From Leyella stercorea (GTDB lineage: Bacteria > Bacteroidota > Bacteroidia > Bacteroidales > Bacteroidaceae), in NCBI RefSeq assembly GCF_021531655.1, contig NZ_JADYUF010000005.1, positions 41,048 through 105,047 of the forward strand: 64,000 bases of DNA, written 5' to 3'. Positions within the stretch are counted from its first letter, which is position 1; every line of letters begins with the position of its first letter. A model generated the notes under the pieces. The model saw only the letters and a list, made by a program, of their open reading frames with translations. It ran no database searches and was not told the origin of the DNA. Below, piece by piece: positions 1-64,000 of the stretch. Made by a program: the position numbers and the translations under genes.

Positions 1-244
1 TGGCATCGGCAAACTTCTTCTGAAGAGCCTGCTTATCCTTGCTCACGCCAATTATCTCGTAGCCAGCTGCAGCCAGCTCGTCCTTATGCGCCTGCAACGA
101 GCATGCCTCAGCTGTACATCCGCTTGTATTGGCCTTAGGATAGCTGTAGAGCACAATTTTCTTGCCACGATAGTCGCTTGCCTTAATCTCACGTCCGTCT
201 TGGTCGACGCCAAGAACCTCAGGAATTTTATCTCCGATATTCAT
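1..244 (-). CDS. bcp: Thioredoxin-dependent peroxiredoxin, Bcp/PrxQ family (partial, N-terminal part)
   Basis: The first 81 codons of a peroxiredoxin run off the left edge of the window. Bcp/PrxQ enzymes reduce hydrogen peroxide and organic hydroperoxides in the cytoplasm using thioredoxin. The start is the ATG at 244, followed by the typical opening NIGDKIPEVLGVDQDG. The catalytic motif YPKANTSGCTAEACSLQ is visible around residues 35-51, with the peroxidatic cysteine near residue 43 and the resolving cysteine five residues later, as in the atypical two-Cys Bcp subgroup. Only the C-terminal half is missing, because of the window boundary. No promoter was recognised in the 42 bases separating it from the neighbouring nuclease gene, which lies upstream of it on the same strand, so the two could be co-transcribed. 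Confidence 0.93.
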   Translation of the reverse strand, partial: MNIGDKIPEVLGVDQDGREIKASDYRGKKIVLYSYPKANTSGCTAEACSLQAHKDELAAAGYEIIGVSKDKQALQKKFADA

Positions 245-286
245 AATTGTAATGCTTTAATGTATTGGTTTAATAAAAATTCTATA

Positions 287-1216
287 TCAAAAATTCTGAA
301 TGCGTTGTACTTCATCTATTGGCAGTCCAGTCATTTCGGCTACAAGTTCGGCAGGCATTCCTTTGCCAAGCATATTAATGGCAACTTTAGTTATGCCTTC
401 TGTACGACCCTTTTCAAGACCCTCGGCACGTCCCTTTTCAAGTCCTTCTGCCAGTCCCTTTGCCATACTATCGGCTTCACCTTCGGCATATTTCGTCTTC
501 TCGGCAGTCCGTATGGCGTTGACTATATCACGGTAGGCGTTCATGCTGTCCTCGTACAGCTTAAGTTCCTCGTTATTGAACTTGGCTATCTCGGCCTGCT
601 CGAAGAGTCGGGTGAAGACACGTTCCTGAAGGGCTGCAGGACGTTGCATGAGTCGTGATAGATTTTTCAGCACGTACATCCACTTATCGTACATGGTCAC
701 GAGTTCCGACTCCATCTTGTCGAACTTGGGTATCTCGACGTATATGTACGTCAATTTGTCGTAGAACACCTCGTGCGTCTCCACCTCCATTAACTTCACT
801 TCGTGGTGCCAGCGCTTGGCATTTTCGAGTCCGTCGGCAAAGTTGAAGTTGAGCAGACCGATGGTGTAGACCGGGTTGAGACGGAAGTCCCACTCTCCGC
901 CACGTTGTGCCTGCTCGCGTATAGGGAAAGTGGAATAGTAGATGGTGCGGTACTTGAAGAACTCCTGATATACGTTCTGCATCTCGACGATGAACTTCTC
1001 ACCCTTATCGTTCTCACAATACACGTCGAATATAGCACGTCGAGCGTCGGCACGGTCGCCAAGCTGCTCGGAGTTGAGATAAGTGACATCCTGCACATTC
1101 TGCTCACCGTGGAACATGGCGTTAAGGAAGCTGATGAGCAGCTCCTTGTTGAACTCTGAGCCAAAGAGCCGCTTGAAGCCGAAGTCGGTATGTGGATTTA
1201 TATATTTGTCTATCAT
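287..1216 (-). CDS. PD-(D/E)XK nuclease family transposase-like protein (Rpn type)
   Basis: A 309-residue protein of the Rpn / PDDEXK_2 family, abundant in Bacteroidales. Family members are DNA endonucleases linked to RecA-independent recombination; some were annotated as transposases. The N-terminal signature NPHTDFGFKRLFGSE is at residues 7-21. The likely nuclease core is D64 in AIFDVYCEND followed by E78 and Q80 in FIVEMQ. After a helical middle part the C-terminus has a lysine/glycine/glutamate repeat stretch (residues about 245-275: EGLEKGRAEGLEKGRTEG) and ends with a short helical segment, as in most family members. The ATG at 1216 sits about 25 bases after a -7 promoter element. No inverted repeats or target duplications were seen, so mobility is not supported. 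Specific cellular role unknown. Confidence 0.88.
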   Translation of the reverse strand: MIDKYINPHTDFGFKRLFGSEFNKELLISFLNAMFHGEQNVQDVTYLNSEQLGDRADARRAIFDVYCENDKGEKFIVEMQNVYQEFFKYRTIYYSTFPIREQAQRGGEWDFRLNPVYTIGLLNFNFADGLENAKRWHHEVKLMEVETHEVFYDKLTYIYVEIPKFDKMESELVTMYDKWMYVLKNLSRLMQRPAALQERVFTRLFEQAEIAKFNNEELKLYEDSMNAYRDIVNAIRTAEKTKYAEGEADSMAKGLAEGLEKGRAEGLEKGRTEGITKVAINMLGKGMPAELVAEMTGLPIDEVQRIQNF

Positions 1217-1240
1217 AATACTGCATTTTGGATTTCACGG

Positions 1241-1248
1241 CAAATATA
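1241..1248 (-). promoter_or_regulatory. Bacteroidota -7 element for the Rpn-type nuclease gene
   Basis: On the minus strand the bases read TATATTTG, matching the Bacteroidota sigma consensus TAnnTTTG. It lies 25 bases upstream of the nuclease start. A TTTG usable as -33 element lies about 20 bases further upstream. Confidence 0.6.
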
Positions 1249-1345
1249 CGGTATTTTTGTCAATCTACAAAATCCAAACAACTGTAATATTTCAATTAGA
1301 ATCTGTTGACCTGAAAAGTTGGAATTAGTTAACTTAAAAAATGTT

Positions 1346-1379
1346 TGTTTTGAAGATATAAAGTAAAGTATTAATTTTG
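1346..1379 (+). promoter_or_regulatory. Promoter for the His/Cys-rich protein and TonB receptor genes
   Basis: TAATTTTG at 1372-1379 fits the TAnnTTTG -7 consensus, and TTTG motifs at 1345-1352 give a -33 element with about 19 bases of spacing. The next gene starts 32 bases downstream. Confidence 0.6.
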
Positions 1380-1411
1380 TAAGAGGTTTCTAATAGAGGT
1401 TTTTCAGAATA

Positions 1412-1777
1412 ATGCCCAAATTCGACAATAGACGTATGAGGTTTGCATGGCTGCTGATGTTGGTGTATCTGCCAATGATGATAGCCATTACCTTCCACCA
1501 CCACTCGGAGGCGGAGGGAGTTGTCGCTGTGTCTCATTGTTACGAGTGTGAGCATCATATCCACCACGACGGACATCTTACAGCCAGTCAGAATTTCGCT
1601 CACGATTGCGTGCTCTGCCAGCTGCACAGCCTGCCATACGTGGTACCTACTATCGTACGCATAGCTGTATTCATAGCTATGGTTCACGTCGCTTTAGTCA
1701 CGTCTTGTCCATTTGTCAAGACCCGCCAGGGCGACATTCATTCCACTCGTGCACCACCCGTACTTCTTTCTTTGTAG
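1412..1777 (+). CDS. His/Cys-rich small membrane protein upstream of a TonB receptor
   Basis: A 121-residue protein of unknown function. Residues 11-27 form a hydrophobic signal or membrane segment, followed by a histidine cluster (FHHHSE, 28-33). A metal-binding-looking stretch SHCYECEHHIHHDGH (41-55) and a second Cys pair CVLC (66-69) come next. Residues 77-95 form a second hydrophobic segment. Proteins of this shape are often found directly before TonB-dependent receptors in Prevotella and Bacteroides, and here the receptor starts 128 bases downstream on the same strand with no terminator between. The Cys/His pattern suggests a periplasmic or membrane role in handling a transition metal such as Cu, Zn or Fe, which is inference only. 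The ATG at 1412 fits the promoter just upstream. Confidence 0.75.
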   Translation: MPKFDNRRMRFAWLLMLVYLPMMIAITFHHHSEAEGVVAVSHCYECEHHIHHDGHLTASQNFAHDCVLCQLHSLPYVVPTIVRIAVFIAMVHVALVTSCPFVKTRQGDIHSTRAPPVLLSL

Positions 1778-1905
1778 TTTTTTCAAGATGATGAAGAATT
1801 CTGTTTTTCATCAACTTTAGTCATGCGCTCACACCAATGCGTATGATACGGGGCGACATGTCCCTTCATTATAATCATTATTATCATCAGTTATAAAGAC
1901 AAAGA

Positions 1906-4326
1906 ATGAAATCAAATAATTGTCAGTTGATGCTCCTTTCGGGCGCATTGACAGTCTCATTTGCGGCTCATGCAGCCGGAGTAAGCAACAAGAGTATTGT
2001 AACGGACGACAACAGAGTCGCTACTTCCTCTGTCAATAAAAGCGCCGTTACGAACGAACCTGTAAAGAATACGGACGCTAACGTTTACGGACACGTGAAG
2101 GATGCCAAGACGGGCGAACACCTGCCTTACGTAGTAATCCAGATTAAGGGCACTACCATAGGCACGACAACCGACAAGACCGGCCACTTCTTTCTAAAGA
2201 ACCTGCCCGAGGGTTCGTTTGTCATCGAGGCGAAATATATGGGGTATTCCACCCAAAGCCAGAGCATAACCATCAAGCAAGACACCAGCAAGGAGCTGAA
2301 CTTCACTCTCAGCCCGAGCGATCTTAGTCTTGACGAGGTGGTGGTTTCTGCCAATCGTAACGAGACCAAGCGCCGACTGGCTCCCAACTTGGTGAGCGTG
2401 ATTGGCGGCAAACTCTTCGACATTACACAGTCGACCTGCCTGGCGCAGGGGCTCAACTTCCAGCCGGATGTGCGCACCGAGGACGACTGCCAGAACTGCG
2501 GATTCACCCAGGTGCGCATCAACGGACTTGACGGCCACTACTCGCAGATACTGGTGGATTCGCGCCCGGTATTCTCGTCTCTGAATGGTGTGTATGGTCT
2601 GGAGCAGATTCCTGCCAATATGATTGACCGTGTAGAAGTGGTACGTGGTGGAGGCTCAGCCCTCTTCGGCGCATCTGCCATAGGCGGCACCATCAATATC
2701 ATCACCAAGGAGCCAACTCGCAATTCGGCTTCCTTCGGTCATACATTCATGTCGCATGGCGGTTCAAATAGCTTTGACAATGTGACTACGGGTAATGTCT
2801 CGCTGGTGACTGACGACAACAAGGCTGGTGTGTATGCCTACGGACAGACTCGCACCCGACAGGGTTACGATTATGACGGAGATGGCTACACGGAGTTGCC
2901 GGAACTGAACAACCAGACATTCGGACTCAATTCCTATCTACGCCTCAGTCCTTATTCTAAGCTGAACCTTCAGTATCACGGCATTCACGAATTCCGCCGT
3001 GGTGGCAACAAACTCGACCAGATAGCCCATGAGGCTAATATCGCCGAGCAGGTAGAACACGACATCCAGGGTGGCGGACTCACCTACGACTTCTACTCTC
3101 CTGACGAGAAGAACCGTCTGTCGGCCTATTTCTCATTCCAGACCACAGCCCGCAAGAGTTATTATGGCGGTATTGGAGAGGGAACGGAAGAAGACAAGGA
3201 AACGGCAGAGAAGGCATACGGCACTACTCATAATTTTACTTACGTGGCAGGAACGCAGTATGTGCACTCGTTCGACAAACTGCTCTTTATGCCGTCAGAC
3301 CTCACCATCGGTGCTGAGTACAACCACGATGGACTGAAGGATGTAATCCTCGGCTACGGCCGCCACTTCAAGCAGGATGTGCACATCGGAAGTTTCTTTT
3401 TCCAGAACGAGTGGAAGAACAAGCAATTGAGCTTTCTCCTTGGAGGCCGTTTGGACAAGCACAACCTTATGGACCACATCATCTTCTCGCCACGTGCCAA
3501 CCTGCGTTTCAACCCTACCGAGAACATTAACCTGCGCCTCACCTATGCTGACGGATTCCGTGCTCCTCAGGCATTCGACGAGGATTTGCATGTGGGCGTA
3601 GTAGGAGGCGAGCGACTGGTTACGGTATTGGCCGACAATCTGAAGGAGGAGCGTTCAAACAGCTTCAGCCTTTCTGCCGACTTGTACCATAAGTTCGGTT
3701 CTGTTCAGACCAATCTCCTCATAGAGGGATTCTATACCGACCTTAACAATGTGTTTGCCCTTCGCAAGCTCGACCAGCCCGATGCCCAGGGCAATAGCGT
3801 GCAGGAACGCTACAACGCCTATGGAGCCAAGGTGTTCGGACTGAACCTTGAGGGCAAGGCGATGTTCACAAGATGGTTTACGCTCCAGGCAGGACTAACC
3901 CTACAGAAGAGCCTTTACGACGAAGCAATAGCGTGGAACGACGAGGTGCCTGAGCAGAAGTACAAGAAGATGATGCGTACTCCTAACACCTATGGTTATT
4001 TCACGGCAAGCTTTACCCCCGTGAAGCGCTTCACGGCTTCGGTTACTGGCAACTATACGGGCACTATGCTCGTTGGTCACTCTGCCGGTTCGGGCGTTGA
4101 TAATCCCGTGGCTGTGAACACTCCTAAGTTTATGGAAGTGAACATGAAGTTGGACTACGACTTCCCCGTCTACAACAGCCTCACGCTCCAGCTTAACGCC
4201 GGCATACAGAACATCACCAACGCCTATCAGAACGACTTCGACAAGGGATGGAACCGCGACTCCGGCTACATCTACGGTCCGTCTCTGCCAAGAAGCTATT
4301 ATGTAGGGGTGAAGGTAAGCTACTAG
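1906..4326 (+). CDS. TonB-dependent outer-membrane receptor with CarboxypepD_reg-like domain
   Basis: An 806-residue outer-membrane active transporter energised by TonB-ExbBD. It has a signal peptide (residues 1-24, ending AHAAG). A carboxypeptidase-regulatory-like beta-sandwich follows (about 59-137: YGHVKDAKTGEHLPYVVIQI, TDKTGHFFLKNLPEG). Next are the TonB box/plug entry (DEVVVSANRNE, 143-153), the plug domain (about 160-270) and a 22-strand beta-barrel ending in the aromatic motif VGVKVSY. The plug has an unusual cysteine set: C178 plus C195 and C198 in DDCQNCGFTQVRINGL. There is no SusD-like partner, so this is not a Sus glycan system. The barrel resembles FecA/BtuB/CirA-type receptors for metal chelates or corrinoids. 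The Cys-rich plug and the His/Cys-rich neighbour upstream favour a metal or metal-complex substrate, but the ligand cannot be named from sequence. Confidence 0.92.
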   Translation: MKSNNCQLMLLSGALTVSFAAHAAGVSNKSIVTDDNRVATSSVNKSAVTNEPVKNTDANVYGHVKDAKTGEHLPYVVIQIKGTTIGTTTDKTGHFFLKNLPEGSFVIEAKYMGYSTQSQSITIKQDTSKELNFTLSPSDLSLDEVVVSANRNETKRRLAPNLVSVIGGKLFDITQSTCLAQGLNFQPDVRTEDDCQNCGFTQVRINGLDGHYSQILVDSRPVFSSLNGVYGLEQIPANMIDRVEVVRGGGSALFGASAIGGTINIITKEPTRNSASFGHTFMSHGGSNSFDNVTTGNVSLVTDDNKAGVYAYGQTRTRQGYDYDGDGYTELPELNNQTFGLNSYLRLSPYSKLNLQYHGIHEFRRGGNKLDQIAHEANIAEQVEHDIQGGGLTYDFYSPDEKNRLSAYFSFQTTARKSYYGGIGEGTEEDKETAEKAYGTTHNFTYVAGTQYVHSFDKLLFMPSDLTIGAEYNHDGLKDVILGYGRHFKQDVHIGSFFFQNEWKNKQLSFLLGGRLDKHNLMDHIIFSPRANLRFNPTENINLRLTYADGFRAPQAFDEDLHVGVVGGERLVTVLADNLKEERSNSFSLSADLYHKFGSVQTNLLIEGFYTDLNNVFALRKLDQPDAQGNSVQERYNAYGAKVFGLNLEGKAMFTRWFTLQAGLTLQKSLYDEAIAWNDEVPEQKYKKMMRTPNTYGYFTASFTPVKRFTASVTGNYTGTMLVGHSAGSGVDNPVAVNTPKFMEVNMKLDYDFPVYNSLTLQLNAGIQNITNAYQNDFDKGWNRDSGYIYGPSLPRSYYVGVKVSY

Positions 4327-4388
4327 TCAAACCGAAGTCAACCGACTATCAATAAGGCTGAGTGAAGGACTTGTAAATGAAAGTTTCT

Positions 4389-4416
4389 AAGGGTATGGTG
4401 TCCACGCCATACCCTT
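4389..4416 (+). terminator. Hairpin after the TonB receptor gene
   Basis: A perfect 10-bp stem, AAGGGTATGG (4389-4398) pairing with CCATACCCTT (4407-4416), lies 62 bases after the receptor stop. The T-run is weak, so it may be a terminator or an mRNA-stabilising hairpin. The GGGTATGG core recurs in a hairpin at 48763-48803. Confidence 0.55.
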
Positions 4417-4491
4417 CTATAGTTTACTTCGTTCCCCTAGAATTAAACATTAAATTCACCTCCTCGAATTCAACATTCTTAATTCAACATT

Positions 4492-4599
4492 CTAAATGCA
4501 GACGCAGTTTTGTACGCCGAGAGTGGCGAGGAGTGCGGTGAGTACACTCACGATAAACTGAAGCACGGTCTTGAGGGTTTCTTTGTTTGAGTTTTTCAT
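4492..4599 (-). CDS. Smalltalk family mini-protein (35 aa)
   Basis: A 35-codon gene starting with ATG at 4599 and ending with TAG at 4494-4492. The product begins MKNSNKETLKTVLQFIVSVL, continues with TALLATLGVQNC and ends VCI. The charged N-terminus, a single hydrophobic helix containing VSVLTA, an ATLGV motif and a cysteine near the C-terminus match the Bacteroidales 'smalltalk protein' family (usually about 30-35 residues, function unknown). These genes often neighbour phage-type amidase or HU-like genes; neither is present here. A -7 promoter element lies about 96 bases upstream, and the resulting 5' leader carries a tandem 11-bp repeat (see 4632-4669). Probably membrane-associated, by its hydrophobic segment. 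Confidence 0.8.
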   Translation of the reverse strand: MKNSNKETLKTVLQFIVSVLTALLATLGVQNCVCI

Positions 4600-4631
4600 G
4601 TTTTTTTGATTATTAAAGTTATTGATATGAC

Positions 4632-4669
4632 TTCGGGATGCGTTCGGGATGCGTTCGGGATGCGTTCGG
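4632..4669. repeat. Tandem 11-bp repeat, TTCGGGATGCG x3.5
   Basis: Three full copies of TTCGGGATGCG (4632, 4643, 4654) plus a partial fourth. The array lies in the presumed 5' leader of the smalltalk gene. An essentially identical array in inverted orientation is present at 22048-22087. Confidence 0.85.
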
Positions 4670-4694
4670 CTGACGAGTCCTTTTGTTTATATTG

Positions 4695-4702
4695 CAAAGT
4701 TA
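4695..4702 (-). promoter_or_regulatory. -7 element for the smalltalk gene
   Basis: The minus strand reads TAACTTTG followed by C, the commonest form of the Bacteroidota -7 element in this window. It implies a leader of about 90 bases that includes the 11-bp repeat array. Confidence 0.6.
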
Positions 4703-4923
4703 CAACATTTGCGGATGGCAATCATACGTTGGCGTACGATGCAGATTTTTTCTTCGAAAAAAGTTGTTGTGTTGTGATGTTGAGGTGGTGGTGGGTTGCG
4801 TTTTGCTTCCTTATATATAACTACTTAATAATCAATTAGTTATATAGTCTATAGAAAGGGGGTATTGCCCTAATGTACCCTTATTGGAATTTGGAAGAAC
4901 TGGAATATTGGAAGATTGGTCCA

Positions 4924-5058
4924 TCAGAAACCAGAATTGATATAGCTGGAATTGTTGCCCAGCATCCACTTCACCTCTCTGAGGCCCTTATCCGCGCAGC
5001 ATCTTGCAGCCATGCGTATTTCGTTCTTCACTCTCTCGGCAAGCCGTTCGATGTTCAT
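4924..5058 (-). CDS. Small ORF of unknown origin (44 aa), possibly a gene remnant
   Basis: An ATG at 5058 opens a 44-codon frame with product MNIERLAERVKNEIRMAARC..., ending SYINSGF. It overlaps the tail of the malY pseudogene in another frame. The amphipathic helix and basic character look protein-like, but no family was recognised. It may be the rest of a larger gene lost when the adjacent genes decayed, or chance. No promoter of its own was seen. Confidence 0.25.
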   Translation of the reverse strand: MNIERLAERVKNEIRMAARCCADKGLREVKWMLGNNSSYINSGF

Positions 5059-5446
5059 GATCCGTCAACTCAACATTACCGTCCCCCGAATTAAGCCAGC
5101 GCTTCTGCCAACTGCTCAAGGCCTGGCGGAGAACAGAGCGTGGGGTGCCCACGTTAAGCCGCATGAAGCCTCTTGACACGCATTTCTTCTGGTGTAGAGG
5201 CGTGGCGTAAGGATTGAGTGCGGTATCGAATATTTCGCCATCGTTGAGCGCCAGTCGTGCCTTGTTAACAAAGGGATGCTGCAGACGGTTCTTTACGGCA
5301 TCAAGGACTAATGAGGGTGTTTCAAAATCCATGTCTGCCACCCATAACGCAATCAGGTCGTCGCGTCCATAACGTGCCTTGAGCACCTCGTGCTTAAGGT
5401 CGCCCGACCAGGAGCGGTCGATTATCTTGTCAAAATCGTATTTCAT
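4988..5446 (-). pseudogene. malY/patB-type PLP C-S lyase, internally deleted
   Basis: The reading frame starts like a MalY/PatB aminotransferase-fold cystathionine beta-lyase (MKYDFDKIIDRSWSGDLKHE, then YGRDDLIALWVADMDFETPS to about residue 50). It then jumps directly to the family's C-terminal end (VNKARLALNDGEIFD ... SRGFMRLNVGTPRSVLRQAL). Intact members are about 390 residues; this frame has 152, and the missing middle contains the PLP-binding lysine. The product cannot be an active enzyme. The last 35 or so residues after SVLRQAL no longer resemble the family. It lies 38 bases downstream of a second decayed sulphur-metabolism gene (5484-6211), so both were probably one operon. A clean in-frame internal deletion is the simplest explanation. 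Confidence 0.8.
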
Positions 5447-5483
5447 AAATGTTTTTCAATAATAATAGATTACGAATATAAAT

Positions 5484-6211
5484 TTATTGTCCAAGCTCCT
5501 GTACGATATCCTCATAGAGGTCGTTGACATCTTCCAGACCCATAGAGAGACGTACAGTTGTGTCAGACACATCCATCTTCTTCTTTTCCTCAGGAGTGAA
5601 GTTGACAAAAATCGTGGAGTAAGGATGTATTGCCAACGACTTGCTGTCAAACAGATTTGTAGCTCTGGGGATTAGGCGCAGGCTGTTGAGGAAGTCGTAG
5701 CACTTCTGCTCGGTTCGAGGTCGATGGTGAGCATGGCACCGAAAGGTTTCTGGAGTTGGAGTCCGGGATAGTTGACTCGCTTCACCTGCGGAACCTGCAG
5801 GAGGAGTCGTGCGAGGTCGGAGAAATCGGCTATCTGTGCCTTTTCGCCCAATCGCACCAAAGTAGTTGTTATGAGCGAGAAGGTGTTGCCGAAAAGGTGG
5901 TTGGACATGACAATGGTCTTTCCAGCCTCAGCAAACACGAGCAGAGTGTGGAATATGGCAGCCATGCCCGTGGTCAGGGCAAACACGTTGTCGGCATCGG
6001 AGAGAGCCTTTACACGGTTCTCGAAGTAGGTCACGGTCGGGTTCATTACGCGCTAGTAGTCGGGTTCGGGCACACGGCCTGCGAATGCCTCAGTCATGAC
6101 CTGAGCCGAATCGAACTCGTAGGCTACCGTGTTGTAGACCGGGAACGATAATGCGCCATAAGCGTCGCGCTTCTGAAAAGGGGTATGAATTGCCTTTGTT
6201 TCTTTTTCCAT
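5484..6211 (-). pseudogene. Cys/Met-metabolism PLP enzyme (metY/O-acetylhomoserine sulfhydrylase-like), broken
   Basis: Three pieces of one Cys/Met-metabolism PLP enzyme are recognisable. The N-terminus (KAIHTPFQKRDAYGALSFPV ... GRVPEPDY) is followed by an in-frame TAG exactly where the family reads on into RVMNPTVTYFENRVKALSDA. The frame then runs to ITTTLVRLGEKAQIADFSDL and jumps to the C-terminal region (VPQVKRVNYPGLQLQKPFGA), skipping about 170 residues that include the PLP-lysine region. Near 5718 the frame shifts, and the true C-terminus (YDFLNSLRLI ... STIFVNFTPEEKKKMDVSDT) is in another frame, ending at the TAA at 5486-5484. Nonsense codon, deletion and frameshift together make it a pseudogene. 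A possible longer N-terminus begins at 6238, but the ATG at 6211 fits the promoter at 6250-6257 better. Confidence 0.85.
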
Positions 6212-6249
6212 TTTTCTGTTTATATGTATGTTTTTCATAGAAGACGGTA

Positions 6250-6257
6250 CAAAGATA
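6250..6257 (-). promoter_or_regulatory. Surviving -7 element of the decayed metY-like/malY-like operon
   Basis: The minus strand reads TATCTTTG, about 39 bases upstream of the ATG at 6211. The promoter appears intact although both downstream genes are broken. Confidence 0.55.
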
Positions 6258-6380
6258 CAAAAACGCAGAACAAATACAGCCTGCCATCATAGATTATTGT
6301 TCGTTTATTAAAAGAAGATTAGAAATTTTGTAGTCGAAAAGTATAGATATACATTATACGCTACTATCTCTTTATTCTTT

Positions 6381-7406
6381 TTACTTCTTCAACATCCTAC
6401 GCGACTTTTCCTTGGCAAAAGCCTGCATGTCTACAGCCACATCGTCTTCGTCTACTATCTCCACACCAGTCATGGTTTCTATAACGTCTTCCATCGAGAC
6501 TACGCCACGCAGGCAGCCATATTCGTCAACGATTATAGAGATATGCTCGCGCTTCTCCAGCATCTTCTCCCATATCTGATATACCGAGTCGTCCTCGTTG
6601 AACGAAAGAATCGGGCGCATAATGTCGGACAGCTTTGTAGCGAACTTGTCATCCGACAATTGCTTCAGCACCACGTCCTTCAGCACATAGCCTATGATGT
6701 ATTCCTTGCTCTTGTCGTATACCGGTATGCGCGAGAAATTCCAGGTCTGCTGTTCGTAGAACTCCTTTATGGTAAGGTTCACATTGGCTGACTCTACCAC
6801 TATAGATGGCGTCATCACCTCGCGCGCCTTGACTCCAGCCAGACGTATGCAGTTTTTGATAATCTTGCTTTCTGACTCGCGGAAGACGCCCTCGGTCGTA
6901 CCCACATCAACCATGGCCGACACCTCCTCGCGACTTACCGATGCCTGGTGGTTCTTCGGCGTGAACACTCTGGTGATGAGCTCGGAGAGCAATACCAGCG
7001 GATAGGTGACGAAGATAAGCACACGGATAATCCTGGCGGACGGCATGGCAAGCGAACGCCAGTAAGAAGCGCCGATTGTCTTTGGGATGATTTCGGAAAG
7101 CACAAGTATCAGAAGCGTCAATATTGCAGAAATCACTCCAAAATATTCTTCGCCAAACAGCTTCATCGACTCCGCACCCACGCCTGCCGAACCGATAGTG
7201 TGAGCAATGGTATTGAGCGAAAGGATTGCGCCTACAGGACGGTCTACGTTGTTCTTATACTGTTTCATCAAAGAGGCAGTCCTGTTGCCTTGACTCTCCC
7301 TCATCGAGATATATGACATAGGGGTTGAAAGGAGTACCGCCTCAAGGACGGAACATAAAAAGGAAAGTGACAGAGCACCTAAAAAATATAAAATTATTAA
7401 GCCCAT
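6381..7406 (-). CDS. CNNM/CorC family transporter-like protein with DUF21 and CBS domains
   Basis: A 341-residue membrane protein of the CNNM/CorC ('hemolysin-related') family, implicated in magnesium or other cation efflux. The N-terminal DUF21/CNNM domain (about residues 1-175) has four hydrophobic segments, including ILYFLGALSLSFLCSVLEAV at the start and SAILTLLILVLSEIIPKTIG around 90-110; SEIIPKTIGA is the family hallmark. A pair of CBS domains follows (about 195-320: REVMTPSIVV, FSRIPVYDKSKEYIIGYVLK, HISIIVDEYGCLRGVVSMED), which usually bind adenine nucleotides. The family's C-terminal CorC_HlyC domain is essentially absent. The gene is preceded by a long conserved regulatory region (7469-7584) that also occurs before the EFR1 gene, which suggests shared control. 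Confidence 0.9.
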   Translation of the reverse strand: MGLIILYFLGALSLSFLCSVLEAVLLSTPMSYISMRESQGNRTASLMKQYKNNVDRPVGAILSLNTIAHTIGSAGVGAESMKLFGEEYFGVISAILTLLILVLSEIIPKTIGASYWRSLAMPSARIIRVLIFVTYPLVLLSELITRVFTPKNHQASVSREEVSAMVDVGTTEGVFRESESKIIKNCIRLAGVKAREVMTPSIVVESANVNLTIKEFYEQQTWNFSRIPVYDKSKEYIIGYVLKDVVLKQLSDDKFATKLSDIMRPILSFNEDDSVYQIWEKMLEKREHISIIVDEYGCLRGVVSMEDVIETMTGVEIVDEDDVAVDMQAFAKEKSRRMLKK

Positions 7407-7468
7407 TAAATATATAATTCGTTTATAATAAGTTGTCTGAATAAGGGGTGCTTAGACAACCTACTATA

Positions 7469-7584
7469 AACGAAGGGCTTTGTGATGTACGAATAGTCGA
7501 TATTTCATATTCGACACAAAGATATCGATTTTGTTATAATCTTACAGTTTTAGCTGTCAGATATTGCAATTTTTTAACTAAAAA
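7469..7584 (-). promoter_or_regulatory. Duplicated promoter/operator region, copy A (CNNM gene)
   Basis: The -7 element is at 7517-7524 (minus strand TATCTTTG). The surrounding 115 or so bases align with 9386-9502, including an identical core of nearly 30 bases around the -7 element. Just downstream of the -7 element is an imperfect inverted repeat, GTCGATAT-n3-ATATTCGAC, in the position of a repressor site near the transcription start. TCGA/ATCGAT motifs lie on both sides of the -7 element. Confidence 0.65.
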
Positions 7585-7591
7585 CATTGTT

Positions 7592-7735
7592 TTATGTTGT
7601 GTTTGCTAATAAGCCTGGCACTCTGATGAGTGCCATATAGCAGACCGTACCTACCACTATCGACCACATCAGGTTTCTTCTCCACACATGGACGAGGATT
7701 GTGAACACTACGGCTATCATCTGTGCCACATCACC
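7592..7735 (-). pseudogene. Remnant of a branched-chain amino acid exporter subunit (azlD-like C-terminus)
   Basis: A 47-codon open stretch reads MIAVVFTILVHVWRRNLMWS, then IVVGTVCYMALIRV, and ends at the TAA at 7594-7592. This matches the last transmembrane helices of AzlD, the small subunit of AzlCD exporters (pattern VHxWxRNxxxSIxxGTxxYM). There is no start codon or N-terminal part, since a stop codon in another frame and the zupT gene lie immediately upstream, and no azlC is present. It is best read as the leftover of a deletion. Confidence 0.6.
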
Positions 7736-7755
7736 TTAAATCCAAATAGCTGATT

Positions 7756-8550
7756 TCATCCCATCACCACGTCGAGCACCATCATCAGAACGAAACCTAA
7801 GGCGAAGCCTACTGTACTTAGGTTGCTGTGCTGTCCGCTGGAGGCTTCGGGGATGAGTTCTTCCACTACCACGTAAAACATGGCTCCTGCTGCGAAGGCA
7901 AGCATATAGGGAAGTGCGGGCATAATAAATGTGGCAAGCAGCAGGACGGCTACAGCTCCGATAGGCTCTACGACTCCACTTAGCGACCCTAACATGAAGG
8001 ATTTCCAACGGCTGTTGCCTGCAGCCCGCATGGGCATAGAGATTATGGCTCCCTCGGGAATGTTCTGAATAGCTATGCCTAAAGATACAGATATGGCTCC
8101 AGCTAAAGAGATGTGGGCTGCTGTATTTTCTGCTCCGGCAAACACCACTCCTACCGCCATGCCTTCGGGCAGATTGTGTATGGTGACGGCAAGGGCAAGC
8201 ATGGCTGTCTTCGACAAGTGCGACTTTATGCCTTCGGGCTTGTCTGTACCTATATGGAGATGAGGAGTCAGTTCGTCTATAAGCAGCAGGAAGCCTATAC
8301 CCATCAAGAAGCCTACTGCTGCCGGCACTACCGACCACACTCCACTTTCGGCCTTCATCTCCATGGCAGGAATGAGCAACGACCATACGGACGCTGCCAC
8401 CATTACGCCTGAGGCAAAACCTAACAAAGACTTCTGCAAGCGTGCCGACATCTCGCCTTTCATCAAGAAAACGAAAGCAGAACCAAGCATCGTACCTAAT
8501 AGCGGTATCAGAAGTCCTACGACTATTGTTGTTGTCATATCTGTCATCAT
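7756..8550 (-). CDS. zupT: ZIP family metal transporter (ZupT-like)
   Basis: A ZIP-family importer of zinc, iron or other divalent metals in the inner membrane, about 264 residues with eight predicted helices. The family metal-site motifs are present: HNLPEGMAVGVVFAG in helix 4 and IQNIPEGAIISMPM in helix 5, with EELIPE near the C-terminal end. The cytoplasmic loop carries a short His stretch (TPHLHIG). An in-frame TTG at 8598 would give a longer protein, but it lies inside the promoter's -7 element (8596-8603). The ATG at 8550 (MMTDMTTTIVVG) or the ATG three bases later is therefore the likely start. The gene stands alone; an azlD remnant follows it directly. Confidence 0.88.
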   Translation of the reverse strand: MMTDMTTTIVVGLLIPLLGTMLGSAFVFLMKGEMSARLQKSLLGFASGVMVAASVWSLLIPAMEMKAESGVWSVVPAAVGFLMGIGFLLLIDELTPHLHIGTDKPEGIKSHLSKTAMLALAVTIHNLPEGMAVGVVFAGAENTAAHISLAGAISVSLGIAIQNIPEGAIISMPMRAAGNSRWKSFMLGSLSGVVEPIGAVAVLLLATFIMPALPYMLAFAAGAMFYVVVEELIPEASSGQHSNLSTVGFALGFVLMMVLDVVMG

Positions 8551-8595
8551 ATCTTTATTTATAAAAAAGATGTATTTACTTATGTAATTACGAAG

Positions 8596-8603
8596 CAAAA
8601 GTA
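8596..8603 (-). promoter_or_regulatory. -7 element for zupT
   Basis: The minus strand reads TACTTTTG followed by C, matching TAnnTTTG. It rules out the upstream TTG as start codon and gives a leader of about 40 bases. Confidence 0.6.
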
Positions 8604-8609
8604 CAACAG

Positions 8610-9368
8610 CTATATGAATAGCTCATTTTCTTTCCTCTCGCTACATAGTGGCTTGAGGTGTGCGTTAAGGAAGTTCAAGCGTTCACCTATGCCTCTTGCT
8701 TGAGTAGGACAAACAGAAACACATCGCATACAGCCGATGCATAGTTCCTGATTGACAGCTTTGAGATTGTCAGGAGAAACAGCTCCCGTAGGACATTCGC
8801 TCGCGCAAACTCCACATTCAGCACACCCTTCATTAGCTGTAGGATAAGGGCCAGAGCAACCTTGTTTGTATGGTCTGTTTCCTGGCAAAGCGAGAGGTTC
8901 GAAAGACCGTGTATCGTTTAGCTTGTTAATTATATCCAAACCGAACTACGCCAAAACCTTTGCATCCCCATCGTCAGGTCTGCCAGCACCATACATTCTG
9001 CAAATACTATGCTCGGAAATGGCTGCTACAGCAGCTATCACCTGAAAGCCAATTTCTGTTGCCACATCCTGCATTTCAATCAAGGCATCCTCGTATGCCC
9101 TATTGCCATATACTGCAACAATAACACACTTCGCTCCATTCGCCTTAACGCCTTTCAGTCTTTCAACAGCAAGGGCAGGCACACGACCAGCATATACGGG
9201 CATGGAAATCACTACCAAGTCATCAACATTAATGTCTGGATATTTCAAATTCTCCTGCTTTGTACAAAGTTCTGTAATATAGCTCTCTACATCGAAAGCC
9301 TTGCATATTGATTCGCTCACACGACGAGTTCCGCCAGTAGGGCTGAAAGTTATTTGATATATATTCAT
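8610..9368 (-). pseudogene. EFR1 family flavodoxin-ferredoxin protein, interrupted by an in-frame TAG
   Basis: EFR1 proteins fuse a flavodoxin domain to a two-[4Fe-4S] ferredoxin domain and are thought to move electrons in anaerobes. From the ATG at 9368 the flavodoxin part is clear: MNIYQITFSPTGGTRRVSES (FMN phosphate loop), MPVYAGRVPALAVERLKG and HSICRMYGAGRPDDGDAKVL. A TAG at 8948-8946 then stops the frame. The very next codons continue in the same frame (FGLDIINKLND) into the conserved PGNRPYK segment. The ferredoxin motifs CAECGVCASECPTGA and CIGCMRCVSVCP follow, ending at 8610. All expected cysteines are present and no bases are missing, so this is a single nonsense mutation (or sequencing error). 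The flavodoxin half could still be made alone. Other genes here end in TAG, so stop-codon recoding is unlikely. Confidence 0.82.
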
Positions 9369-9385
9369 ATATATGATTCCCTCCC

Positions 9386-9502
9386 AACGAGGGGCTTTAT
9401 GATGTTTGACCAATCGATATATCATTTATCGATACAAAGATATCGATTTTGTTATAATCTTATGGTTTTAGCCGACCGAAATTGTGAATCTTTAACTGAA
9501 AT
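9386..9502 (-). promoter_or_regulatory. Duplicated promoter/operator region, copy B (EFR1 gene)
   Basis: The -7 element is at 9435-9442 (minus strand TATCTTTG), 66 bases upstream of the EFR1 start. The region aligns over about 115 bases with 7469-7584. A perfect inverted repeat ATCGATA-n7-TATCGAT lies at the presumed transcription start, and another ATCGAT lies on the upstream side of the -7 element, so the promoter is bracketed by ATCGAT sites. Confidence 0.65.
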
Positions 9503-9562
9503 AAAACTTAGAGAAACAGCAGCTTTGTACTACAAGGAAGTGTAGAACAAACTAAAAATAAT

Positions 9563-9764
9563 TGAACTTTCGCAAGTTCGGAAGTTATAGAATTTAAAAA
9601 CCGTATACCTTACAGCTGAATATTCAGCAAGAAGAGTAATGGCTATCGCTCGGCTTTGCCGCTTGCCTTAGCAAGAATTTCTAACGACCGAAGGGAGTGA
9701 AGTTTCCTTGAGCTTTGCGAAAAACTCCTTTAACTTCTTAAGTCTCTGAACTTGCGAAAGTTCA
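9563..9764. repeat. Inverted-repeat element (MITE-like candidate), about 200 bp
   Basis: TGAACTTTCGCAAGTTC at 9563-9579 is repeated inverted at 9748-9764. Each end is itself a small hairpin (GAACTT-tcgc-AAGTTC). The inside has no gene; it contains a perfect 14-bp palindrome GCTGAATATTCAGC at 9615-9628 and degenerate 'aagtta' motifs. It fills most of the roughly 430-base gap before the DUF6078 gene. Confidence 0.5.
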
Positions 9765-9869
9765 GTTTATTACTATACTTTAGGGAACAAAACAACGAAA
9801 TCGTTAGTTATTTTTGCTTCTCCACAGTTTTTTCCTTTCACGTTAGAACTGAATTAGTCATAATAATTG

Positions 9870-9877
9870 TAAATTTG
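9870..9877 (+). promoter_or_regulatory. -7 element for the DUF6078-like gene
   Basis: TAAATTTG followed by C fits the TAnnTTTG consensus and lies 51 bases upstream of the ATG at 9929. Confidence 0.5.
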
Positions 9878-9928
9878 CATAACAGAAAATAACACAACAT
9901 ATTAAATGTATCAATAACCAAGTAAATT

Positions 9929-10366
9929 ATGCCAAAGAAAGCAACTACGTCTTTACCGACAAACTATCCTGTATGTGAGCATAGCAGTTGCCCTATGGCT
10001 GCTACTTGCTTGCATCATATTGCTTACACCATGATGCTGGAGCAGAATGAAGAGTATCTTCGTCTGATCAATCCAACCAGATGCAGCAAAGACAAGACTT
10101 GTACATACTATCATGACAAAAAGCCGGTGATATTCGCCCGAGGATTCACCAACTTCCAAAAGCATATGTTCCCACAGCAGTATGACCAGTTCATGACTAC
10201 ACTCTGTTTCCACTTCGGACGCAACCAATATTTCAAGCGCAGACGTGGTGACATTCTTATATCTCCTGAGGAGCAAGAGGAGATACGCCATATGCTCGAA
10301 AAGGTAGGAGCAGACTCCAAGATGGCGTTTGATAACTACGAGGAGCACATCAATTGGAATGCCTGA
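9929..10366 (+). CDS. DUF6078 family protein (Bacteroidales-specific, function unknown)
   Basis: A 145-residue soluble protein without signal peptide. It has four to five cysteines in an N-terminal cluster (VCEHSSCPMAATCLHH, residues 15-30, and RCSKDKTCTYY, 51-61) that could bind a metal. The second half has the motif FGRNQYFKRRRGDILISPEE (about 96-115). Similar proteins with this layout are common in Prevotella and Bacteroides and are usually called DUF6078; I recognise the pattern but know no function. No partner gene is nearby: upstream is an inverted-repeat element, downstream a tandem repeat and a YhcG remnant. Confidence 0.65.
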   Translation: MPKKATTSLPTNYPVCEHSSCPMAATCLHHIAYTMMLEQNEEYLRLINPTRCSKDKTCTYYHDKKPVIFARGFTNFQKHMFPQQYDQFMTTLCFHFGRNQYFKRRRGDILISPEEQEEIRHMLEKVGADSKMAFDNYEEHINWNA

Positions 10367-10396
10367 TTTTATGTATATAAGTTCTTTGACAGTAGC

Positions 10397-10462
10397 ACAT
10401 AAGTAACACTCCAGTACCACATAAGTGAAACTCCAGTACCACCTATATGAAACTCCAGTACC
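10397..10462. repeat. Tandem 22-bp repeat (3 units) with ACTCCAGTACC core
   Basis: Three consecutive 22-bp units (10397, 10419, 10441) end in ACTCCAGTACC. The last unit forms a hairpin with the following bases: AGTACCACCTA (10435-10445) pairs perfectly with TAGGTGGTACT (10466-10476). The same AACTCCAGTACCA motif appears once after another tandem array near 29649-29661. Confidence 0.75.
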
Positions 10463-10538
10463 AGTTAGGTGGTACTAAAAGTGGTACTGAGAACGTGTAT
10501 CAAGCTTATTGTAATACATATAAAGGAACAAAAAGAAC

Positions 10539-10793
10539 CTTGCCAAGGAGATCGAGCCAGAATATGGTAGCGGATTTGGTGAGCGTCAACTAAAGTTTTG
10601 CCGCCAATTTTACAATACATATCCAATTGGGAACGCACTGCGTTCCCAATTGAACTGGTCACAATATAGAATGCTTATTCAGATTCCCGACCCAGACAAA
10701 CGAGAGTATTACGAACTGGAGACTGTAAACGAGGGCTGGTCAGGCCGTCAGCTTGAGCGCCAAATCAATTCAATGTTGTATGATTTGCTTTAA
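10539..10793 (+). pseudogene. YhcG/DUF1016 PDDEXK nuclease remnant (N-terminal domain)
   Basis: An 84-codon open stretch without start codon reads LAKEIEPEYGSGFGERQLKF, then LNWSQYRMLIQIPDPDKREY and EGWSGRQLERQINSMLYDLL before TAA at 10791-10793. This matches the helical N-terminal domain of YhcG/DUF1016 nucleases (LSKELxxxYGxGFSxxxL, LSWTHYRxLLRV, NWSxRxLERQI). Such proteins are about 340 residues, and the C-terminal nuclease domain is missing. Just upstream a KGTKR-like piece in another frame suggests a further deletion or frameshift. A 13-bp perfect hairpin CAATTGGGAACGC/GCGTTCCCAATTG lies inside at 10624-10652. The downstream terminator may have served the original gene. Confidence 0.7.
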
Positions 10794-10814
10794 TCCACTA
10801 ACGAAGGAAAAGCT

Positions 10815-10858
10815 ACCGACTGACATTAAGCATCAAGCCTAAGGTCAGTCGGTTTTTG
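10815..10858 (+). terminator. Rho-independent terminator
   Basis: A 10-bp stem ACCGACTGAC (10815-10824) pairs with GTCAGTCGGT (10844-10853), followed by a T-run. It lies 22 bases after the YhcG remnant. Confidence 0.8.
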
Positions 10859-10974
10859 TCTGTTAAATTCTTTATCTATCTTCATTTTATCGGTATTGTT
10901 CTTGTTCAAGAATTTTCTGTTGTTAATAATTCAAAGGTAGTAATAATCTATGAGAGAGAAAAAATTACAATTAT

Positions 10975-11490
10975 TCATTTTTTCTCAATCTCCAACAGCA
11001 TTTTCTTTGCCTCCAGTCCTCCTGCATAACCGGTCAAAGAGCTGTTGTTGCCTATGACGCGATGGCAAGGGATGAGGATGCTGATGCCGTTGGCTCCTAT
11101 GGCTCCTGCCACAGCTCTTACAGCATCAGGATGACCTATGCCTGTAGCTATTTGCTTGTAACTCCGTGTAGCTCCATATGGGATATTGAGCAAGGCTTTC
11201 CACACCTGTAGCTGGAAGTCTGTGCCCACGGGATGCAAAGGGATGCTGAACGCCTTACGATTTCCTGCAAAGTATTCTTCGAGTTGCCTTCGGGTTTCGT
11301 TCGAGACGAGAGAGGTCTCTATCTTGAGTTCGGCATTCAAATACCTTGTAAGTCGGTGCATGTTGCGTTCGGCACATGGATTATCGGTCCAATCGCAAAG
11401 ACACAACTCTTCGCCAACCGAAGCCAATACCAGCTCCCCACATGGCGAGTGGTAATACTGGAGATTTATCTTATATCTGTCGTTCTTCAT
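10975..11490 (-). CDS. ogt: Methylated-DNA--[protein]-cysteine S-methyltransferase
   Basis: A suicide DNA-repair enzyme that moves methyl groups from O6-methylguanine onto its own cysteine. At 171 residues it is the usual length for Ogt. The active site ILIPCHRVIGNN is at 139-149 with the acceptor C142. The DNA-binding part GTDFQLQVWKALLNIPYGAT (89-108), SYKQIA, the arginine finger region AVRAVAGAIGAN and the closing TGYAGGLEAKKMLLEIE are all present. Its ATG overlaps the stop of the upstream DUF4186 gene by four bases (11487-11490), so the two genes are translationally coupled in one operon. Confidence 0.95.
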   Translation of the reverse strand: MKNDRYKINLQYYHSPCGELVLASVGEELCLCDWTDNPCAERNMHRLTRYLNAELKIETSLVSNETRRQLEEYFAGNRKAFSIPLHPVGTDFQLQVWKALLNIPYGATRSYKQIATGIGHPDAVRAVAGAIGANGISILIPCHRVIGNNSSLTGYAGGLEAKKMLLEIEKK

Positions 11491-11936
11491 ATTTGTCGTT
11501 CAATCCATGCCATAAGTACGGCTACAGCATACTGCTGTTCGGCTATTGTCAATTGTCTGCCTGCGGGTATATGGTGCCACTTGCTGAAGCAGCCGCGGCA
11601 ACAACAGCCCGTGGCATGCTGGGCTATGAATACGGGATGGCCTCGCATGGGAGTCTGCTTGCCGTCATTTGGAATATCAGCAGGAGCGAGCCTTCGGGCT
11701 ACGAAGTCCTCAGCATGCTGGCGTATAGTGGTCAATCCTTTTGAGGCTACGTATTCCTTGTCCTTCGCAGAAAGGCGGAAACGACTGCGGAAGGAGGACC
11801 TGGAAAGCCTCACAAACAAATCTGTAAGGTCGTAATCCTTGCTTGCAGACGAAGCTTGCTCTTGGCAGCCATTCGGGGCAGAATGCCTTGCGATGTCCTC
11901 TTCCTCTGGAAATAAATTCAACTCTACGTATTTCAT
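11487..11936 (-). CDS. DUF4186 domain protein
   Basis: A protein of about 149 residues ending in a DUF4186 domain. The domain region (about 55-149) contains LSRSSFRSRFRLSAKDKEYV, a Thr-rich helix, and the conserved cysteine/histidine cluster HATGCCCRGCFSKWHHIP, then LTIAEQQYAVAVLMAWIERQ. The Cys/His cluster suggests a structural metal or Fe-S site; the family's function is not known to me. I chose the ATG at 11936 (MKYVELNLFPEEED) because the preceding 18 codons, up to an ATG at 11990, are basic and not conserved-looking, but the longer form cannot be excluded. It overlaps ogt by four bases, so a link to DNA repair is possible. Confidence 0.85.
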   Translation of the reverse strand: MKYVELNLFPEEEDIARHSAPNGCQEQASSASKDYDLTDLFVRLSRSSFRSRFRLSAKDKEYVASKGLTTIRQHAEDFVARRLAPADIPNDGKQTPMRGHPVFIAQHATGCCCRGCFSKWHHIPAGRQLTIAEQQYAVAVLMAWIERQI

Positions 11937-12047
11937 GTATTTTTTATTTATGCGGTTGCCAGTCTGCCTTGTCAAGCATTTTTTTGGCATTTGCTAATCA
12001 TATCTGCATATTGTCTTGTTTATTATAAATACTAATTTGTATAATAA

Positions 12048-12095
12048 AAGAACTCGTTACATCTCTCCTACTCTGGGGATACGCAACGAGTTCTT
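12048..12095 (-). terminator. Terminator hairpin after the DUF4301 gene
   Basis: An 11-bp perfect stem, AAGAACTCGTT (12048-12058) with AACGAGTTCTT (12085-12095), is followed on the minus strand by TTTATTA. It ends the DUF4301 transcript before the DUF4186-ogt pair. Confidence 0.65.
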
Positions 12096-12128
12096 GTTAT
12101 TTATAGATATTCAACCTGTGAGTGCCGC

Positions 12129-13646
12129 TTACTGGTGCTGCTCTCTGAGCAGGTCGTTAACAGTCTTGACGGGATTGAAAGTGCTTACGGGCACTTCTAC
12201 GAATATAGTGCTCCAGTCGCTCATAGCTCCATTCCACAAGCCCGGCAATTCAAGAGCCTTGAGCTCCTTGCCGTTCTTGCTTTTAGAGCTGATGAAGCCT
12301 GTGTTGTGGTCGACATGCTTGAGGAGGTCGAAGCGATTGCCCTTATAGTCCTTTGTAGCGCAAACGAGGTCAACGGGATTGAAGTGGGTGCCGTTCTTGA
12401 ACATGGCTACATACTCGGCATTATTAGTATCTATCTGGCTCGACTCTAAAATCTGAAGGCTCACGGTTCCGTCAGCATTATAGCATACGAACGGACCGCC
12501 ACCAGGCTCGCCCACATTCTTTACGACTCCGCATACGCGCATCGGACGGTTGAGCTTGTTCTTAAGATAGATTACGAGTTCGGCATCCTCCAGATCCTTG
12601 ATGTCGTGCTTGCGGCAGTAGAGGTCTTGCTGTACGAAGCGAATCATCTCCTCTATCTGGGCGTGGGTGTAAGAACCCGACTCAAGTATGCGCAGATATT
12701 CGAATGCCTTCTTCTGGGCGTCAACGAGGATACCAGCCAGCACCTTCTTATACAATACGGTATCGGCCTTGATACGGTCGGGCACTACGTTGTCGATGTT
12801 CTTGATGAACACTACGTCGGCATCGATGTCGTTGAGGTTCTCGATGAGAGCACCATGACCGCCTGGACGGAACAGCAGAGTGCCGTCTTCGTTGCGGAAC
12901 GGAGTGTTGTCGGGATTGGCTGCGATGGTGTCGGTACTGGGCTTCTGCTCAGAGAAGCTTACATTGAGACGGATGTTATAGAGTTTCTCAAACGACTCAA
13001 GTTTCTCAGCCACTTTGCCCTTAAACAGCTCAAGATGCTCGTGCGAAACGGTAAAGTGGATATTGGCCTCGCCGTCAGAGCTGGCATAGAGTGCAGCCTC
13101 CACAAGGTGCTCCTCCATAGGAGTGCGCGGACCCTGCTCGTATTTATGGAAGAGCAGCAATCCCTTGGGCAGCTGACCATAGTTAAGACCCTTGGCTTCA
13201 AGCAGATTGGCAACCACGTCCTTGTAGCGTCCAGCCTCAATCAGCTTGCATACGCTAAGTCCGGTATTGGCCTTGCACTTGGCACAAAGCTCCTTCTTGA
13301 AAGCAAACTTGTTGATATTGTCGAAGAAGTGCTTCTCAAAGTCGGTTGTCGGAACGTCGTAGTCGGCAGAAAGGAAAGCGAAGAGATTCTTGAACATACG
13401 GCTGGCTGCACCACTGGCGGGCACAAACTTCACAACCTTGTGGCCTTCCTCAAGATACTGTTTCCAGTCGGTAACGTACTTGTCACGCTGGACTTCATCG
13501 GGAGCCATGATGCCATGGCCGATAGCAGCTGCTGCCTCAATACGCAAGAATGGGAAACCAGCCTTTATCTGTTCGAGCTGATGCTCCACTTGCTGTTGTG
13601 TAATTCCACGTTGCTGGATCTGGTTTAAATCGTTTGTAGATAACAT
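12129..13646 (-). CDS. DUF4301 family protein
   Basis: A soluble protein of about 505 residues, largely confined to Bacteroidota. It contains a nucleotidyltransferase-like stretch KVVKFVPASGAASRMFKNLF, reminiscent of NTP-transferases that read GxGTRM, then LFHKYEQGPRTPMEEHLVEA, LLFRPGGHGALIENLNDIDA and DVVFIKNIDNVVPD. These resemble sugar-nucleotide pyrophosphorylase folds, but no substrate is known; naming a reaction would be guesswork. The ATG at 13646 (MLSTNDLNQIQQRGIT) is preferred over an ATG at 13679, because it starts at the usual family N-terminus and leaves a normal leader after the -7 element at 13723-13730. The gene is monocistronic, divergent from relA. Confidence 0.85.
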   Translation of the reverse strand: MLSTNDLNQIQQRGITQQQVEHQLEQIKAGFPFLRIEAAAAIGHGIMAPDEVQRDKYVTDWKQYLEEGHKVVKFVPASGAASRMFKNLFAFLSADYDVPTTDFEKHFFDNINKFAFKKELCAKCKANTGLSVCKLIEAGRYKDVVANLLEAKGLNYGQLPKGLLLFHKYEQGPRTPMEEHLVEAALYASSDGEANIHFTVSHEHLELFKGKVAEKLESFEKLYNIRLNVSFSEQKPSTDTIAANPDNTPFRNEDGTLLFRPGGHGALIENLNDIDADVVFIKNIDNVVPDRIKADTVLYKKVLAGILVDAQKKAFEYLRILESGSYTHAQIEEMIRFVQQDLYCRKHDIKDLEDAELVIYLKNKLNRPMRVCGVVKNVGEPGGGPFVCYNADGTVSLQILESSQIDTNNAEYVAMFKNGTHFNPVDLVCATKDYKGNRFDLLKHVDHNTGFISSKSKNGKELKALELPGLWNGAMSDWSTIFVEVPVSTFNPVKTVNDLLREQHQ

Positions 13647-13722
13647 AATATTTTGACTTTTAGGTTTTGAAAATGTCATGTAAGGTTAGTAAGTGTTGTT
13701 CGTGGCGACATCTTACTATGTA

Positions 13723-13730
13723 CAAATGTA
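13723..13730 (-). promoter_or_regulatory. -7 element for the DUF4301 gene
   Basis: The minus strand reads TACATTTG, matching TAnnTTTG, in the short divergent region shared with relA. Confidence 0.5.
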
Positions 13731-13772
13731 AATACTTTTTTGCTAAATAGGAAATTTTCTACCATTTTTTTG

Positions 13773-13780
13773 TATCTTTG
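13773..13780 (+). promoter_or_regulatory. -7 element for relA
   Basis: TATCTTTG followed by C, 31 bases upstream of the relA ATG. Confidence 0.6.
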
Positions 13781-13810
13781 CCTTGTAATTAACATCAAAA
13801 GGGGTGAATT

Positions 13811-16030
13811 ATGGAAGAAAAATTCAAGTTTACGACTGAAGAGCTGGCTGAACTGCAAAGAATAGCCGCTCACTTGAAGACTACTGTGGGAGACACGCTT
13901 GAACCTGACGACGAGAATTATCTGCGCCAGCAACTGGAAAAAGAAATCAGCGACAACAAGATAAAAAGAGACGTATTCGGACTTAATCCTATTCTGCTGA
14001 GTTTTCAGACGGCTGAACTGGAACTTGCCGAAATCGGCATGAAGCGCGAGTGTGTACTGGCTATACTTCTATACAACAGCATAATCAACGGCATTCTGAC
14101 ACCAGAGGAGGTGGAGCGCAAGTTCGGACACAGCGTGGCGCAAATCATTCACGGATTGGTGCGCATTCACGAACTCTACCAACGCACACCTATCATCGAG
14201 AACGAGAACTTCCGCAATCTGCTGCTGTCATTTGCCGAAGACATGCGCGTTATTCTGATTATGATTACCGACCGCGTCAATCTGATGCGACAGATACGCG
14301 ACACATCCAACAAGGAGGCACAAAGCCGGGTGGCAGAGGAGGCAAGCTATCTGTACGCTCCTTTGGCTCACAAACTGGGACTCTACAAGCTGAAGAGCGA
14401 ACTGGAGGACCTGAGTCTGAAATATCTGGAGCACGATGCCTACTATATGATCAAGGACAAGCTGAACGCCACAAAGCGTTCGCGCGATGCATATATAGAG
14501 AAGTTCATACAGCCTATCGACGACAAACTGAAGCAGATGGGCATCAAATGCCACATCAAGGGCCGCACCAAGAGCATACACTCAATATGGCAGAAGATGA
14601 AGAAGCAGCAATGTGGTTTTGAGGGCATTTACGACCTATTCGCCATACGCATCATAATCGACTCGCCTATCGACCAGGAGAAGATGCTGTGCTGGCAGAC
14701 CTACTCGCTCATTACTGATATGTATCAGCCTAACCCCAAACGTCTGCGCGACTGGCTTTCTGTGCCTAAATCGAACGGCTACGAGAGTCTGCACATCACG
14801 GTACTTGGTCCGGAGAACAAGTGGGTGGAAGTGCAGATCAGAACCGAACGCATGGACGAGATTGCCGAGAGAGGTCTGGCTGCCCATTGGCGATACAAGG
14901 GCATTAAGGGCGAATCGGGACTGGACGAGTGGCTGGGCAACATACGCTCGGCGCTTGAGAGCAACGACAACCTGCAACTGATGGACCAGTTCAAGATGGA
15001 TCTGTATGAGGACGAGGTGTTTGTGTTCACTCCGAAGGGCGACTTGATAAAATTCCCCAAGGGTGCCACGATTCTCGACTTTGCCTACCGCATACACTCT
15101 GGTATAGGCAACAAATGTGTGGGCGGCAGAATCAACGGACGTAACGTCCCGATACGCGAGCAGCTGCACTCGGGCGACACGGTTGAGATCCAGACGCAAA
15201 ACAACCAGTCGCCTAAACAAGACTGGCTCAACATTGTGCAGACGGGCAAGGCTAAAGCCAAGATAAGACAGGCAATAAAGGAACTGCAGGTGAAGAACGG
15301 TCTGTATGCCAAGGAGATACTGGAGCGCAAGTTCAGAAACCGCAAGATAGAGATGGAGGACGCCTTGATGTCGCATCTGATAAAGAAGATGGGATTCAAG
15401 GAGATGTCTGACTTCTACCGCCAGCTTGTTGAAGAGAAAATTGATGCCAACGACGTGATTGACCAATATGTGGAATACCGCGACCATGAGGCAGGGTTGA
15501 AGACATCTGGCGTGGTACGCTCGGCAGGCGAATACAATTTCGAAAGCCAGCAGGACTTGCAGATGAAGCGTCTTGCGGGCAACGACGACGAGCTGGTAAT
15601 CGACCAAAACCTAAAAGGTCTGGACTACTCGCTGGCTAAGTGCTGCCGTCCTATTTACGGCGACCCGATATTCGGATTTGTTACGGTAAACGGCGGTATA
15701 AAAATCCATAGCAAGGGGTGTCCTAATGCGCCTGAGCTACGCAAACGTTTCGGCTACCGTATAGTGAAGGCACGTTGGAGCGGCAAGGGTGCGTCACAAT
15801 ACAACATCACACTCCGTATTGTAGGCAACGACGACTTGGGTATTGTCAACAACATTACAAGCATCATATCCAAGGAGGAGAAGATTGTAATGAAATCTAT
15901 CAATATCGACAGCCACGACGGTCTGTTCAGCGGCAACCTCGACGTGCTTGTAGAAGATACGGGCAAACTTGAATCGCTTCTTAAGAAGCTGCGCACGGTA
16001 AGAGGCGTAAAGTCGGTAGTGAGATTATAA
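13811..16030 (+). CDS. relA: (p)ppGpp synthetase, RelA/SpoT family with degenerate HD domain
   Basis: A long RSH alarmone enzyme of 739 residues. Order of domains: degenerate HD hydrolase region (about 50-190), synthetase (about 235-360, with GRTKSIHSIWQKM, YDLFAIRIIIDSP, SNGYESLHITVLGPENKWVE, VQIRTERMDEIAERGLAAHW), TGS (about 395-455, VFTPKGDLIKFPKGATILDF), helical and zinc-finger-like parts (CCRPIYGD, KGCPNAPEL), and C-terminal ACT (about 660-739). In active hydrolases the HD motif is LLHDVVEDT; here the same place reads LLYNSIING (Y88, N89), so pppGpp hydrolysis should be lost and this should be the synthetase-only paralogue. Bacteroidota usually also have a bifunctional Rel elsewhere; it is not in this window. 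The gene stands alone with its own promoter. Confidence 0.93.
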   Translation: MEEKFKFTTEELAELQRIAAHLKTTVGDTLEPDDENYLRQQLEKEISDNKIKRDVFGLNPILLSFQTAELELAEIGMKRECVLAILLYNSIINGILTPEEVERKFGHSVAQIIHGLVRIHELYQRTPIIENENFRNLLLSFAEDMRVILIMITDRVNLMRQIRDTSNKEAQSRVAEEASYLYAPLAHKLGLYKLKSELEDLSLKYLEHDAYYMIKDKLNATKRSRDAYIEKFIQPIDDKLKQMGIKCHIKGRTKSIHSIWQKMKKQQCGFEGIYDLFAIRIIIDSPIDQEKMLCWQTYSLITDMYQPNPKRLRDWLSVPKSNGYESLHITVLGPENKWVEVQIRTERMDEIAERGLAAHWRYKGIKGESGLDEWLGNIRSALESNDNLQLMDQFKMDLYEDEVFVFTPKGDLIKFPKGATILDFAYRIHSGIGNKCVGGRINGRNVPIREQLHSGDTVEIQTQNNQSPKQDWLNIVQTGKAKAKIRQAIKELQVKNGLYAKEILERKFRNRKIEMEDALMSHLIKKMGFKEMSDFYRQLVEEKIDANDVIDQYVEYRDHEAGLKTSGVVRSAGEYNFESQQDLQMKRLAGNDDELVIDQNLKGLDYSLAKCCRPIYGDPIFGFVTVNGGIKIHSKGCPNAPELRKRFGYRIVKARWSGKGASQYNITLRIVGNDDLGIVNNITSIISKEEKIVMKSINIDSHDGLFSGNLDVLVEDTGKLESLLKKLRTVRGVKSVVRL

Positions 16031-16043
16031 AAAAAAAAGAGAA

Positions 16044-16155
16044 TTGAGGGTTGAGAGTTGAGAATTGAGATTTATGATTACTTTGATAAACATATAAATA
16101 AAATGTTATCATAAGAACAAATCATAACTTTCAATTCTCAACTCTCAACCCTCAA
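16044..16155. terminator. Very long hairpin between convergent relA and pdxT
   Basis: Arms 16044-16068 and 16131-16155 are perfect 25-bp inverted repeats built of degenerate TTGAG(G/A)xT units, with further internal pairing (TTATGATT/AATCATAA). A T-run follows on the plus strand and A-runs precede it, so it can end transcription from both sides. Confidence 0.75.
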
Positions 16156-16160
16156 CTTTT

Positions 16161-16745
16161 TTATATTTCAGACTTCGACTGTCTGATCATATCGATGAAG
16201 TATTCATGTATGCGTGTGTCGTCATTCAGCTCGGGGTGAAACGCTGTAACGAGTTGTGCGCCCTGACGGGCGGCTACAATATGTCCACCAACTGTGGCAA
16301 GTGTCTTGGCATCGGCAGACACTCCGTTGATGTAAGGCGCACGAATGAACGTCATCGGCACATCGTCGCCAACACCCTCAAAATGAGCCTCGGTATAGAA
16401 GCTGCCGAGCTGACGTCCGTAAGCGTTACGACGCACGTCAATATCCATTGTCGAGAGACGGTTGGCAGGCTCGCCATCCTGTGTCTTGGCAAGCATGATA
16501 AGTCCGGCACATGTTCCGAATACGGGCAGTCCGTTCTTGATGGCTTCTGCCACAGGAGCGTAGAGTCCGAGGTCGCGCAAGAGCTTGATCTGTACAGTAC
16601 TCTCGCCTCCAGGAATGATGAGTCCGTCCTTATGCTGCTCCCAATCGCGCAGCTGGCGCACTTCGAAAGTCTCAACGCCAAGGCGCGCGAGCATTTTCTC
16701 ATGCTCGATGAACGCGCCCTGGAGAGCTAAAATGGCTACTCTCAT
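16161..16745 (-). CDS. pdxT: Pyridoxal 5'-phosphate synthase glutaminase subunit PdxT
   Basis: The class-I glutaminase partner of PdxS: it hydrolyses glutamine and channels ammonia to PdxS for direct synthesis of pyridoxal 5'-phosphate. At 194 residues it has normal length. The family start RVAILALQGAFIEHEKML, the oxyanion region IIPGGESTVQIKLLRD, the nucleophile elbow VFGTCAGLIMLAK (Cys near 79) and the C-terminal His-Glu pair in VTAFHPELNDD are all present. It lies nine bases downstream of pdxS in one operon. Confidence 0.97.
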   Translation of the reverse strand: MRVAILALQGAFIEHEKMLARLGVETFEVRQLRDWEQHKDGLIIPGGESTVQIKLLRDLGLYAPVAEAIKNGLPVFGTCAGLIMLAKTQDGEPANRLSTMDIDVRRNAYGRQLGSFYTEAHFEGVGDDVPMTFIRAPYINGVSADAKTLATVGGHIVAARQGAQLVTAFHPELNDDTRIHEYFIDMIRQSKSEI

Positions 16746-16754
16746 AATGCCGGA

Positions 16755-17630
16755 TTATTTGCCTCTTTCGGCCATAAGAACCTGAATCTCCTGCTCGTTG
16801 ATGCCTACCATGGCCTCACCTAAGTCCTCTGAGAGTTCAGCAAGCTTCTTTGCATCGTTGAAGTTGGTAACGGCCTGAACGATAGCCTTGGCACGCTTGG
16901 CAGGATCGCCGCTCTTGAAGATACCAGAACCTACGAATACACCCTCGGCACCAAGCTGCATCATAAGAGCTGCGTCGGCAGGAGTAGCTACGCCACCAGC
17001 TGCGAAATTGACAACTGGCAACTTGCCGTTCTCGTGTACATACTTAACGAGGTCGTAAGGAACCTGCAACTGCTTGGCTGCCTCGTAAAGCTCGTCCTCT
17101 GACATTGAGACGAGACGACGGATCTCGCTCTGCATCATGCGCATGTGACGTACAGCCTGAACGATGTCGCCTGTGCCTGGCTCGCCCTTTGTACGAATCA
17201 TAGTAGCACCCTCGGCAATACGACGCAAAGCCTCGCCAAGATTTCTTGCGCCACAAACGAAAGGCACGTCAAACTTGTTCTTGTCGATGTGGTAAACATC
17301 ATCGGCTGGTGAGAGTACTTCGCTCTCGTCAATATAATCAATCTCAATGGCCTGCAGAATCTGTGCCTCAGCAAAATGACCGATACGACACTTTGCCATT
17401 ACCGGGATTGAGACAGCTTCCTGAATGCCCTTGATCATCTTGGGGTCGCTCATGCGTGAAACACCACCAGCAGCGCGGATGTCTGCAGGAATACGCTCCA
17501 ATGCCATTACGGCACATGCTCCAGCTTCCTGTGCAATACGAGCCTGCTCGGGAGTTGTAACGTCCATGATTACACCGCCCTTAAGCATCTGAGCAAGGTT
17601 GCGGTTTAGTGTTTGTCTGTTTTCTGTCAT
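16755..17630 (-). CDS. pdxS: Pyridoxal 5'-phosphate synthase lyase subunit PdxS
   Basis: The PLP synthase subunit, which condenses ribose 5-phosphate, glyceraldehyde 3-phosphate and PdxT-derived ammonia into PLP. The 291-residue TIM-barrel has the family motifs [40 protein letters not shown], the active lysine region [28 protein letters not shown], the second lysine in [13 protein letters not shown] and the phosphate-binding [20 protein letters not shown]. The ATG at 17630 gives [19 protein letters not shown]. It is first gene of the pdxS-pdxT operon; no obvious -7 element was found in the short AT-rich region upstream. Confidence 0.97.
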
Positions 17631-17735
17631 GATTTAAATTTTATTTTTAATAAAAGATCTTCCTTACGGTAATTGCTTTTATTGTTGTATATTACTGTTT
17701 TTTATTTCTTATTCTCTGTGATTACTCCGATTGTA

Positions 17736-19874
17736 CTACTGCACAATCTTGAACCTTACACGGAAGGCCTTCTTCATCTCGTCCCAGTTGGTGCCCAACA
17801 TTACGAACTTGCCAATCTGAGCAGTAGAACGGACATGCTTGCCTATACACGGACACACGTCGTAGTTGCCTATGCGTACGAGTCGGATTTGCTCGGATGC
17901 GTCTTCGGGCAAACGGTCGATCTGCACGTCAGCCGGGATGTGGTCGCGGTCGACTACCTCGTAGGTTACGTGGAGGTCTTCGGCAATAAGCTCGTTCATA
18001 CAGTCCTCAATCTGTTTCTCCTCCTTACGTGAGGGCTTATGATCGAGGACGAACGTCATCTTGCTCTTCTTGCGCTCGATGTGTGTGTTTGACGAGCGCT
18101 CGCATCCGAACAGTCTTATCATGGTCTGATTGAGCAGATGCTCGGCTGTGTGTGCCGGGGGAAATTCCTCCTTATTGTGCTCGTTGAATATCGGTTCTTT
18201 GTCCATAACCAGATTGAATTTGAATATTCTGCAGTTGTGCGCCTCAACATCAACGTCGATGAAGTTCTGGCTTTTGAGCTGTGCTTTGAGCGGAGCGCCT
18301 CCAAGCATATCATCGGCCGTAATGTCGGCATGCGGGATATTGAGGAAGTCGAAAGCGTGTGCCGGGATGTTTACCATACACGCCATACGCTCATCGCCAA
18401 AGTTTGCCACTACGAACAGCATTTCATTACCTGCCTTGCGCAAGAAAGCGTACTGCCGTTGTGCCAGATGCTCGTTGACATACATGAGGTCAAAGAAGTC
18501 GCCCTCGCCTACCGCCTTTTCTGTAGCAGCTATGTTGAGCACCTTGTCGTATAGTGACGCCAAGGCTTTTTCGTCGTCTCGGAGCGAATGGCTGACGTGT
18601 GCACGATAGAGCGAAGGTACGGTCCAATAGTCGAATATTGTAGTACGTCCGTCGCGTCCGCTATATCCCTCCTGGTCCATTCCTCGCTCGCCATACTCCT
18701 GTCCGGCGTACACCATGAACGGATTGCTACGCATCAAGGCGTTGACCACAAGTGCAGGATAGGCTCTGAACGGGTCGCCTGCAAAGAAGTCGCTCGCTAT
18801 GCGTTGCTCATCATGGTTCTCAAGGAAATAGAGCATGTGGCTGCTTATGCCGTCCACCCATTGCCATGCTGTGGTAATCTGCGATGTGGGGCAATTGCCG
18901 CACACTACCGAGCGCATCGTGTCGTACATTCCCACCTTATCATACAGGTAGTCCATACCGGCTTCAACATATCGGTTATAATCGAGCGGATTGTACACCT
19001 CAGCCACGAAAATCATCTCGGGATAAGCCTTCTTTACCTTGGCTATGGCCCAATGCCAGAATGCGGAAGGCACCATCTCAGCCATGTCGCAACGGAATCC
19101 GTCAACGCCCTTGGCTGCCCAATACATCAATATATCGGTCATCTTGACCCATGTGTCGGGCATTGGTTCGAAGTGGTCGGAACGTCCGCCTGCATCAAGA
19201 TAGTCGACACCATAGTTGAGCTTTACCGTCTCGTACCAGTCGTTTACGCAAGGCGAGGCATCGAAGTGGTCGTTGCCTGTAGCCTTGGCTGGGAATTCGG
19301 CGTATGGTTCAGCCTCACCTGCATAGGTGTCGATATATGGCTGGAATGCTGTGCCAGGACAATAGTAAAAATTATTGGCAGCAGAAAAACCCATCGATGT
19401 ATTGTCGTCCTCGCCAAGGTCGCGCACCCCTTCGGGCTTGGCCGTAGAATGATATTGGCGTGCTACGTGGTTTGGCACAAAATCGATGATCACCTTCAAT
19501 CCGGCACGATGGCTTCGGTCAAGAAGCTGTTCAAATTCCTGCATACGATTGTCGACATCGTCGGCCAGGTCGGGGTCGATGTCGTAATAATCGACGATGG
19601 CATAGGGTGAGCCAGCCTTGCCCTTGACGATGGCTGGATGCTGGCTGGGGATGCCGTACCGGGTATAGTCGGTTGTGGTAGCATGGCGTATCAAGCCTGT
19701 ATACCACACGTGCGAGTAGCCCTTGGCACGCAAGCCATGCAGCAGTTCGTCAGTAAAAAAGCTCATCTTGCCCGAGCCGTTTTCGGCAATCGTGCCTCCA
19801 GGCTTGCAACCATTGGAGCGGTTGCCGAAAAGGCGGGTGAATATCTGATAGATTATTATCTTCTGTCGTCCCAT
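17736..19874 (-). CDS. GH13 alpha-amylase-family protein fused to an AlaX-type tRNA-editing domain
   Basis: One open frame of 713 residues with two unrelated parts. Residues 1 to about 556 are a GH13 glycoside hydrolase: VIIDFVPNHVARQYH (region I), GVDGFRCDMAEMVP (nucleophile Asp), MIFVAEVYNPLDY (acid/base Glu) and YFLENHDEQRIAS (transition-state Asp). No signal peptide, so a cytoplasmic role in alpha-glucan use is likely. Residues 557-713 begin with MDKEPIFNEHNKEEFPPAHT and are a complete AlaX-like domain that would clear mischarged tRNA-Ala. Its zinc motifs HTAEHLL and CPCIGKHV are intact. No stop codon separates the two. The internal ATG at 18206 could also start a free AlaX protein. The ATG at 19874 is preferred to one at 19907, which would overlap fabD. 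Confidence 0.88.
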   Translation of the reverse strand: MGRQKIIIYQIFTRLFGNRSNGCKPGGTIAENGSGKMSFFTDELLHGLRAKGYSHVWYTGLIRHATTTDYTRYGIPSQHPAIVKGKAGSPYAIVDYYDIDPDLADDVDNRMQEFEQLLDRSHRAGLKVIIDFVPNHVARQYHSTAKPEGVRDLGEDDNTSMGFSAANNFYYCPGTAFQPYIDTYAGEAEPYAEFPAKATGNDHFDASPCVNDWYETVKLNYGVDYLDAGGRSDHFEPMPDTWVKMTDILMYWAAKGVDGFRCDMAEMVPSAFWHWAIAKVKKAYPEMIFVAEVYNPLDYNRYVEAGMDYLYDKVGMYDTMRSVVCGNCPTSQITTAWQWVDGISSHMLYFLENHDEQRIASDFFAGDPFRAYPALVVNALMRSNPFMVYAGQEYGERGMDQEGYSGRDGRTTIFDYWTVPSLYRAHVSHSLRDDEKALASLYDKVLNIAATEKAVGEGDFFDLMYVNEHLAQRQYAFLRKAGNEMLFVVANFGDERMACMVNIPAHAFDFLNIPHADITADDMLGGAPLKAQLKSQNFIDVDVEAHNCRIFKFNLVMDKEPIFNEHNKEEFPPAHTAEHLLNQTMIRLFGCERSSNTHIERKKSKMTFVLDHKPSRKEEKQIEDCMNELIAEDLHVTYEVVDRDHIPADVQIDRLPEDASEQIRLVRIGNYDVCPCIGKHVRSTAQIGKFVMLGTNWDEMKKAFRVRFKIVQ

Positions 19875-19881
19875 AAATATA

Positions 19882-20769
19882 TTAGGCGATACCGTGAGCG
19901 CTGACATTCTTGTCGATACGTCCTATCATACCCTGCAGAGCCTTGCCCGGTCCGCACTCGGTAAAGTCGTCGGCTCCGTCCTTTATCATGTTCTGCACAC
20001 TTGCTGTCCAGCGAACGCTACTTGTAAGCTGCGCGATAAGGTTGGCCTTGATTTCGGCAGGGTCGGTGTGAGGCATTCCGTCTACATTCTGGTATACGGG
20101 GCACTTGGGAGCCTTAACCTCTACAGCCTTGATTGCCTCCTCAAGCTCTTCCTTGGCAGGCTGCATCAGGGGCGAGTGGAATGCTCCGCCCACCTTGAGA
20201 GGAAGGGCACGCTTGGCACCTGCTGCCTTGAGCTTCTCGCAAGCGGCATTGATAGCGTCGATATTGCCGCTTATTACGAGCTGGCCCGGGCAGTTGTAGT
20301 TGGCTGCCACAACGATGTTGCCGTCTGTGCTCGACTCCTTGCATATTTCTTCTATCTTCTCATCGGGCAGACCGATAACAGCAGCCATAGTGCCAGGAGC
20401 AGCCTCGCATGCCTTCTGCATAGCCATAGCACGGGCAGCTACGAGCTTGACGCCATCCTCAAATGAGAGTGCGCCTGCTGCAACAAGTGCCGAGAATTCG
20501 CCCAAAGAGTGGCCAGCCACCATTGCAGGAGCGAAGTCGTCGCCAAGACAGATTGCCGAGATTACACTATGCAGGAATACTGCAGGCTGTGTCACCTTGG
20601 TCTGCTTCAGCTCGTCGTCAGTACCGGCAAACATGACGTCTGTAATACGGAATCCGAGGATTTCGTTGGCCTTCTCGAAGAGTTCCTTAGCTGTCTCATT
20701 GTTGTCGTAGAGGTCCTTGCCCATACCTACAAACTGCGATCCCTGTCCGGGGAAAACAAATGCTTTCAT
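19882..20769 (-). CDS. fabD: Malonyl-CoA:ACP transacylase
   Basis: Transfers malonyl groups from CoA to acyl carrier protein for fatty-acid elongation. The 295-residue protein begins MKAFVFPGQGSQFVGMGKDL, the family start. It carries the nucleophile elbow VAGHSLGEFSALVAAG (Ser near 92), the histidine in GGAFHSPLMQPA and the closing TECGPGKALQGM. Its stop lies seven bases before the GH13-AlaX start, so these are likely co-transcribed. It has its own promoter (20853-20860). Confidence 0.97.
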   Translation of the reverse strand: MKAFVFPGQGSQFVGMGKDLYDNNETAKELFEKANEILGFRITDVMFAGTDDELKQTKVTQPAVFLHSVISAICLGDDFAPAMVAGHSLGEFSALVAAGALSFEDGVKLVAARAMAMQKACEAAPGTMAAVIGLPDEKIEEICKESSTDGNIVVAANYNCPGQLVISGNIDAINAACEKLKAAGAKRALPLKVGGAFHSPLMQPAKEELEEAIKAVEVKAPKCPVYQNVDGMPHTDPAEIKANLIAQLTSSVRWTASVQNMIKDGADDFTECGPGKALQGMIGRIDKNVSAHGIA

Positions 20770-20852
20770 AATCTTATATTATTTTTCTTTGTTTATATTT
20801 GTGTATTTCATCCATTACTGCATAGCCTACAGGCTACGCAACAACACAAATG

Positions 20853-20860
20853 CAAAGGTA
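20853..20860 (-). promoter_or_regulatory. -7 element for fabD and the GH13-AlaX gene
   Basis: The minus strand reads TACCTTTG followed by C, with a TTTTGAC motif about 20 bases upstream as -33 element. Confidence 0.65.
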
Positions 20861-20914
20861 CAACAATTTTTGTCAAAACCTAAAACTCTTTGATGTTTTA
20901 TTGCTGAAAAGCAG

Positions 20915-20922
20915 TAACTTTG
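20915..20922 (+). promoter_or_regulatory. -7 element for the glucosaminidase/LysM gene
   Basis: TAACTTTG followed by C; TTTG at 20889-20892 may be the -33 element. The gene starts 62 bases downstream. Confidence 0.65.
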
Positions 20923-20984
20923 CATTTACATAGCAAAATAAGTGCGTAAAGTACAAAATCAAGCAAATAACAATCCAAAACAAC

Positions 20985-21914
20985 ATGAATATTCTGAAGA
21001 AAACAGCCTGTCTGCTCATATTATGCATAACTATCGGCTCTTCGGCAGCCTTGGCACAAATGAAGTGGAACTCGGCTTACAAGGCATACGTCGACCAATA
21101 CAAGGATTTGGCCATAGAGCAGATGCTACGTTATAATATACCTGCCAGCATCACGCTCGCACAAGGACTGCTTGAGAGTGCTGCCGGACGTAGTGACCTG
21201 ACACGTGCAGGCAACAACCATTTCGGCATAAAGTGTCACGGATGGACCGGACGACGCGTGTATCATGATGACGACGCACGAGGCGAATGCTTCCGTGCCT
21301 ACGACAACGCACGACAGAGCTACGAGGACCATAGCCGTTTTCTGGCCACTCAGTCGCGATACGCCAGACTGTTTGACTACAAGCGTACCGACTACCGCTC
21401 ATGGGCACGTGGACTGAAGGCCTGCGGATATGCTACCAACCCTCAGTATGCAACAAAACTGATACAGATAATCGAGCTGTACAACCTCAGCTGCTACGAC
21501 CGTGCCACTTCGTACGACCGCTTTATGGCGCGTCATGTATCTACCGACAAGCCTGCTCCTGACGGCTCTTTACATGTCGTGAAGTTCTACAACAAGAACT
21601 ATTATGTAATAGCCAAGACGGGCGACACATTTAAGGAACTGGCTCGCGAAACGGGCATTTCGGCTCGCAAGCTGGCACGCTATAACGAGCGCAACAAGAA
21701 GGATATGCTTGCCCAAGGCGACGTGGTGTATCTGAAAAAGAAGCAGAAGCGTGCCGAGAAACAGTACCGTCGTACTCCGCACGTTGTAAGAGCTGGCGAG
21801 AGCATGTACTCTATAGCCCAGTTGTATGGCATCCGACTGAAGAGTCTTTACAAGATGAACCATCTGCAGCCCGACTACCAGATTCAGGTGGGCGACCGTC
21901 TGAGAGTACGCTAA
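20985..21914 (+). CDS. Secreted glucosaminidase-domain peptidoglycan hydrolase with two LysM domains
   Basis: A 309-residue cell-wall hydrolase. A signal peptide (residues 1-24, ILCITIGSSAALA) is followed by a mannosyl-glycoprotein endo-beta-N-acetylglucosaminidase (GH73-type) domain (about 30-170). The catalytic-region signatures are SITLAQGLLESAAGRSDLTR, NNHFGIKCHGW and GYATNPQYATKLIQIIELY. Two LysM peptidoglycan-binding domains follow (about 195-245, VVKFYNKNYYVIAKTGDTFK, and 259-309, HVVRAGESMYSIAQLYGIRL). It should act in the periplasm on peptidoglycan glycan strands. The gene has its own promoter and ends 43 bases before a strong terminator. Confidence 0.93.
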   Translation: MNILKKTACLLILCITIGSSAALAQMKWNSAYKAYVDQYKDLAIEQMLRYNIPASITLAQGLLESAAGRSDLTRAGNNHFGIKCHGWTGRRVYHDDDARGECFRAYDNARQSYEDHSRFLATQSRYARLFDYKRTDYRSWARGLKACGYATNPQYATKLIQIIELYNLSCYDRATSYDRFMARHVSTDKPAPDGSLHVVKFYNKNYYVIAKTGDTFKELARETGISARKLARYNERNKKDMLAQGDVVYLKKKQKRAEKQYRRTPHVVRAGESMYSIAQLYGIRLKSLYKMNHLQPDYQIQVGDRLRVR

Positions 21915-21955
21915 CCAATAACGGCTGAACATTCGAAAGATCATCATAGATACCA

Positions 21956-22004
21956 AAAACAACATTGTCTCACTTCAATAGTAGTGTTGACAATGTTGTT
22001 TTTT
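21956..22004 (+). terminator. Rho-independent terminator after the glucosaminidase gene
   Basis: AACAACATTGTC (21958-21969) pairs with GACAATGTTGTT (21989-22000), and the loop pairs further (CACT/AGTG). A T-run follows on the plus strand. Confidence 0.85.
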
Positions 22005-22047
22005 GTATATTTACGGCCTAATGTCGGACAGTTTCCAAAGCAGTCTG

Positions 22048-22087
22048 TCCCGAACGCATCCCGAACGCATCCCGAACGCATCCCGAA
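22048..22087. repeat. Tandem 11-bp repeat, inverted copy of the 4632-4669 array
   Basis: CGCATCCCGAA occurs three times (22055, 22066, 22077) after a partial unit. Read on the minus strand it is the same TTCGGGATGCG array as in front of the smalltalk gene, identical over almost 40 bases. It lies between the terminator and the 3' end of the helicase gene. Confidence 0.85.
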
Positions 22088-22100
22088 GCCAAGAGCTGCT

Positions 22101-24389
22101 CTACCCTACTATATTAAATCTTGCAAACTTAAGCAGCAACGTCTTGACTCCTGCATTATCAAATTCGACCGTGGCCTTCTCGTTCTCGCCACTTCCTTCG
22201 ACACGAATCACACTACCAAGCCCGAAGCGTTGATGCTCGATACGAGCACCAACCGAAACGCTTGACTTTGAGAACGTGCCTGAAGGTTTTGTACTATCCT
22301 CATGTCTATTACGGACATTATTCGTATCGCCAAAGTGGCTACGGATGTAACCGTTCTTTCCAAACGGCTGGCTATCGAAGGCGTTCTCTTCAGATCTGCT
22401 GCGATTTGACGAGAGCCTTCCATTTACATTCATCCATTGCGGGTCAATCTCACGCAAGAAACGGCTCGGTTCATTAAACAGCATGTTGCCGTATTGGTAA
22501 CGGCTCTTGGCACAAGACAGCAAGCATCGTTTCTCAGCTCGGGTGATTGCCACATAGAACAGACGACGCTCCTCCTCAAGTTCACGAGGGAACTCGCATG
22601 CTCTCGGACTCGGGAACAGATTTTCCTCAACACCAACCACGAAGACCGTATCAAACTCAAGTCCCTTAGAAGCATGTATTGTCATAAGCGACACCAATGA
22701 ATTCTCGTCCTTATCCGCATCGCGGTCGGCATCAGTTATAAGAGCCACCTCCTGCAAGAAGCGGTCGATATAGACCTCATCGGCATGGTCTTCCTCACGC
22801 TTGCTGTCAACAAAGTCATGGAGTCCGGAGAGGAATTCCTCCACATTCTCACGTCTGTCCAAAGCATCATCGTCGCCACCGGAAAAAATCTCGGCTGCAA
22901 GTCCGGTCTGCTCTATTATCAACTTGCCGAGAGCATAAGCGTCAGTCTGCTTGCGCTGGTCGATATAGGTCTGCATCATGTCGCGGAACGCCACTATACG
23001 GCGTGCGGCTGCAGCACTTACTTCCGGAGCAAAAGCGGTTGGGCTGGAAACGACAGTCCACAAGCTCTTGTCATAGCGACGTGCTGCCGCTATAAGCTTG
23101 TCTACCGACGTAGCTCCGATTCCACGTTTGGGATAATTGATGATGCGCTTCAAAGCCTCCTCGTCGTTAGGATTGGCCACGAGTCGGAAATAAGCTATTA
23201 TGTCCTTTATTTCCTTACGTTGATAGAAGCTCATTCCGCCATAAATACGATAAGGTGTGCCCTGCCTGCGCAATTCATCCTCGAAGATACGGCTCTGGGC
23301 GTTAGTGCGATACAGGATGGCAAATCCTCCATAAGGCACATGTTCACGATTGTGCAAGCGGCGAATCTCGTTAGCCACAATAGCAGCCTCCTCCTTATCA
23401 CTATAGGCAATATTGAGCGTAATCTTGTCGCCCTCAGGATTCTCGCTGAATACAGTCTTCTCTATCTGGCGGCGGTTGTGACGTATAAGACAATTGGCTG
23501 CTCCTACGATGTTTTGTGTGCTGCGGTAGTTCTGCTCGAGTTTGAACAGCTTGGCGCCTTGATACATACGCTGGAAGTTGAGTATATTGTCAATATTGGC
23601 TCCGCGGAAGGCGTAGATACTCTGAGCGTCATCGCCCACTACGCAGATTCTGTTATGTTCATGCGTAAGCAGAGTGACAATACATTGCTGAGCGTAGTTG
23701 GTGTCCTGATACTCGTCAACAAGGACATAAGCAAACCTCTCGGCATACTTGCGGCACACTTCGGGATGGTTTCGGAAAAGGATGTAGGTAAAGAGAAGCA
23801 TATCGTCAAAATCGACAGCATTGGCAGCCAGACAACGTTGGGCGTAGATGCGATAGATGTCGCCAATACGTGGCATCTTGGAGCGTATGTCGCGGTCACG
23901 CAGCTGGGCATCTGACAGATAGGCGTCGGGAGTGATGAGATTGTTCTTTGCCATCCCTATACGCGAGAGTACTGCCGAGGGCTTATACGCTTTGTCGTCG
24001 AGCTGCATCTCCTTGATGATTGAACCGACAAGACCACGCGAGTCAGAATCGTCATAAATAGTGAAGTTTGAGCTCAAGCCTATCGTCTCGGCTTCGACAC
24101 GCAATATGCGCAAGAAGATGGAGTGGAAAGTGCCCATATTCAAGTAGCGTGCCTGGTCATGGCCTACCAATTGGGCGATACGGTCTTTCATCTCCCGTGC
24201 AGCCTTGTTGGTAAATGTCAAGGCAAGAATGTTCCACGGATTCATGCCACGGCTCAACAGATAAGCAATCTTATAGGTAAGCACACGCGTCTTGCCTGAT
24301 CCTGCACCAGCAATAACAAGTTGGGCGCCGTCAACATATTCTACGGCAGCCCGTTGGTTGGGATTGAGCGATGAAAGAAGATTTTCCAC
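22101..24389 (-). CDS. uvrD: UvrD/PcrA family ATP-dependent 3'-5' DNA helicase
   Basis: A superfamily-1 DNA helicase for repair and replication-fork processing. The 762-residue protein shows the motifs in order: NPNQRAAVEYVDGAQLVIAG with Walker A AGAGSGKTRVLTYKIAYLLS (about 27-46), ALTFTNKAAREMKDRI, YVLVDEYQDTNYAQQCIVTL (Walker B), VVGDDAQSIYAFRGANIDNI, LEQNYRSTQNIVGAANCLI, MTIHASKGLEFDTVFVVGVE and LFYVAITRAEKRCLLSCAKS. The C-terminal tail ends in the PcrA-type small domain RIEHQRFGLGSVIRVEGSGE, which in PcrA contacts RNA polymerase. The start is a GTG at 24389, since a stop codon lies six codons upstream in frame and no ATG fits. It ends in TAG. Confidence 0.95.
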   Translation of the reverse strand: MENLLSSLNPNQRAAVEYVDGAQLVIAGAGSGKTRVLTYKIAYLLSRGMNPWNILALTFTNKAAREMKDRIAQLVGHDQARYLNMGTFHSIFLRILRVEAETIGLSSNFTIYDDSDSRGLVGSIIKEMQLDDKAYKPSAVLSRIGMAKNNLITPDAYLSDAQLRDRDIRSKMPRIGDIYRIYAQRCLAANAVDFDDMLLFTYILFRNHPEVCRKYAERFAYVLVDEYQDTNYAQQCIVTLLTHEHNRICVVGDDAQSIYAFRGANIDNILNFQRMYQGAKLFKLEQNYRSTQNIVGAANCLIRHNRRQIEKTVFSENPEGDKITLNIAYSDKEEAAIVANEIRRLHNREHVPYGGFAILYRTNAQSRIFEDELRRQGTPYRIYGGMSFYQRKEIKDIIAYFRLVANPNDEEALKRIINYPKRGIGATSVDKLIAAARRYDKSLWTVVSSPTAFAPEVSAAAARRIVAFRDMMQTYIDQRKQTDAYALGKLIIEQTGLAAEIFSGGDDDALDRRENVEEFLSGLHDFVDSKREEDHADEVYIDRFLQEVALITDADRDADKDENSLVSLMTIHASKGLEFDTVFVVGVEENLFPSPRACEFPRELEEERRLFYVAITRAEKRCLLSCAKSRYQYGNMLFNEPSRFLREIDPQWMNVNGRLSSNRSRSEENAFDSQPFGKNGYIRSHFGDTNNVRNRHEDSTKPSGTFSKSSVSVGARIEHQRFGLGSVIRVEGSGENEKATVEFDNAGVKTLLLKFARFNIVG

Positions 24390-24467
24390 TTGTTTTCGTA
24401 TTTGTTATTTTGTTATAGTTTTATTGTTTCCTCGCGTAGTTGCAAAATTTTCTTGCCGGGAAAATAA

Positions 24468-24524
24468 AGTTGCCTCCCGAGAGAAATGAAATTGCCTGTC
24501 GAGCAAACTGAAGTTGCTTGTCAA
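24468..24524. repeat. Degenerate 22-bp tandem repeat (about 2.5 units) upstream of uvrD
   Basis: The motif (A/G)TTGCCTnnCGAG recurs with a 22-base period (TTGC at 24470, 24492, 24514). It fills most of the uvrD-mtgA gap, in the presumed uvrD promoter region. Period equals that of the array at 10397-10462, but the sequence differs. Confidence 0.6.
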
Positions 24525-24548
24525 GGGGGAGGAGAATATTCAGCCAGA

Positions 24549-25292
24549 TTATCTGCGACGATGATAGACCCCTCCCGAAGTGGTGTTCGGGTCGTAATCC
24601 TCGCCTTCGCGCGGAAATGACGGGATGAACTTCATCTGATACTCTATACTGCCACGACGAGCACGCATATAGGCACTCGGATTGCTACTGTCAAACTTGC
24701 GGGGATTGGGCAAGGTTGCTGCAACAAGGGCACATTCCGAACGGGTGAGCTCGGATGCCGCCTTGCCGAAATGATACTTAGCCACAGCCTCGGCACCATA
24801 TATTCCATCACCCATCTCGATAGAATTCAGATAGACCTCCATAATGCGTTGCTTGCTCCAGAGCATCTCAATAAGAGCCGTGAAATACACCTCAAAACCC
24901 TTACGCGTCCAGCTGCGTCCGGGCCAAAGAAACACATTCTTTGCTGTCTGCTGCGATATAGTGCTGGCTCCAAGCTTGCGTCCGGAACCACGAGCATTAT
25001 TACGGGCTGCCTTCTGTATTGCCCCGAAGTCGAAGCCGTGATGTATGAGAAAGCGCTGGTCTTCGCTCGCCATTACAGCCACGGGCAGATGGCACGAGAT
25101 CTCGTCAAGCGACTTCCAGCTATGATGCAAGGTTATCGACTTGCCCTCGCCTACCTGCTGCACACAACGTATTACCATCAATGGAGTAACATAAACGGGC
25201 AAAAAACGATAAGCTACTACAGCCAGAATGGTAGAACCGAAGAAAAGAGCCGCAGCCCAACGTACGACCTTGGAAATAATACCAAATTTCAT
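24549..25292 (-). CDS. mtgA: Monofunctional biosynthetic peptidoglycan transglycosylase
   Basis: A GT51 glycosyltransferase that polymerises lipid II into glycan strands without a transpeptidase domain. 247 residues with one N-terminal membrane anchor (about 10-32, [20 protein letters not shown]). The catalytic motifs are [20 protein letters not shown] (Glu near 77), [40 protein letters not shown] and [19 protein letters not shown]. The C-terminal tail is rich in Gly/Arg. It lies just upstream of uvrD on the same strand, about 160 bases away, separated by tandem repeats. Confidence 0.95.
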
Positions 25293-25309
25293 ATATTCTT
25301 ATACACGCA

Positions 25310-25352
25310 ACAATCGTCTGAGTGAAGCTTGAACTTACACACAGACGATTGT
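25310..25352 (-). terminator. Hairpin after the OmpA lipoprotein gene
   Basis: ACAATCGTCTG (25310-25320) pairs perfectly with CAGACGATTGT (25342-25352), immediately after the OmpA-family stop (minus strand) and before mtgA. Confidence 0.6.
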
Positions 25353-25373
25353 CTATCAGATGTTTATAACGAT

Positions 25374-26048
25374 TTACTTAAGTGTTCCAGCATTGGCAGC
25401 ATCTACCATAGCCTTGCTTGCATAGAGATAAACCTCTACACGGCGGTTCTGAGTACGACCAGCCTGAGTTGAGTTGTCGGCAACAGGCTCTGAGCTACCC
25501 TTACCAGAGATGTTCTTGAACTGTGAATTAGAAACGCCACAGCTCTGCAGATAATTAGCCACACTCTGAGCACGCTTGTTGCTAAGAGGAATGTTGATGC
25601 CGTCGTTGCCAGTACTATCGGTATGACCATAGATGTCAACCGAGAGCAAGTTGTTCTCCTTCAGAGTATTAGAGAACTTGGCTAAAGCGCTCTTTGAAGA
25701 GGCGTTGAGGTCAGCCTTGTTAGTTGCGAAAAGGATACCAGAGTCGAATGTCACCTTAACAGCCTCAAGACCATTGCTGTCTGTAACCTTCTCTACCTTG
25801 GCGTTCTCTATCTGCTTAGCCTGCTCAGCCACCTTGTCCATATGACGACCTATCAAAGCTCCAGTACCAGCACCTACAGCGCCACCAATTGCAGCACCAA
25901 CTGCAGTATTGCCTGCAAGCTTTCCAATAATACCACCAATAAGGGCACCACCGCCGGCACCTATAAGTGAGCCTGTACCCTGTTTTGTGTTGCAACTTAC
26001 TACAGCAAGCATACCCATTGCTAATGTTGCTCCTTTTAACTTATTCAT
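25374..26048 (-). CDS. OmpA-family lipoprotein with glycine-zipper segment
   Basis: A 224-residue cell-envelope lipoprotein. The signal peptide ends at the lipobox LAVVSC (C19). A long glycine-zipper membrane segment follows (about 27-68: GSLIGAGGGALIGGIIGKLA ... GTGALIGRHMDK). The C-terminal OmpA/MotB domain (about 95-215) has VDIYGHTDSTGND and NIPLSNKRAQSVANYLQSCG, the peptidoglycan (meso-diaminopimelate) binding signature, then NRRVEVYL. It resembles YiaD/Pal-like proteins that tether the outer membrane to the wall. It has its own promoter. Confidence 0.93.
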   Translation of the reverse strand: MNKLKGATLAMGMLAVVSCNTKQGTGSLIGAGGGALIGGIIGKLAGNTAVGAAIGGAVGAGTGALIGRHMDKVAEQAKQIENAKVEKVTDSNGLEAVKVTFDSGILFATNKADLNASSKSALAKFSNTLKENNLLSVDIYGHTDSTGNDGINIPLSNKRAQSVANYLQSCGVSNSQFKNISGKGSSEPVADNSTQAGRTQNRRVEVYLYASKAMVDAANAGTLK

Positions 26049-26110
26049 TTTCTTCTATATTAATGTGTTAAAAATATGAATTCTGCGCCACACGACGCAT
26101 TTTATAAATG

Positions 26111-26118
26111 CAAAGATA
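26111..26118 (-). promoter_or_regulatory. -7 element for the OmpA lipoprotein gene
   Basis: The minus strand reads TATCTTTG followed by C, 62 bases upstream of the ATG. Confidence 0.65.
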
Positions 26119-26160
26119 GTTGTTTTTTCGATAGTGTAGCAATATTACAACATTTTTTTG

Positions 26161-26168
26161 TATTTTTG
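26161..26168 (+). promoter_or_regulatory. -7 element for proS
   Basis: TATTTTTG followed by C, 50 bases upstream of the proS ATG. Confidence 0.6.
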
Positions 26169-26218
26169 CAGAGCAAATTAAGAATTGAATTAGAATTTAA
26201 AATTATATCACACAAACA

Positions 26219-27700
26219 ATGGCAAAAGAATTAAAACATCTGACAAAACGCTCAGAGAACTACAGCCAGTGGTACAACGATATCGTTGCCAAGGCTGACC
26301 TCGCAGAGCAGTCAGCCGTACGCGGATGTATGGTCATCAAGCCTTACGGCTACGCTATTTGGGAGAAAATGCAGCATCAGCTCGACCTTATGTTCAAGGA
26401 GACTGGTGCACAGAACGCTTATTTCCCATTGCTCATCCCGAAATCTTTCTTCAGCCGCGAGGCTGAGCACGTAGAAGGTTTCGCCAAAGAGTGCGCCGTA
26501 GTAACTCACTATCGTCTGCGCGTCAATGACGACAAGTCGGGTATTGAGGTCGATCCGAGCGCCAAGCTTGAGGAGGAACTCATCGTACGTCCGACATCCG
26601 AGACTATCATATGGAACACATATAAGAACTGGATACACTCCTACCGCGACCTCCCATTAATGTGCAACCAATGGTGCAACGTGATGCGTTGGGAGATGCG
26701 TACACGTCCTTTCTTGCGCACATCAGAATTCCTCTGGCAGGAAGGCCATACAGCTCATGCTACACGCGAGGAGGCTGAGGCAGAAGCACAGAAGATGCTG
26801 CATGTTTACGCAGACTTCGCAGAGAAGTGGATGGCTGTACCTGTAGTCCAGGGCGTAAAGAGCGAGACCGAGCGTTTCGCAGGTGCCTTGAACACCTATA
26901 CTATCGAGGCTATGATGCAGGACGGCAAGGCTCTGCAGAGTGGTACATCACACTTCCTCGGACAGAACTTTGCCAAGGCTTTCGACGTAACATTCCTCAA
27001 CAAGGACAACAAGCCTGAGTATGTATGGGCTACTTCATGGGGCGTGTCTACACGACTCATCGGCGCTCTTATCATGACTCACTCTGACGACAACGGACTG
27101 GTATTGCCTCCGAAGCTCGCCCCGATACAGGTTGTTATCATCCCCGTAACAAAGAATGCAGAGCAGCTCAACGCCGTAACCGAAAAGCTCACACCTATTA
27201 TCAACGAACTGCGCTCTAAGGGCATTAGCGTTAAATACGACGATGCCGACAACAAGCGTCCGGGCTTCAAGTTTGCCGATTACGAACTGAAGGGTGTACC
27301 AGTACGTCTTGTACTCGGAGCACGCGATCTGGAGGAAGGCACTATTGAAGTTATGCGTCGTGATACACTTGAGAAGGAGTCACGTCCTATCGAAGGCATT
27401 GCCGAATATGTTGAGAAACTGCTAGACAACATTCAGGACAACATATTCAAGAAGGCTCTCGACTATCGCAACGCACACATCTACGAGTGCGACAACTACG
27501 AGGAGTTCAAGGAGCGCGTCAAGGATGGCGGTTTCTTCCTCTGCCACTGGGACGGCACAGCCGAGACTGAGGCCAAGATCAAAGAAGACACACAGGCAAC
27601 AATACGCTGCGTGCCGTTCATGTTCGAACAAACACCAGGCGTGGATATGGTATCGGGCAAGCCCGCTACACAACGCGTCATCATAGCTCGCAGCTACTAA
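26219..27700 (+). CDS. proS: Prolyl-tRNA synthetase (archaeal/eukaryotic-like, ProS type 3)
   Basis: Charges tRNA-Pro with proline. The 493-residue length and absence of the bacterial INS editing insertion mark it as the type 3 (archaeal-like) form standard in Bacteroidota. Class II motifs: [60 protein letters not shown] (motif 2) and [20 protein letters not shown] (motif 3). The anticodon-binding domain (about 295-400: [10 protein letters not shown]) and the C-terminal ProS domain with the cysteine FFLCHWDG and the terminal tyrosine (IIARSY) are complete. It is a single-gene unit with promoter and terminator. Confidence 0.97.
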
Positions 27701-27710
27701 TTACACACAC

Positions 27711-27749
27711 AATGAGAGGCTATGGCTTCAAACACCATATCCTCTCATT
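27711..27749 (+). terminator. Hairpin after proS
   Basis: AATGAGAGG-ctATGG pairs with CCAT-atCCTCTCATT (27711-27749), ten bases after the proS stop. Confidence 0.6.
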
Positions 27750-27815
27750 AATAAAGTTGCCTAAGAAAAAAACAGAGACATTATTAATATACTAATTTAA
27801 ACATCACTCAAAACA

Positions 27816-29513
27816 ATGGATTGGATAATCAACTTATTCACAAACACCGAGTCCATTGCCCACATCGCCCTGCTCTATGCCGTGGTAATTGCCGTTGGTA
27901 TTCTGTTGGGAAAAATTAAGATTGGCGGCATCTCACTCGGAGTGACGTTTGTGCTCTTTGCCGGTATCGTGGCAGGACACATCGGTTTTACCGGCCCTAC
28001 CAACATCTTGAGCTTTATTCAGGACTTCGGACTTATTCTGTTCGTATTCTGTATCGGTCTTCAGGTTGGTCCGGGCTTCTTCGAGAGTTTCAAAAAGGGT
28101 GGCGTTACGCTCAACTTGCTCTCTACAACACTTGTATTGCTGAACGTCGGCGTAATGTTCGCATGCTACTTCATCTTCTTCGACACCAACGACAAGACCA
28201 ACTTGCCTATGATGGTGGGCACTCTTTATGGTGCCGTGACCAATACCCCGGGTCTTGGTGCTGCCAATGAGGCTCTCGAATCAGTATGGAAGGCTGTAGA
28301 CGGTGCTGTACCTCAGATTGCAGCCGGTTATGCCTGCGCCTATCCGCTCGGCGTGCTTGGCATTATCGGAGCTACAATTGCCGTACGCTTCCTCACACGT
28401 ACTAAGCTCGAAGAGGAAGAAGAAGAACTCAAAGAAGAAGCAGGCGACAACGCTCACACCAAGCCTTTGCAGATGCACCTTAAGGTAGACAACACCTATC
28501 TTGCAGGACGCACAGTCAAGCAGATTAACGAGTTTCTGAACCGCGATGTTGTTTTCTCACGTCTTCTGCATGATGGCAATGTGTCTATACCAAGTTCACG
28601 AGACGTATTCCATATGGGCGACGAAGTACTCGTAGTATGTGCTGCAGCTGACGCAGAGGCTATCCAGGCTTTTATCGGCCCGGAGATAGAAAAGCCTTGG
28701 GAGGAAGACCAAAGCAACCAGCCGCTTATATCTAAGCGTATCGTCATCACCAACCCGTCAATGAACGGCAAGGAACTCGGCAAGATGCACTTCTCAAGCG
28801 TTTATGGTGTGACTGTGACACGTATCTCACGTCAGGGTATGGACCTCTTCGCATCGCGCAACTACCGTTTCCAGGTAGGCGATAAGATTCTTGTAGTTGG
28901 TCCTACAGACAATGTCAACCGCATTGCCGACCTTATGGGCAACTCTGTCAAGCGTCTTGACACTCCTAACATCGCCACTATCTTCATCGGTATCATTATA
29001 GGTATTCTCTTCGGAAGCATACCTTTCGCCATCCCTGGTATGCCAGTTCCTATGAAGCTCGGTATCGCAGGTGGTCCGCTTATCATCGCTATCCTCATCG
29101 GTCGTTTCGGCCATCGTATGAAGCTCAACACCTATACCACCACATCAGCCAATATGATGCTCCGTGAAATGGGTCTTGTACTCTTCCTTGCCAGCGTAGG
29201 CGTAAAGGCAGGCGCACACTTCTGGGATACAGTAGTAGAAGGCGACGGATTGATGTATGTGTTCACAGGCTTCCTCATCACTATCATACCTATTCTTATA
29301 ATCGGTACGATAGCCCGATTGAAGTTCAAGTTCAACTACTTCACCATTATGGGTATGCTTGCCGGTACATGTACCGACCCTCCAGCATTGGCTTACGCCA
29401 ACTCTATCTGCTCGCGTGAGGCCCCTGCCATCGGCTACTCTACAGTATATCCGCTGTCAATGTTCTTGCGTATCTTCACAGCACAGCTCATCGTGCTGTT
29501 CTGCTGCGGATAA
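27816..29513 (+). CDS. AspT/YidE family transporter with two RCK_C domains
   Basis: A 565-residue inner-membrane transporter of the aspartate:alanine exchanger family. Two halves of about five helices each (residues 1-190 and 375-565) flank two cytoplasmic TrkA-C/RCK_C domains (about 208-290, LKVDNTYLAGRTVKQINEFL, and 300-370, FQVGDKILVVGPTDNVNRIA). The repeated pore motifs MVGTLYGAVTNTPGLGAANE in half one and MGMLAGTCTDPPALAYANSI in half two are typical. A Glu/Lys-rich linker (EEEEEELKEEA, about 197-207) precedes the first RCK_C domain. Substrate is unproven: AspT exchanges aspartate for alanine, while many Bacteroidota members are annotated only as putative transporters. It is flanked by terminators, so monocistronic. 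Confidence 0.9.
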   Translation: MDWIINLFTNTESIAHIALLYAVVIAVGILLGKIKIGGISLGVTFVLFAGIVAGHIGFTGPTNILSFIQDFGLILFVFCIGLQVGPGFFESFKKGGVTLNLLSTTLVLLNVGVMFACYFIFFDTNDKTNLPMMVGTLYGAVTNTPGLGAANEALESVWKAVDGAVPQIAAGYACAYPLGVLGIIGATIAVRFLTRTKLEEEEEELKEEAGDNAHTKPLQMHLKVDNTYLAGRTVKQINEFLNRDVVFSRLLHDGNVSIPSSRDVFHMGDEVLVVCAAADAEAIQAFIGPEIEKPWEEDQSNQPLISKRIVITNPSMNGKELGKMHFSSVYGVTVTRISRQGMDLFASRNYRFQVGDKILVVGPTDNVNRIADLMGNSVKRLDTPNIATIFIGIIIGILFGSIPFAIPGMPVPMKLGIAGGPLIIAILIGRFGHRMKLNTYTTTSANMMLREMGLVLFLASVGVKAGAHFWDTVVEGDGLMYVFTGFLITIIPILIIGTIARLKFKFNYFTIMGMLAGTCTDPPALAYANSICSREAPAIGYSTVYPLSMFLRIFTAQLIVLFCCG

Positions 29514-29533
29514 ACACATAATATATAAAACAT

Positions 29534-29571
29534 AAATAGGGGTGCGTCTGAATAGTGACACACCCCTATTT
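29534..29571 (+). terminator. Rho-independent terminator after the AspT/YidE gene
   Basis: AAATAGGGGTG (29534-29544) pairs with CACCCCTATTT (29561-29571), followed by T-rich sequence. Confidence 0.85.
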
Positions 29572-29580
29572 TTATTTAAT

Positions 29581-29649
29581 CCGCAAAGTATATTAATAAT
29601 AAAACGTGAAGTATATTAATAATAAACCGCAAAGTATATTAATAATAAA
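29581..29649. repeat. 23-bp tandem repeat, three units (AGTATATTAATAATAAA core)
   Basis: AGTATATTAATAATAAA recurs at a strict 23-base period (about 29587, 29610, 29633). The array ends in AACTCCAGTACCA, the motif of the 22-bp array at 10397-10462. Confidence 0.8.
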
Positions 29650-29666
29650 CTCCAGTACCAATCAGG

Positions 29667-29825
29667 TTATAGTTCCGAAGCAGCCGTCTTGGTAGACATT
29701 CCGTAAGCCAAAGCTTCAAGCTCTTCTATACTCATATGTTCTATCACATCAACAATTTTCTTTATCAACTCGTCGCGCCTATAGTCATCGTCGCTACCAA
29801 GTCTTTTATTCCAGAAATCATTCAT
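29667..29825 (-). CDS. Small protein of unknown function (52 aa) behind the GH92 gene
   Basis: A 52-codon frame with ATG at 29825, ten bases after the GH92 stop on the same strand. The product begins MNDFWNKRLGSDDDYRRDEL, continues IKKIVDVIEHMSIEELEALA and ends STKTAASEL. It is acidic and fully helical-looking, with no membrane segment. Not a family I recognise. Position directly behind the mannosidase suggests co-transcription. The coherent amphipathic heptads argue that it is real, but no homologue can be named. Confidence 0.5.
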   Translation of the reverse strand: MNDFWNKRLGSDDDYRRDELIKKIVDVIEHMSIEELEALAYGMSTKTAASEL

Positions 29826-29835
29826 ACGCTACTTT

Positions 29836-32046
29836 TTATTTCATAATGAACTTCAGTTTGCCGCCTCTTACTATGTCCTTGTGGGTAATGTAAGTCGCCT
29901 TCAATCGTCGGCCGTTAAGTTCTACGTCCTTAACTTTATAACCGTCAGGAGTCTTGCCTATAGCCTCAACGACAAAAGTCTTGCCGTTATCCAAGTGCAA
30001 CGTTACACGATCGAAGAGTGGCGTACCCATCTCATACTCGCAGCTTATCGGGTTCATCGGATAGAAACCCATGGCTGAGAAGACATACCATGCCGACGTC
30101 TGTCCGCAATCTTCGTTGCCACACAAGCCAGCCGGAGAGTCGTTGTAGAGTTTTGTCAGAATCTCGTGAACATAGCGCTGGGTCTTCTCGGACTGTCCTA
30201 TCTTGTTGAATATATAGGCTGCATGATGACTCGGCTCATTGCCGTGAGCATACTGCCCTATCATTCCCGTACTGAAGAGAGGCAATTCGGCATTGGCAGC
30301 AGGTGTATACGTGAACAGGCTGTCGAGTTTGTCAGCAAAGCGTTGCTCTCCCACAAGCGCCTCAAGTCCCTTTATGTCGTGCTGTACAGACCACATATAG
30401 TGCCATCCGTTCGACTCACAGATGTGCGACGTATAATCGTCGGGCGAATAATTGGGCTGGAAGTTGCCCTTGGAGTCACGCGGCTGCATGAACGTAGAAC
30501 CCGGACAATATACATTACGATAGTTTTGGGCACGCTTTGCAAACGTCTTGTTTATGTCCTTCTTGCCCAAATGCTTTGCAAGGGCAGCAATACAAGCGTC
30601 ATCGTATGCATACTCCAAAGTACGCGACAGCGACCAGTCATCACCCAATGTAGGTTCCTTCACATCATATGGCACATAGCCAAGACGTTTATACAGTCCT
30701 ATGCCGCGATAATCATCAAGATTGGCTGTCTTCACACATTCAGCAAGGGCCTCACCCGCATTTATTCCCGGAACACCCTTCAATACCGCTTCAGCAATAA
30801 CCGATGCGGCATGATAACCTATCATCATATCCGTTTCCGATGCCCACATATTCCACACGGGCAGCCTGCCATTCTCCTTACTGAATGCGACAAGCGAATT
30901 TACCATATCGCCGGCACGCTTGGGGTCGACAATGGTATACAAAGGATGAGCGGCACGATAGGTATCCCACAACGAACAAGTCTCATAATTATTCCATCCG
31001 CTTGCATGGTGTATCTTACGGTCGGCTCCCATATAGGTTCCGTCTACATCATTAAGTAATGTGGGGGCTATCATGGCATGATATAAAGCAGTATAGAATG
31101 TTGTCTGCTGAGACGCTGTGCCACCTTCCACCTCTATTCTTCCCAATTCCTGGTTCCATTGTCCTTCTGCCAGACTACGATAATAATCGAAATCATCATT
31201 AGGGGCCTCAGCAGCCAGGTTCTTTGCTGCACCATCCTGACCCGTTGCCGACAAAGCCGTGACAAGCGTCAGCTGCGATGGTCCGTCAGCAGCAAACATG
31301 ATACGTGCCACATAACCATAGCCTGTAACATGTCCATCCTCAGTCTTCAGTTCGGTACGTTCGAACTGGATGTTATCTATAGGTTGCGAGAATCGTGTAC
31401 GGAACCACACACGCTGATTACGCGCCCAACCGTCAGAAAAGCGATAGCCCTCAATAGTACACTTGTCTATTTGCGTTATCTTGGTGTCTTTGGTGGCGTC
31501 CCAGTTCATAGCCTTCGTAAGGTTAAGGATTACCATACGCTGGCGTCCTTTATTAGGAAATGTGTAACGCTGCACTCCACATCTTGGTGTTGCTGTAAGC
31601 TCTACATTAATGTCATAGTCGGTGAGACGAACCTGATAATATCCGGCATGTGCAGTCTCATCATCGTGACTGAACTTGGAATGAATGCCGAGTGGAGCGG
31701 GCGCATCATTAAGGGGCAACGTTACTGGCAAGAAAGAAATGTCATACAAGTCGCCAGCACCCGTTCCCGAAAGATGTGTATGCGAAAATCCGGCGATTGT
31801 GCTATCGGGATAGAAGTAGCCCGCAATACGGTCCCAACCAGGCAATCCGTTGTCAGGACTGAGTTGCACCATTCCAAACGGGGTTTGGGCTCCTGGATAA
31901 GTATTACCTGTATAGTCGGTCCCAATGAGCGTGTTCACCTTCGTGGAAAAATTAGCCTTCGAGGCGTTATCAGCAGCAGCCATACTGACAGCCGTATGCG
32001 CCAGTCCGAATGCAATTGCTGCAGTAATGAAGAGTTTATTGTTCAT
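29836..32046 (-). CDS. GH92 family alpha-mannosidase
   Basis: A secreted or periplasmic calcium-dependent exo-alpha-mannosidase, used by gut Bacteroidota on yeast or host N-glycan mannosides. About 736 residues. From the ATG at 32046 there is a signal peptide (MNNKLFITAAIAFGLAHTAV, residues 1 to about 24); an ATG at 32079 would only prepend 11 unlikely residues. The N-terminal beta-sandwich has NTLIGTDYTGNTYPGAQTPF and AGFSHTHLSGTGAGDLYDIS. The (alpha/alpha)6 barrel has CSLWDTYRAAHPLYTI, ICESNGWHYMWSVQHDIKGL, GNEPSHHAAYIFN and PAGLCGNEDCGQTSAWYVFS, the family's catalytic and calcium-site stretches. Linkage preference (1,2, 1,3 or other) cannot be read from sequence. No SusC/D partner is nearby, so it is outside a classical PUL. 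Confidence 0.95.
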   Translation of the reverse strand: MNNKLFITAAIAFGLAHTAVSMAAADNASKANFSTKVNTLIGTDYTGNTYPGAQTPFGMVQLSPDNGLPGWDRIAGYFYPDSTIAGFSHTHLSGTGAGDLYDISFLPVTLPLNDAPAPLGIHSKFSHDDETAHAGYYQVRLTDYDINVELTATPRCGVQRYTFPNKGRQRMVILNLTKAMNWDATKDTKITQIDKCTIEGYRFSDGWARNQRVWFRTRFSQPIDNIQFERTELKTEDGHVTGYGYVARIMFAADGPSQLTLVTALSATGQDGAAKNLAAEAPNDDFDYYRSLAEGQWNQELGRIEVEGGTASQQTTFYTALYHAMIAPTLLNDVDGTYMGADRKIHHASGWNNYETCSLWDTYRAAHPLYTIVDPKRAGDMVNSLVAFSKENGRLPVWNMWASETDMMIGYHAASVIAEAVLKGVPGINAGEALAECVKTANLDDYRGIGLYKRLGYVPYDVKEPTLGDDWSLSRTLEYAYDDACIAALAKHLGKKDINKTFAKRAQNYRNVYCPGSTFMQPRDSKGNFQPNYSPDDYTSHICESNGWHYMWSVQHDIKGLEALVGEQRFADKLDSLFTYTPAANAELPLFSTGMIGQYAHGNEPSHHAAYIFNKIGQSEKTQRYVHEILTKLYNDSPAGLCGNEDCGQTSAWYVFSAMGFYPMNPISCEYEMGTPLFDRVTLHLDNGKTFVVEAIGKTPDGYKVKDVELNGRRLKATYITHKDIVRGGKLKFIMK

Positions 32047-32064
32047 TTTCCTAAAAACCAAAAA

Positions 32065-32103
32065 GGGAGACTTAGGCAAAAATACTTTTAGCCGAAGTCT
32101 CCC
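32065..32103 (-). terminator. Terminator after the phosphohexomutase gene
   Basis: GGGAGACTT-a-GGC (32065 on) pairs with GCC-g-AAGTCTCCC (to 32103), with a T-run on the minus strand. It ends the mutase transcript before GH92. Confidence 0.75.
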
Positions 32104-32144
32104 ACATTATTTTATCTGATTATCTTACTTAGGTTAAAGACAGA

Positions 32145-33896
32145 TTAGTCGAGGTTAAGGCTCTTCTTGATGGCCTCAATCTTCTCCTCAGCAGCCTTAT
32201 TGCAACGCTGGTAGCATCCGGCACACTTGAACGAAGGATCCTTCACCTCAATATAGAACTTAATTTTAGGCTCAGTACCCGACGGACGTACGCTCACCTT
32301 AGTACCGTCTGTGCAGAACCACTGCAGAACGTTGCTTGTAGTAGGCATTTCGAGCTTCTCTACAGAACCGTCCTCGCGTGTTGCTGTCAGGGTCTGATAG
32401 TCCTTCCAGAGGCAAATGTTGCTTCCGCCAAGCTCCTTAGGAGGATTAGCACGGAAGTCTGCCATCATCTGCTTGATTTCGTCAGCACCTGTCTTACCCG
32501 GACGTACTACGTTAACTGTAAACTCCTTAGAGAATCCATAGTCAGCATAAATCTGCATGAGAAGGTCGTAGAGAGTCTTGCCCTGGTCCTTAGCCCAGGC
32601 TGCGATTTCGCAGATGAGGCAGATAGAAGCAGGAGCGTCCTTATCACGAACCTTGTCGTATGGCAAGAAGCCGAAGCTCTCCTCACCACCACCAATATAC
32701 TGCTGCTTGCCCTCAGAGATAGCTATCTCGCGTGCAATCCACTTGAAGCCTGTGTAGCAGTCGCGCAGTTCTACGTTATTCTTCTTGGCAATCTCAGCAA
32801 TAACCTCAGTTGTAACAATAGTCTTAACGAGGAAGTCAGTCGGCTTAAGCTTGCCAAGCTTCTTCTTGTTCTCAATGATGTAGTAGCAGAACATCATAGC
32901 AGTCTGATTGCCGTTGATGATCACCCACTCGCCCTTGTCGTCACGACATACAATAGCAAGACGGTCAGCGTCAGGGTCAGTAGCAACTACAAGGTCAGCA
33001 TTGAGCTTTGTACCGAGCTTCATACCGAGAGTCATAGCCTCAGAGTTCTCTGGGTTAGGCGATACTACTGTCGGGAAGTTGCCGTCGATTATCATCTGCT
33101 CTGGCACAACGTTGATGTTCTGGAATCCCCAAGAACGCAAGCAGAGAGGCACGATAACACGACCTGTTCCGTGCATCGGAGTATAAACGATGTTGAGATC
33201 CTTCTGACGGTTGATAACGTCCTGGTCGACCATTGCCGAGCGAACAGCCTCCATATAGTCGTAGTCCATCTCGCCACCGATAATCTGAATATTATCCCAG
33301 TTAGCCTCGAACTTAACGTCGTCGATACAAACCTTGTTCACCTCATCGATGATGCCGGTATCGTGCGGAGCAAGCACCTGTGCGCCGTCGCTCCAGTAAG
33401 CCTTATAGCCGTTGTATTCCTTAGGATTGTGCGAAGCTGTAACATTAACACCAGCCTTAGCTCCCAACTCGCGGATAGCAAATGAAATCTCAGGTGTCGG
33501 ACGAAGGCTTTCAAACAAGTAAGCCTTGATGCCATTGGCAGAGAAGATAGCTGCTACAGTCTCAGCGAAGAGACGTGAGTTGTTGCGGCAGTCGTGACCT
33601 ACAACAACAGAGAGGTTTTCCTCACCAGGGAAAGCCTTGAGGATGTAGTTGGCAAAGCCCTGTGTGGCCATACCTACTATATACTTGTTCATACGGTTAG
33701 TACCGACACCCATAGTGCCACGCAAACCGCCTGTACCAAATTCCAAATTCTGATAGAATGCATCAATAAGGGCTGACTTGTCTTCTGAATCCAACATAGC
33801 CTGTACCTCTTTACGAGTGTCCTCGTCGAATGCCGGCGTAAGCCACTGCTTGGCTCTTGCCTCACACTGGGCTATTAGCTTCTGGTTATTTTCCAT
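32145..33896 (-). CDS. Phosphoglucomutase/phosphomannomutase (phospho-sugar mutase)
   Basis: Interconverts hexose 1- and 6-phosphates, supplying precursors for glycogen and surface glycans. 583 residues, the long form seen in Bacteroidota and Firmicutes. Motifs: LEFGTGGLRGTMGVGTNRMN, the phosphoserine loop NVTASHNPKEYNGYKAYW (S155), the magnesium loop VATDPDADRLAIVCRD, the sugar-recognition GGGEESFGFLPYDKVRDKDA, and the C-terminal phosphate loop VRPSGTEPKIKFYIEV. After this comes a short C-terminal extension with three cysteines (FKCAGCYQRCNKAAEE), of unknown purpose. A -7 element lies about 50 bases upstream. Glucose versus mannose preference cannot be decided from sequence. Confidence 0.94.
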   Translation of the reverse strand: MENNQKLIAQCEARAKQWLTPAFDEDTRKEVQAMLDSEDKSALIDAFYQNLEFGTGGLRGTMGVGTNRMNKYIVGMATQGFANYILKAFPGEENLSVVVGHDCRNNSRLFAETVAAIFSANGIKAYLFESLRPTPEISFAIRELGAKAGVNVTASHNPKEYNGYKAYWSDGAQVLAPHDTGIIDEVNKVCIDDVKFEANWDNIQIIGGEMDYDYMEAVRSAMVDQDVINRQKDLNIVYTPMHGTGRVIVPLCLRSWGFQNINVVPEQMIIDGNFPTVVSPNPENSEAMTLGMKLGTKLNADLVVATDPDADRLAIVCRDDKGEWVIINGNQTAMMFCYYIIENKKKLGKLKPTDFLVKTIVTTEVIAEIAKKNNVELRDCYTGFKWIAREIAISEGKQQYIGGGEESFGFLPYDKVRDKDAPASICLICEIAAWAKDQGKTLYDLLMQIYADYGFSKEFTVNVVRPGKTGADEIKQMMADFRANPPKELGGSNICLWKDYQTLTATREDGSVEKLEMPTTSNVLQWFCTDGTKVSVRPSGTEPKIKFYIEVKDPSFKCAGCYQRCNKAAEEKIEAIKKSLNLD

Positions 33897-33945
33897 AATA
33901 AATTCATATTTTAACGTTTAAAATTACTTCAATTTAGGTCAACGG

Positions 33946-33953
33946 CAAAGTTA
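33946..33953 (-). promoter_or_regulatory. -7 element for the phosphohexomutase gene
   Basis: The minus strand reads TAACTTTG followed by C, 50 bases upstream of the ATG at 33896. Confidence 0.65.
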
Positions 33954-34006
33954 ACTATAAAAAATGAATTGTCAGCATAATTGCAGTTTTTTTTCGCTGC
34001 AAATAT

Positions 34007-35092
34007 TTATTCAAGTATCTTTACCATATTAAATTCAGAAATCAGTCCTTCGGGACTAACTTTAGCATTTACACGGTATTGCAAATCTTCGGCGCTTCCG
34101 TCATCATGTGTTACAGTCTGCTTTGCCGAGAAGACAACAGTATATTCTATCTTCTGGCTTCCTATGTCTTTCTTGCTGATTTTGTAATCGTCCATCGGCT
34201 GCCACTTCATTGTGCTTACACCATTCTTATATATCTTATGCATGAAAGTGACGACATCACTACGTGTGGCATTGCTTTTGCCGAGAAACTTTGTCATAAG
34301 CGGACTTGTTGTGCTTGTAAGAGCTTCCTCGTCGCGTGCATTCAGACTTTGGAAGAAGCTGTTGAACACACCAGCCACCAGAAGTTTATCCTCTGGCTGT
34401 ACCGTTGTTGTGTTAAGATTCTTAATTGCATCATTGGCCTCTTCAACATAGTCGCCATCGGGATGGCTCTCAATATAAGCCTCCAACGACTCCACATTAC
34501 CAGCTGCACTTGCCACCGACCAGTCTATAGAGTCAATCATATGCTGTGCAGTATTCTTGAAAGGTGAGTTGGGATACTCTGCAAGATAGCGCTCTATTGC
34601 ACTCTTCGAACCACTTACCATAGCATTAGTCCAATCCCGGTCGATAGCTTTAAGCATTTCAAGGTGCGACTGTATGGAGTCAACATGCTCTTCGGGTGCA
34701 TTAGGATACATTGCAAGATAATTCTGCAATACGTCTGCATCCTGGCTTGCCATAGCCGCTTCATAAGCGATCTGCTCCTTGTCCGACTGGGCATTGTGAT
34801 AGAAGGCATAGCAAATTCCGCATACTACCAATGCTACAGCCACCACCACCATTATTATAATACGATTGTTCTTATGCACATTGGTAGGTTTGGTATGGAC
34901 TTCGGCTTGAGCAGCCACTTCCTTCCCCGTCAAATGGTGACATTGCGGACATTCTGTCTGATTAGAGAAATACACCTTGCCACATTCCGGGCATGTCACT
35001 ACATGGTCTGCAATAGGAGCCCCGCAACAGGGACATACTGGAGCCTTATCACTAATCTCGTGATTGCACTCCGGACATTTTATTATTGCCAT
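34007..35092 (-). CDS. Double zinc-ribbon membrane protein with NTF2-like C-terminal domain
   Basis: A 361-residue protein of unknown function. N-terminus: two zinc ribbons, CPECNHEISDKAPVCPCCGA (residues 5-24) and CPECGKVYFSNQTECPQC (34-51). One membrane helix follows (about 78-97, IIIMVVVAVALVVCGICYAF). The middle (about 105-235) contains helical repeats with a recurring LxxYLAxYPNxPxxxxxxxM pattern (YLAMYPNAPEEHVDSI, YLAEYPNSPFKNTAQHMIDS, YIESHPDGDYVEEANDAI), so three TPR/Sel1-like units. The C-terminus (about 245-361) looks like an NTF2/DUF4878 domain. Probably a membrane-anchored scaffold. Divergent from nothing; no operon partner is obvious. Confidence 0.8.
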   Translation of the reverse strand: MAIIKCPECNHEISDKAPVCPCCGAPIADHVVTCPECGKVYFSNQTECPQCHHLTGKEVAAQAEVHTKPTNVHKNNRIIIMVVVAVALVVCGICYAFYHNAQSDKEQIAYEAAMASQDADVLQNYLAMYPNAPEEHVDSIQSHLEMLKAIDRDWTNAMVSGSKSAIERYLAEYPNSPFKNTAQHMIDSIDWSVASAAGNVESLEAYIESHPDGDYVEEANDAIKNLNTTTVQPEDKLLVAGVFNSFFQSLNARDEEALTSTTSPLMTKFLGKSNATRSDVVTFMHKIYKNGVSTMKWQPMDDYKISKKDIGSQKIEYTVVFSAKQTVTHDDGSAEDLQYRVNAKVSPEGLISEFNMVKILE

Positions 35093-35163
35093 TATACGAT
35101 ATTAATATTTGATTTATCACGTTATAGTTTATTATATGAGCTTTATACGACAAGTGTTTTACA

Positions 35164-35871
35164 TCAATAATGTCTGAATCGGATTTCGCGCAATCCGTGA
35201 CGTCCCATAAAGCGACTCTTGTCTACATATCCACGTATACCGTCAATATGTCCCTTACCCGTATACTGCCACAACATATAGTCGTTACCATCGTTCAGTA
35301 CAGGCTCGTTAAAAGAATACTGGGCTATCATAAGCTTGTAGCCGTTCATCAGCCCAGACATATATTTATTGTAGAAGTTGGTTCCGGTATACACTAGCGG
35401 CTTCTGGTGATATGCTTTCTCCACCATTGTCAGAAATGTCATCAACGAATCGCGAAAGGCATCATTAGACAGTCCTTGCTTTGTCTCTACATCAATCATA
35501 GGTATCAAGTCCTGCTGCGACGGACGACATTGAGCCATAAAATTCTCAAGCTGTAGCTTAAGCGGTGTCTTAGGACGGAAGAAATGATAAGAGCCTACTT
35601 TCAACCCATACTTATGCGCCAGTTCAATGTTCCGTTCATACTTATCGTCTATACGGTCGCCTCCTTCTGTAGCTTTAAGATAGACGTATGCCATCTTTGA
35701 GTTGTCACCTATTGCCTCCCAAAACACTTCGCCTTGATAGTGGCTTAAATCTATTCCGTGAACATGCGAGCACGTATCTTCACATTGCACCTGATTGTCT
35801 TGAGCAGAAACGCCAGTCCAACTAAGCGTACAGACCAACGTTATTATGTATTTGCAGATATTCATATTCAT
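35164..35871 (-). CDS. GH25 lysozyme (secreted muramidase)
   Basis: A 235-residue glycoside hydrolase family 25 enzyme cutting the MurNAc-GlcNAc bond of peptidoglycan. A signal peptide (1-23, IITLVCTLSWTGVSA) is followed by a GH25 barrel with HGIDLSHYQGEVFWEAIG (first catalytic Asp near 41), YVYLKATEGGDRIDDKYERN, KVGSYHFFRPKTP, the catalytic DxE in LIPMIDVETKQGLS, PLVYTGTNFYNKYM and YMLWQYTGKGHIDGIRGYVD. The start ATG at 35871 lies only four bases after the -7 element (35876-35883), so the message should be leaderless or nearly so; a second ATG is two codons downstream. Confidence 0.93.
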   Translation of the reverse strand: MNMNICKYIITLVCTLSWTGVSAQDNQVQCEDTCSHVHGIDLSHYQGEVFWEAIGDNSKMAYVYLKATEGGDRIDDKYERNIELAHKYGLKVGSYHFFRPKTPLKLQLENFMAQCRPSQQDLIPMIDVETKQGLSNDAFRDSLMTFLTMVEKAYHQKPLVYTGTNFYNKYMSGLMNGYKLMIAQYSFNEPVLNDGNDYMLWQYTGKGHIDGIRGYVDKSRFMGRHGLREIRFRHY

Positions 35872-35875
35872 ATTG

Positions 35876-35883
35876 CAAAGTTA
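35876..35883 (-). promoter_or_regulatory. -7 element directly abutting the GH25 start codon
   Basis: The minus strand reads TAACTTTG, then CAAT, then ATG. With the usual Bacteroidota spacing the transcript would begin at or within a few bases of the A of the start codon. Confidence 0.6.
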
Positions 35884-35952
35884 CAGGAAAAAGAAGACAA
35901 CACAAAGAAATTAAATTATTTTAAATTCACGTTATTCGCAAGAACACAAAAA

Positions 35953-35999
35953 GGTAAGACAGTTTATCCAAGCGATATTCGCAAATAAACTATCTTACC
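35953..35999 (-). terminator. Terminator after the EF-G2 gene
   Basis: GGTAAGAcAGTTTAT (35953 on) pairs with ATAAACTaTCTTACC (to 35999), a 15-bp stem with one mismatch, followed by TTTTTGTG on the minus strand. Two smaller hairpins, GGTAAC/GTTACC (36009-36026) and AATAATAAG/CTTATTATT (36033-36060), precede it. Confidence 0.75.
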
Positions 36000-36055
36000 A
36001 TTTCTTTGGGTAACTAAAGCGTTACCGCCTTTAATAATAAGTTATAAAACTCTTA

Positions 36056-38215
36056 TTATTCCTCATCTGCTGTCTCGGCAGCATGTTCGTCAATAAGCTT
36101 CTGCTGCAGATCGTTCGGAACAAGCTCGTAACTTGCAAACTTGGTTGTGAACGAAGCACGTCCGCCAGTGAGGCTACTCAACGAGATAGAATAGTTGCTC
36201 AGTTCCTTCAATGGAATCTTAGCCTGGAGTTTCTGGTATCCTGCCTCGCTATCCATACCCATAATGAGAGCTCTGCGTCCCTGCAGGTCACTCATTACGT
36301 CGCCCATGTAATCGGCAGGAACATAAACTTCGAGGTCGTAGATAGGCTCCAGAATCTTCGGACCAGCCTCCTTAAATGCTGCAGAGAAAGCATTGCGTGC
36401 AGCAAGCATAAACGACAACTCGTTAGAGTCTACCGGGTGCATCTTGCCGTCGTAAACAATCACTCTCACGTCGCGTGCATAGCTGCCAGTAAGAGGTCCG
36501 TGCTCCATACGGTCCATAATACCCTTCAGTATTGCAGGCATGAAGCGTGTATCAATGGCACCACCTACAACAGAGTTGATAAACACGAGCTTACCGCCCC
36601 ATTCCAGATTTACTTCTTCACGACCCTTGATGTTAATCTTGAACTCCTGACCGTTAATCTTGTAAGATGTTGGATCGGGCATTCCTTCTGCATACGGCTC
36701 AATGATGAGATGTACTTCACCGAACTGTCCTGCACCACCCGACTGCTTCTTATGACGATACTCAGCACGTGCCATCTTAGTGATGGTTTCGCGATAAGGA
36801 ATGCGTGTAGGCTCAAACTTAACGTTCAGCTTCTCGTTGTTCTCCAGACGCCACTTCAATGTACGGAGATGGAACTCACCCTGTCCGCGTACAATAGTCT
36901 GACGCAATTCCTTGCTCTGTTCAACGAGCCATGTCGGGTCTTCCTGATGCATACGCAGAAGCGCAACCATCAGCTTTTCTGTTTCGGCAGTATTCTCAGC
37001 CTTGATTGCACGTGAGAATTTGGGGTTAGGATACTTGATGAAGTCAAACCTCCATTCGCAATCCTTACCATTGAGGGTGTTTCCTGTCTTTACATCTTTC
37101 AGCTTAACTGTGCAACCAATATCACCAGCCACAAGTTCGTCTACAGGAATACGGTTTGCGCCAGCACATACATAGATTTGTCCGATACGTTCCTTCGAGC
37201 CACGGTCGGCATTTGCCAGGTCGTCGCCCGACTTCACTTTACCGCTCATTACCTTGAAGTAGCTTACTTCGCCGATGTGCGGCTCCATACCAGTCTTGAA
37301 GAAATAAACAGATTCCGGGCCATTGGTATCAGGGGTGATTTCCTCGCCTCGTGTATTGTGTAATTTCGGCATCTCGCTAACAAACGGAACCACATTGCCA
37401 AGGAATTCCATCAGTCGGCGAACGCCCATATCCTTACCCGCACATACACAGAATACGGGGAAGATTGAACGTGTTACAAGTCCCTTGCGTATACCCTCAC
37501 GAAGTTCGTCCTCTGAGAGAGTTTCCTCCTCAAAAAATTTCTCCATAAGCGTCTCATCGTTCTCAGCAGCTGCCTCCACAAGAATCTTGTGAAGCTCCAT
37601 AGCTTTCTCCTTCTCGCTTTCTGGGATGTCTACAATTGTAGGCATACCGCCTTCCGGACCCCATGTGTACATCTTCATAAGAAGCACGTCAACGATGGCT
37701 CCGAAATTACTGCCTGTACTAACTGGATACTGAATCTGTACGCACTTTGAACCATAAATGGCCTTCATGTTGTTGATAATGTTGTCAAAGTCGCACTTGT
37801 CCGAATCGAGTTGGTTTACAAGGAAGATTACTGGCTTATGCAATTTCTCTGTATATCGGAAATTGTTCTGTGTGCCAACCTCTGGACCATACTGTCCGTT
37901 GATAAGAATAACAGCCTGATCAGTAACGTTCAAAGCTGTAATTGCGCCACCAATGAAGTCGTCAGAACCCGGGCAGTCAATAATATTAAGCTTTTTGTTG
38001 TTCCACTCAACATGGAAAACAGTCGGGAATACAGAATAACCATATTCATGCTCAACTGGGAAGTAGTCACTTACCGTGTTCTTTGCCTCCACTGTTCCAC
38101 GGCGCTTGATGATACCACTACCGAAAATCATAGACTCGGCAAGAGTGGTCTTGCCGCTACCCGCACTGCCTAAAAGGGCAATGTTCTTGATTTCATTTGT
38201 TTGATAGACCCTCAT
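36056..38215 (-). CDS. EF-G2-type translation elongation factor G paralogue
   Basis: A 719-residue elongation factor G paralogue with all five EF-G domains (G domain 1 to about 285, then domains II-V, ending SLTGGRASFTTKFASYELVP). The GTP-binding part deviates from canonical EF-G. G1 is GSAGSGKTT (16-24) instead of AHIDAGKTT. The switch I region lacks the usual RGITI. G3 reads DCPGSDDF (80-87) instead of DTPGHVDF, so the histidine needed for GTP hydrolysis is a serine. G4 reads NQLD (134-137). This pattern matches EF-G2 of Bacteroides, which as I recall supports translocation without GTP hydrolysis and helps gut colonisation under starvation. The canonical EF-G is not in this window. A 5'-leader hairpin lies at 38255-38282. 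Confidence 0.9.
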   Translation of the reverse strand: MRVYQTNEIKNIALLGSAGSGKTTLAESMIFGSGIIKRRGTVEAKNTVSDYFPVEHEYGYSVFPTVFHVEWNNKKLNIIDCPGSDDFIGGAITALNVTDQAVILINGQYGPEVGTQNNFRYTEKLHKPVIFLVNQLDSDKCDFDNIINNMKAIYGSKCVQIQYPVSTGSNFGAIVDVLLMKMYTWGPEGGMPTIVDIPESEKEKAMELHKILVEAAAENDETLMEKFFEEETLSEDELREGIRKGLVTRSIFPVFCVCAGKDMGVRRLMEFLGNVVPFVSEMPKLHNTRGEEITPDTNGPESVYFFKTGMEPHIGEVSYFKVMSGKVKSGDDLANADRGSKERIGQIYVCAGANRIPVDELVAGDIGCTVKLKDVKTGNTLNGKDCEWRFDFIKYPNPKFSRAIKAENTAETEKLMVALLRMHQEDPTWLVEQSKELRQTIVRGQGEFHLRTLKWRLENNEKLNVKFEPTRIPYRETITKMARAEYRHKKQSGGAGQFGEVHLIIEPYAEGMPDPTSYKINGQEFKINIKGREEVNLEWGGKLVFINSVVGGAIDTRFMPAILKGIMDRMEHGPLTGSYARDVRVIVYDGKMHPVDSNELSFMLAARNAFSAAFKEAGPKILEPIYDLEVYVPADYMGDVMSDLQGRRALIMGMDSEAGYQKLQAKIPLKELSNYSISLSSLTGGRASFTTKFASYELVPNDLQQKLIDEHAAETADEE

Positions 38216-38254
38216 ATCTTCAGGTTTTAAATGGTTAATGTAAATTATTCATGG

Positions 38255-38282
38255 CGGATAAACTTGGGGCGGGGTTTATCCG
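38255..38282 (-). promoter_or_regulatory. Hairpin in the EF-G2 upstream region
   Basis: CGGATAAAC (38255-38263) pairs perfectly with GTTTATCCG (38274-38282) around a G-rich ten-base loop, 40 bases upstream of the EF-G2 ATG. It is not followed by a T-run, so a regulatory or stabilising leader structure, or an operator, is more likely than a terminator. Confidence 0.45.
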
Positions 38283-38357
38283 ACTACTAAGTTATAAAAA
38301 TAAGAATAGAAACCAAAAGAAAAGCCACAAAAGTGATGATTTTTTTTTACTTATTAG

Positions 38358-38365
38358 TACTTTTG
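38358..38365 (+). promoter_or_regulatory. -7 element for hemW
   Basis: TACTTTTG followed by C, 49 bases upstream of the hemW ATG. Confidence 0.6.
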
Positions 38366-38414
38366 CATTCTCCTAAGGCACGATGTCGCCATTTACACAT
38401 TATTATATAGACAG

Positions 38415-39551
38415 ATGAAAACAGGAATATACATCCACATACCTTTTTGCAAGAGTCGTTGCATATACTGTGGCTTCTACAGCTCCACTTTATTCGGCTT
38501 GCAGCACGATTATGCCGCAGCTTTAATCAAGGAGATGCATATGCGCAGTTCCGAGTTCAAAGAATTGGGCTGCATAGACAATACTAATATGGTCGACACC
38601 ATTTACATTGGCGGAGGAACTCCTTCAACTCTCCCTCTTTCCGACATTCAAGAAATTCTCAATACCGTGTCAGAATGTTTCCCCGGCAATCCGCGCGAAG
38701 TGACCATCGAAGTCAATCCCGATGACATAACGCCTGAGTTTGTCAATCGGTTGCGCTCAATCGGTATCAATCGTATAAGCATGGGCATTCAGACTTTCGA
38801 CGACTCGCGATTGCAGTTTCTACATCGTCGCCACACATCATCGCAAGCCATTGATGCCGTTAGGATTATAAAAGATGCTGGAATTGAGAATATAAGTATC
38901 GACCTCATCTTCGGATTTCCCAACCAGACGCTCGACGAATGGGAATCTGACGTGCAGACAGCCGTCAGTCTTGCGCCCACGCATATTTCTGCCTACAGTC
39001 TTATGTATGAAGAGGGTACGACGCTGTATCGTATGATGAGTGAAGGCAAGATAACCCAGATTGATGACGAAACGTCGTTGGCTATGTATAAGTACCTTAT
39101 GGACGCGCTCAAAGCTGCCGGCTATGAGCATTACGAGATAAGCAATTTTGCAAAGCCCGGCTATCGCTCTATACACAACAGCAGTTACTGGCATAATGTG
39201 CCATATCTTGGGATTGGAGCTTCAGCCCACTCCTACAACATAGGTACACGCAGCTGGAACATAACCGACATACGCCAATATATCAAAGCCATCAACAACG
39301 GAATGCTTCCTTCTGAGAGCGAGACGATTGACGCGACCACCCACTACAACGACCTTGTCACTACCGCCCTGCGAACATCAGACGGTATGAATCTCGACTC
39401 AATCAGCCCCACATTCCGACAATACGCCCTACAATGTGCCGACATTCACATCAAGAACGGATTGCTAAAGCATACCGACAATCGTCTGCAACTGACACGC
39501 GAGGGATTGTTTGTCAGCGATATGATTATGAGCGACTTGATTAAAATTTAA
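38415..39551 (+). CDS. hemW: Radical SAM heme chaperone HemW
   Basis: A 378-residue radical SAM protein that binds heme and inserts it into respiratory enzymes. The cluster motif FCKSRCIYCGF (C12, C16, C19) is followed by phenylalanine, not cysteine; this separates HemW from true coproporphyrinogen dehydrogenase HemN, which reads CxxxCxxCxC. Further family stretches are DTIYIGGGTPSTLPLSDIQE, EVTIEVNPDDITPEFV, GINRISMGIQTFDDSRLQFL, ISIDLIFGFPNQTLDEWESD, YEHYEISNFAKPGYRSIHN and the HemN C-terminal domain ending LTREGLFVSDMIMSDLI. It is often mis-annotated as oxygen-independent coproporphyrinogen oxidase. It has its own promoter and terminator. Confidence 0.94.
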   Translation: MKTGIYIHIPFCKSRCIYCGFYSSTLFGLQHDYAAALIKEMHMRSSEFKELGCIDNTNMVDTIYIGGGTPSTLPLSDIQEILNTVSECFPGNPREVTIEVNPDDITPEFVNRLRSIGINRISMGIQTFDDSRLQFLHRRHTSSQAIDAVRIIKDAGIENISIDLIFGFPNQTLDEWESDVQTAVSLAPTHISAYSLMYEEGTTLYRMMSEGKITQIDDETSLAMYKYLMDALKAAGYEHYEISNFAKPGYRSIHNSSYWHNVPYLGIGASAHSYNIGTRSWNITDIRQYIKAINNGMLPSESETIDATTHYNDLVTTALRTSDGMNLDSISPTFRQYALQCADIHIKNGLLKHTDNRLQLTREGLFVSDMIMSDLIKI

Positions 39552-39556
39552 CATAA

Positions 39557-39608
39557 AACGACGAGGCATCACCAACTTGCATTTGTTGGTGATGCCTCAT
39601 CGTTTTTT
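39557..39608. terminator. Strong bidirectional terminator between hemW and the leu/TPR operon
   Basis: GAGGCATCACCAAC (39563-39576) pairs perfectly with GTTGGTGATGCCTC (39585-39598), extended by CGA/TCG, with a T-run on the plus strand and an A-run upstream that gives a T-run on the minus strand. Confidence 0.92.
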
Positions 39609-40282
39609 TATTTACACTTTCTATACCATTCAATAAGGTTGGCTCTTGGAACTCCAAGTTTCACCATTTCGTCCAGGTCTTCACGTGCCTCCTTCTTGCG
39701 CTTCATCAATATGCGCACATTGGCACGATTCAGTCTGAAGTCGGTATTGAGCGGCTTCAGTTCTATTGCCTTGCTATAATCGTACTCGGCAGGACCGTAC
39801 ATCTTGCGCTCCACTTCCATTCCGCCACGTGCGGCATACGCCACAGCGCTGTCGGGATGCTGAGTCACCAATAGGTTTATCATGTCCAAAGCCTCAGTAT
39901 AGTGACTGTCTTTCTGATTAAGCAAAGCCAATCCGAGTGTGGCCTCAAAGTTGCCCGGCACAAGACTCAACAAATGCTCGTAATCAAGACGGGCAAACTT
40001 GTAGCGTTTCTGCTGTTCGTTGACAAAGGCGCGATAGAACAGAGCAGCCAGATTGTTCGGATCACGTCGCAAGACATAATCGTACTCATCACGGGCATAC
40101 TGCCATTCCTCAAGCTGCACATTCCACGACGCTTTCCTTAAACGCAGGTTTAAGGAATCGGGATGGAACGACAATGCCTCAGAAGCAGCCGACAAGCTGT
40201 CGCGAAGCTGCTGCCTTGTCTGTGCAAACATAGTGTTTGCATTAAGCGCAATTAATGCCAGAACAAGTATTAAGGTCTTCAT
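39608..40282 (-). CDS. Secreted TPR-repeat protein at the end of the leu operon
   Basis: A 224-residue protein with a signal peptide (1-20, ILVLALIALNANTMFA) and about five tetratricopeptide repeats, for example LDYEHLLSLVPGNFEATLGL and YDYSKAIELKPLNTDFRLNR. TPRs mediate protein contacts, so a periplasmic scaffold is likely; no partner can be named. The start lies four bases after the leuB stop, so it should be co-transcribed with the leucine genes, but nothing in it suggests a role in leucine synthesis. Confidence 0.85.
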   Translation of the reverse strand: MKTLILVLALIALNANTMFAQTRQQLRDSLSAASEALSFHPDSLNLRLRKASWNVQLEEWQYARDEYDYVLRRDPNNLAALFYRAFVNEQQKRYKFARLDYEHLLSLVPGNFEATLGLALLNQKDSHYTEALDMINLLVTQHPDSAVAYAARGGMEVERKMYGPAEYDYSKAIELKPLNTDFRLNRANVRILMKRKKEAREDLDEMVKLGVPRANLIEWYRKCK

Positions 40283-40286
40283 AAAG

Positions 40287-41348
40287 TTAAGCTTTAGCTA
40301 TATAGTCGGCAATCCACTGACCAACCTCAGCCGTACCGTACTGTGCGCCACCCTCAACCTGAATCTCAGGAGTACGTACGTTGGCATCAAGCGAAGCGTC
40401 AACAGCCTTACGTACAAGCGCTCCTTCCTCATTCAGTCCGAAATGTTCAAGAAGCATGGCTGCCGAAAGAATCTGTGCTACTGGGTTGGCAAGGTTCTTG
40501 CCTGCTGCCTGCGGCCATGAACCGTGTACCGGCTCAAACAACGGAGTGTGCTCGCCAAGCGAACTTGACGGCTGCAATCCCATTGAACCTGTGATGCAAG
40601 AAGTCTCGTCGGTAAGAATGTCGCCAAATGTATTCTCTGTAACGATAACGTCAAAGAAAGTAGGTTCGGTAAGCACGCGCATTGAGGCGTTGTCGATAAA
40701 CATATAGTCGGTGTTCACCTCAGGATACTGCGGTTCCATCTCCTTGGCAATCTGGCGCCACAGACGTGACGAAGCCAGAACGTTGGCCTTGTCAACAACG
40801 GTAAGGTGCTTGTTGCGCTTCATGGCAAACTCGAATGCAACCTTAAGGATGCGCTCTATCTCCGGACGGGTATAGATGTCGGTATCGTATGCCTTGTCGT
40901 TGTCCTGATACTTCTCGCCGAAATACATACCGCCAGTAAGCTCACGTATTACAACAAAGTCGGCACCCTTGAGCAATTCGTCCTTAAGGGGTGACTTGTG
41001 TAGAAGGCAGTCGAAAGTGGCAACTGGACGCACATTGGCAAACAATCCGAGCTTCTTGCGCATAGCCAGAAGGCCCTGCTCAGGACGTACCTTGGCAGTA
41101 GGATCGTTGTCGAAACGTGGATCGCCTACAGCTGCAAAGAGCACAGCATCGGCATTCAGACATGTCTGGAAAGTGTCTTCAGGGAAGGGGTCGCCCACTT
41201 CGTCAATGGCATGAGCTCCACAAATGGCTTCCTTAAAACTGAATTCGTGACCGAACTTTTCAGCCACAACCTTCATTACCTTCACACCTTCGGTCATAAT
41301 CTCGGGTCCGATACCGTCGCCGGGAAGTACAGCTATTGATAATTTCAT
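40287..41348 (-). CDS. leuB: 3-isopropylmalate dehydrogenase
   Basis: Oxidises and decarboxylates 3-isopropylmalate to 2-oxoisocaproate with NAD+, the last dedicated step before leucine transamination. 353 residues of the isocitrate/isopropylmalate dehydrogenase family. Motifs: [29 protein letters not shown] loop ([12 protein letters not shown]), [52 protein letters not shown] and the NAD-binding [20 protein letters not shown]. Last enzyme gene of the leu operon, 24 bases downstream of the citramalate/isopropylmalate synthase homologue. Confidence 0.96.
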
Positions 41349-41372
41349 ATCCTTTGTTTTTTATTGTATTGT

Positions 41373-42923
41373 TTATTTTGATTCTGAGTCTTGCAGTTGT
41401 TCCTGCTCCACGATGTTAAGCATCTTGATTGTAGCCTTGATTGCAGCTTCGGTCTGGTCGGCATCGAGTCCACGTGTACGCAGTATCTTCTCGCCGCTAC
41501 GCCATGTTATGACAGTCTGCACGAGTGCGTCTGTGCGTCCGCCAGGCGGTATTGACACGGCATAATTCTCAAGTGTTGGGAATGTGCGTCCAAGACGTTC
41601 GCGGTATATCTTGCGCATAGCCTTCACGAAAGCGTCATACTGTCCGTCGCCAAGAGCGTTGTCCTCATACTGCTTGCCGTCAATCTCCACCTTAACAGTT
41701 GCCATAGGGCGCAGTCCGTAGGCAAGCGACACCATATAGCTCACAAGCTTTATCTTGTCTTCGGGAGCCGAATGCTTCAGCACGTCGCTCACGATGAATG
41801 GCAGGTCTTCCTGAGTTACAATCTCCTTGCGGTCGCCCAGTTCGGTAATGCGTTGTGTCACACGACGTGTCTGTTCGGGAGTGAGTTCCAGTCCGAGCAG
41901 TTCCAGGTTCTTTGCGATGTTTGCCCTACCGCTATTCTTACCAAGTGCATACTCGCGCTTACGTCCGAAACGTTCAGGCACAAGATTGTTGCAGTAAAGG
42001 TTGTCCTTATTGTCGCCATCGGCATGAACACCAGCCACTTGCGTGAACACATTTTCGCCTACGATAGGCTGGTTCGGCGCAATGGCAATACCAGAATATC
42101 CCTCTACCAGTCGGCTTATTTCGCCCAATCGGTCTTCACGGATACTGGTTTCAATACCGAGCTGGTCTTTAAGTATAGCCTGCACGCTTGCAAGCGGGGC
42201 ATTGCCACAACGCTCACCCAGTCCGTTCACCGTGACATGCAGACCGCTTGCGCCACTCACCACAGCAGCCAACGAATTGGCTACGGCAAGGTCGTAGTCG
42301 TTATGTGCATGGAATTCGAAGTTGGTGTCGGGATAGCGCTCCACCATCTGGCCGAAATACTTCGTCACCTCCATAGGGTTGAGTATGCCCAATGTATCGG
42401 GCAGAAGGAAACGCTTGATTCCACTCTCCACGAGGGCGTCCATCATCTTGAACACATAGTCGGGCGAATCCTTCATGCCACTACTCCAATCCTCAAGATA
42501 CAGATTTACAGCCATACCCTTCTGCATGGCAAGGGTGAGCGACTCGTATATTCCGTCAATATGCTCTTCGGGAGTCTTCTTGAGCTGATGCGTACAATGC
42601 TTGAGCGAACCCTTTGCAAGCAGGTTTATAACCTTGCATCCGCATTCGTCAATCCAGTCGATTGACTTGCCACCATCGACAAAGCCCAACACTTCTACCC
42701 TATTCAGCTTGCCCACACTCTCGGCATAACGGCATATCATGCGCACAGCTTCCTTCTCACCCTCAGAGACACGTGCCGAAGCCACTTCTATACGATTCAC
42801 ATTGACATCGCCAAGAAGCATACGTGCCATCATGAGTTTCTCATGAGGAAGGAATGACACTCCGCTGGTCTGCTCGCCATCGCGGAGTGTACAGTCCATT
42901 ATTTCTATTGTTCTTGCTCCCAT
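41373..42923 (-). CDS. cimA: Second alpha-isopropylmalate synthase-family enzyme, probable (R)-citramalate synthase
   Basis: A 516-residue acetyl-CoA-dependent aldol condensation enzyme of the LeuA/CimA family. It has IEIMDCTLRDGEQTSGVSFL (metal Asp and Arg), RFLLPDTLGILNPMEVTKYF, FEFHAHNDYDLAVANSLAAV (HxH metal site), TVNGLGERCGNAPLASV and a C-terminal LeuA dimerisation/regulatory domain (about 385-515, with YAVSIPPGGRTDALVQTVIT). A true leuA is the first gene of the same operon, so this paralogue more likely condenses pyruvate and acetyl-CoA to citramalate for isoleucine, using LeuCD and LeuB for later steps. Sequence alone does not prove pyruvate specificity. The ATG at 42923 overlaps the leuD end by 19 bases; the ATG at 42899 would avoid the overlap. 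Confidence 0.82.
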   Translation of the reverse strand: MGARTIEIMDCTLRDGEQTSGVSFLPHEKLMMARMLLGDVNVNRIEVASARVSEGEKEAVRMICRYAESVGKLNRVEVLGFVDGGKSIDWIDECGCKVINLLAKGSLKHCTHQLKKTPEEHIDGIYESLTLAMQKGMAVNLYLEDWSSGMKDSPDYVFKMMDALVESGIKRFLLPDTLGILNPMEVTKYFGQMVERYPDTNFEFHAHNDYDLAVANSLAAVVSGASGLHVTVNGLGERCGNAPLASVQAILKDQLGIETSIREDRLGEISRLVEGYSGIAIAPNQPIVGENVFTQVAGVHADGDNKDNLYCNNLVPERFGRKREYALGKNSGRANIAKNLELLGLELTPEQTRRVTQRITELGDRKEIVTQEDLPFIVSDVLKHSAPEDKIKLVSYMVSLAYGLRPMATVKVEIDGKQYEDNALGDGQYDAFVKAMRKIYRERLGRTFPTLENYAVSIPPGGRTDALVQTVITWRSGEKILRTRGLDADQTEAAIKATIKMLNIVEQEQLQDSESK

Positions 42924-43492
42924 GCTTCAACCTTATCACGGTTCTGTACAAGGAAGTCTACGTCGTCGAGTCCGTTTTCAAGGCAATGCTTCTTGTATCC
43001 GTTTATCTCAAAATGCTCGCTCTTGCCTGTAGCGAGGTTTGTCACAGTCTGATTGGGCAGATCCACCTTCACCTCTGTCTTGTGGTCCTTGTCGATGCTG
43101 GCAAAGAGTTCCTTAAGGAATTCCTCGCTCACCACTACCGGCAGCACAAGATTGTTGAGTTCGTTGTTCTTGTGAATGTCGGCAAAGAACGAGCTGATGA
43201 CCACACGGAATCCGGCTCCGGCAATAGCCCAAGCTGCATGCTCGCGCGAAGAGCCCGAACCGAAGTTCTTACCTGCTACGAGTATCACTCCGCTATACGA
43301 CGGATCGTTCATAACGAAGTCGGGTTTGGGAGTACCGTCGGCATTATATCGCCAGTCGCGGAATAGGTTGTCGCCCATACCTTCCTTGTCGATAGCCTTA
43401 AGGAAGCGGGCTGGTATAATCTGGTCGGTATCCACATTCTCAAGTGGAAGTGGGATGCATGTGGAGGTTATAACGTTGAATTTCTGTTTCAT
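42905..43492 (-). CDS. leuD: 3-isopropylmalate dehydratase small subunit
   Basis: The swivel-domain subunit that joins LeuC to isomerise 2- to 3-isopropylmalate (and citramalate to methylmalate). 195 residues, the usual length. Key stretches: IPLPLENVDTDQIIPARFLK, the aconitase-like signature VAGKNFGSGSSREHAAWAIA, GFRVVISSFFADIHKNNELN and DLPNQTVTNLATGKSEHFEI. It lies 27 bases after leuC. Confidence 0.96.
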   Translation of the reverse strand: MKQKFNVITSTCIPLPLENVDTDQIIPARFLKAIDKEGMGDNLFRDWRYNADGTPKPDFVMNDPSYSGVILVAGKNFGSGSSREHAAWAIAGAGFRVVISSFFADIHKNNELNNLVLPVVVSEEFLKELFASIDKDHKTEVKVDLPNQTVTNLATGKSEHFEINGYKKHCLENGLDDVDFLVQNRDKVEAWEQEQ

Positions 43493-43519
43493 TATTCTTC
43501 AATTATTAAACATTAAACA

Positions 43520-44917
43520 TTAGAACATGAGTTCTCTCGGGTCTGTTACCACTCCCGTAACTGCTGCTGCAGCTGCTACCAGAGGTGAAGCAAGGATGGT
43601 GCGTGAGCCTGGTCCCTGACGACCCTCAAAGTTACGGTTGGATGTCGATACCGAATACTTGCCTGCTGGTATCTTGTCATCGTTCATGGCAAGACATGCC
43701 GAGCAGCCCGGCTGGCGAATCTCGAAACCAGCTTCGGTAAGGACCTTGTCCAGTCCCTCCTCTCTAATCTGCTTGTCTACGAGCCATGAGCCCGGCACAA
43801 GCCATGCCGTAACGCCTTCTGCCTTATGGCGTCCCTTCACGATAGAGGCAAATGCACGGAAGTCTTCAATACGTCCGTTGGTGCAGGCACCGAGGAATAC
43901 ATAGTCAATCTTATGACCGAGAAGCTTCTCGCCTGGCTCAAATCCCATGTATGCAAGCGACTTCTTGAACGAAGCCTGACCAGCCTTGTCTATCTCATCG
44001 AGTGTCGGGATGGTCTCTGTAATACCGATACCCATACCAGGATTAGTGCCGTAAGTGATGCGCGGCTCTATGTCGGCAGCATCAAACACGAGTTCCTTGT
44101 CGAACACGGCATCGTCGCCACTCTTCAGAGTCTTCCAGTAAGCCACGGCCTTGTCCCAATCCTCGCCCTTAGGAGCATATTCGCGACCCTTGATATATTC
44201 GAATGTTGTCTCGTCGGGAGCAACAAATCCGCCACGCGCACCCATCTCGATAGAGAGGTTGCAGAGTGTGAGTCGGCCCTCCATAGACATGTCGCGCACT
44301 ACGTCGCCAGCATATTCAACGAAATATCCGGTAGCGCCCGAAGTGGTGAGTCGGCTCATCAGGTAGAGAGCTACATCCTTAGGCGTAACGCCCTTTGCCA
44401 ACTTTCCGTTGACGCTTATACGCATCGACTTCGGCTTGGTCTGCAGAATGCATTGTGAGGCCATAACCATCTCTACCTCAGAAGTTCCGATACCGAAAGC
44501 TACAGCACCCATAGCGCCATGGGTAGATGTGTGCGAGTCGCCACACACGATTGTCATACCTGGCAGAGAGAGACCCTTCTCCGGTCCTACAACGTGGATG
44601 ATACCGTTGTCCTTAGAGTTCATGGCGAAGTGTGTAACGCCGAAATCAGCAGCATTCTTAGCCAATGTGTCCACCTGACGCTTTGATACGGGGTCTTCAA
44701 TGGGCTTGTCCTGGTCGTGTGTAGGAGTGTTATGGTCGGGCATGCAGAATATGTGGTCGGGACGGAACATCTTGAGTCCGCGGGCACGCATGCCGGCAAA
44801 GGCTTGAGGCGAAGTCACCTCATGGCAGTAAAGACGGTCTATATACAATTGTGTAGGACCATCCTTGATCGTCTGCACAACATGCTTATCCCAGATTTTG
44901 TCGAATAATGTGTTCAT
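43520..44917 (-). CDS. leuC: 3-isopropylmalate dehydratase large subunit
   Basis: The [4Fe-4S] catalytic subunit of isopropylmalate isomerase. 465 residues. The cluster ligands sit in [16 protein letters not shown] and [16 protein letters not shown]; other signatures are [46 protein letters not shown] and [20 protein letters not shown]. It lies 68 bases downstream of leuA and is followed by leuD. Confidence 0.97.
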
Positions 44918-44985
44918 TATAATATGTTTATATTGTTAATGTTATTGATTGTTTGTATTGATTGTGGGCTGAACGAGCGGGCAGC

Positions 44986-46488
44986 CTATTTCACGCGAAA
45001 CTTGTTGATACAGTCAATGTAAGCCTCAACAGAAGCCGTCACGATGTCGGTATTGGCTCCGAATCCGTAGTACACGCTTCCGTCGTACTCCACCTGCATG
45101 TGTACCTTGCCCACGTCGTCCGATCCCTTCGAGATGGCCTGGATTGTAAACTCCTTCAGGGTCATCTGCTTCTGAATGATCTTCTTGAGAGCCTTGATGG
45201 CAGCATCTACCGGACCGTTGCCCGTAGAAGCCTCTTCAAACTTCTGTCCTGAGATGTCGAGTCCGATGCTTGCCACACTCTTAACGCCCATGCCTGTAGT
45301 AACCTGCAGGAAGTCGAGCTTCACGGCGTGCGAAGCCTTGGCGTCAGCACCTGCCAACATGAGTATGTCATCGTCGTTGACCTCCTTCTTACGGTCGGCA
45401 AGCTTGAGGAACTGCTGGTAGATAGTGTCTATCTTCGACTCGTCGTCTATCTTCACACCCAGCACTCCGAGGCGATACTTCAAGGCGGCTCTGCCCGATC
45501 GTGCTGTCAGCACTATGCTGCCGCTGTCCAGACCTACATCCTTCGGGTCGATAATCTCGTATGTGCTAACATTCTTCAGCACTCCGTCCTGGTGGATGCC
45601 GCTACTGTGGGCGAATGCGTTACGACCCACAATGGCCTTGTTAGGCTGAACGGGCATGTTCATCAGGCTCGAAACCATGCGGCTTGTGGGGCAAATCTTT
45701 GTAGTGTTTATGTTGGTGTCAATATTGATGCCGTTGTGACACTTCAGAATCATGGCAATCTCTTCGAGCGAAGTGTTTCCCGCACGCTCACCGATACCAT
45801 TGATTGTCACCTCTACCTGACGCGCTCCGTTCAGCACTCCGCTCAGCGTATTGGCTGTGGCAAGACCCAAGTCGTTGTGGCAATGGGTTGAAAGTATGGC
45901 CTTGTCGATGTTATCCACATGCTCTATCAGATACTTTATTTTGGCTCCATACTCCTCGGGCAGACAGTAGCCCGTAGTGTCGGGAATGTTGATGACGGTA
46001 GCGCCAGCCTTGATGACAGCCTCAACCACACGTGCCAGATACTCGTTGTCGGTACGTCCGGCATCCTCGGCATAGAACTCTACGTCCTCTACATATCGCT
46101 TGGCATAGGCCACGGCACGAACGGCACGCTCTATTATCTCCTCACGGTTTGAGTGAAACTTATACTTGATGTGCGAATCTGACGTACCGATACCTGTATG
46201 GATGCGTCCGCGCTTGGCATACTTCAGAGCCTCGGCAGCACAATCTATGTCCTTCTCTACAGCACGTGTCAGAGCACAGATAGTTGGCCATGTCACAGCC
46301 TTTGAAATCTCAATGACCGAATTGAAGTCGCCCGGACTGGAAATAGGAAATCCTGCTTCAATCACGTCTACACCCAATTGCTCAAGCTGCTTTGCCACTT
46401 GTATCTTCTCAACGGTATTCAACTGGCATCCTGGCACCTGCTCGCCATCGCGGAGCGTAGTGTCAAAAATATACAATCTTTCACTCAT
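44986..46488 (-). CDS. leuA: 2-isopropylmalate synthase
   Basis: Condenses 2-oxoisovalerate with acetyl-CoA, the first committed step to leucine. 500 residues: a catalytic TIM barrel ([80 protein letters not shown]), then the linker with [16 protein letters not shown]. The C-terminal LeuA regulatory domain (about 375-500) normally binds leucine for feedback inhibition. First structural gene of the operon. Expression is probably also controlled by attenuation: the roughly 240-base leader contains an Ile/Leu-rich leader peptide (46615-46695) and a terminator (46521-46570). Confidence 0.96.
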
Positions 46489-46520
46489 CCTTATATGTGT
46501 TTTACGTTATTACTTAAACC

Positions 46521-46570
46521 GAAAAAACCTTTCACACTACCTTGTAGGGGTTAGTGAGAAAGGTTTTTCT
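46521..46570 (-). terminator. Attenuator terminator in the leuA leader
   Basis: On the minus strand AAAAACCTTTC-t-CACTA pairs with TAGTG-t-GAAAGGTTTTT, followed by a U-run, 33 bases before the leuA ATG. An alternative pairing exists: GGGGTAGTG at the end of the leader-peptide gene (46631-46623, minus strand) is complementary to CACTA(A)CCCC in the terminator's first arm (46556-46547), with one bulged A. The two structures exclude each other, as in classical amino-acid attenuators. Confidence 0.85.
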
Positions 46571-46614
46571 TGTCATCTGCTCATAAGAGAGACTGTATTG
46601 TTTGCGGCAACCTA

Positions 46615-46695
46615 TTAGCATACACTACCCCGTTCGACATTGTTCCAAAGTCGAATTCGAATAATAATGCTAATAATGTTGTACGACAAATTCAT
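46615..46695 (-). CDS. Leu operon leader peptide (26 aa, Ile/Leu-rich)
   Basis: A 26-codon frame from ATG at 46695 to TAA at 46615. The product begins MNLSYNIISIIIRIRLW and continues NNVERGSVC. Six isoleucines, two leucines and two valines make 10 of 26 codons branched-chain, clustered as I-I-S-I-I-I-R-I-R-L in the first half. It starts about 35 bases after the -7 element at 46736-46743 and precedes an intrinsic terminator by about 45 bases. A ribosome stalled at the Ile/Leu codons would leave the 3' end of the peptide gene free to pair with the terminator's first arm and let transcription enter leuA. The heavy Ile content fits an operon that also serves isoleucine through the citramalate synthase homologue. 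Confidence 0.8.
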   Translation of the reverse strand: MNLSYNIISIIIRIRLWNNVERGSVC

Positions 46696-46735
46696 ATTTA
46701 TAATATATTTATGGTGATACGTCTTATTTCGGTTA

Positions 46736-46743
46736 CAAAGGTA
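46736..46743 (-). promoter_or_regulatory. -7 element of the leu operon
   Basis: The minus strand reads TACCTTTG. It sets a leader of about 240 bases before leuA, long enough for the attenuator. Between here and the next gene (46945) no other feature was seen. Confidence 0.65.
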
Positions 46744-46944
46744 AGAAAATATCGGTAGCTCACAAATAATTTATCACTTTTTTTATCATATTTATTGCAT
46801 TTTGTTATGCCGTAGCACTTTCAAGTCCTCCTACACCTTATTATATAATAGAATATTACCAACTTTTACAAAGACTTTCTTATCCCGAACTCAGGTTACT
46901 AAGGTTAATATTCTCAACCTTTACATTAGACCCATGATATAGTT

Positions 46945-47190
46945 TCATGTCAGCAACCCTCCTTTTTTACGGCAAAAAGCAGCAAGTCCTTCTACTTGTT
47001 CCTCAAACGACAGAGTATGCAAAATGTTATAATGTCTCTCTGCATACTCTATTCCATCGTGCAGACTAACATATCGGAAAGCCTGCATATAGCTCAAACC
47101 GAAATGACGCGCAAACAGTTTTATGAGCATGATTATATATTCTATCTTATCGGCTATCATATCATATTTGGACAAACTACTTATGTTCAT
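46945..47190 (-). CDS. Small DUF3791-like protein
   Basis: An 81-residue protein from the ATG at 47190 (MNISSLSKYDMIADKIEYII). The pattern KIEYIIMLIKLFARHFGLSY, then RYVSLHDGIEYAERHYNILH, then TLSFEEQVEGLAAFCRKKGG resembles DUF3791 domain proteins: helical, about 70-80 residues, often encoded next to DUF3990 genes as candidate toxin-antitoxin or signalling pairs. No DUF3990 partner is seen here, so this may be an orphan. An in-frame upstream extension to 47289 is basic and Cys-containing and looks non-coding. Confidence 0.55.
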   Translation of the reverse strand: MNISSLSKYDMIADKIEYIIMLIKLFARHFGLSYMQAFRYVSLHDGIEYAERHYNILHTLSFEEQVEGLAAFCRKKGGLLT

Positions 47191-47339
47191 CTTCAAACGC
47201 AAATTTACGTTTTTTCCCCGACATTTACAAGTATTCTTACCATAATCTTTTGATTTAGAAGGAATGTTGCGCTCAGCCCATAAAGACACTTACCAAAGCA
47301 AGAATTATGAGCAAATTCCTAATTGTTCAATTCCAAATC

Positions 47340-48060
47340 GCAGGCGAAGCCGAGAAGAATTCCTAACTCAAAATTCCTAACTCAAAACTCTTTCATAGAG
47401 CACGAATCACTCGAATCAAACGAATATCTTGATAGAATTTATGATTAATTTACGATAATTTGTGACTATGACCCACGCAATCTTTTTGTCACGAATTACC
47501 ACGAATTATCCATGAATTACTTTGGTTAATGTTAAACTCAAAATTGAATAATTCCTCATCGGCAAAGCCGACAACTCAAAACTCAAAACTCAAAACTCAA
47601 AATTCAAAACTCTTTCATAGAACACGAATCACTCGAATCGAAAGCGAATATCTCGATAGAATTTATGATTAATTTACGATAATTTGTGACTAAGACTCAC
47701 GCAATCTTTTTGTCACGAATTACCACGAATTTCTTTGGTTTAAGTGTTAAATTCAAAATTGAGCAATTCGTCATCGCATGCGAAGCAGCGAACAACTCAA
47801 AACTCAAAATTCAAAACTCAAAACTCTTTCATAGAGCACGAATCACTCGAATCAAACGAATATCTCGATAGAATTTATGATTAATTTACGATAATTTGTG
47901 ACTAAGACTCACGCAATCTTTTTGTCACGAATTACCACGAATTTCTTTGGTTTAAGTGTTAAATTCAAAATTGAGCAATTCGTCATCGCATGCGAAGCAG
48001 CGAACAACTCAAAACTCAAAATTCAAAACTCAAAACTCAAAATTGCCTCTGGCAACCAAC
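47340..48060. repeat. Satellite-like tandem array, three units of about 214-222 bp
   Basis: The marker AACTCTTTCATAGA(G/A)CACG begins at 47386, 47608 and 47822, giving periods of 222 and 214 bases. Each unit carries ACGAATCACTCGAATC, a T/A-rich part with TTACGATAATTTGTGACT, CACGAATTACCACGAATT and runs of CAAAACT/CAAAATT. No coding sequence, inverted terminal repeat or spacer-like variation was found. The array fills the whole gap between the DUF3791-like gene and the sugar transferase gene. Confidence 0.85.
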
Positions 48061-48079
48061 TCCTAATTCAGCAAGGTAC

Positions 48080-48673
48080 TCATCGTTCAGTTACAATAAC
48101 CTTGAATGTTTGGAAGATAAGCTTCACGTCATACCAGAACGAGCTGTTCTTCACATACTCCAAGTACAGCTTTATCTTCTCCTGCATAATCACATGGATA
48201 TAGTAATCCTCAGGATCCTCAGCCTTCTCCATCAGTTCGTTCTCATTACGAAACTTGATACTTGCAGGATCTGTGATACCAGGACGAACATCCAATACGT
48301 GCATCTGTTCGGGTGTCCAGTAATTCACATAATGGCGCACCTCAGGACGAGGACCAACCAAACTCATATCACCGATAAACACGTTTATAAGTTGGGGGAG
48401 TTCATCAAATTTATACTTACGGATATAATAACCCGAACGGGTCACACGAGGGTCTCTTCCGCCAATAGTCACTAATGAACCCTTATCTGCTCCTACACGC
48501 ATTGAGCGGAACTTAAAAATTCGGAAGTCCTTATTTCCACGTCCCACACGCACTTGTCTATAAAACACCGGACCTTTAGAATCCAATTTAATCCAAACAG
48601 CCAATATCAGAAATAATGGACTTAAAACAATTAATCCACAACCAGAGGCAACTATGTCAAATAATCTTTTCAT
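48080..48673 (-). CDS. Initiating sugar transferase (monotopic phosphoglycosyltransferase)
   Basis: A 197-residue bacterial sugar transferase that moves a sugar phosphate from a UDP-sugar to undecaprenyl phosphate, starting polysaccharide repeat assembly at the inner membrane. It is the short PglC/WcfS-like type without extra membrane helices: one re-entrant hydrophobic segment (3-27, LFDIVASGCGLIVLSPLFLI), GPVFYRQVRVGRGNKDFRIF, KFRSMRVGADKG, KYKFDELPQLINVFIGDMSL and VGPRPEVRHYV. The Asp-Glu pair of the catalytic site lies in KFDELPQL. It is the last gene of the leftward polysaccharide locus, after the DegT aminotransferase; a comparable pairing (WcfR/WcfS) occurs in B. fragilis polysaccharide A. 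Confidence 0.93.
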   Translation of the reverse strand: MKRLFDIVASGCGLIVLSPLFLILAVWIKLDSKGPVFYRQVRVGRGNKDFRIFKFRSMRVGADKGSLVTIGGRDPRVTRSGYYIRKYKFDELPQLINVFIGDMSLVGPRPEVRHYVNYWTPEQMHVLDVRPGITDPASIKFRNENELMEKAEDPEDYYIHVIMQEKIKLYLEYVKNSSFWYDVKLIFQTFKVIVTER

Positions 48674-48762
48674 ACATTTTTAATATAAGTATGTATTCAT
48701 TTTTATCTTTATATATGAGCGGCAATCTGTAGGAGGAGGGCGTGTCAAGATTGTACAAAACC

Positions 48763-48803
48763 TATTTAGTGGGTATGGCAGGGATGCCATACCCTCCTAA
48801 ATA
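48763..48803. repeat. Strong hairpin between the DegT and sugar transferase genes
   Basis: TATTTAG-t-GGGTATGGCA pairs with TGCCATACCC-tc-CTAAATA around a four-base loop (GGGA). The GGGTATGG core equals that of the hairpin after the TonB receptor (4389-4416). There is no T-run, so an mRNA-processing or repeat element is possible. Confidence 0.6.
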
Positions 48804-48833
48804 TATCCTTTGACATTCTTTTATAATCGAATT

Positions 48834-50123
48834 TTACAAATTATTTACAATCTCTACAAAATTCTCTATTACATATTCCAAGTCCTCGTCCGTCATTTTC
48901 GTGTTCAACGGCAGAGTTATCTCATTCTCAAACATATGATATGCATTAGGGAAATCCTTGATGTCGAAGCCCAACTTCTTATAGGCTGTCATCATAGGCA
49001 GCGGCTTATAGTGAACATTAGTGGCAACACCACGCTCAGCCATCTTTTCAATCACCTTGTTTGTCTCCTCACGTGTTCTGCCCAACAGACGCACCAGGTA
49101 AAGATGTCCCGATGAAGTATGCTCCTCGTCATAATGATTCAGCACAGCCACGTTCAGAGGTCTCAATGCCTCATCATAACGCTCTATCATCTTGCGTCTG
49201 CGCTCCAACATTCCCTTATAGCGCTGCATCTGTACCAGTCCGATAGCAGCCACAACATCCGTCATGTTACACTTATACCAAGTGCCAATGATGTCATACT
49301 CCCAAGCACCGAGTTTAGTCTTAGCCAGAGCATCCTTGTTCTGACCATGCAGACTCAACAGCTGCGCCTTACGATAAAGATTCTCATTCCAAGTCTCTCC
49401 CTCTATCTCAGGCACACCACTAAATGTATTATCCACATTCTTGTCCAAGTCCTTCACCACCTTCTCATTACCAAAAGGCAGATTCCACGACAAGGCACCA
49501 CCCTCAGCAGTAGTGAAGTTCTTCACAGCATGGAAAGAGAAAGACGAGAAGTCGGCAATAGCTCCCACCATCTTTCCCTTACGTGATGCACCGAAAGCAT
49601 GGGCAGCATCGCAGCAGATGGCAATACGACCAAGCATCTTCTGCAAGTCGGTCTTAGGAGTAAACATCTCCTTCTTGCCTTCCACGATACTATACAGTCT
49701 GTCGTAGTCGCAAGGAATACCAGCCAAGTCAACTGGAATGATAGCCTTAGTATTAGGAGTGATGGCCTTCTCCACTGCCTCATAGTCCATCTCAAGACAA
49801 TCCTTCTGCACATCCACAAACACCAACTTGGCACCCACATGTTCCACAATAGAAGCACTTGCTGTATAGGTATAAGCAGGCACAATCACCTCGTCGCCCT
49901 CACCAATGCCAAGCAATCTAAGAGCCATCTCACCACAAGCAGTTTGCGAGTTAAGGCATACAGCCTTCTGCACACCAATAAACTCGGCTACTTCTTTCTC
50001 TAACTTCTTGGTGCGCGGTCCGGTTGTAATCCAACCAGACAAAATAGCATCACGCACTTCTGCAGCCTCAGCCTCCGTCATATCAGGCGGAGAGAAAGGC
50101 ACATTACGCAATTTCATTGTCAT
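48834..50123 (-). CDS. DegT/DnrJ/EryC1/StrS-family sugar aminotransferase
   Basis: A 429-residue PLP-dependent aminotransferase acting on nucleotide-linked keto-sugars, giving an amino-deoxy sugar (for example UDP-AATGal or a bacillosamine precursor) for the polysaccharide. Motifs: VPFSPPDMTEAEAAEVRDAI, SGWITTGPRTKKLEKEVAEF, GDEVIVPAYTYTASASIVEH, AIIPVDLAGIPCDYDRL, ICCDAAHAFGASRKGK, the PLP lysine in FSFHAVKNFTTAEGGAL and GTWYKCNMTDVVAAIGLVQM. The product sugar cannot be fixed, because the upstream dehydratase is not in this window. Immediately upstream gene of the initiating sugar transferase, which would use its product. Confidence 0.92.
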   Translation of the reverse strand: MTMKLRNVPFSPPDMTEAEAAEVRDAILSGWITTGPRTKKLEKEVAEFIGVQKAVCLNSQTACGEMALRLLGIGEGDEVIVPAYTYTASASIVEHVGAKLVFVDVQKDCLEMDYEAVEKAITPNTKAIIPVDLAGIPCDYDRLYSIVEGKKEMFTPKTDLQKMLGRIAICCDAAHAFGASRKGKMVGAIADFSSFSFHAVKNFTTAEGGALSWNLPFGNEKVVKDLDKNVDNTFSGVPEIEGETWNENLYRKAQLLSLHGQNKDALAKTKLGAWEYDIIGTWYKCNMTDVVAAIGLVQMQRYKGMLERRRKMIERYDEALRPLNVAVLNHYDEEHTSSGHLYLVRLLGRTREETNKVIEKMAERGVATNVHYKPLPMMTAYKKLGFDIKDFPNAYHMFENEITLPLNTKMTDEDLEYVIENFVEIVNNL

Positions 50124-50160
50124 AATATGATTATAAAATATTTAATTGATTAAATTATTT

Positions 50161-50259
50161 GTTTGGAAAATTTCGTTTTTCAACGATTTATTAGTTTGGA
50201 TAATTTCGTTTTTCGTCAATTTATTTGTTTGGAAAATGTCATTTTTCGGCAATTTATTT
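50161..50259. repeat. 33-bp tandem repeat (three units) merging into a promoter
   Basis: Units start at 50161, 50194 and 50227, each beginning GTTTGG(A/T)(A/T)AAT and containing TTTTTC and AATTTAT. A fourth, partial unit at 50260 supplies the -33 region of the ATPase promoter. Because 33 is a multiple of three, the array stays open in frame with the downstream gene, which creates a false N-terminal extension. Confidence 0.85.
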
Positions 50260-50288
50260 GTTTGGATAATTTTATTTCGTTATCTTTG
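50260..50288 (+). promoter_or_regulatory. Promoter of the AAA+ ATPase gene
   Basis: TATCTTTG at 50281-50288 is a consensus -7 element, and TTTG at 50257-50260 or 50261-50264 is the -33 element, 16-20 bases upstream. It forces the start of the ATPase to the ATG at 50319. Confidence 0.7.
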
Positions 50289-50318
50289 TCACTGAAATAC
50301 AACAATTTACAAATCACT

Positions 50319-51704
50319 ATGTACTACAAGAGAATTATAGATAAATATCTATCAGAATGGGCTTCACGCGATACACGTAAACCTATTCTACTTCGAGGAG
50401 CACGCCAGGTAGGCAAGTCTTCTGCTGTGCGTCATTTAGGCAAGCAATTCAAAAACTTTTTGGAAATAAATTTTGAGATGGAGCCTCAATACAAAGCTAT
50501 CTTCCAGCCCGACCTAAATGTCAATCGTATCGTTATGCAGATTTCTGCAATATCAGGCTCAAGGATAGAAGAAGGCGAGACACTTCTTTTTATGGACGAG
50601 ATACAGGAGTGTCCAGAGGCTATCATGTCATTACGTTTCTTCAAGGAGAACATGCCACGACTTCATGTCATTGCTGCAGGTTCCCTATTAGAGTTCGCCC
50701 TTGCAGAATTACCAACATTTGGCGTAGGTCGAATCCATTCTATGTTTATGTATCCAATGACCTTCGATGAATTTCTTCTTGCCAACAACGAAGATCTATT
50801 ACTCGAAGCTCGCAACGCATCATCTTCACAATCACCTCTTCCTGAGCCATTGCACGAAAAGTTAGTCAGTCTTCTTCGCACATACATGCTTGTAGGAGGA
50901 ATGCCCGAATGTGTTGGCAAATGGGTTGAGACTCACGATTACTTGCTTTGTCAGGAAGTTCAAAATGATATACTTGTAAGCTATGAGGACGACTTTCCTA
51001 AATACAAGAAAAAGGCTGATGTCAATTTACTTCGCAACATATTGCGTAGTGCTGCCGTACAAGCCACGAAGAAGTTTGTCTATACCAAAGTAGGCGACTA
51101 TAAGACAGCAGAAGTAAAGAGTGCGCTCAACCTGCTCATTCTTGCAGGATTACTAATCCCCGTAACTCATACCAGTGCCAATGGACTTCCTTTAGGTAGC
51201 GAAGCAGACAATTCCTATCGTAAGATTCTATTCTTTGATTGTGGACTTATGCTGCGACTTTTGGGCATCACTATAGGAGATACAACCATGCTTACCACCC
51301 AAATACTTACAGCCACAGCAGCCGACCTTGTCAACAAGGGTACCATGGCAGAGCTTGTTGCCGGTTTGGAGATGCTTCACTATATGACACCCAACTTACG
51401 GCATGAGTTATATTATTGGGTACGCTTGTCAAAGAATTCATTAGCAGAAATCGACTATCTCCTGCCATCACATCTTAATATTCTCCCCATTGAAGTCAAA
51501 GCAGGCAGTCAAGGTGGAATGAAAAGTTTGTGGGCTTTTATGCGTGAAAAGCATATCACCGAAGCCGTTCGTTGCTCATTAGAGAATTTCGGAGAATTTA
51601 GTTACACCGGCAAGGAAAATGCCGATACCGTTCGTCACGTCAACGTTTTCCCTCTCTATGCCGTTTCACAGATAATAAGATCCACAACATCCAATCCTCA
51701 GTAA
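50319..51704 (+). CDS. AAA+ ATPase with C-terminal DUF4143 domain
   Basis: A 461-residue ATP-binding protein of a family very common in Bacteroidota and of unknown function. The N-terminal AAA+ domain has Walker A LLRGARQVGKSSAVRHLGKQ (about 25-44), Walker B LLFMDEIQECPEAIMSLRFF and the sensor-like VIAAGSLLEFALAE. GRIHSMFMYPMTFDEFL is typical of the family. The DUF4143 C-terminal domain (about 210-400) includes SYEDDFPKYKKKADVNLLRN and the nuclease-like EIDYLLPSHLNILPIEVKAG, which resembles a PD-(D/E)XK fold. Start MYYKRIIDKYL at 50319 follows from the promoter; upstream in-frame codons are the 33-bp repeats. It is the only plus-strand gene in the polysaccharide locus and looks like an insertion. 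Confidence 0.9.
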   Translation: MYYKRIIDKYLSEWASRDTRKPILLRGARQVGKSSAVRHLGKQFKNFLEINFEMEPQYKAIFQPDLNVNRIVMQISAISGSRIEEGETLLFMDEIQECPEAIMSLRFFKENMPRLHVIAAGSLLEFALAELPTFGVGRIHSMFMYPMTFDEFLLANNEDLLLEARNASSSQSPLPEPLHEKLVSLLRTYMLVGGMPECVGKWVETHDYLLCQEVQNDILVSYEDDFPKYKKKADVNLLRNILRSAAVQATKKFVYTKVGDYKTAEVKSALNLLILAGLLIPVTHTSANGLPLGSEADNSYRKILFFDCGLMLRLLGITIGDTTMLTTQILTATAADLVNKGTMAELVAGLEMLHYMTPNLRHELYYWVRLSKNSLAEIDYLLPSHLNILPIEVKAGSQGGMKSLWAFMREKHITEAVRCSLENFGEFSYTGKENADTVRHVNVFPLYAVSQIIRSTTSNPQ

Positions 51705-51711
51705 ACTATCC

Positions 51712-51760
51712 CACATGGATTTTGTGCTGCTTTATTTACATTCAGCACAAAATCCATGTG
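51712..51760. terminator. Long hairpin after the AAA+ ATPase gene
   Basis: An 18-bp perfect stem, CACATGGAT-TTTGTGCTG (51712-51729) with CAGCACAAA-ATCCATGTG (51743-51760), starts eight bases after the ATPase stop. The T-run is poor on both strands. The rest of the gap up to 51892 shows nothing else. Confidence 0.65.
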
Positions 51761-51892
51761 ATTCAACTTTATCACTCTTTTCATCTTAAGAATCCATACA
51801 CAAACTGCCACACATAGCCAATCGTGCTATAGTGTGCCACGTCCCTGTATTTCCATGAATATCTGAATTTAATTTTTCTTCAAAATCTAAAT

Positions 51893-52954
51893 TCAAAAAC
51901 TTTGCTTGATCGTATTTTTCAATCCAAAAATCAAACGTTCGAAGAACGATTCTGGCAATACTTTATATTTCCATCGAATATCAAATAACTCCTTCCATTT
52001 TGCCAACATTCCATCCTTATCTCGATGTTTTACATCTTTAGTCTCAATCAAATCAAGCAAAGCCAACTGCTGATACCTTTCATCCACACCATTGAAAACA
52101 AATTCAGACAAATCAATACCAAACAACTGGAAACCCAAAGTTAGGAAAAGGTCATTCGTTTTCACCATTCGTGACTCCTTTAGACATTGCAGCAAATCAT
52201 GTTTATCAATATTATTCTTGTTCTTTGAAAGAAATAACATTATATCAAGCAACTGACGTGAATTATATCCTTCTTCACTTCCAAAATGTCTTGCAAGATG
52301 CCTAAGTAGGAAAATATAATTATTCAAAGGTTTTAAAGTGTAATAACCCTCGGGTTGGAAATCCAGATATTCTATGTTCTTCATTATCTGCTCCTCTGAA
52401 ATTTTATCGGCAGAATACTGGTTTATTGCCAAAAGAGTCTTATGGTTTTCTACAACAACACCATAAAACACAAAAGAACAATGCTTATCATCTTCATGTT
52501 CAATATTTATACCTAACTGCCTAACAATATCAATTCCTTTTTCATAACTCCCCATTAAATACACATCAATATCACCACTTGGGCGATGAGACGGTACTGG
52601 ATAATATTTACTTAGCTCATAACCTTTCAGCAAAAGAACTTTGACCCCATTATCCCGCATGAGGTTTACAAAGCGTTTTAAAACCTTCAATTGATAATAA
52701 TAGCTACGCTCAATAGCTAAAGCACTTCCAATCCAAGGCAATAAAACCGCTGAATTCGGACGGTTATAAGTTGGCAATCTCTCAAATGAATCCAAGCACA
52801 CGCCTGACAATCCTTGAGTAATTGCCATTTCTCTTATTTTAGTCCACTCATTTCTGGTAATGTTTTGGAAAGAAACCTCATCCAAAAAGCCAGGCATGAA
52901 CAGATTCCGAATAAGAGCAAATAAAATATGATGAGACGATTCAAGTCTTAGCAT
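51893..52954 (-). CDS. NTP_transf_5-type nucleotidyltransferase family protein
   Basis: A 353-residue protein of the 'uncharacterised nucleotidyltransferase' family (NTP_transf_5 type). The pol-beta-like nucleotidyltransferase motif is VKVLLLKGYELSKYYPVPSH followed by RPSGDIDVYLM (about 125-137), where the DxD aspartates would hold magnesium. The helical N-terminus and C-terminus are typical. Family members occur in polysaccharide and RiPP loci; the substrate is unknown. It is the last gene of the AT-rich block, two bases from the next glycosyltransferase, so it belongs to that operon. Confidence 0.8.
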   Translation of the reverse strand: MLRLESSHHILFALIRNLFMPGFLDEVSFQNITRNEWTKIREMAITQGLSGVCLDSFERLPTYNRPNSAVLLPWIGSALAIERSYYYQLKVLKRFVNLMRDNGVKVLLLKGYELSKYYPVPSHRPSGDIDVYLMGSYEKGIDIVRQLGINIEHEDDKHCSFVFYGVVVENHKTLLAINQYSADKISEEQIMKNIEYLDFQPEGYYTLKPLNNYIFLLRHLARHFGSEEGYNSRQLLDIMLFLSKNKNNIDKHDLLQCLKESRMVKTNDLFLTLGFQLFGIDLSEFVFNGVDERYQQLALLDLIETKDVKHRDKDGMLAKWKELFDIRWKYKVLPESFFERLIFGLKNTIKQSF

Positions 52955-52955
52955 T

Positions 52956-53771
52956 TTATTTTCTCACTGTTTTGTACAAAATATTCAAAATGCAAGTTGG
53001 CATCATCTTAGCACCAGCATAAGCCAACGCCCATAAATCTGCAACCATGCCATAATGCAGCATTTTATTTACTCTATGACGAAGCAAAAATATATTCATT
53101 GCATGTTTCCAACCTCTTCTACGCGTAAAGAACTTATCATCCAATCTGAATCTAAACAAATATTCAGGCACATTGGCAAACGTACACCCAGCAGCAAAGC
53201 CCTGTGCCCACATCATAGTGTCTTCACCAAAATAGGTATCAAGAGAATACAAACCTGCTTTTTCTATGTAAGAACGACGAAACATAACCGTAGGATGAAT
53301 CATGCAATCGCGCTTACGAAACAATTTTCTACATTCTTCATGAGTTACAGGCATTTGTTTGCGGTAATATTCACTACCATCACTCATAATCTCTACAGCC
53401 CAAGTTCCCAAGCATTCCACTTCAGGATGACTTTCGAAATAGTACAATTGACGTTCAAAACGATTCGGCTCACTGATATCGTCCGCATCCATACGAGCTA
53501 TAAACTCATATCCCTTAGGCATTACAATTTGGAGCAAATCATTAAGAGAATGCGCCAATCCTTTATTTTCCGACCGTCGATAAATCTTGACACGTTCATC
53601 AGATATGTTGGATAAGAAAGCATCTACCTCCTCACATATCACCCCATCGTACTGAATATAAAAATCAAAATTACTATAAGTCTGATGAAGAATACTTTCA
53701 ACCGCCAACTTTACAAAATCCAACCTATCATTTTTGTAAAGCGACATAATGACTGCAATAGAGTTGTTCAT
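52956..53771 (-). CDS. Glycosyltransferase family 2
   Basis: A 271-residue inverting glycosyltransferase with GT-A fold that adds a sugar to the lipid-linked repeat. N-terminus SIAVIMSLYKNDRLDFVKLA, then ESILHQTYSNFDFYIQYDG, the metal-binding DxD in FIARMDADDISEPNRFERQL, and the acceptor-side FRKRDCMIHPTVMFRRSYIE and YFGEDTMMWAQGFAAGCTFA with the likely catalytic ED. No membrane helix, except for a weak C-terminal hydrophobic part. Donor and acceptor sugars are unknown. It sits two to three bases from its neighbours on both sides. Confidence 0.92.
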   Translation of the reverse strand: MNNSIAVIMSLYKNDRLDFVKLAVESILHQTYSNFDFYIQYDGVICEEVDAFLSNISDERVKIYRRSENKGLAHSLNDLLQIVMPKGYEFIARMDADDISEPNRFERQLYYFESHPEVECLGTWAVEIMSDGSEYYRKQMPVTHEECRKLFRKRDCMIHPTVMFRRSYIEKAGLYSLDTYFGEDTMMWAQGFAAGCTFANVPEYLFRFRLDDKFFTRRRGWKHAMNIFLLRHRVNKMLHYGMVADLWALAYAGAKMMPTCILNILYKTVRK

Positions 53772-53774
53772 ATC

Positions 53775-54974
53775 CTATTCTCCTTTCTGAAATTTAAACT
53801 GTATGTAAGCATCTTTCAAAGGTCGCAACTTGCTCTTCACAAATTCTTGGAGCACATACTTCAAATCACCGTTCTGCCAGATACGTTCCTTCTCATCATG
53901 AAGCACTTTATAAGCCTCATGCGCCTCTTTCCATTTCGGGTAATAATACTGATCCCTAATATATACGTTGATTTTTCTATCTGGATCATATATTTTCTCA
54001 GACACAAGCGAAAGACTCTCCTCCGGATTCAATTCCATATCATACAATTCTTCGGTATTATCTGCCTTATTATAGATATACTTATAACCCTTATACAATA
54101 TAGCAAGCTTTCTGTGCTTTTGTGCCTTATAAGCAGTTTCGGAGTAAATAAAATCCTCCTTTGGAACCAAATCCTCGAATATAAGATTATAGAATTGAGT
54201 TGAAGAAACATAATCCTTGCACACGTGCATTCCCCCTACTCGTGGGCGTATAAAAGGAATTCTCACTACAGGATCATAAACATCATAAGCATACGCCAAT
54301 TTACCTCTATGTCCGTTCATATTACCATGATCTGCCGTAATTGTAATTTCATCATCCTGGAAATACTTTCTTACCATTCCAACATATCTGTCAAAAAGAT
54401 CCATATCAGAACCATATCCCGCACGACCTGCTATAACGTGAGGCAAATGCAACCAAATAAAGGTTCTTTCTCCCTTAGCCAAGATATCAACAATTATCTT
54501 TTCTATTTTGTGTAAGAATTGTTCTGCCAACTGCTCGTCTACATTAGAATCCTCACTTACATTCTTACCAACAACTAATGAACGTAAATGATTTATAGTA
54601 TGCAATTCCACATCATTATGAAAGTAGTCCTCAAATTTTGGAAGAGTTTCCCACCCATCACTCCAAATAATATGACGCTGAGTATATCCTATCTCTTTCA
54701 ATTTAGTAAAGAGAGTATCTCCATCATATGGTTTACTTTTTCTTTCATAGACCTGTGTATTACTCTGAAAACTATATTGCCCAGTACACATGCTATAAAA
54801 CGCCATTACAGTTGAGGCTCCAGCGGCATAATAATTTGTAAAAACAGTACCGTTTTCTGCTAATTCATCAATATTGGGAGTAGGCGTACACTCTTTCCCA
54901 AAAGAATAGCACTTCAGATAATCCGTACACATTGCATCCTTTGACAGGATAATATATTTTTTTTGTTTATTCAT
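53775..54974 (-). CDS. Alkaline-phosphatase-superfamily (sulfatase-like) enzyme, possible phospho-group transferase
   Basis: A protein of about 399 residues with the sulfatase/phosphoglycerol-transferase fold. Metal-site pieces: YIILSKDAMCTDYLKCYSFG (first Asp), CTPTPNIDELAENGTVFTNY and ITITADHGNMNGHRGKLAYA (the DHG motif). The nucleophile position reads AAGASTVMAFYSMCTGQYSF: Ser/Thr in place of the CxPSR formylglycine motif. A true sulfatase is therefore unlikely; transfer or hydrolysis of a phospho-group is more likely. There is no membrane anchor or signal peptide, which is unusual for LTA-synthase-like transferases. The ATG at 54974 is chosen; a TTG at 54989 is less likely. Next to the cytidylyltransferase fusion, so it may transfer the CDP-activated group. 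Confidence 0.75.
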   Translation of the reverse strand: MNKQKKYIILSKDAMCTDYLKCYSFGKECTPTPNIDELAENGTVFTNYYAAGASTVMAFYSMCTGQYSFQSNTQVYERKSKPYDGDTLFTKLKEIGYTQRHIIWSDGWETLPKFEDYFHNDVELHTINHLRSLVVGKNVSEDSNVDEQLAEQFLHKIEKIIVDILAKGERTFIWLHLPHVIAGRAGYGSDMDLFDRYVGMVRKYFQDDEITITADHGNMNGHRGKLAYAYDVYDPVVRIPFIRPRVGGMHVCKDYVSSTQFYNLIFEDLVPKEDFIYSETAYKAQKHRKLAILYKGYKYIYNKADNTEELYDMELNPEESLSLVSEKIYDPDRKINVYIRDQYYYPKWKEAHEAYKVLHDEKERIWQNGDLKYVLQEFVKSKLRPLKDAYIQFKFQKGE

Positions 54975-55007
54975 ATTTATTCCATACAAGATTTAAACAT
55001 TGATTCA

Positions 55008-56153
55008 TTAGCCTTTCTTTGCTGCAATCTTTGCTTTCAATTCACTTGAACTAACGCCATCAGTACGACCAAGAACAATGTGTTCCTTGCCATGTTCTTC
55101 ACACCACTGAATAGCACGTTGAAAACCTTCATGACATTGATCTGGACCTGTAACAAAAACATCAAAGTCAACTTCTTGCACAATTTTGTCTACATCTGTA
55201 TAAGTTATCACCTCATCCACATAACGAATGGCTTTAATCATATACTTGCGATCTTCTGTAGAATTGAGCACTTTTGCTGTAGGTTTATACTTTAAAATAA
55301 AATCGCTATCTTGCGCTGCCACAATTAGATAATCTCCCAAACCTTTTGCACGACGATAAAGTTCAACATGTCCCTTATGAAGGAGATCATATACTCCTAC
55401 AGTAAGCACCTTCTTGTACTTACGGGGCTTCATATTAGCTAACTGCACATTCTCGGGAAGAGGAATTCCTGCCTTATCACAACGAGTTTTAAACCTACTA
55501 AAGTCCTTTTGTCGATGATGAAGCAACCAAGAATAATACATGCAATCAGGCATTATATCTTGAAGTTTCGTCTGCATCCAATGAATCCATTGAGGAATCA
55601 ATCCTTTTGAGTAGGTAATAGTTTGCTTGGGAGTAATCCAATCCTCCCCATATTGGAATGTTAGATATTCGTCAACGTCTACAGGTACATTCAATAATAT
55701 ACCCTTGAAATCCCACTTTACAGTATTTTGCAAATACTTTTCGTGAATAAAATCTGAGCCCCCCGTATGGCGAACATCACTACTGATTTTATGAAGCACG
55801 AAGACTTTGATATACTCCTCATTTCGTTCCAAAATATAGAGTCCCCGACGCTCATAACGAACAAGATTAAAACCAACTTCCATCATCAGCCAGAGAATAT
55901 CCTTAAAGCGTTCTTCATCCTCCTTAAGGATATAAATATCAAACAATGGCTTCCAAGGCTGAAAATCATCATTTCTCACAATACCAATTAGTGTTCCAAA
56001 TGCAGGTCCCCAATTGATATCTATCTTGTCCATATAGAGTGCAAGCACCCGCAAATTATCAAGCATCACCTCCTTATTCATAACCTTGTCGCCAAAGTAA
56101 AGAAGATGGCTTTTGTATTCAAGAAATCCTTTTGAAGTTTTTATATGTGACAT
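55008..56153 (-). CDS. LicD-like domain fused to a CTP-dependent cytidylyltransferase
   Basis: A two-domain protein of about 381 residues. The N-terminal part (to about 215) resembles LicD/fukutin-type phosphotransferases (INWGPAFGTLIGIVRNDDFQ, then PWKPLFDIYILKEDEERFK, and YGEDWITPKQ). The usual DDDID metal motif after the tryptophan is replaced by KPLFDIYI, so catalysis there is doubtful. The C-terminal part (about 247-381) is a cytidylyltransferase: VLTVGVYDLLHKGHVELYRR (HxGH), LGDYLIVAAQDSDFILKYKP and GRTDGVSSSELKAKI (the RTxGxSSS-type motif), like ethanolamine/glycerol-phosphate cytidylyltransferases. It should make a CDP-activated small molecule. Flanked by the opine-type dehydrogenase and the phosphatase-fold enzyme. 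ATG at 56153. Confidence 0.82.
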   Translation of the reverse strand: MSHIKTSKGFLEYKSHLLYFGDKVMNKEVMLDNLRVLALYMDKIDINWGPAFGTLIGIVRNDDFQPWKPLFDIYILKEDEERFKDILWLMMEVGFNLVRYERRGLYILERNEEYIKVFVLHKISSDVRHTGGSDFIHEKYLQNTVKWDFKGILLNVPVDVDEYLTFQYGEDWITPKQTITYSKGLIPQWIHWMQTKLQDIMPDCMYYSWLLHHRQKDFSRFKTRCDKAGIPLPENVQLANMKPRKYKKVLTVGVYDLLHKGHVELYRRAKGLGDYLIVAAQDSDFILKYKPTAKVLNSTEDRKYMIKAIRYVDEVITYTDVDKIVQEVDFDVFVTGPDQCHEGFQRAIQWCEEHGKEHIVLGRTDGVSSSELKAKIAAKKG

Positions 56154-56164
56154 AAACAAATAAT

Positions 56165-57181
56165 TTATTTTTCTATTTTACTCATGCCCCAAACATAAAC
56201 CTTGTCTATGTTAGGACAAGAGATATCATTCTTGTGCGCTAACTGCCAAATGTACTTTAATCCATATGGAAAATCCTCGGTAAAATATCTGCTATTAAAA
56301 TCAGCAATCCAACCATCATCAACTTTTACCATAGGTGAAGTGATACCTTTAAACCCTTCAATTGAAGATAATTTTGCAGCAAGTGATTTTGCATCATAGC
56401 TCTCATAATAATCAAGTGCTGTTGGAAGAAAACCCTCCGTAACAGGAAGAACTTTCAACAAACTAAAGAATTCAGCATCCATCTTAATGTAAAGATCAGC
56501 AGCTTCTTCTGTCCATTCTTCATAGAACAATTGCATGCGAGAATAAACTTTACCCTCATTTTCACCTCCAAACATTGTATAAAGCCGAGAAGTATGAAGA
56601 AGAGGATTACTGTTTGTTAAACTTGCTTCATAATAATTCTTCAACAATTTAACTGGTCGTTCAAACCACTCCTGCATTAACAACGCAAAGTTTGTTTTTT
56701 CTTCGTCTGACACTGATTCTACTGCAATATTATGAGCATTCTTATAACCAAGAAGATGAGCTGATTTTCCATATTCCTCAACACGCGAAATAAATGGTAC
56801 TCGCTGAAATCCCCACAATGGCTGATTATCACTCAATATTTTTTGAGCCTCAAAGAAAAAACCAGTTGAAGAAAACACACTCCCTACAAATGCATTTGGT
56901 GGAAGAACATGCTTCAATTTTTCAAGTTCTTCTTTTATTAAGAATCCAGGAAGACATAAGAGGACAACATCTGCCATAGGGACAACCTTCTCTGGATATT
57001 TACTAATCATAGAAATCTTTCCTTTAAGAACAGATCCATCTGGAGTATCAACCTCTATCTCATAATTCCATTTTTCTGGTCGATTAGTGAGAATGTTTAC
57101 CTTTGCATGATTGCGAGCTGAAAGCCATCCCGCAATCACATGTCCAAGCGAACCTCCTCCACATATACATATTGTTAACAT
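56165..57181 (-). CDS. NAD(P)-dependent opine (octopine/nopaline) dehydrogenase-like protein
   Basis: A 338-residue dehydrogenase. The N-terminal Rossmann fold begins TICICGGGSLGHVIAGWLSA (dinucleotide loop) and continues with NILTNRPEKWNYEIEV and ADVVLLCLPGFLIKEELEKL. The C-terminal octopine/nopaline-dehydrogenase domain has SLTNSNPLLHTSRLYTMFGG, where the histidine and asparagine match the catalytic region of the family. Opine dehydrogenases reductively couple an amino group with a keto acid (for example pyruvate). N-carboxyethyl amino acids made this way occur in some O-antigens, which gives a plausible role in the polysaccharide; substrates are unknown. Between the cytidylyltransferase fusion and the HisC-like aminotransferase, about 11 and 148 bases away. 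Confidence 0.82.
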   Translation of the reverse strand: MLTICICGGGSLGHVIAGWLSARNHAKVNILTNRPEKWNYEIEVDTPDGSVLKGKISMISKYPEKVVPMADVVLLCLPGFLIKEELEKLKHVLPPNAFVGSVFSSTGFFFEAQKILSDNQPLWGFQRVPFISRVEEYGKSAHLLGYKNAHNIAVESVSDEEKTNFALLMQEWFERPVKLLKNYYEASLTNSNPLLHTSRLYTMFGGENEGKVYSRMQLFYEEWTEEAADLYIKMDAEFFSLLKVLPVTEGFLPTALDYYESYDAKSLAAKLSSIEGFKGITSPMVKVDDGWIADFNSRYFTEDFPYGLKYIWQLAHKNDISCPNIDKVYVWGMSKIEK

Positions 57182-57210
57182 AATGTTTTCTTTTTATTCA
57201 GAAAACCATT

Positions 57211-57315
57211 TCAGACCCAAAATTTATCAATCTCCTTTACTATTTCGATATTTGGAACATCCTCTTTATGGAAAATACCCAGAGAACGTATCAATTGTTC
57301 TGAAATGATTTTCAC
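57211..57315 (-). CDS. Short ORF (34 aa, GTG start) between the dehydrogenase and aminotransferase genes
   Basis: A 34-codon frame from GTG at 57315 to TGA at 57211. The product begins MKIISEQLIRSLGIFHKEDV and ends VKEIDKFWV. It is helical, charged and has no stop until the natural-looking end, in an otherwise tightly packed operon where a 148-base gap is unusual. It may be a real mini-gene or the stump of a deleted gene. No family recognised. Confidence 0.3.
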   Translation of the reverse strand: MKIISEQLIRSLGIFHKEDVPNIEIVKEIDKFWV

Positions 57316-57329
57316 TGTTTATCTTATTT

Positions 57330-58433
57330 TTATTTTATCAATTCACGCATAGCATCAATAAACTTTGCATTGTCGCCATGATTGCGGACAGCTATACGCA
57401 TATACTTATTTGACTCAATACCCTTCTTAGCGAGACAAGCACTTGCAAGTATATTATACTCTTTCAAGAGAATGGCGCAGAGTTCTTTAGGCTTATAAGG
57501 AGGCAATACTTCCAAGAAGAAATAGTTTGCTTGCGATGGCATTACCCTTATGAAAGGAATCTTTCTCAACTCAATCTCAAAGTCTTCACGAGCCTTAATA
57601 AAATGTTCGCAAGCAAGCTCATAATCTTCACGATATTTTGGGTATATCTGCATAAAGAACTCGGCAAATGAATTGATATTCCATATGCTAACTTGTTTCT
57701 TCATTTTTGCAATGAGAGCAGTGTCTGCACTACACAGAATACCGAGACGAAGGCCAGGCACACCATAGCTCTTGGAGATAGACTTCATTACACATGTATG
57801 AGGATACTTTTCCAAAATATTATTATTAATAAAAGTATTATCCTTAAAACCAACGCTGAAATCCACAAAACTCTCATCAAGAATCAAGCGGACCATATTG
57901 TCTTCACACCATTGAGCCAGTTTATGCACTCCACTCATAGGAATAAAGTTACCCGATGGGTTGTCTGGATTTATCAACAAGACAGTATCTACAGGATTGT
58001 TACCAAAGAATTCTATCATATCATCTGCATCATAACGGAAGCTGTCATTATGAGGAACGAAAGTAACAACCTGCTCATTTGGCAAACGATTTGGATACTC
58101 CTCAAAGGTTGGGCGCACAACTCCCACATTTCCTTCAAGGTTCTCCATTAATGCCTTTATCAGTTCAGCTGCACCATTACCAGGAATTATATATTCTTCT
58201 TTTACATTCCAGCATTCACTTGCGAGTTTGCTATTAACAGCCATACCTGCAGGATATTCAGATACAAGCATACGGAAGTTATCCTGCATCTCGTCAATAA
58301 TCTTAGACCGATTAAAGTATGGATTTACAAGATAACAATAGTCCAGCATATCTGGATATACCCAAAAGCCTCCGTAACGGCTATAATATTTTTTGAGGAA
58401 TTTATCATCCTCTGTCAATAAGTTTTTATTCAT
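57330..58433 (-). CDS. HisC/CobD-like class I/II PLP aminotransferase
   Basis: A 367-residue fold-type I PLP enzyme resembling histidinol-phosphate aminotransferase and threonine-phosphate decarboxylase. Pieces: EEYIIPGNGAAELIKALMEN, VGVVRPTFEEYPNRLPNEQV, VLLINPDNPSGNFIPMSGVH, VRLILDESFVDFSVGF (Asp to pyridine N), the PLP lysine in MKSISKSYGVPGLRLGI and YFFLEVLPPYKPKELCAIL. HisC proper belongs to the histidine operon; here the polysaccharide context argues for a special substrate, perhaps a phosphorylated amino alcohol or amino acid passed to the cytidylyltransferase. It lies six bases after the acyltransferase gene. Confidence 0.85.
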   Translation of the reverse strand: MNKNLLTEDDKFLKKYYSRYGGFWVYPDMLDYCYLVNPYFNRSKIIDEMQDNFRMLVSEYPAGMAVNSKLASECWNVKEEYIIPGNGAAELIKALMENLEGNVGVVRPTFEEYPNRLPNEQVVTFVPHNDSFRYDADDMIEFFGNNPVDTVLLINPDNPSGNFIPMSGVHKLAQWCEDNMVRLILDESFVDFSVGFKDNTFINNNILEKYPHTCVMKSISKSYGVPGLRLGILCSADTALIAKMKKQVSIWNINSFAEFFMQIYPKYREDYELACEHFIKAREDFEIELRKIPFIRVMPSQANYFFLEVLPPYKPKELCAILLKEYNILASACLAKKGIESNKYMRIAVRNHGDNAKFIDAMRELIK

Positions 58434-58439
58434 TTGTCT

Positions 58440-58961
58440 TTATTTTCTTGTCTTTACTATTTTTGCAGGATTACCTGCAACCACACTATATGGAGGAACT
58501 GATTTAGTCACAACAGCAGAAGCACCAATAACACTGCCTTTGCCTATAGTTACACCAGGAAGTATTGTAACTCGTGACCCTATCCAAACATCATCTTCGA
58601 TAACTACAGGTTTTTCTTCAGACCAGCCTTGTTGATCCATAGTTATGTCTGTTCTACTAAAATCATGATTTTGCGTATAGATAAGGACTTCAGGCCCCAT
58701 CATAACATGCTTGCCTATTTTTACCCCCCCCGAAACAAGACTTTTGCGTCCTATACCTGAGAAATCTCCAATACAAACACGTCTTGCTATTGTAGTATGT
58801 GGTTGAACATTTACTTTATTACCACATTTTTCAACATATCCTCTAACAAGACAAAAACGTATGAACACAAATAGATCTTTATAACTATTACGAAATGTAG
58901 GCAAATGCTTACCGATAGTAATATAAAGGACATAACATATACATGCAAGAATCTTACGCAT
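58440..58961 (-). CDS. Hexapeptide-repeat (LbH) O-acyltransferase
   Basis: A 173-residue left-handed beta-helix acyltransferase of the maltose/chloramphenicol O-acetyltransferase type, probably acetylating the polysaccharide or a precursor. A short hydrophobic N-terminus (3-17) is followed by hexapeptide turns: RVCIGDFSGIGRKSLVSGGV, KIGKHVMMGPEVLIYTQNHD (catalytic His), KPVVIEDDVWIGSRVTILPG and VTIGKGSVIGASAVVTKSVP, closing with YSVVAGNPAKIVKTRK. Its start overlaps the polymerase gene by eight bases. Confidence 0.92.
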   Translation of the reverse strand: MRKILACICYVLYITIGKHLPTFRNSYKDLFVFIRFCLVRGYVEKCGNKVNVQPHTTIARRVCIGDFSGIGRKSLVSGGVKIGKHVMMGPEVLIYTQNHDFSRTDITMDQQGWSEEKPVVIEDDVWIGSRVTILPGVTIGKGSVIGASAVVTKSVPPYSVVAGNPAKIVKTRK

Positions 58962-60354
58962 ATTTAGACATTTTTTTTAATATTAATAACCCAAACAAAA
59001 TATCCCAGACGACCTCTCTAACACCTCCACCAAAATAACTTCTAACCCAATATATTGAGGCTAGCATTATAGGAATCAAAATAATTAGTTGGTATATATT
59101 ATCTTGCTCAAAAGCAACAGCTGATTTTTTCCCGACCCATCCAAAGAATAAGCCCCATATAAAACACATTACAACTCCACCACACACACCAAAATTCATA
59201 TACAGTTCAGCTAAAAATGAGCCACCAATATTCAGATAATCTCTATTCAAGACATTAGACTGTTGCAATTTAATAGGACATGATGAAGACTCTGTAATTG
59301 CGCCAAAATCTATTATTGACGGCAACAAATTGGGAATAACAGCAGTTATACCCTTATAATATGCATCACCATATGAAGGACCAAATTGAGGTAAATAAGC
59401 GTTCAATGTCTCATGTGCCGTATAACCGGTGTCACCACATGTATCAAACAATCCTAACACTACATTTTGTTTTGTCAATAATTCATCTGTCAAATCAGAA
59501 AAGGAATCAAAGCTCTTATTTGTATAATTACGGAATTGTCCAACGGCTACTATAAATGTCAAACCAAAGAATGCATAAACTCCATACAATATGAATTGCC
59601 TAACTTTCAACGGTTTTAATCGCGTTTGCAAGTATAGAAAAAGGAAAATAGCAAGATATCCTACATTCTCACTTCGAATACCACTTAACATCATTATTAA
59701 TATATAACCAATAATAAAGAAAAAAAGTCTTTTCTGTTTTTGTGGCTGATATTTAAGAGACACGAGCAATATGGCAAAGCCTAATAAAGAAATCTTGCCA
59801 TAAAAAAGCAATACATTGGGAAATGTATTTACGAACAATCTAGCCGCATCTCCTCCTGCTGTTAAGGAAATAAATAATGTAGTTATATCAAGAGCTAACT
59901 TAACAAAAAAGGTCGCATAAATAATGCGTTTTGATAATTTTATCCAATCAACATTGTATTGTTTTTCATTCTCTTTTCTATTTATATATCCTGCCGATTT
60001 CCATAAAATACCCAGACACAATGCAGCCAAAGATGCGGTCATTATTCTGAAGCCATACAAAACATGATTTGTATCCAGTAATAATAATATTCGTATATGT
60101 TCATAAGAGCCTGAAAAAAAAGTCAACAAAACTAACTGGCCAAAATGAAACAAATATAATATTATGACAAAAAGTGCAGAATATGTAAATCTTTTATTTA
60201 TTTTAAAATCTATATATAGATATGCAAATAAGATTATTGAAGAACAATAACCAACCTTTTCTAAAGATGAAATAGTATAACCAGAAGAAAAAGCTACCCA
60301 ACAACATACTAATGCTATTAAGCCATATAATAGTGCAAATAATTTTTTATGCAT
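58954..60354 (-). CDS. Oligosaccharide repeat-unit polymerase (Wzy-like)
   Basis: A 466-residue integral membrane protein with about 11-12 hydrophobic helices and a large periplasmic loop (about 290-380), the outline of O-antigen/capsule polymerases that join undecaprenyl-linked repeats in the periplasm. Wzy proteins share almost no sequence, so the call rests on topology, position inside a glycosyltransferase operon, and family-like pieces such as GIRSENVGYLAIFLFLYLQT and NIGGSFLAELYMNFGVCGG. The loop has FDTCGDTGYTAHETLNAYLP. The gene is strongly AT-rich. No flippase (Wzx) is in the window; it should lie to the right. Confidence 0.85.
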   Translation of the reverse strand: MHKKLFALLYGLIALVCCWVAFSSGYTISSLEKVGYCSSIILFAYLYIDFKINKRFTYSALFVIILYLFHFGQLVLLTFFSGSYEHIRILLLLDTNHVLYGFRIMTASLAALCLGILWKSAGYINRKENEKQYNVDWIKLSKRIIYATFFVKLALDITTLFISLTAGGDAARLFVNTFPNVLLFYGKISLLGFAILLVSLKYQPQKQKRLFFFIIGYILIMMLSGIRSENVGYLAIFLFLYLQTRLKPLKVRQFILYGVYAFFGLTFIVAVGQFRNYTNKSFDSFSDLTDELLTKQNVVLGLFDTCGDTGYTAHETLNAYLPQFGPSYGDAYYKGITAVIPNLLPSIIDFGAITESSSCPIKLQQSNVLNRDYLNIGGSFLAELYMNFGVCGGVVMCFIWGLFFGWVGKKSAVAFEQDNIYQLIILIPIMLASIYWVRSYFGGGVREVVWDILFGLLILKKMSKYA

Positions 60355-60357
60355 ATT

Positions 60358-61533
60358 TTAGTTTTTTATGGATTCAATAAAGTTTTTCAATTGTATCATA
60401 GCAAACTTGTTGAAATCCATATTATTCTTAATATGGATACTATTCGGATTCATAATTAATTTCCTTAACCCTTGCAACAAGCCATCATAATTATTAGGTA
60501 CAACAACCCCAATTTCTCTTTCTTGTACAAGTTCAATTGCTGAGCATGTTTCTGTTGAAAGTACTGGCACGCCTAAACTTGCAGCTTCTCCATAAACCAT
60601 AGGGGCAGCTTCATGGAGTGAAGGTAATACAAAATATGAAGCATGCTTAATATATGGATATGGATTTTCTTTGTTGCCAACTAGTGTTATTTTTGAAGTT
60701 AGTTGTTTTTCCTTAATTATACAATTTAATTTTTCATATTCTGGACCATTACCTACTATTGTCCATGTAAAATTAACAATACCGTTATCTCTCAACTCAC
60801 CCAAAGCCTCAATTGTTCTATATAACCCTTTTACCTCACTCAACCTACAAACAGAAACAAAATTCACAGTTTCTGTTGGGTAAGATACACCTTCTGCTGC
60901 CAACTTACGAATTGCATCAACATTAGTAAAATTCTCACAAACAATAGTTTTATCTCTAAGATTTGGAAAGCACTCTATAAAATTTCTCTTGCAAGAATCT
61001 GAAACACAAATTATTGAATTTAGTTTCTTGAACATGTTAATCTGCCTTAGATCATAACCTCCAAAGTTTTTATAGTCACAATGGACAATAACAGACTTAT
61101 GTTTAGCAACAACTCGCTTAATAATATAATCAATACACCCTTTAGAAATTGATTTATAACTATCATCTTGTGCATATGCTATTGCAAGATCATAACCAGA
61201 CTGCCTTTTTACAAATGGCCATAATATCATTCGAGATACAACGCCATTTATATTACGAGCAAGGAATATCATTATCAACCTATATAACATCATAAGAAAT
61301 GACTCTTGCTTGATTCTTGAATGATTTTTGCCCAATATATGAAGTCCCTTATCTGGAGTTACAATCTCTACATTATCTGGAACCTTGGTTTTATCAATAC
61401 TATCCTTATCAAAAACCAGCAAATGAATATCCATTAACTCATGTGCAAAATAAAGATAATTATAAAGTGAAGTTGCAACACCTCCAGTGTAGAGATTATC
61501 AATAACAACTAATGTTTTTATTTTTCTAACCAT
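60358..61533 (-). CDS. Glycosyltransferase family 4-like
   Basis: A 391-residue retaining glycosyltransferase with GT-B fold. N-terminal acceptor domain starts IKTLVVIDNLYTGGVATSLY; C-terminal donor domain has VNFVSVCRLSEVKGLYRTIE, FTWTIVGNGPEYEKLNCIIK, ITLVGNKENPYPYIKHASYF and the nucleotide-sugar E-x7-E region HEAAPMVYGEAASLGVPVLS. Sugar specificity unknown. Three bases separate it from the polymerase gene. Confidence 0.93.
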   Translation of the reverse strand: MVRKIKTLVVIDNLYTGGVATSLYNYLYFAHELMDIHLLVFDKDSIDKTKVPDNVEIVTPDKGLHILGKNHSRIKQESFLMMLYRLIMIFLARNINGVVSRMILWPFVKRQSGYDLAIAYAQDDSYKSISKGCIDYIIKRVVAKHKSVIVHCDYKNFGGYDLRQINMFKKLNSIICVSDSCKRNFIECFPNLRDKTIVCENFTNVDAIRKLAAEGVSYPTETVNFVSVCRLSEVKGLYRTIEALGELRDNGIVNFTWTIVGNGPEYEKLNCIIKEKQLTSKITLVGNKENPYPYIKHASYFVLPSLHEAAPMVYGEAASLGVPVLSTETCSAIELVQEREIGVVVPNNYDGLLQGLRKLIMNPNSIHIKNNMDFNKFAMIQLKNFIESIKN

Positions 61534-61535
61534 AT

Positions 61536-62489
61536 CTATCTAAAAATTACATTTCGTAGAATAGCAACCAATCTAACAACACCAAAAAGTTTCAACGAAA
61601 CCATACGTAATATCACCTTCTTATATATTCGTAAAGAAGTTATATATAGATTGTTTTTCCAATTTGGATAGATAGTCTCAAACTCATTCAATAATTCTTT
61701 TGCCGTACGCTTGTCATTAGAACAACTAAAAAGCGTAATGATGGTAGAATAAAGTAAGTTCTTTATTCCTAAGAATTCTTTCTCTTTAATATATTCATCA
61801 GGAAAATTCTCTTGAACATATCTATACGAACACACAAGCGATTCTACTGCTTTCATTGTTGGCCTTTCCGATGCCGAATCCGATCTTCTAAAATAGTTGT
61901 ATAGACATGACACAGTTGCTGCATACCTATTTGCTTTAGCCATAAGAAGTGGAACTGTAGCAACATCCTCTCCATTGCGCAAATCCGGCAAAAGAGTATC
62001 CTTCATAATGTCTGTCTTCACCATAAGCATACAAAGCGAATCGGCATCAAGGCAGAAAGCCTCTTCTCTACTAATCAATCCCGAACGATTATAGACAGGA
62101 CGGGATTGGGAATTACCATGTTCATCAACTACCTTATATCCACAAAATGCCATATCTGCAGCATTATCCTCAAGCAAACTAACCATTGTTTTCAAGAAAT
62201 CTGGTTCATACCAATCATCACTATCACAAAAGGTTATGTATTTAGTATCAGCCTCTAATATTCCCTTATTTCTACTGACAGCTGGTCCACTATTGCATGA
62301 GTTCTGCAAAACCATTATATCCAACCCTGAAGTTGCCTGCAATTGAAGTAGATATTGATAAGTATCATCCGTTGACTTATCGTCTACAAGAATCACTTTA
62401 AACTTTTGAAACGACTGATCAACTAATGAATCTATACACCTTTTTATATATTTAGCTACGTTATAGCAAGGTATCACTATTGTTACCAT
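61536..62489 (-). CDS. Glycosyltransferase family 2
   Basis: A 317-residue GT-A enzyme: VTIVIPCYNVAKYIKRCIDS, LVDQSFQKFKVILVDDKSTD, NSCNSGPAVSRNKGILEADT, the DxD in YITFCDSDDWYEPDFLKTMV, and the conserved NGEDVATVPLLMAKANRYAA with the ED of the active site. The C-terminal third is helical and variable. One of three adjacent GT2 genes; sugars unknown. Confidence 0.93.
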   Translation of the reverse strand: MVTIVIPCYNVAKYIKRCIDSLVDQSFQKFKVILVDDKSTDDTYQYLLQLQATSGLDIMVLQNSCNSGPAVSRNKGILEADTKYITFCDSDDWYEPDFLKTMVSLLEDNAADMAFCGYKVVDEHGNSQSRPVYNRSGLISREEAFCLDADSLCMLMVKTDIMKDTLLPDLRNGEDVATVPLLMAKANRYAATVSCLYNYFRRSDSASERPTMKAVESLVCSYRYVQENFPDEYIKEKEFLGIKNLLYSTIITLFSCSNDKRTAKELLNEFETIYPNWKNNLYITSLRIYKKVILRMVSLKLFGVVRLVAILRNVIFR

Positions 62490-62493
62490 AATA

Positions 62494-63447
62494 TTAAATT
62501 ACACTTTTAAACAAAAGGAAGTAAAACACCAGTTTATTTTTAATCGACAAATATGAACACTTATATACACGCGACCTTATTTTACCAACACTTCTCCTCC
62601 ATATCGAAAGGTCCTCTTTGTTTTTCCTTGCCAGTGAAACTAACAAATAACTCTGCTCAAAAATATATTTTGTCAAAGCATCCTTGATCTTTCCAGTGGC
62701 TTTACCATCGAGGAATTGCTCTATAATCTCTACATTAGCAGTTGCTTGCAGAAAACGCTGTCGAATTTTATTATCATCGGAGACATCTTTAGTAATTGAT
62801 GTCTGATTCATATAATAATAATAAAATGGTTCAGGCAAGTAAGAAATCCGTTTTGCGTTCCATAATATTTGCACAATAAGGGCTGCATCTTCACCCATAT
62901 TATGAGTAGGATAATTTAAATCATGGTCTGTATATTCTTTCCGTCTAACAAGTTTATTCCATAAGCAACCAGCTATTCTCCATAAAAGAACATCCACAAT
63001 GACATTTTCTCTTTCTTTAGAAATAAGCCCTTTAGAATACTGCTCATTTTCACAATCCGTTGAACAGAAATCACACACCACAACATCTGCATCTTCCTCG
63101 ATAGCTTTATTATACATTTCCTCATACATATGTACATCCACCCAATCGTCAGAGTCGCAATGCGCTATATAATCACCTGTCGCCAGATTGATTCCATATC
63201 TACGTACATTTGGTAAACCGCAATTTTTCGACAATCTTTCAATACGTACATTTTTATGCTCTTTTTTTAAGCGTGGTTGATATTCTTTAATGATATTTTC
63301 AAGAATAGCTATCGATTTGTCTGGCGAACAATCATCAACAAAAATATATTCAATACCATCAAGAGTCTGTTCAAACAGACTACGAGCACAACGCTCTATA
63401 TATTTCTCAACCCCATAAACGGGAATTATTACACTTACTTTTGGCAT
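62494..63447 (-). CDS. Glycosyltransferase family 2
   Basis: A 317-residue GT-A enzyme: KVSVIIPVYGVEKYIERCAR, EQTLDGIEYIFVDDCSPDKS, NCGLPNVRRYGINLATGDYI, the DxD in AHCDSDDWVDVHMYEEMYNK, and THNMGEDAALIVQILWNAKR with the catalytic ED. It resembles EpsJ/WcaA-type enzymes. Four bases separate it from the next glycosyltransferase gene. Confidence 0.93.
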   Translation of the reverse strand: MPKVSVIIPVYGVEKYIERCARSLFEQTLDGIEYIFVDDCSPDKSIAILENIIKEYQPRLKKEHKNVRIERLSKNCGLPNVRRYGINLATGDYIAHCDSDDWVDVHMYEEMYNKAIEEDADVVVCDFCSTDCENEQYSKGLISKERENVIVDVLLWRIAGCLWNKLVRRKEYTDHDLNYPTHNMGEDAALIVQILWNAKRISYLPEPFYYYYMNQTSITKDVSDDNKIRQRFLQATANVEIIEQFLDGKATGKIKDALTKYIFEQSYLLVSLARKNKEDLSIWRRSVGKIRSRVYKCSYLSIKNKLVFYFLLFKSVI

Positions 63448-63493
63448 ATCTGAATATTATAACTATAGCTTTTAACAATAAATAAGAGGCACT

Positions 63494-64000
63494 CTATCTT
63501 CCCTTTATCTTTTTGTAGATGTATAATATGATATCGTTACTTTTCAATAATTCTGTCAGATACATACGTAAACTGTACATCTTCAAATAAAACTGTGAAG
63601 CCAAATAATTCTTCTTAAGCAATGCTGCTAGCCCTTTTTGCAGCAAACTTGAATAACTATTACTTTTAATGTATTTGTCATTTACTTCAGCAAACAAGTC
63701 TATAATTTCGTTATGTTTCAATAAACCTGATCTATAAGCCAGAATTTTTGTAGAAACCATTGACTCATAAAGCCATTCTACAGGGTAACCATAACTTATG
63801 AAATGGTTTATAAAATAGATTTGCGAATTTAGGCCCTTCAATGTCGGGTAACGAACAATACTATTATTGTTAAGGATTAAATCGTAATGATATAAAACCT
63901 TAGGCAAATATGCACATTTAATAGTATGGGTCAATAAAGAACATACTACATACAAATCTTCCCATAGAATTATATTATTGGGAAATCTTATATCATAATC
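63494..64000 (-). CDS. Glycosyltransferase, family 2-like (partial, C-terminal part)
   Basis: The last 168 codons of a gene that enters from the right edge. The first visible residues, DYDIRFPNNIILWEDLYVVC, fit the region after the catalytic domain of GT2 enzymes (F-x-N-x-x-x-x-ED), followed by CAYLPKVLYHYDLILNNNSI, the usual 'YHY...NSI' segment. The rest is helical and basic, ending KSNDIILYIYKKIKGR. The N-terminal catalytic part with the DxD is outside the window, so family assignment is less certain than for the neighbours. Confidence 0.75.
   Translation of the reverse strand, partial: DYDIRFPNNIILWEDLYVVCSLLTHTIKCAYLPKVLYHYDLILNNNSIVRYPTLKGLNSQIYFINHFISYGYPVEWLYESMVSTKILAYRSGLLKHNEIIDLFAEVNDKYIKSNSYSSLLQKGLAALLKKNYLASQFYLKMYSLRMYLTELLKSNDIILYIYKKIKGR

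Follow-up and report, generated by a model that had tools for sequence, protein, structure and literature searches.

What controls transcription of the leucine biosynthesis operon in the 64-kb window, the whole stretch of DNA analysed here? The operon begins with leuA and is encoded on the minus strand, as is the gene that lies upstream of its promoter:

44986..46488, minus strand: leuA, 2-isopropylmalate synthase, first gene of the operon (NF002086, 739 bits, cut-off 532)
43520..44917, minus strand: leuC (TIGR00170, 643 bits, cut-off 560)
42905..43492, minus strand: leuD (TIGR00171, 188 bits, cut-off 116)
41373..42923, minus strand: second leuA/cimA-type synthase gene, assignment uncertain (best model NF042433 CimA, 629 bits, below the cut-off of 950)
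40287..41348, minus strand: leuB (TIGR00169, 433 bits, cut-off 353)
46945..47289, minus strand: gene for a DUF3791 protein (PF12668), upstream of the leuA promoter

The preliminary description placed a citramalate synthase homologue in the operon. CimA was indeed the best model for the second synthase, but its score fell below the cut-off. The gene overlaps leuD by 19 nt (42905-42923).

Judged by its anatomy and by comparison with relatives, the element in front of leuA is very probably a ribosome-mediated transcription attenuator of the trp/leu type. Its parts are as follows:

46736..46766, minus strand: putative Bacteroidota-type promoter, with a -33 element TTTG (46766-46763), a spacing of 19 nt and a -7 element TACCTTTG (46743-46736)
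46615..46695, minus strand: leader peptide ORF MNLSYNIISIIIRIRLWNNVERGSVC, 26 codons and TAA
46608..46681, minus strand: 1:2 pause hairpin, Ile codons against the antiterminator strand, from the fold; this stem covaries in 59 leaders
46623..46631, minus strand: region 2, the antiterminator strand GGGGTAGTG, inside leader codons 22-25
46547..46568, minus strand: region 3, the arm common to the antiterminator (CACTAACCCC) and the terminator
46522..46569, minus strand: 3:4 intrinsic terminator and T run, with region 4 GGTAGTGTGAAAGG at 46541-46528

The -7 element described earlier is present before the leader ORF, and together with the -33 element it forms a promoter that we take to be of the Bacteroidota type. 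Of 58 related leader loci, 56 had both elements before the leader, and the other two had the -7 element only. The built-in promoter scan reported promoter-like sites no more often than expected by chance. The leader peptide has the composition claimed for it, with six Ile (codons 7, 8, 10, 11, 12 and 14, all ATT), two Leu (one TTG and one CTT) and two Val, and is a candidate translated ORF rich in codons for the end products of the operon. Among 17 leaders, 378, 216 and 394 differences fell at codon positions 1, 2 and 3, respectively, and 188 codon differences were synonymous versus 446 others, a pattern that gives no clear mark of constraint on coding.

The intrinsic terminator was also found where it had been described, 33 nt before the leuA ATG (46488). 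It has a predicted energy of -23.7 kcal/mol (z -4.9), and none of 200 shuffles was equally stable; the same held for the fold of the 221-nt leader (z -5.5, 0/200). The built-in terminator scan of this region of the window reported no terminator, presumably because the bulges and the loop lie outside its template. A segment in the last peptide codons had been described as complementary to the first terminator arm. This complementarity exists, as GGGGTAGTG can pair with CACTA(A)CCCC at 46556-46547, but the C run lies only partly in the terminator stem, the remainder being loop. The preliminary description lacked the 1:2 pause hairpin, formed by the Ile codons and the antiterminator strand. Since the Ile codons pair with the GGGGTAGTG stretch, the leader has the classical three helices, namely 1:2 (pause, blocking the antiterminator), 2:3 (antiterminator) and 3:4 (terminator), and the pause hairpin thereby completes a three-way switch of which two elements had been recognised before. 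The three helices are mutually exclusive in the window leader. Its own 2:3 helix is weak: 50 of 200 shuffles of the 101-nt antiterminator stretch folded equally well, and region 2 was matched in its pairing with the terminator arm by 26 of 300 shuffled leaders and 31 of 300 synonymous recodings. Taken alone, this pairing is not statistically exceptional, and its support comes from relatives.

Positions at which a ribosome would alter the fold were located by masked folding of the RNA made before region 4, assuming that the ribosome covers 15 nt upstream and 13 nt downstream of the first A-site base. In the window, a ribosome stalled at any of codons 5-17, which include all six Ile and Leu16, left a 9-bp 2:3 helix, and from codon 18 onward there was none; without a ribosome the leader formed 1:2. 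The control codons (Ile7, 8, 10, 11, 12 and 14, and Leu16) are thus placed such that a stalled ribosome frees region 2. Across 59 leaders, 2:3 formed in 56 with the ribosome stalled at the chosen Ile codon, and the terminator formed in all 59 full-length leaders, whether the RNA was unoccupied or had a ribosome on the stop codon. The finished terminator prevailed in 37 of the 59 full-length leaders despite a ribosome stalled at Ile, so that control must be kinetic; the same holds for the window, because its terminator is more stable than 2:3 once region 4 has been made. In nascent RNA, a ribosome on the stop codon left some 2:3 pairing in 32/59 leaders; in 38/59 the untranslated leader kept 2:3 or would pair it first.

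We propose that the ribosome would track RNA polymerase through the leader. A shortage of charged Ile- or Leu-tRNA would make the ribosome stall in codons 5-17 and cover region 1; region 2 would then be free to capture region 3, the terminator would be blocked, and leuACD-cimA-leuB would be transcribed. With ample supply, the ribosome would reach the stop codon and cover region 2, and 3:4 would terminate transcription. If the leader were not translated, 1:2 would form, with termination by default. The earlier proposal that a stall frees the antiterminator and completion allows termination is supported by the masked folding and also by the conservation and operon-specific codon content described below.

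Conservation was assessed at the 80 best-matching related leuA loci, which are the best 80 of a longer list from a LeuA scan of genome contigs; the nearest, in a Prevotellaceae MAG, has a LeuA 92% identical to that of the window. Lack of conservation of the peptide or stems had been named in advance as one outcome that would count against the attenuator, yet a leader, region 2 and terminator were found at 58 of the 80 loci. The leader was degenerate or truncated at a contig end in six (L010, L020, L040, L054, L058 and L065) and absent from 16 (L006, L009, L017, L026, L038, L042, L046-L048, L050, L055, L056, L059, L064, L074 and L076), which indicates that it is dispensable. A -7-like match was located 43 to 90 nt before leuA in 14 of the 16 leaderless loci. 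The leuC gene lay within the 3-kb flanks of all 58 leader loci and all 16 leaderless loci, on the opposite strand in one of the latter (L056). At L010 a stop codon immediately follows the Ile/Leu codons upstream of leuA; L058 retains the terminator, immediately preceded by the promoter, and a leader ORF was not seen there. By DNA similarity, the window leader gave just 23-33 nt matches against 100 genomes of the genus, in four of them.

The 58 leaders and that of the window made up a 59-leader set, the other 22 loci (16 leaderless, six degenerate or cut) being dropped. The peptides share a core I-I-I-x-I-R-L....G-S-(D/E)-K, with variants, in which region 2 (GGAAGTGA) coincides with the G-S codons and pairs with TCACTTCC of region 3. 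At three loci (L016, L057 and L075) the frame over region 2 differs and the bases are kept; region 2 is therefore conserved as RNA. The window has a matched set of its own, in which regions 2 and 4 both read GGTAGTG and region 3 reads CACTAACC; its relatives mostly have GGAAGTG, CACTTCC and (A)GTG in regions 2, 3 and 4.

The preliminary description called for covariation in both stems. For the terminator this was clear, with 94.2% of cells paired versus 89.3% in shuffles and 36 double changes versus 10.7, a number reached by none of 500 shuffles. The 1:2 stem behaved likewise (84.2% paired versus 79.5%; 24 double changes versus 7.3; 0/500). For the 2:3 stem, in an alignment in which region 2 of the window is shifted, 93.0% of cells were paired versus 92.1% in shuffles (7/500 as high) and the 59 near-relative leaders had zero double changes, since the strands of near relatives hardly vary. 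A folding criterion of at least five pairs was non-discriminating, being reached by 57/59 leaders, 916/1180 shuffles and 719/1180 recodings, and was replaced by duplex energies. By this measure, at most 15 of 300 mononucleotide shuffles matched the 2:3 duplex in 50 of the 59 leaders, and at most 15 of 300 synonymous recodings did so in 46. Region 2 and region 3 of the same leader also paired better than combinations with region 2 of other leaders (mean percentile 0.29 in 106 leaders, p 2.5e-12, where 0.5 means no covariation; related rows are not independent, L112 and L119 are included with wrongly set arms, and L146 and L147 are left out). The 47 distant leaders alone gave a mean percentile of 0.285 (p 2.6e-6), and in the distant L126, L128 and L143 regions 2, 3 and 4 differ together. 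Covariation of 2:3 was thus found in distant leaders but not in near ones. For the window, region 2 of every other leader paired better than its own when the arm was set to 15 nt, an effect of that limit, as only 8 to 19 of the 58 others did so with arms of 18-22 nt.

Codon content follows the operon, leuA or ilvD. In leuA leaders of the order-level set, Val made up 10 of 640 residues and VV occurred in 0/29, versus 97 of 562 residues and 17/26 in ilvD leaders; among the first 59 leuA leaders 13 had VV, in every case 3' of the control region. Runs of Val codons were seen in ilvD leaders L129 (seven), L139, L149, L148 and L155, found by a model built from leuA leaders. By masked folding, Ile and Leu accounted for 463 of 920 responsive codons versus 38 of 599 others, and Val for 8/920 versus 93/599; this count omits L131, L146 and L147, and responsive codons are mostly N-terminal, so that the Ile/Leu excess is confounded with position. 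Codon choice was also skewed in the 59 leaders: Ile was ATT in 224 of 275 cases (81%) versus 1033 of 3227 (32%) in leuA genes, and Leu was CTA in 70 of 226 (31%) versus 37 of 2562 (1.4%). On this evidence Leu codons would count in leader control besides Ile. According to a theoretical study, sensitive attenuators call for particular, sparingly used regulatory codons (PMC1183508).

These data bear on a ribosome-independent attenuator, in which a protein or small molecule would bind the conserved strands CCTTTCTCACTTCC / GGAAGTGA and pick the terminator or the antiterminator, the ORF being incidental. Such a ligand would account for a region 3 sequence that is more conserved than pairing alone seems to need, and for a region 2 that is kept where the peptide end differs. 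However, it leaves unexplained the runs of Ile and Leu codons, with their bias towards ATT and CTA, as well as the Val runs of the ilvD leaders, and the joint change of regions 2, 3 and 4 in distant leaders also speaks against it. We therefore regard it as improbable and retain the ribosome-mediated attenuator.

How widely the leader occurs was examined with two covariance models built from the 59-leader set, R1 from 44 leaders including that of the window and R2 from 43 without it. R2 found the window leader with 44.9 bits (E 2.6e-8), the top of two matches in 64 kb; the other (E 0.0073) covered the same terminator from the opposite strand. At E up to 1, R1 matched eight of eight genomes that carry known loci, each of them with a best match at E 1.4e-8 or below. 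At E up to 0.01, matches occurred in 57 of 100 genomes from the genus to which L001 belongs, in 44 of 198 from the order and in 18 of 198 from the class. The order-level search gave 60 rows, of which 30 were before leuA (one, from G003, being a training leader) and 26 before ilvD; the other four were before asnA (L154) and a TPR protein gene (L146) and two opposite-strand matches overlapping a leader. It should be noted that the gene names come from motifs in the first downstream ORF, with NCBIfam or Pfam applied to two ilvD genes and to the asnA (L154) and TPR (L146) genes. The 22 class-level rows comprised six before leuA, three before ilvD, four before ilvB or ilvN-like genes, one before hisG and one beside an ilvN-like gene; the remaining seven are likely chance matches, as no amino-acid gene was seen. 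The window leader is therefore a member of a proposed, unlisted Bacteroidales leu/ilv RNA family, which Prevotella and its relatives share. Because one model finds both, the leaders before leuA and ilvD in Bacteroidales may be paralogous.

A region 3 core CCTTTCTCA is common to many leuA and ilvD leaders, as would be expected if other leaders were additionally regulated in trans by the terminated leader RNA or by the peptide. In one genome (G037), however, the cores differ, being CCATTCTCAG before leuA (L126) and CCTTTCTCAC before ilvD (L134), which lends no support to a match being required, and the cis anatomy suffices; action in trans is accordingly very improbable. That the hairpin is simply the ordinary terminator of the upstream DUF3791 unit, with a chance ORF before leuA, is hardly credible, for although the DUF3791 ORF shares its strand with leuA and its end lies ~375 nt before the terminator stem, the promoter sits between that gene and the terminator, and a similar peptide, hairpins and terminator precede leuA at 58 of the 80 loci.

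The ribosome-mediated attenuator has close counterparts elsewhere. The enterobacterial leu attenuator (leuL; RF00512) consists of a leader peptide, pause hairpin, antiterminator and terminator, and likewise has end-product codons and these structures before leuA. Unlike RF00512, the window element has Ile and Leu control codons, a putative Bacteroidota promoter and a cimA-like gene in its operon. The E. coli ilvGMEDA and ilvB attenuators, which use Ile, Leu and Val leader codons as control, also place branched-chain synthesis under leader codons, a likeness drawn by description only. The Bacteroid-trp motif (RF01692), which probably acts on the trp operon, is a Bacteroidetes motif too, but its model had no match in the window. 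When the region was compared with Rfam (E up to 5), just two chance matches turned up, and none to RF00512, RF00230 (T-box) or RF01692.

Leader-peptide attenuation had been called little described in Bacteroidales. This is fair, with the qualification that attenuators have been suggested in Flavobacterium and that Bacteroid-trp is in Rfam; a survey table gives it as a probably cis-regulatory Bacteroidetes motif (PMC2864571). For Flavobacterium psychrophilum, the section consulted reports strong indications that leader peptides control amino-acid operons by attenuation, including conserved, structured 5' elements of pheA and hisG without Rfam hits (PMC9723704). Phylum, proposed mechanism and the type of operon are the same as here; unlike the present case, that section has no leuA or ilvD leader, covariation or Bacteroidales (PMC9723704). 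Long 5' UTRs with short ORFs resembling leader peptides have been described in B. thetaiotaomicron (PMC7366714). In the main-text portions seen, a 2010 survey describes leader peptides as known from Proteobacteria and Actinobacteria only, adds some in Firmicutes and makes no mention of Bacteroidetes (PMC2965389), and another study places the origin of four Rfam amino-acid leaders in gamma-proteobacteria (PMC3766115). No description of a leuA/ilvD leader family was found among open-licence PMC papers. The abstract of Vitreschak et al. from 2004 reportedly lists candidates also in Bacteroidetes/Chlorobi. The kind of control would thus be a known one, classical ribosome-mediated attenuation already suggested in the phylum, and the novelty would lie in the unlisted leu/ilv RNA family and, as a side observation, in Asn-run leaders before asnA.

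Other candidate leaders in Bacteroidota came from weak model matches and their follow-up. The Phocaeicola genome of L060 has a Phe-rich leader before pheA (L090; prephenate dehydratase by Pfam, slightly under the NCBIfam cut-off) and an Ile/Leu/Val leader before ilvD (L096, named by motif). Leaders with HHHH before hisG (L192), with VVVVV before ilvB (L195, and L201 by the same protein start) and with an Ile run before a gene for the acetolactate synthase small subunit (L193) were also observed.

Leaders with Asn runs before asnA, often ending ..NNNNNNCPP and stop and followed by alternative helices and a terminator, were seen at L231, L236-L240 and L245-L248, and also at L233 and L235. Within one family (47 genomes), an NNN test found them at 10 of 15 asnA loci, seven in the N5-6 C P P form; of the remaining loci, L243 and L249 are Asn-rich, L241 has none, and L242 and L244 were not judgeable. 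All seven asnA leaders that were folded had a pause hairpin, an alternative upstream partner of the arm (not necessarily region 2) with the ribosome stalled at the Asn run, and a terminator when complete; in three of the seven, at least five arm bases stayed paired upstream with the ribosome at the stop codon. In the order-level sample, asnA was present in 30 of 80 genomes, and among the 30 loci Asn runs occurred in three (L231, L233 and L235), a single NNN without a clear terminator in L219, and at most 51 nt of upstream sequence in five. The Asn-run leaders are a possible asparagine class of leader-peptide attenuator, a candidate for which our literature search found no paper on such leaders before asnA.

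Taken as a whole, the comparison makes it likely that a vertically inherited RNA family without an Rfam 15 match controls leuA and paralogous ilvD in many Bacteroidales, and that Bacteroidota widely use leader-peptide attenuation, including an asparagine class (often Asn6-Cys-Pro-Pro before asnA, sometimes in tandem). Bacteroidota mostly start translation without Shine-Dalgarno sequences. If the proposal is true, transcription and translation are coupled in this phylum, and as the switch should work only with close tracking of RNA polymerase by the ribosome, the leader would be a natural probe of such tracking. The leu/ilv family would also provide a defined, testable branched-chain amino acid switch in common gut and rumen bacteria.

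Tandem arrangements were observed at several loci. Two leader units lie before ilvD in L140 (model matches at 770-889 and 929-1043). Before asnA, L248 has an extra upstream terminator only, and tandem leaders are present in L233, L235 and L247.
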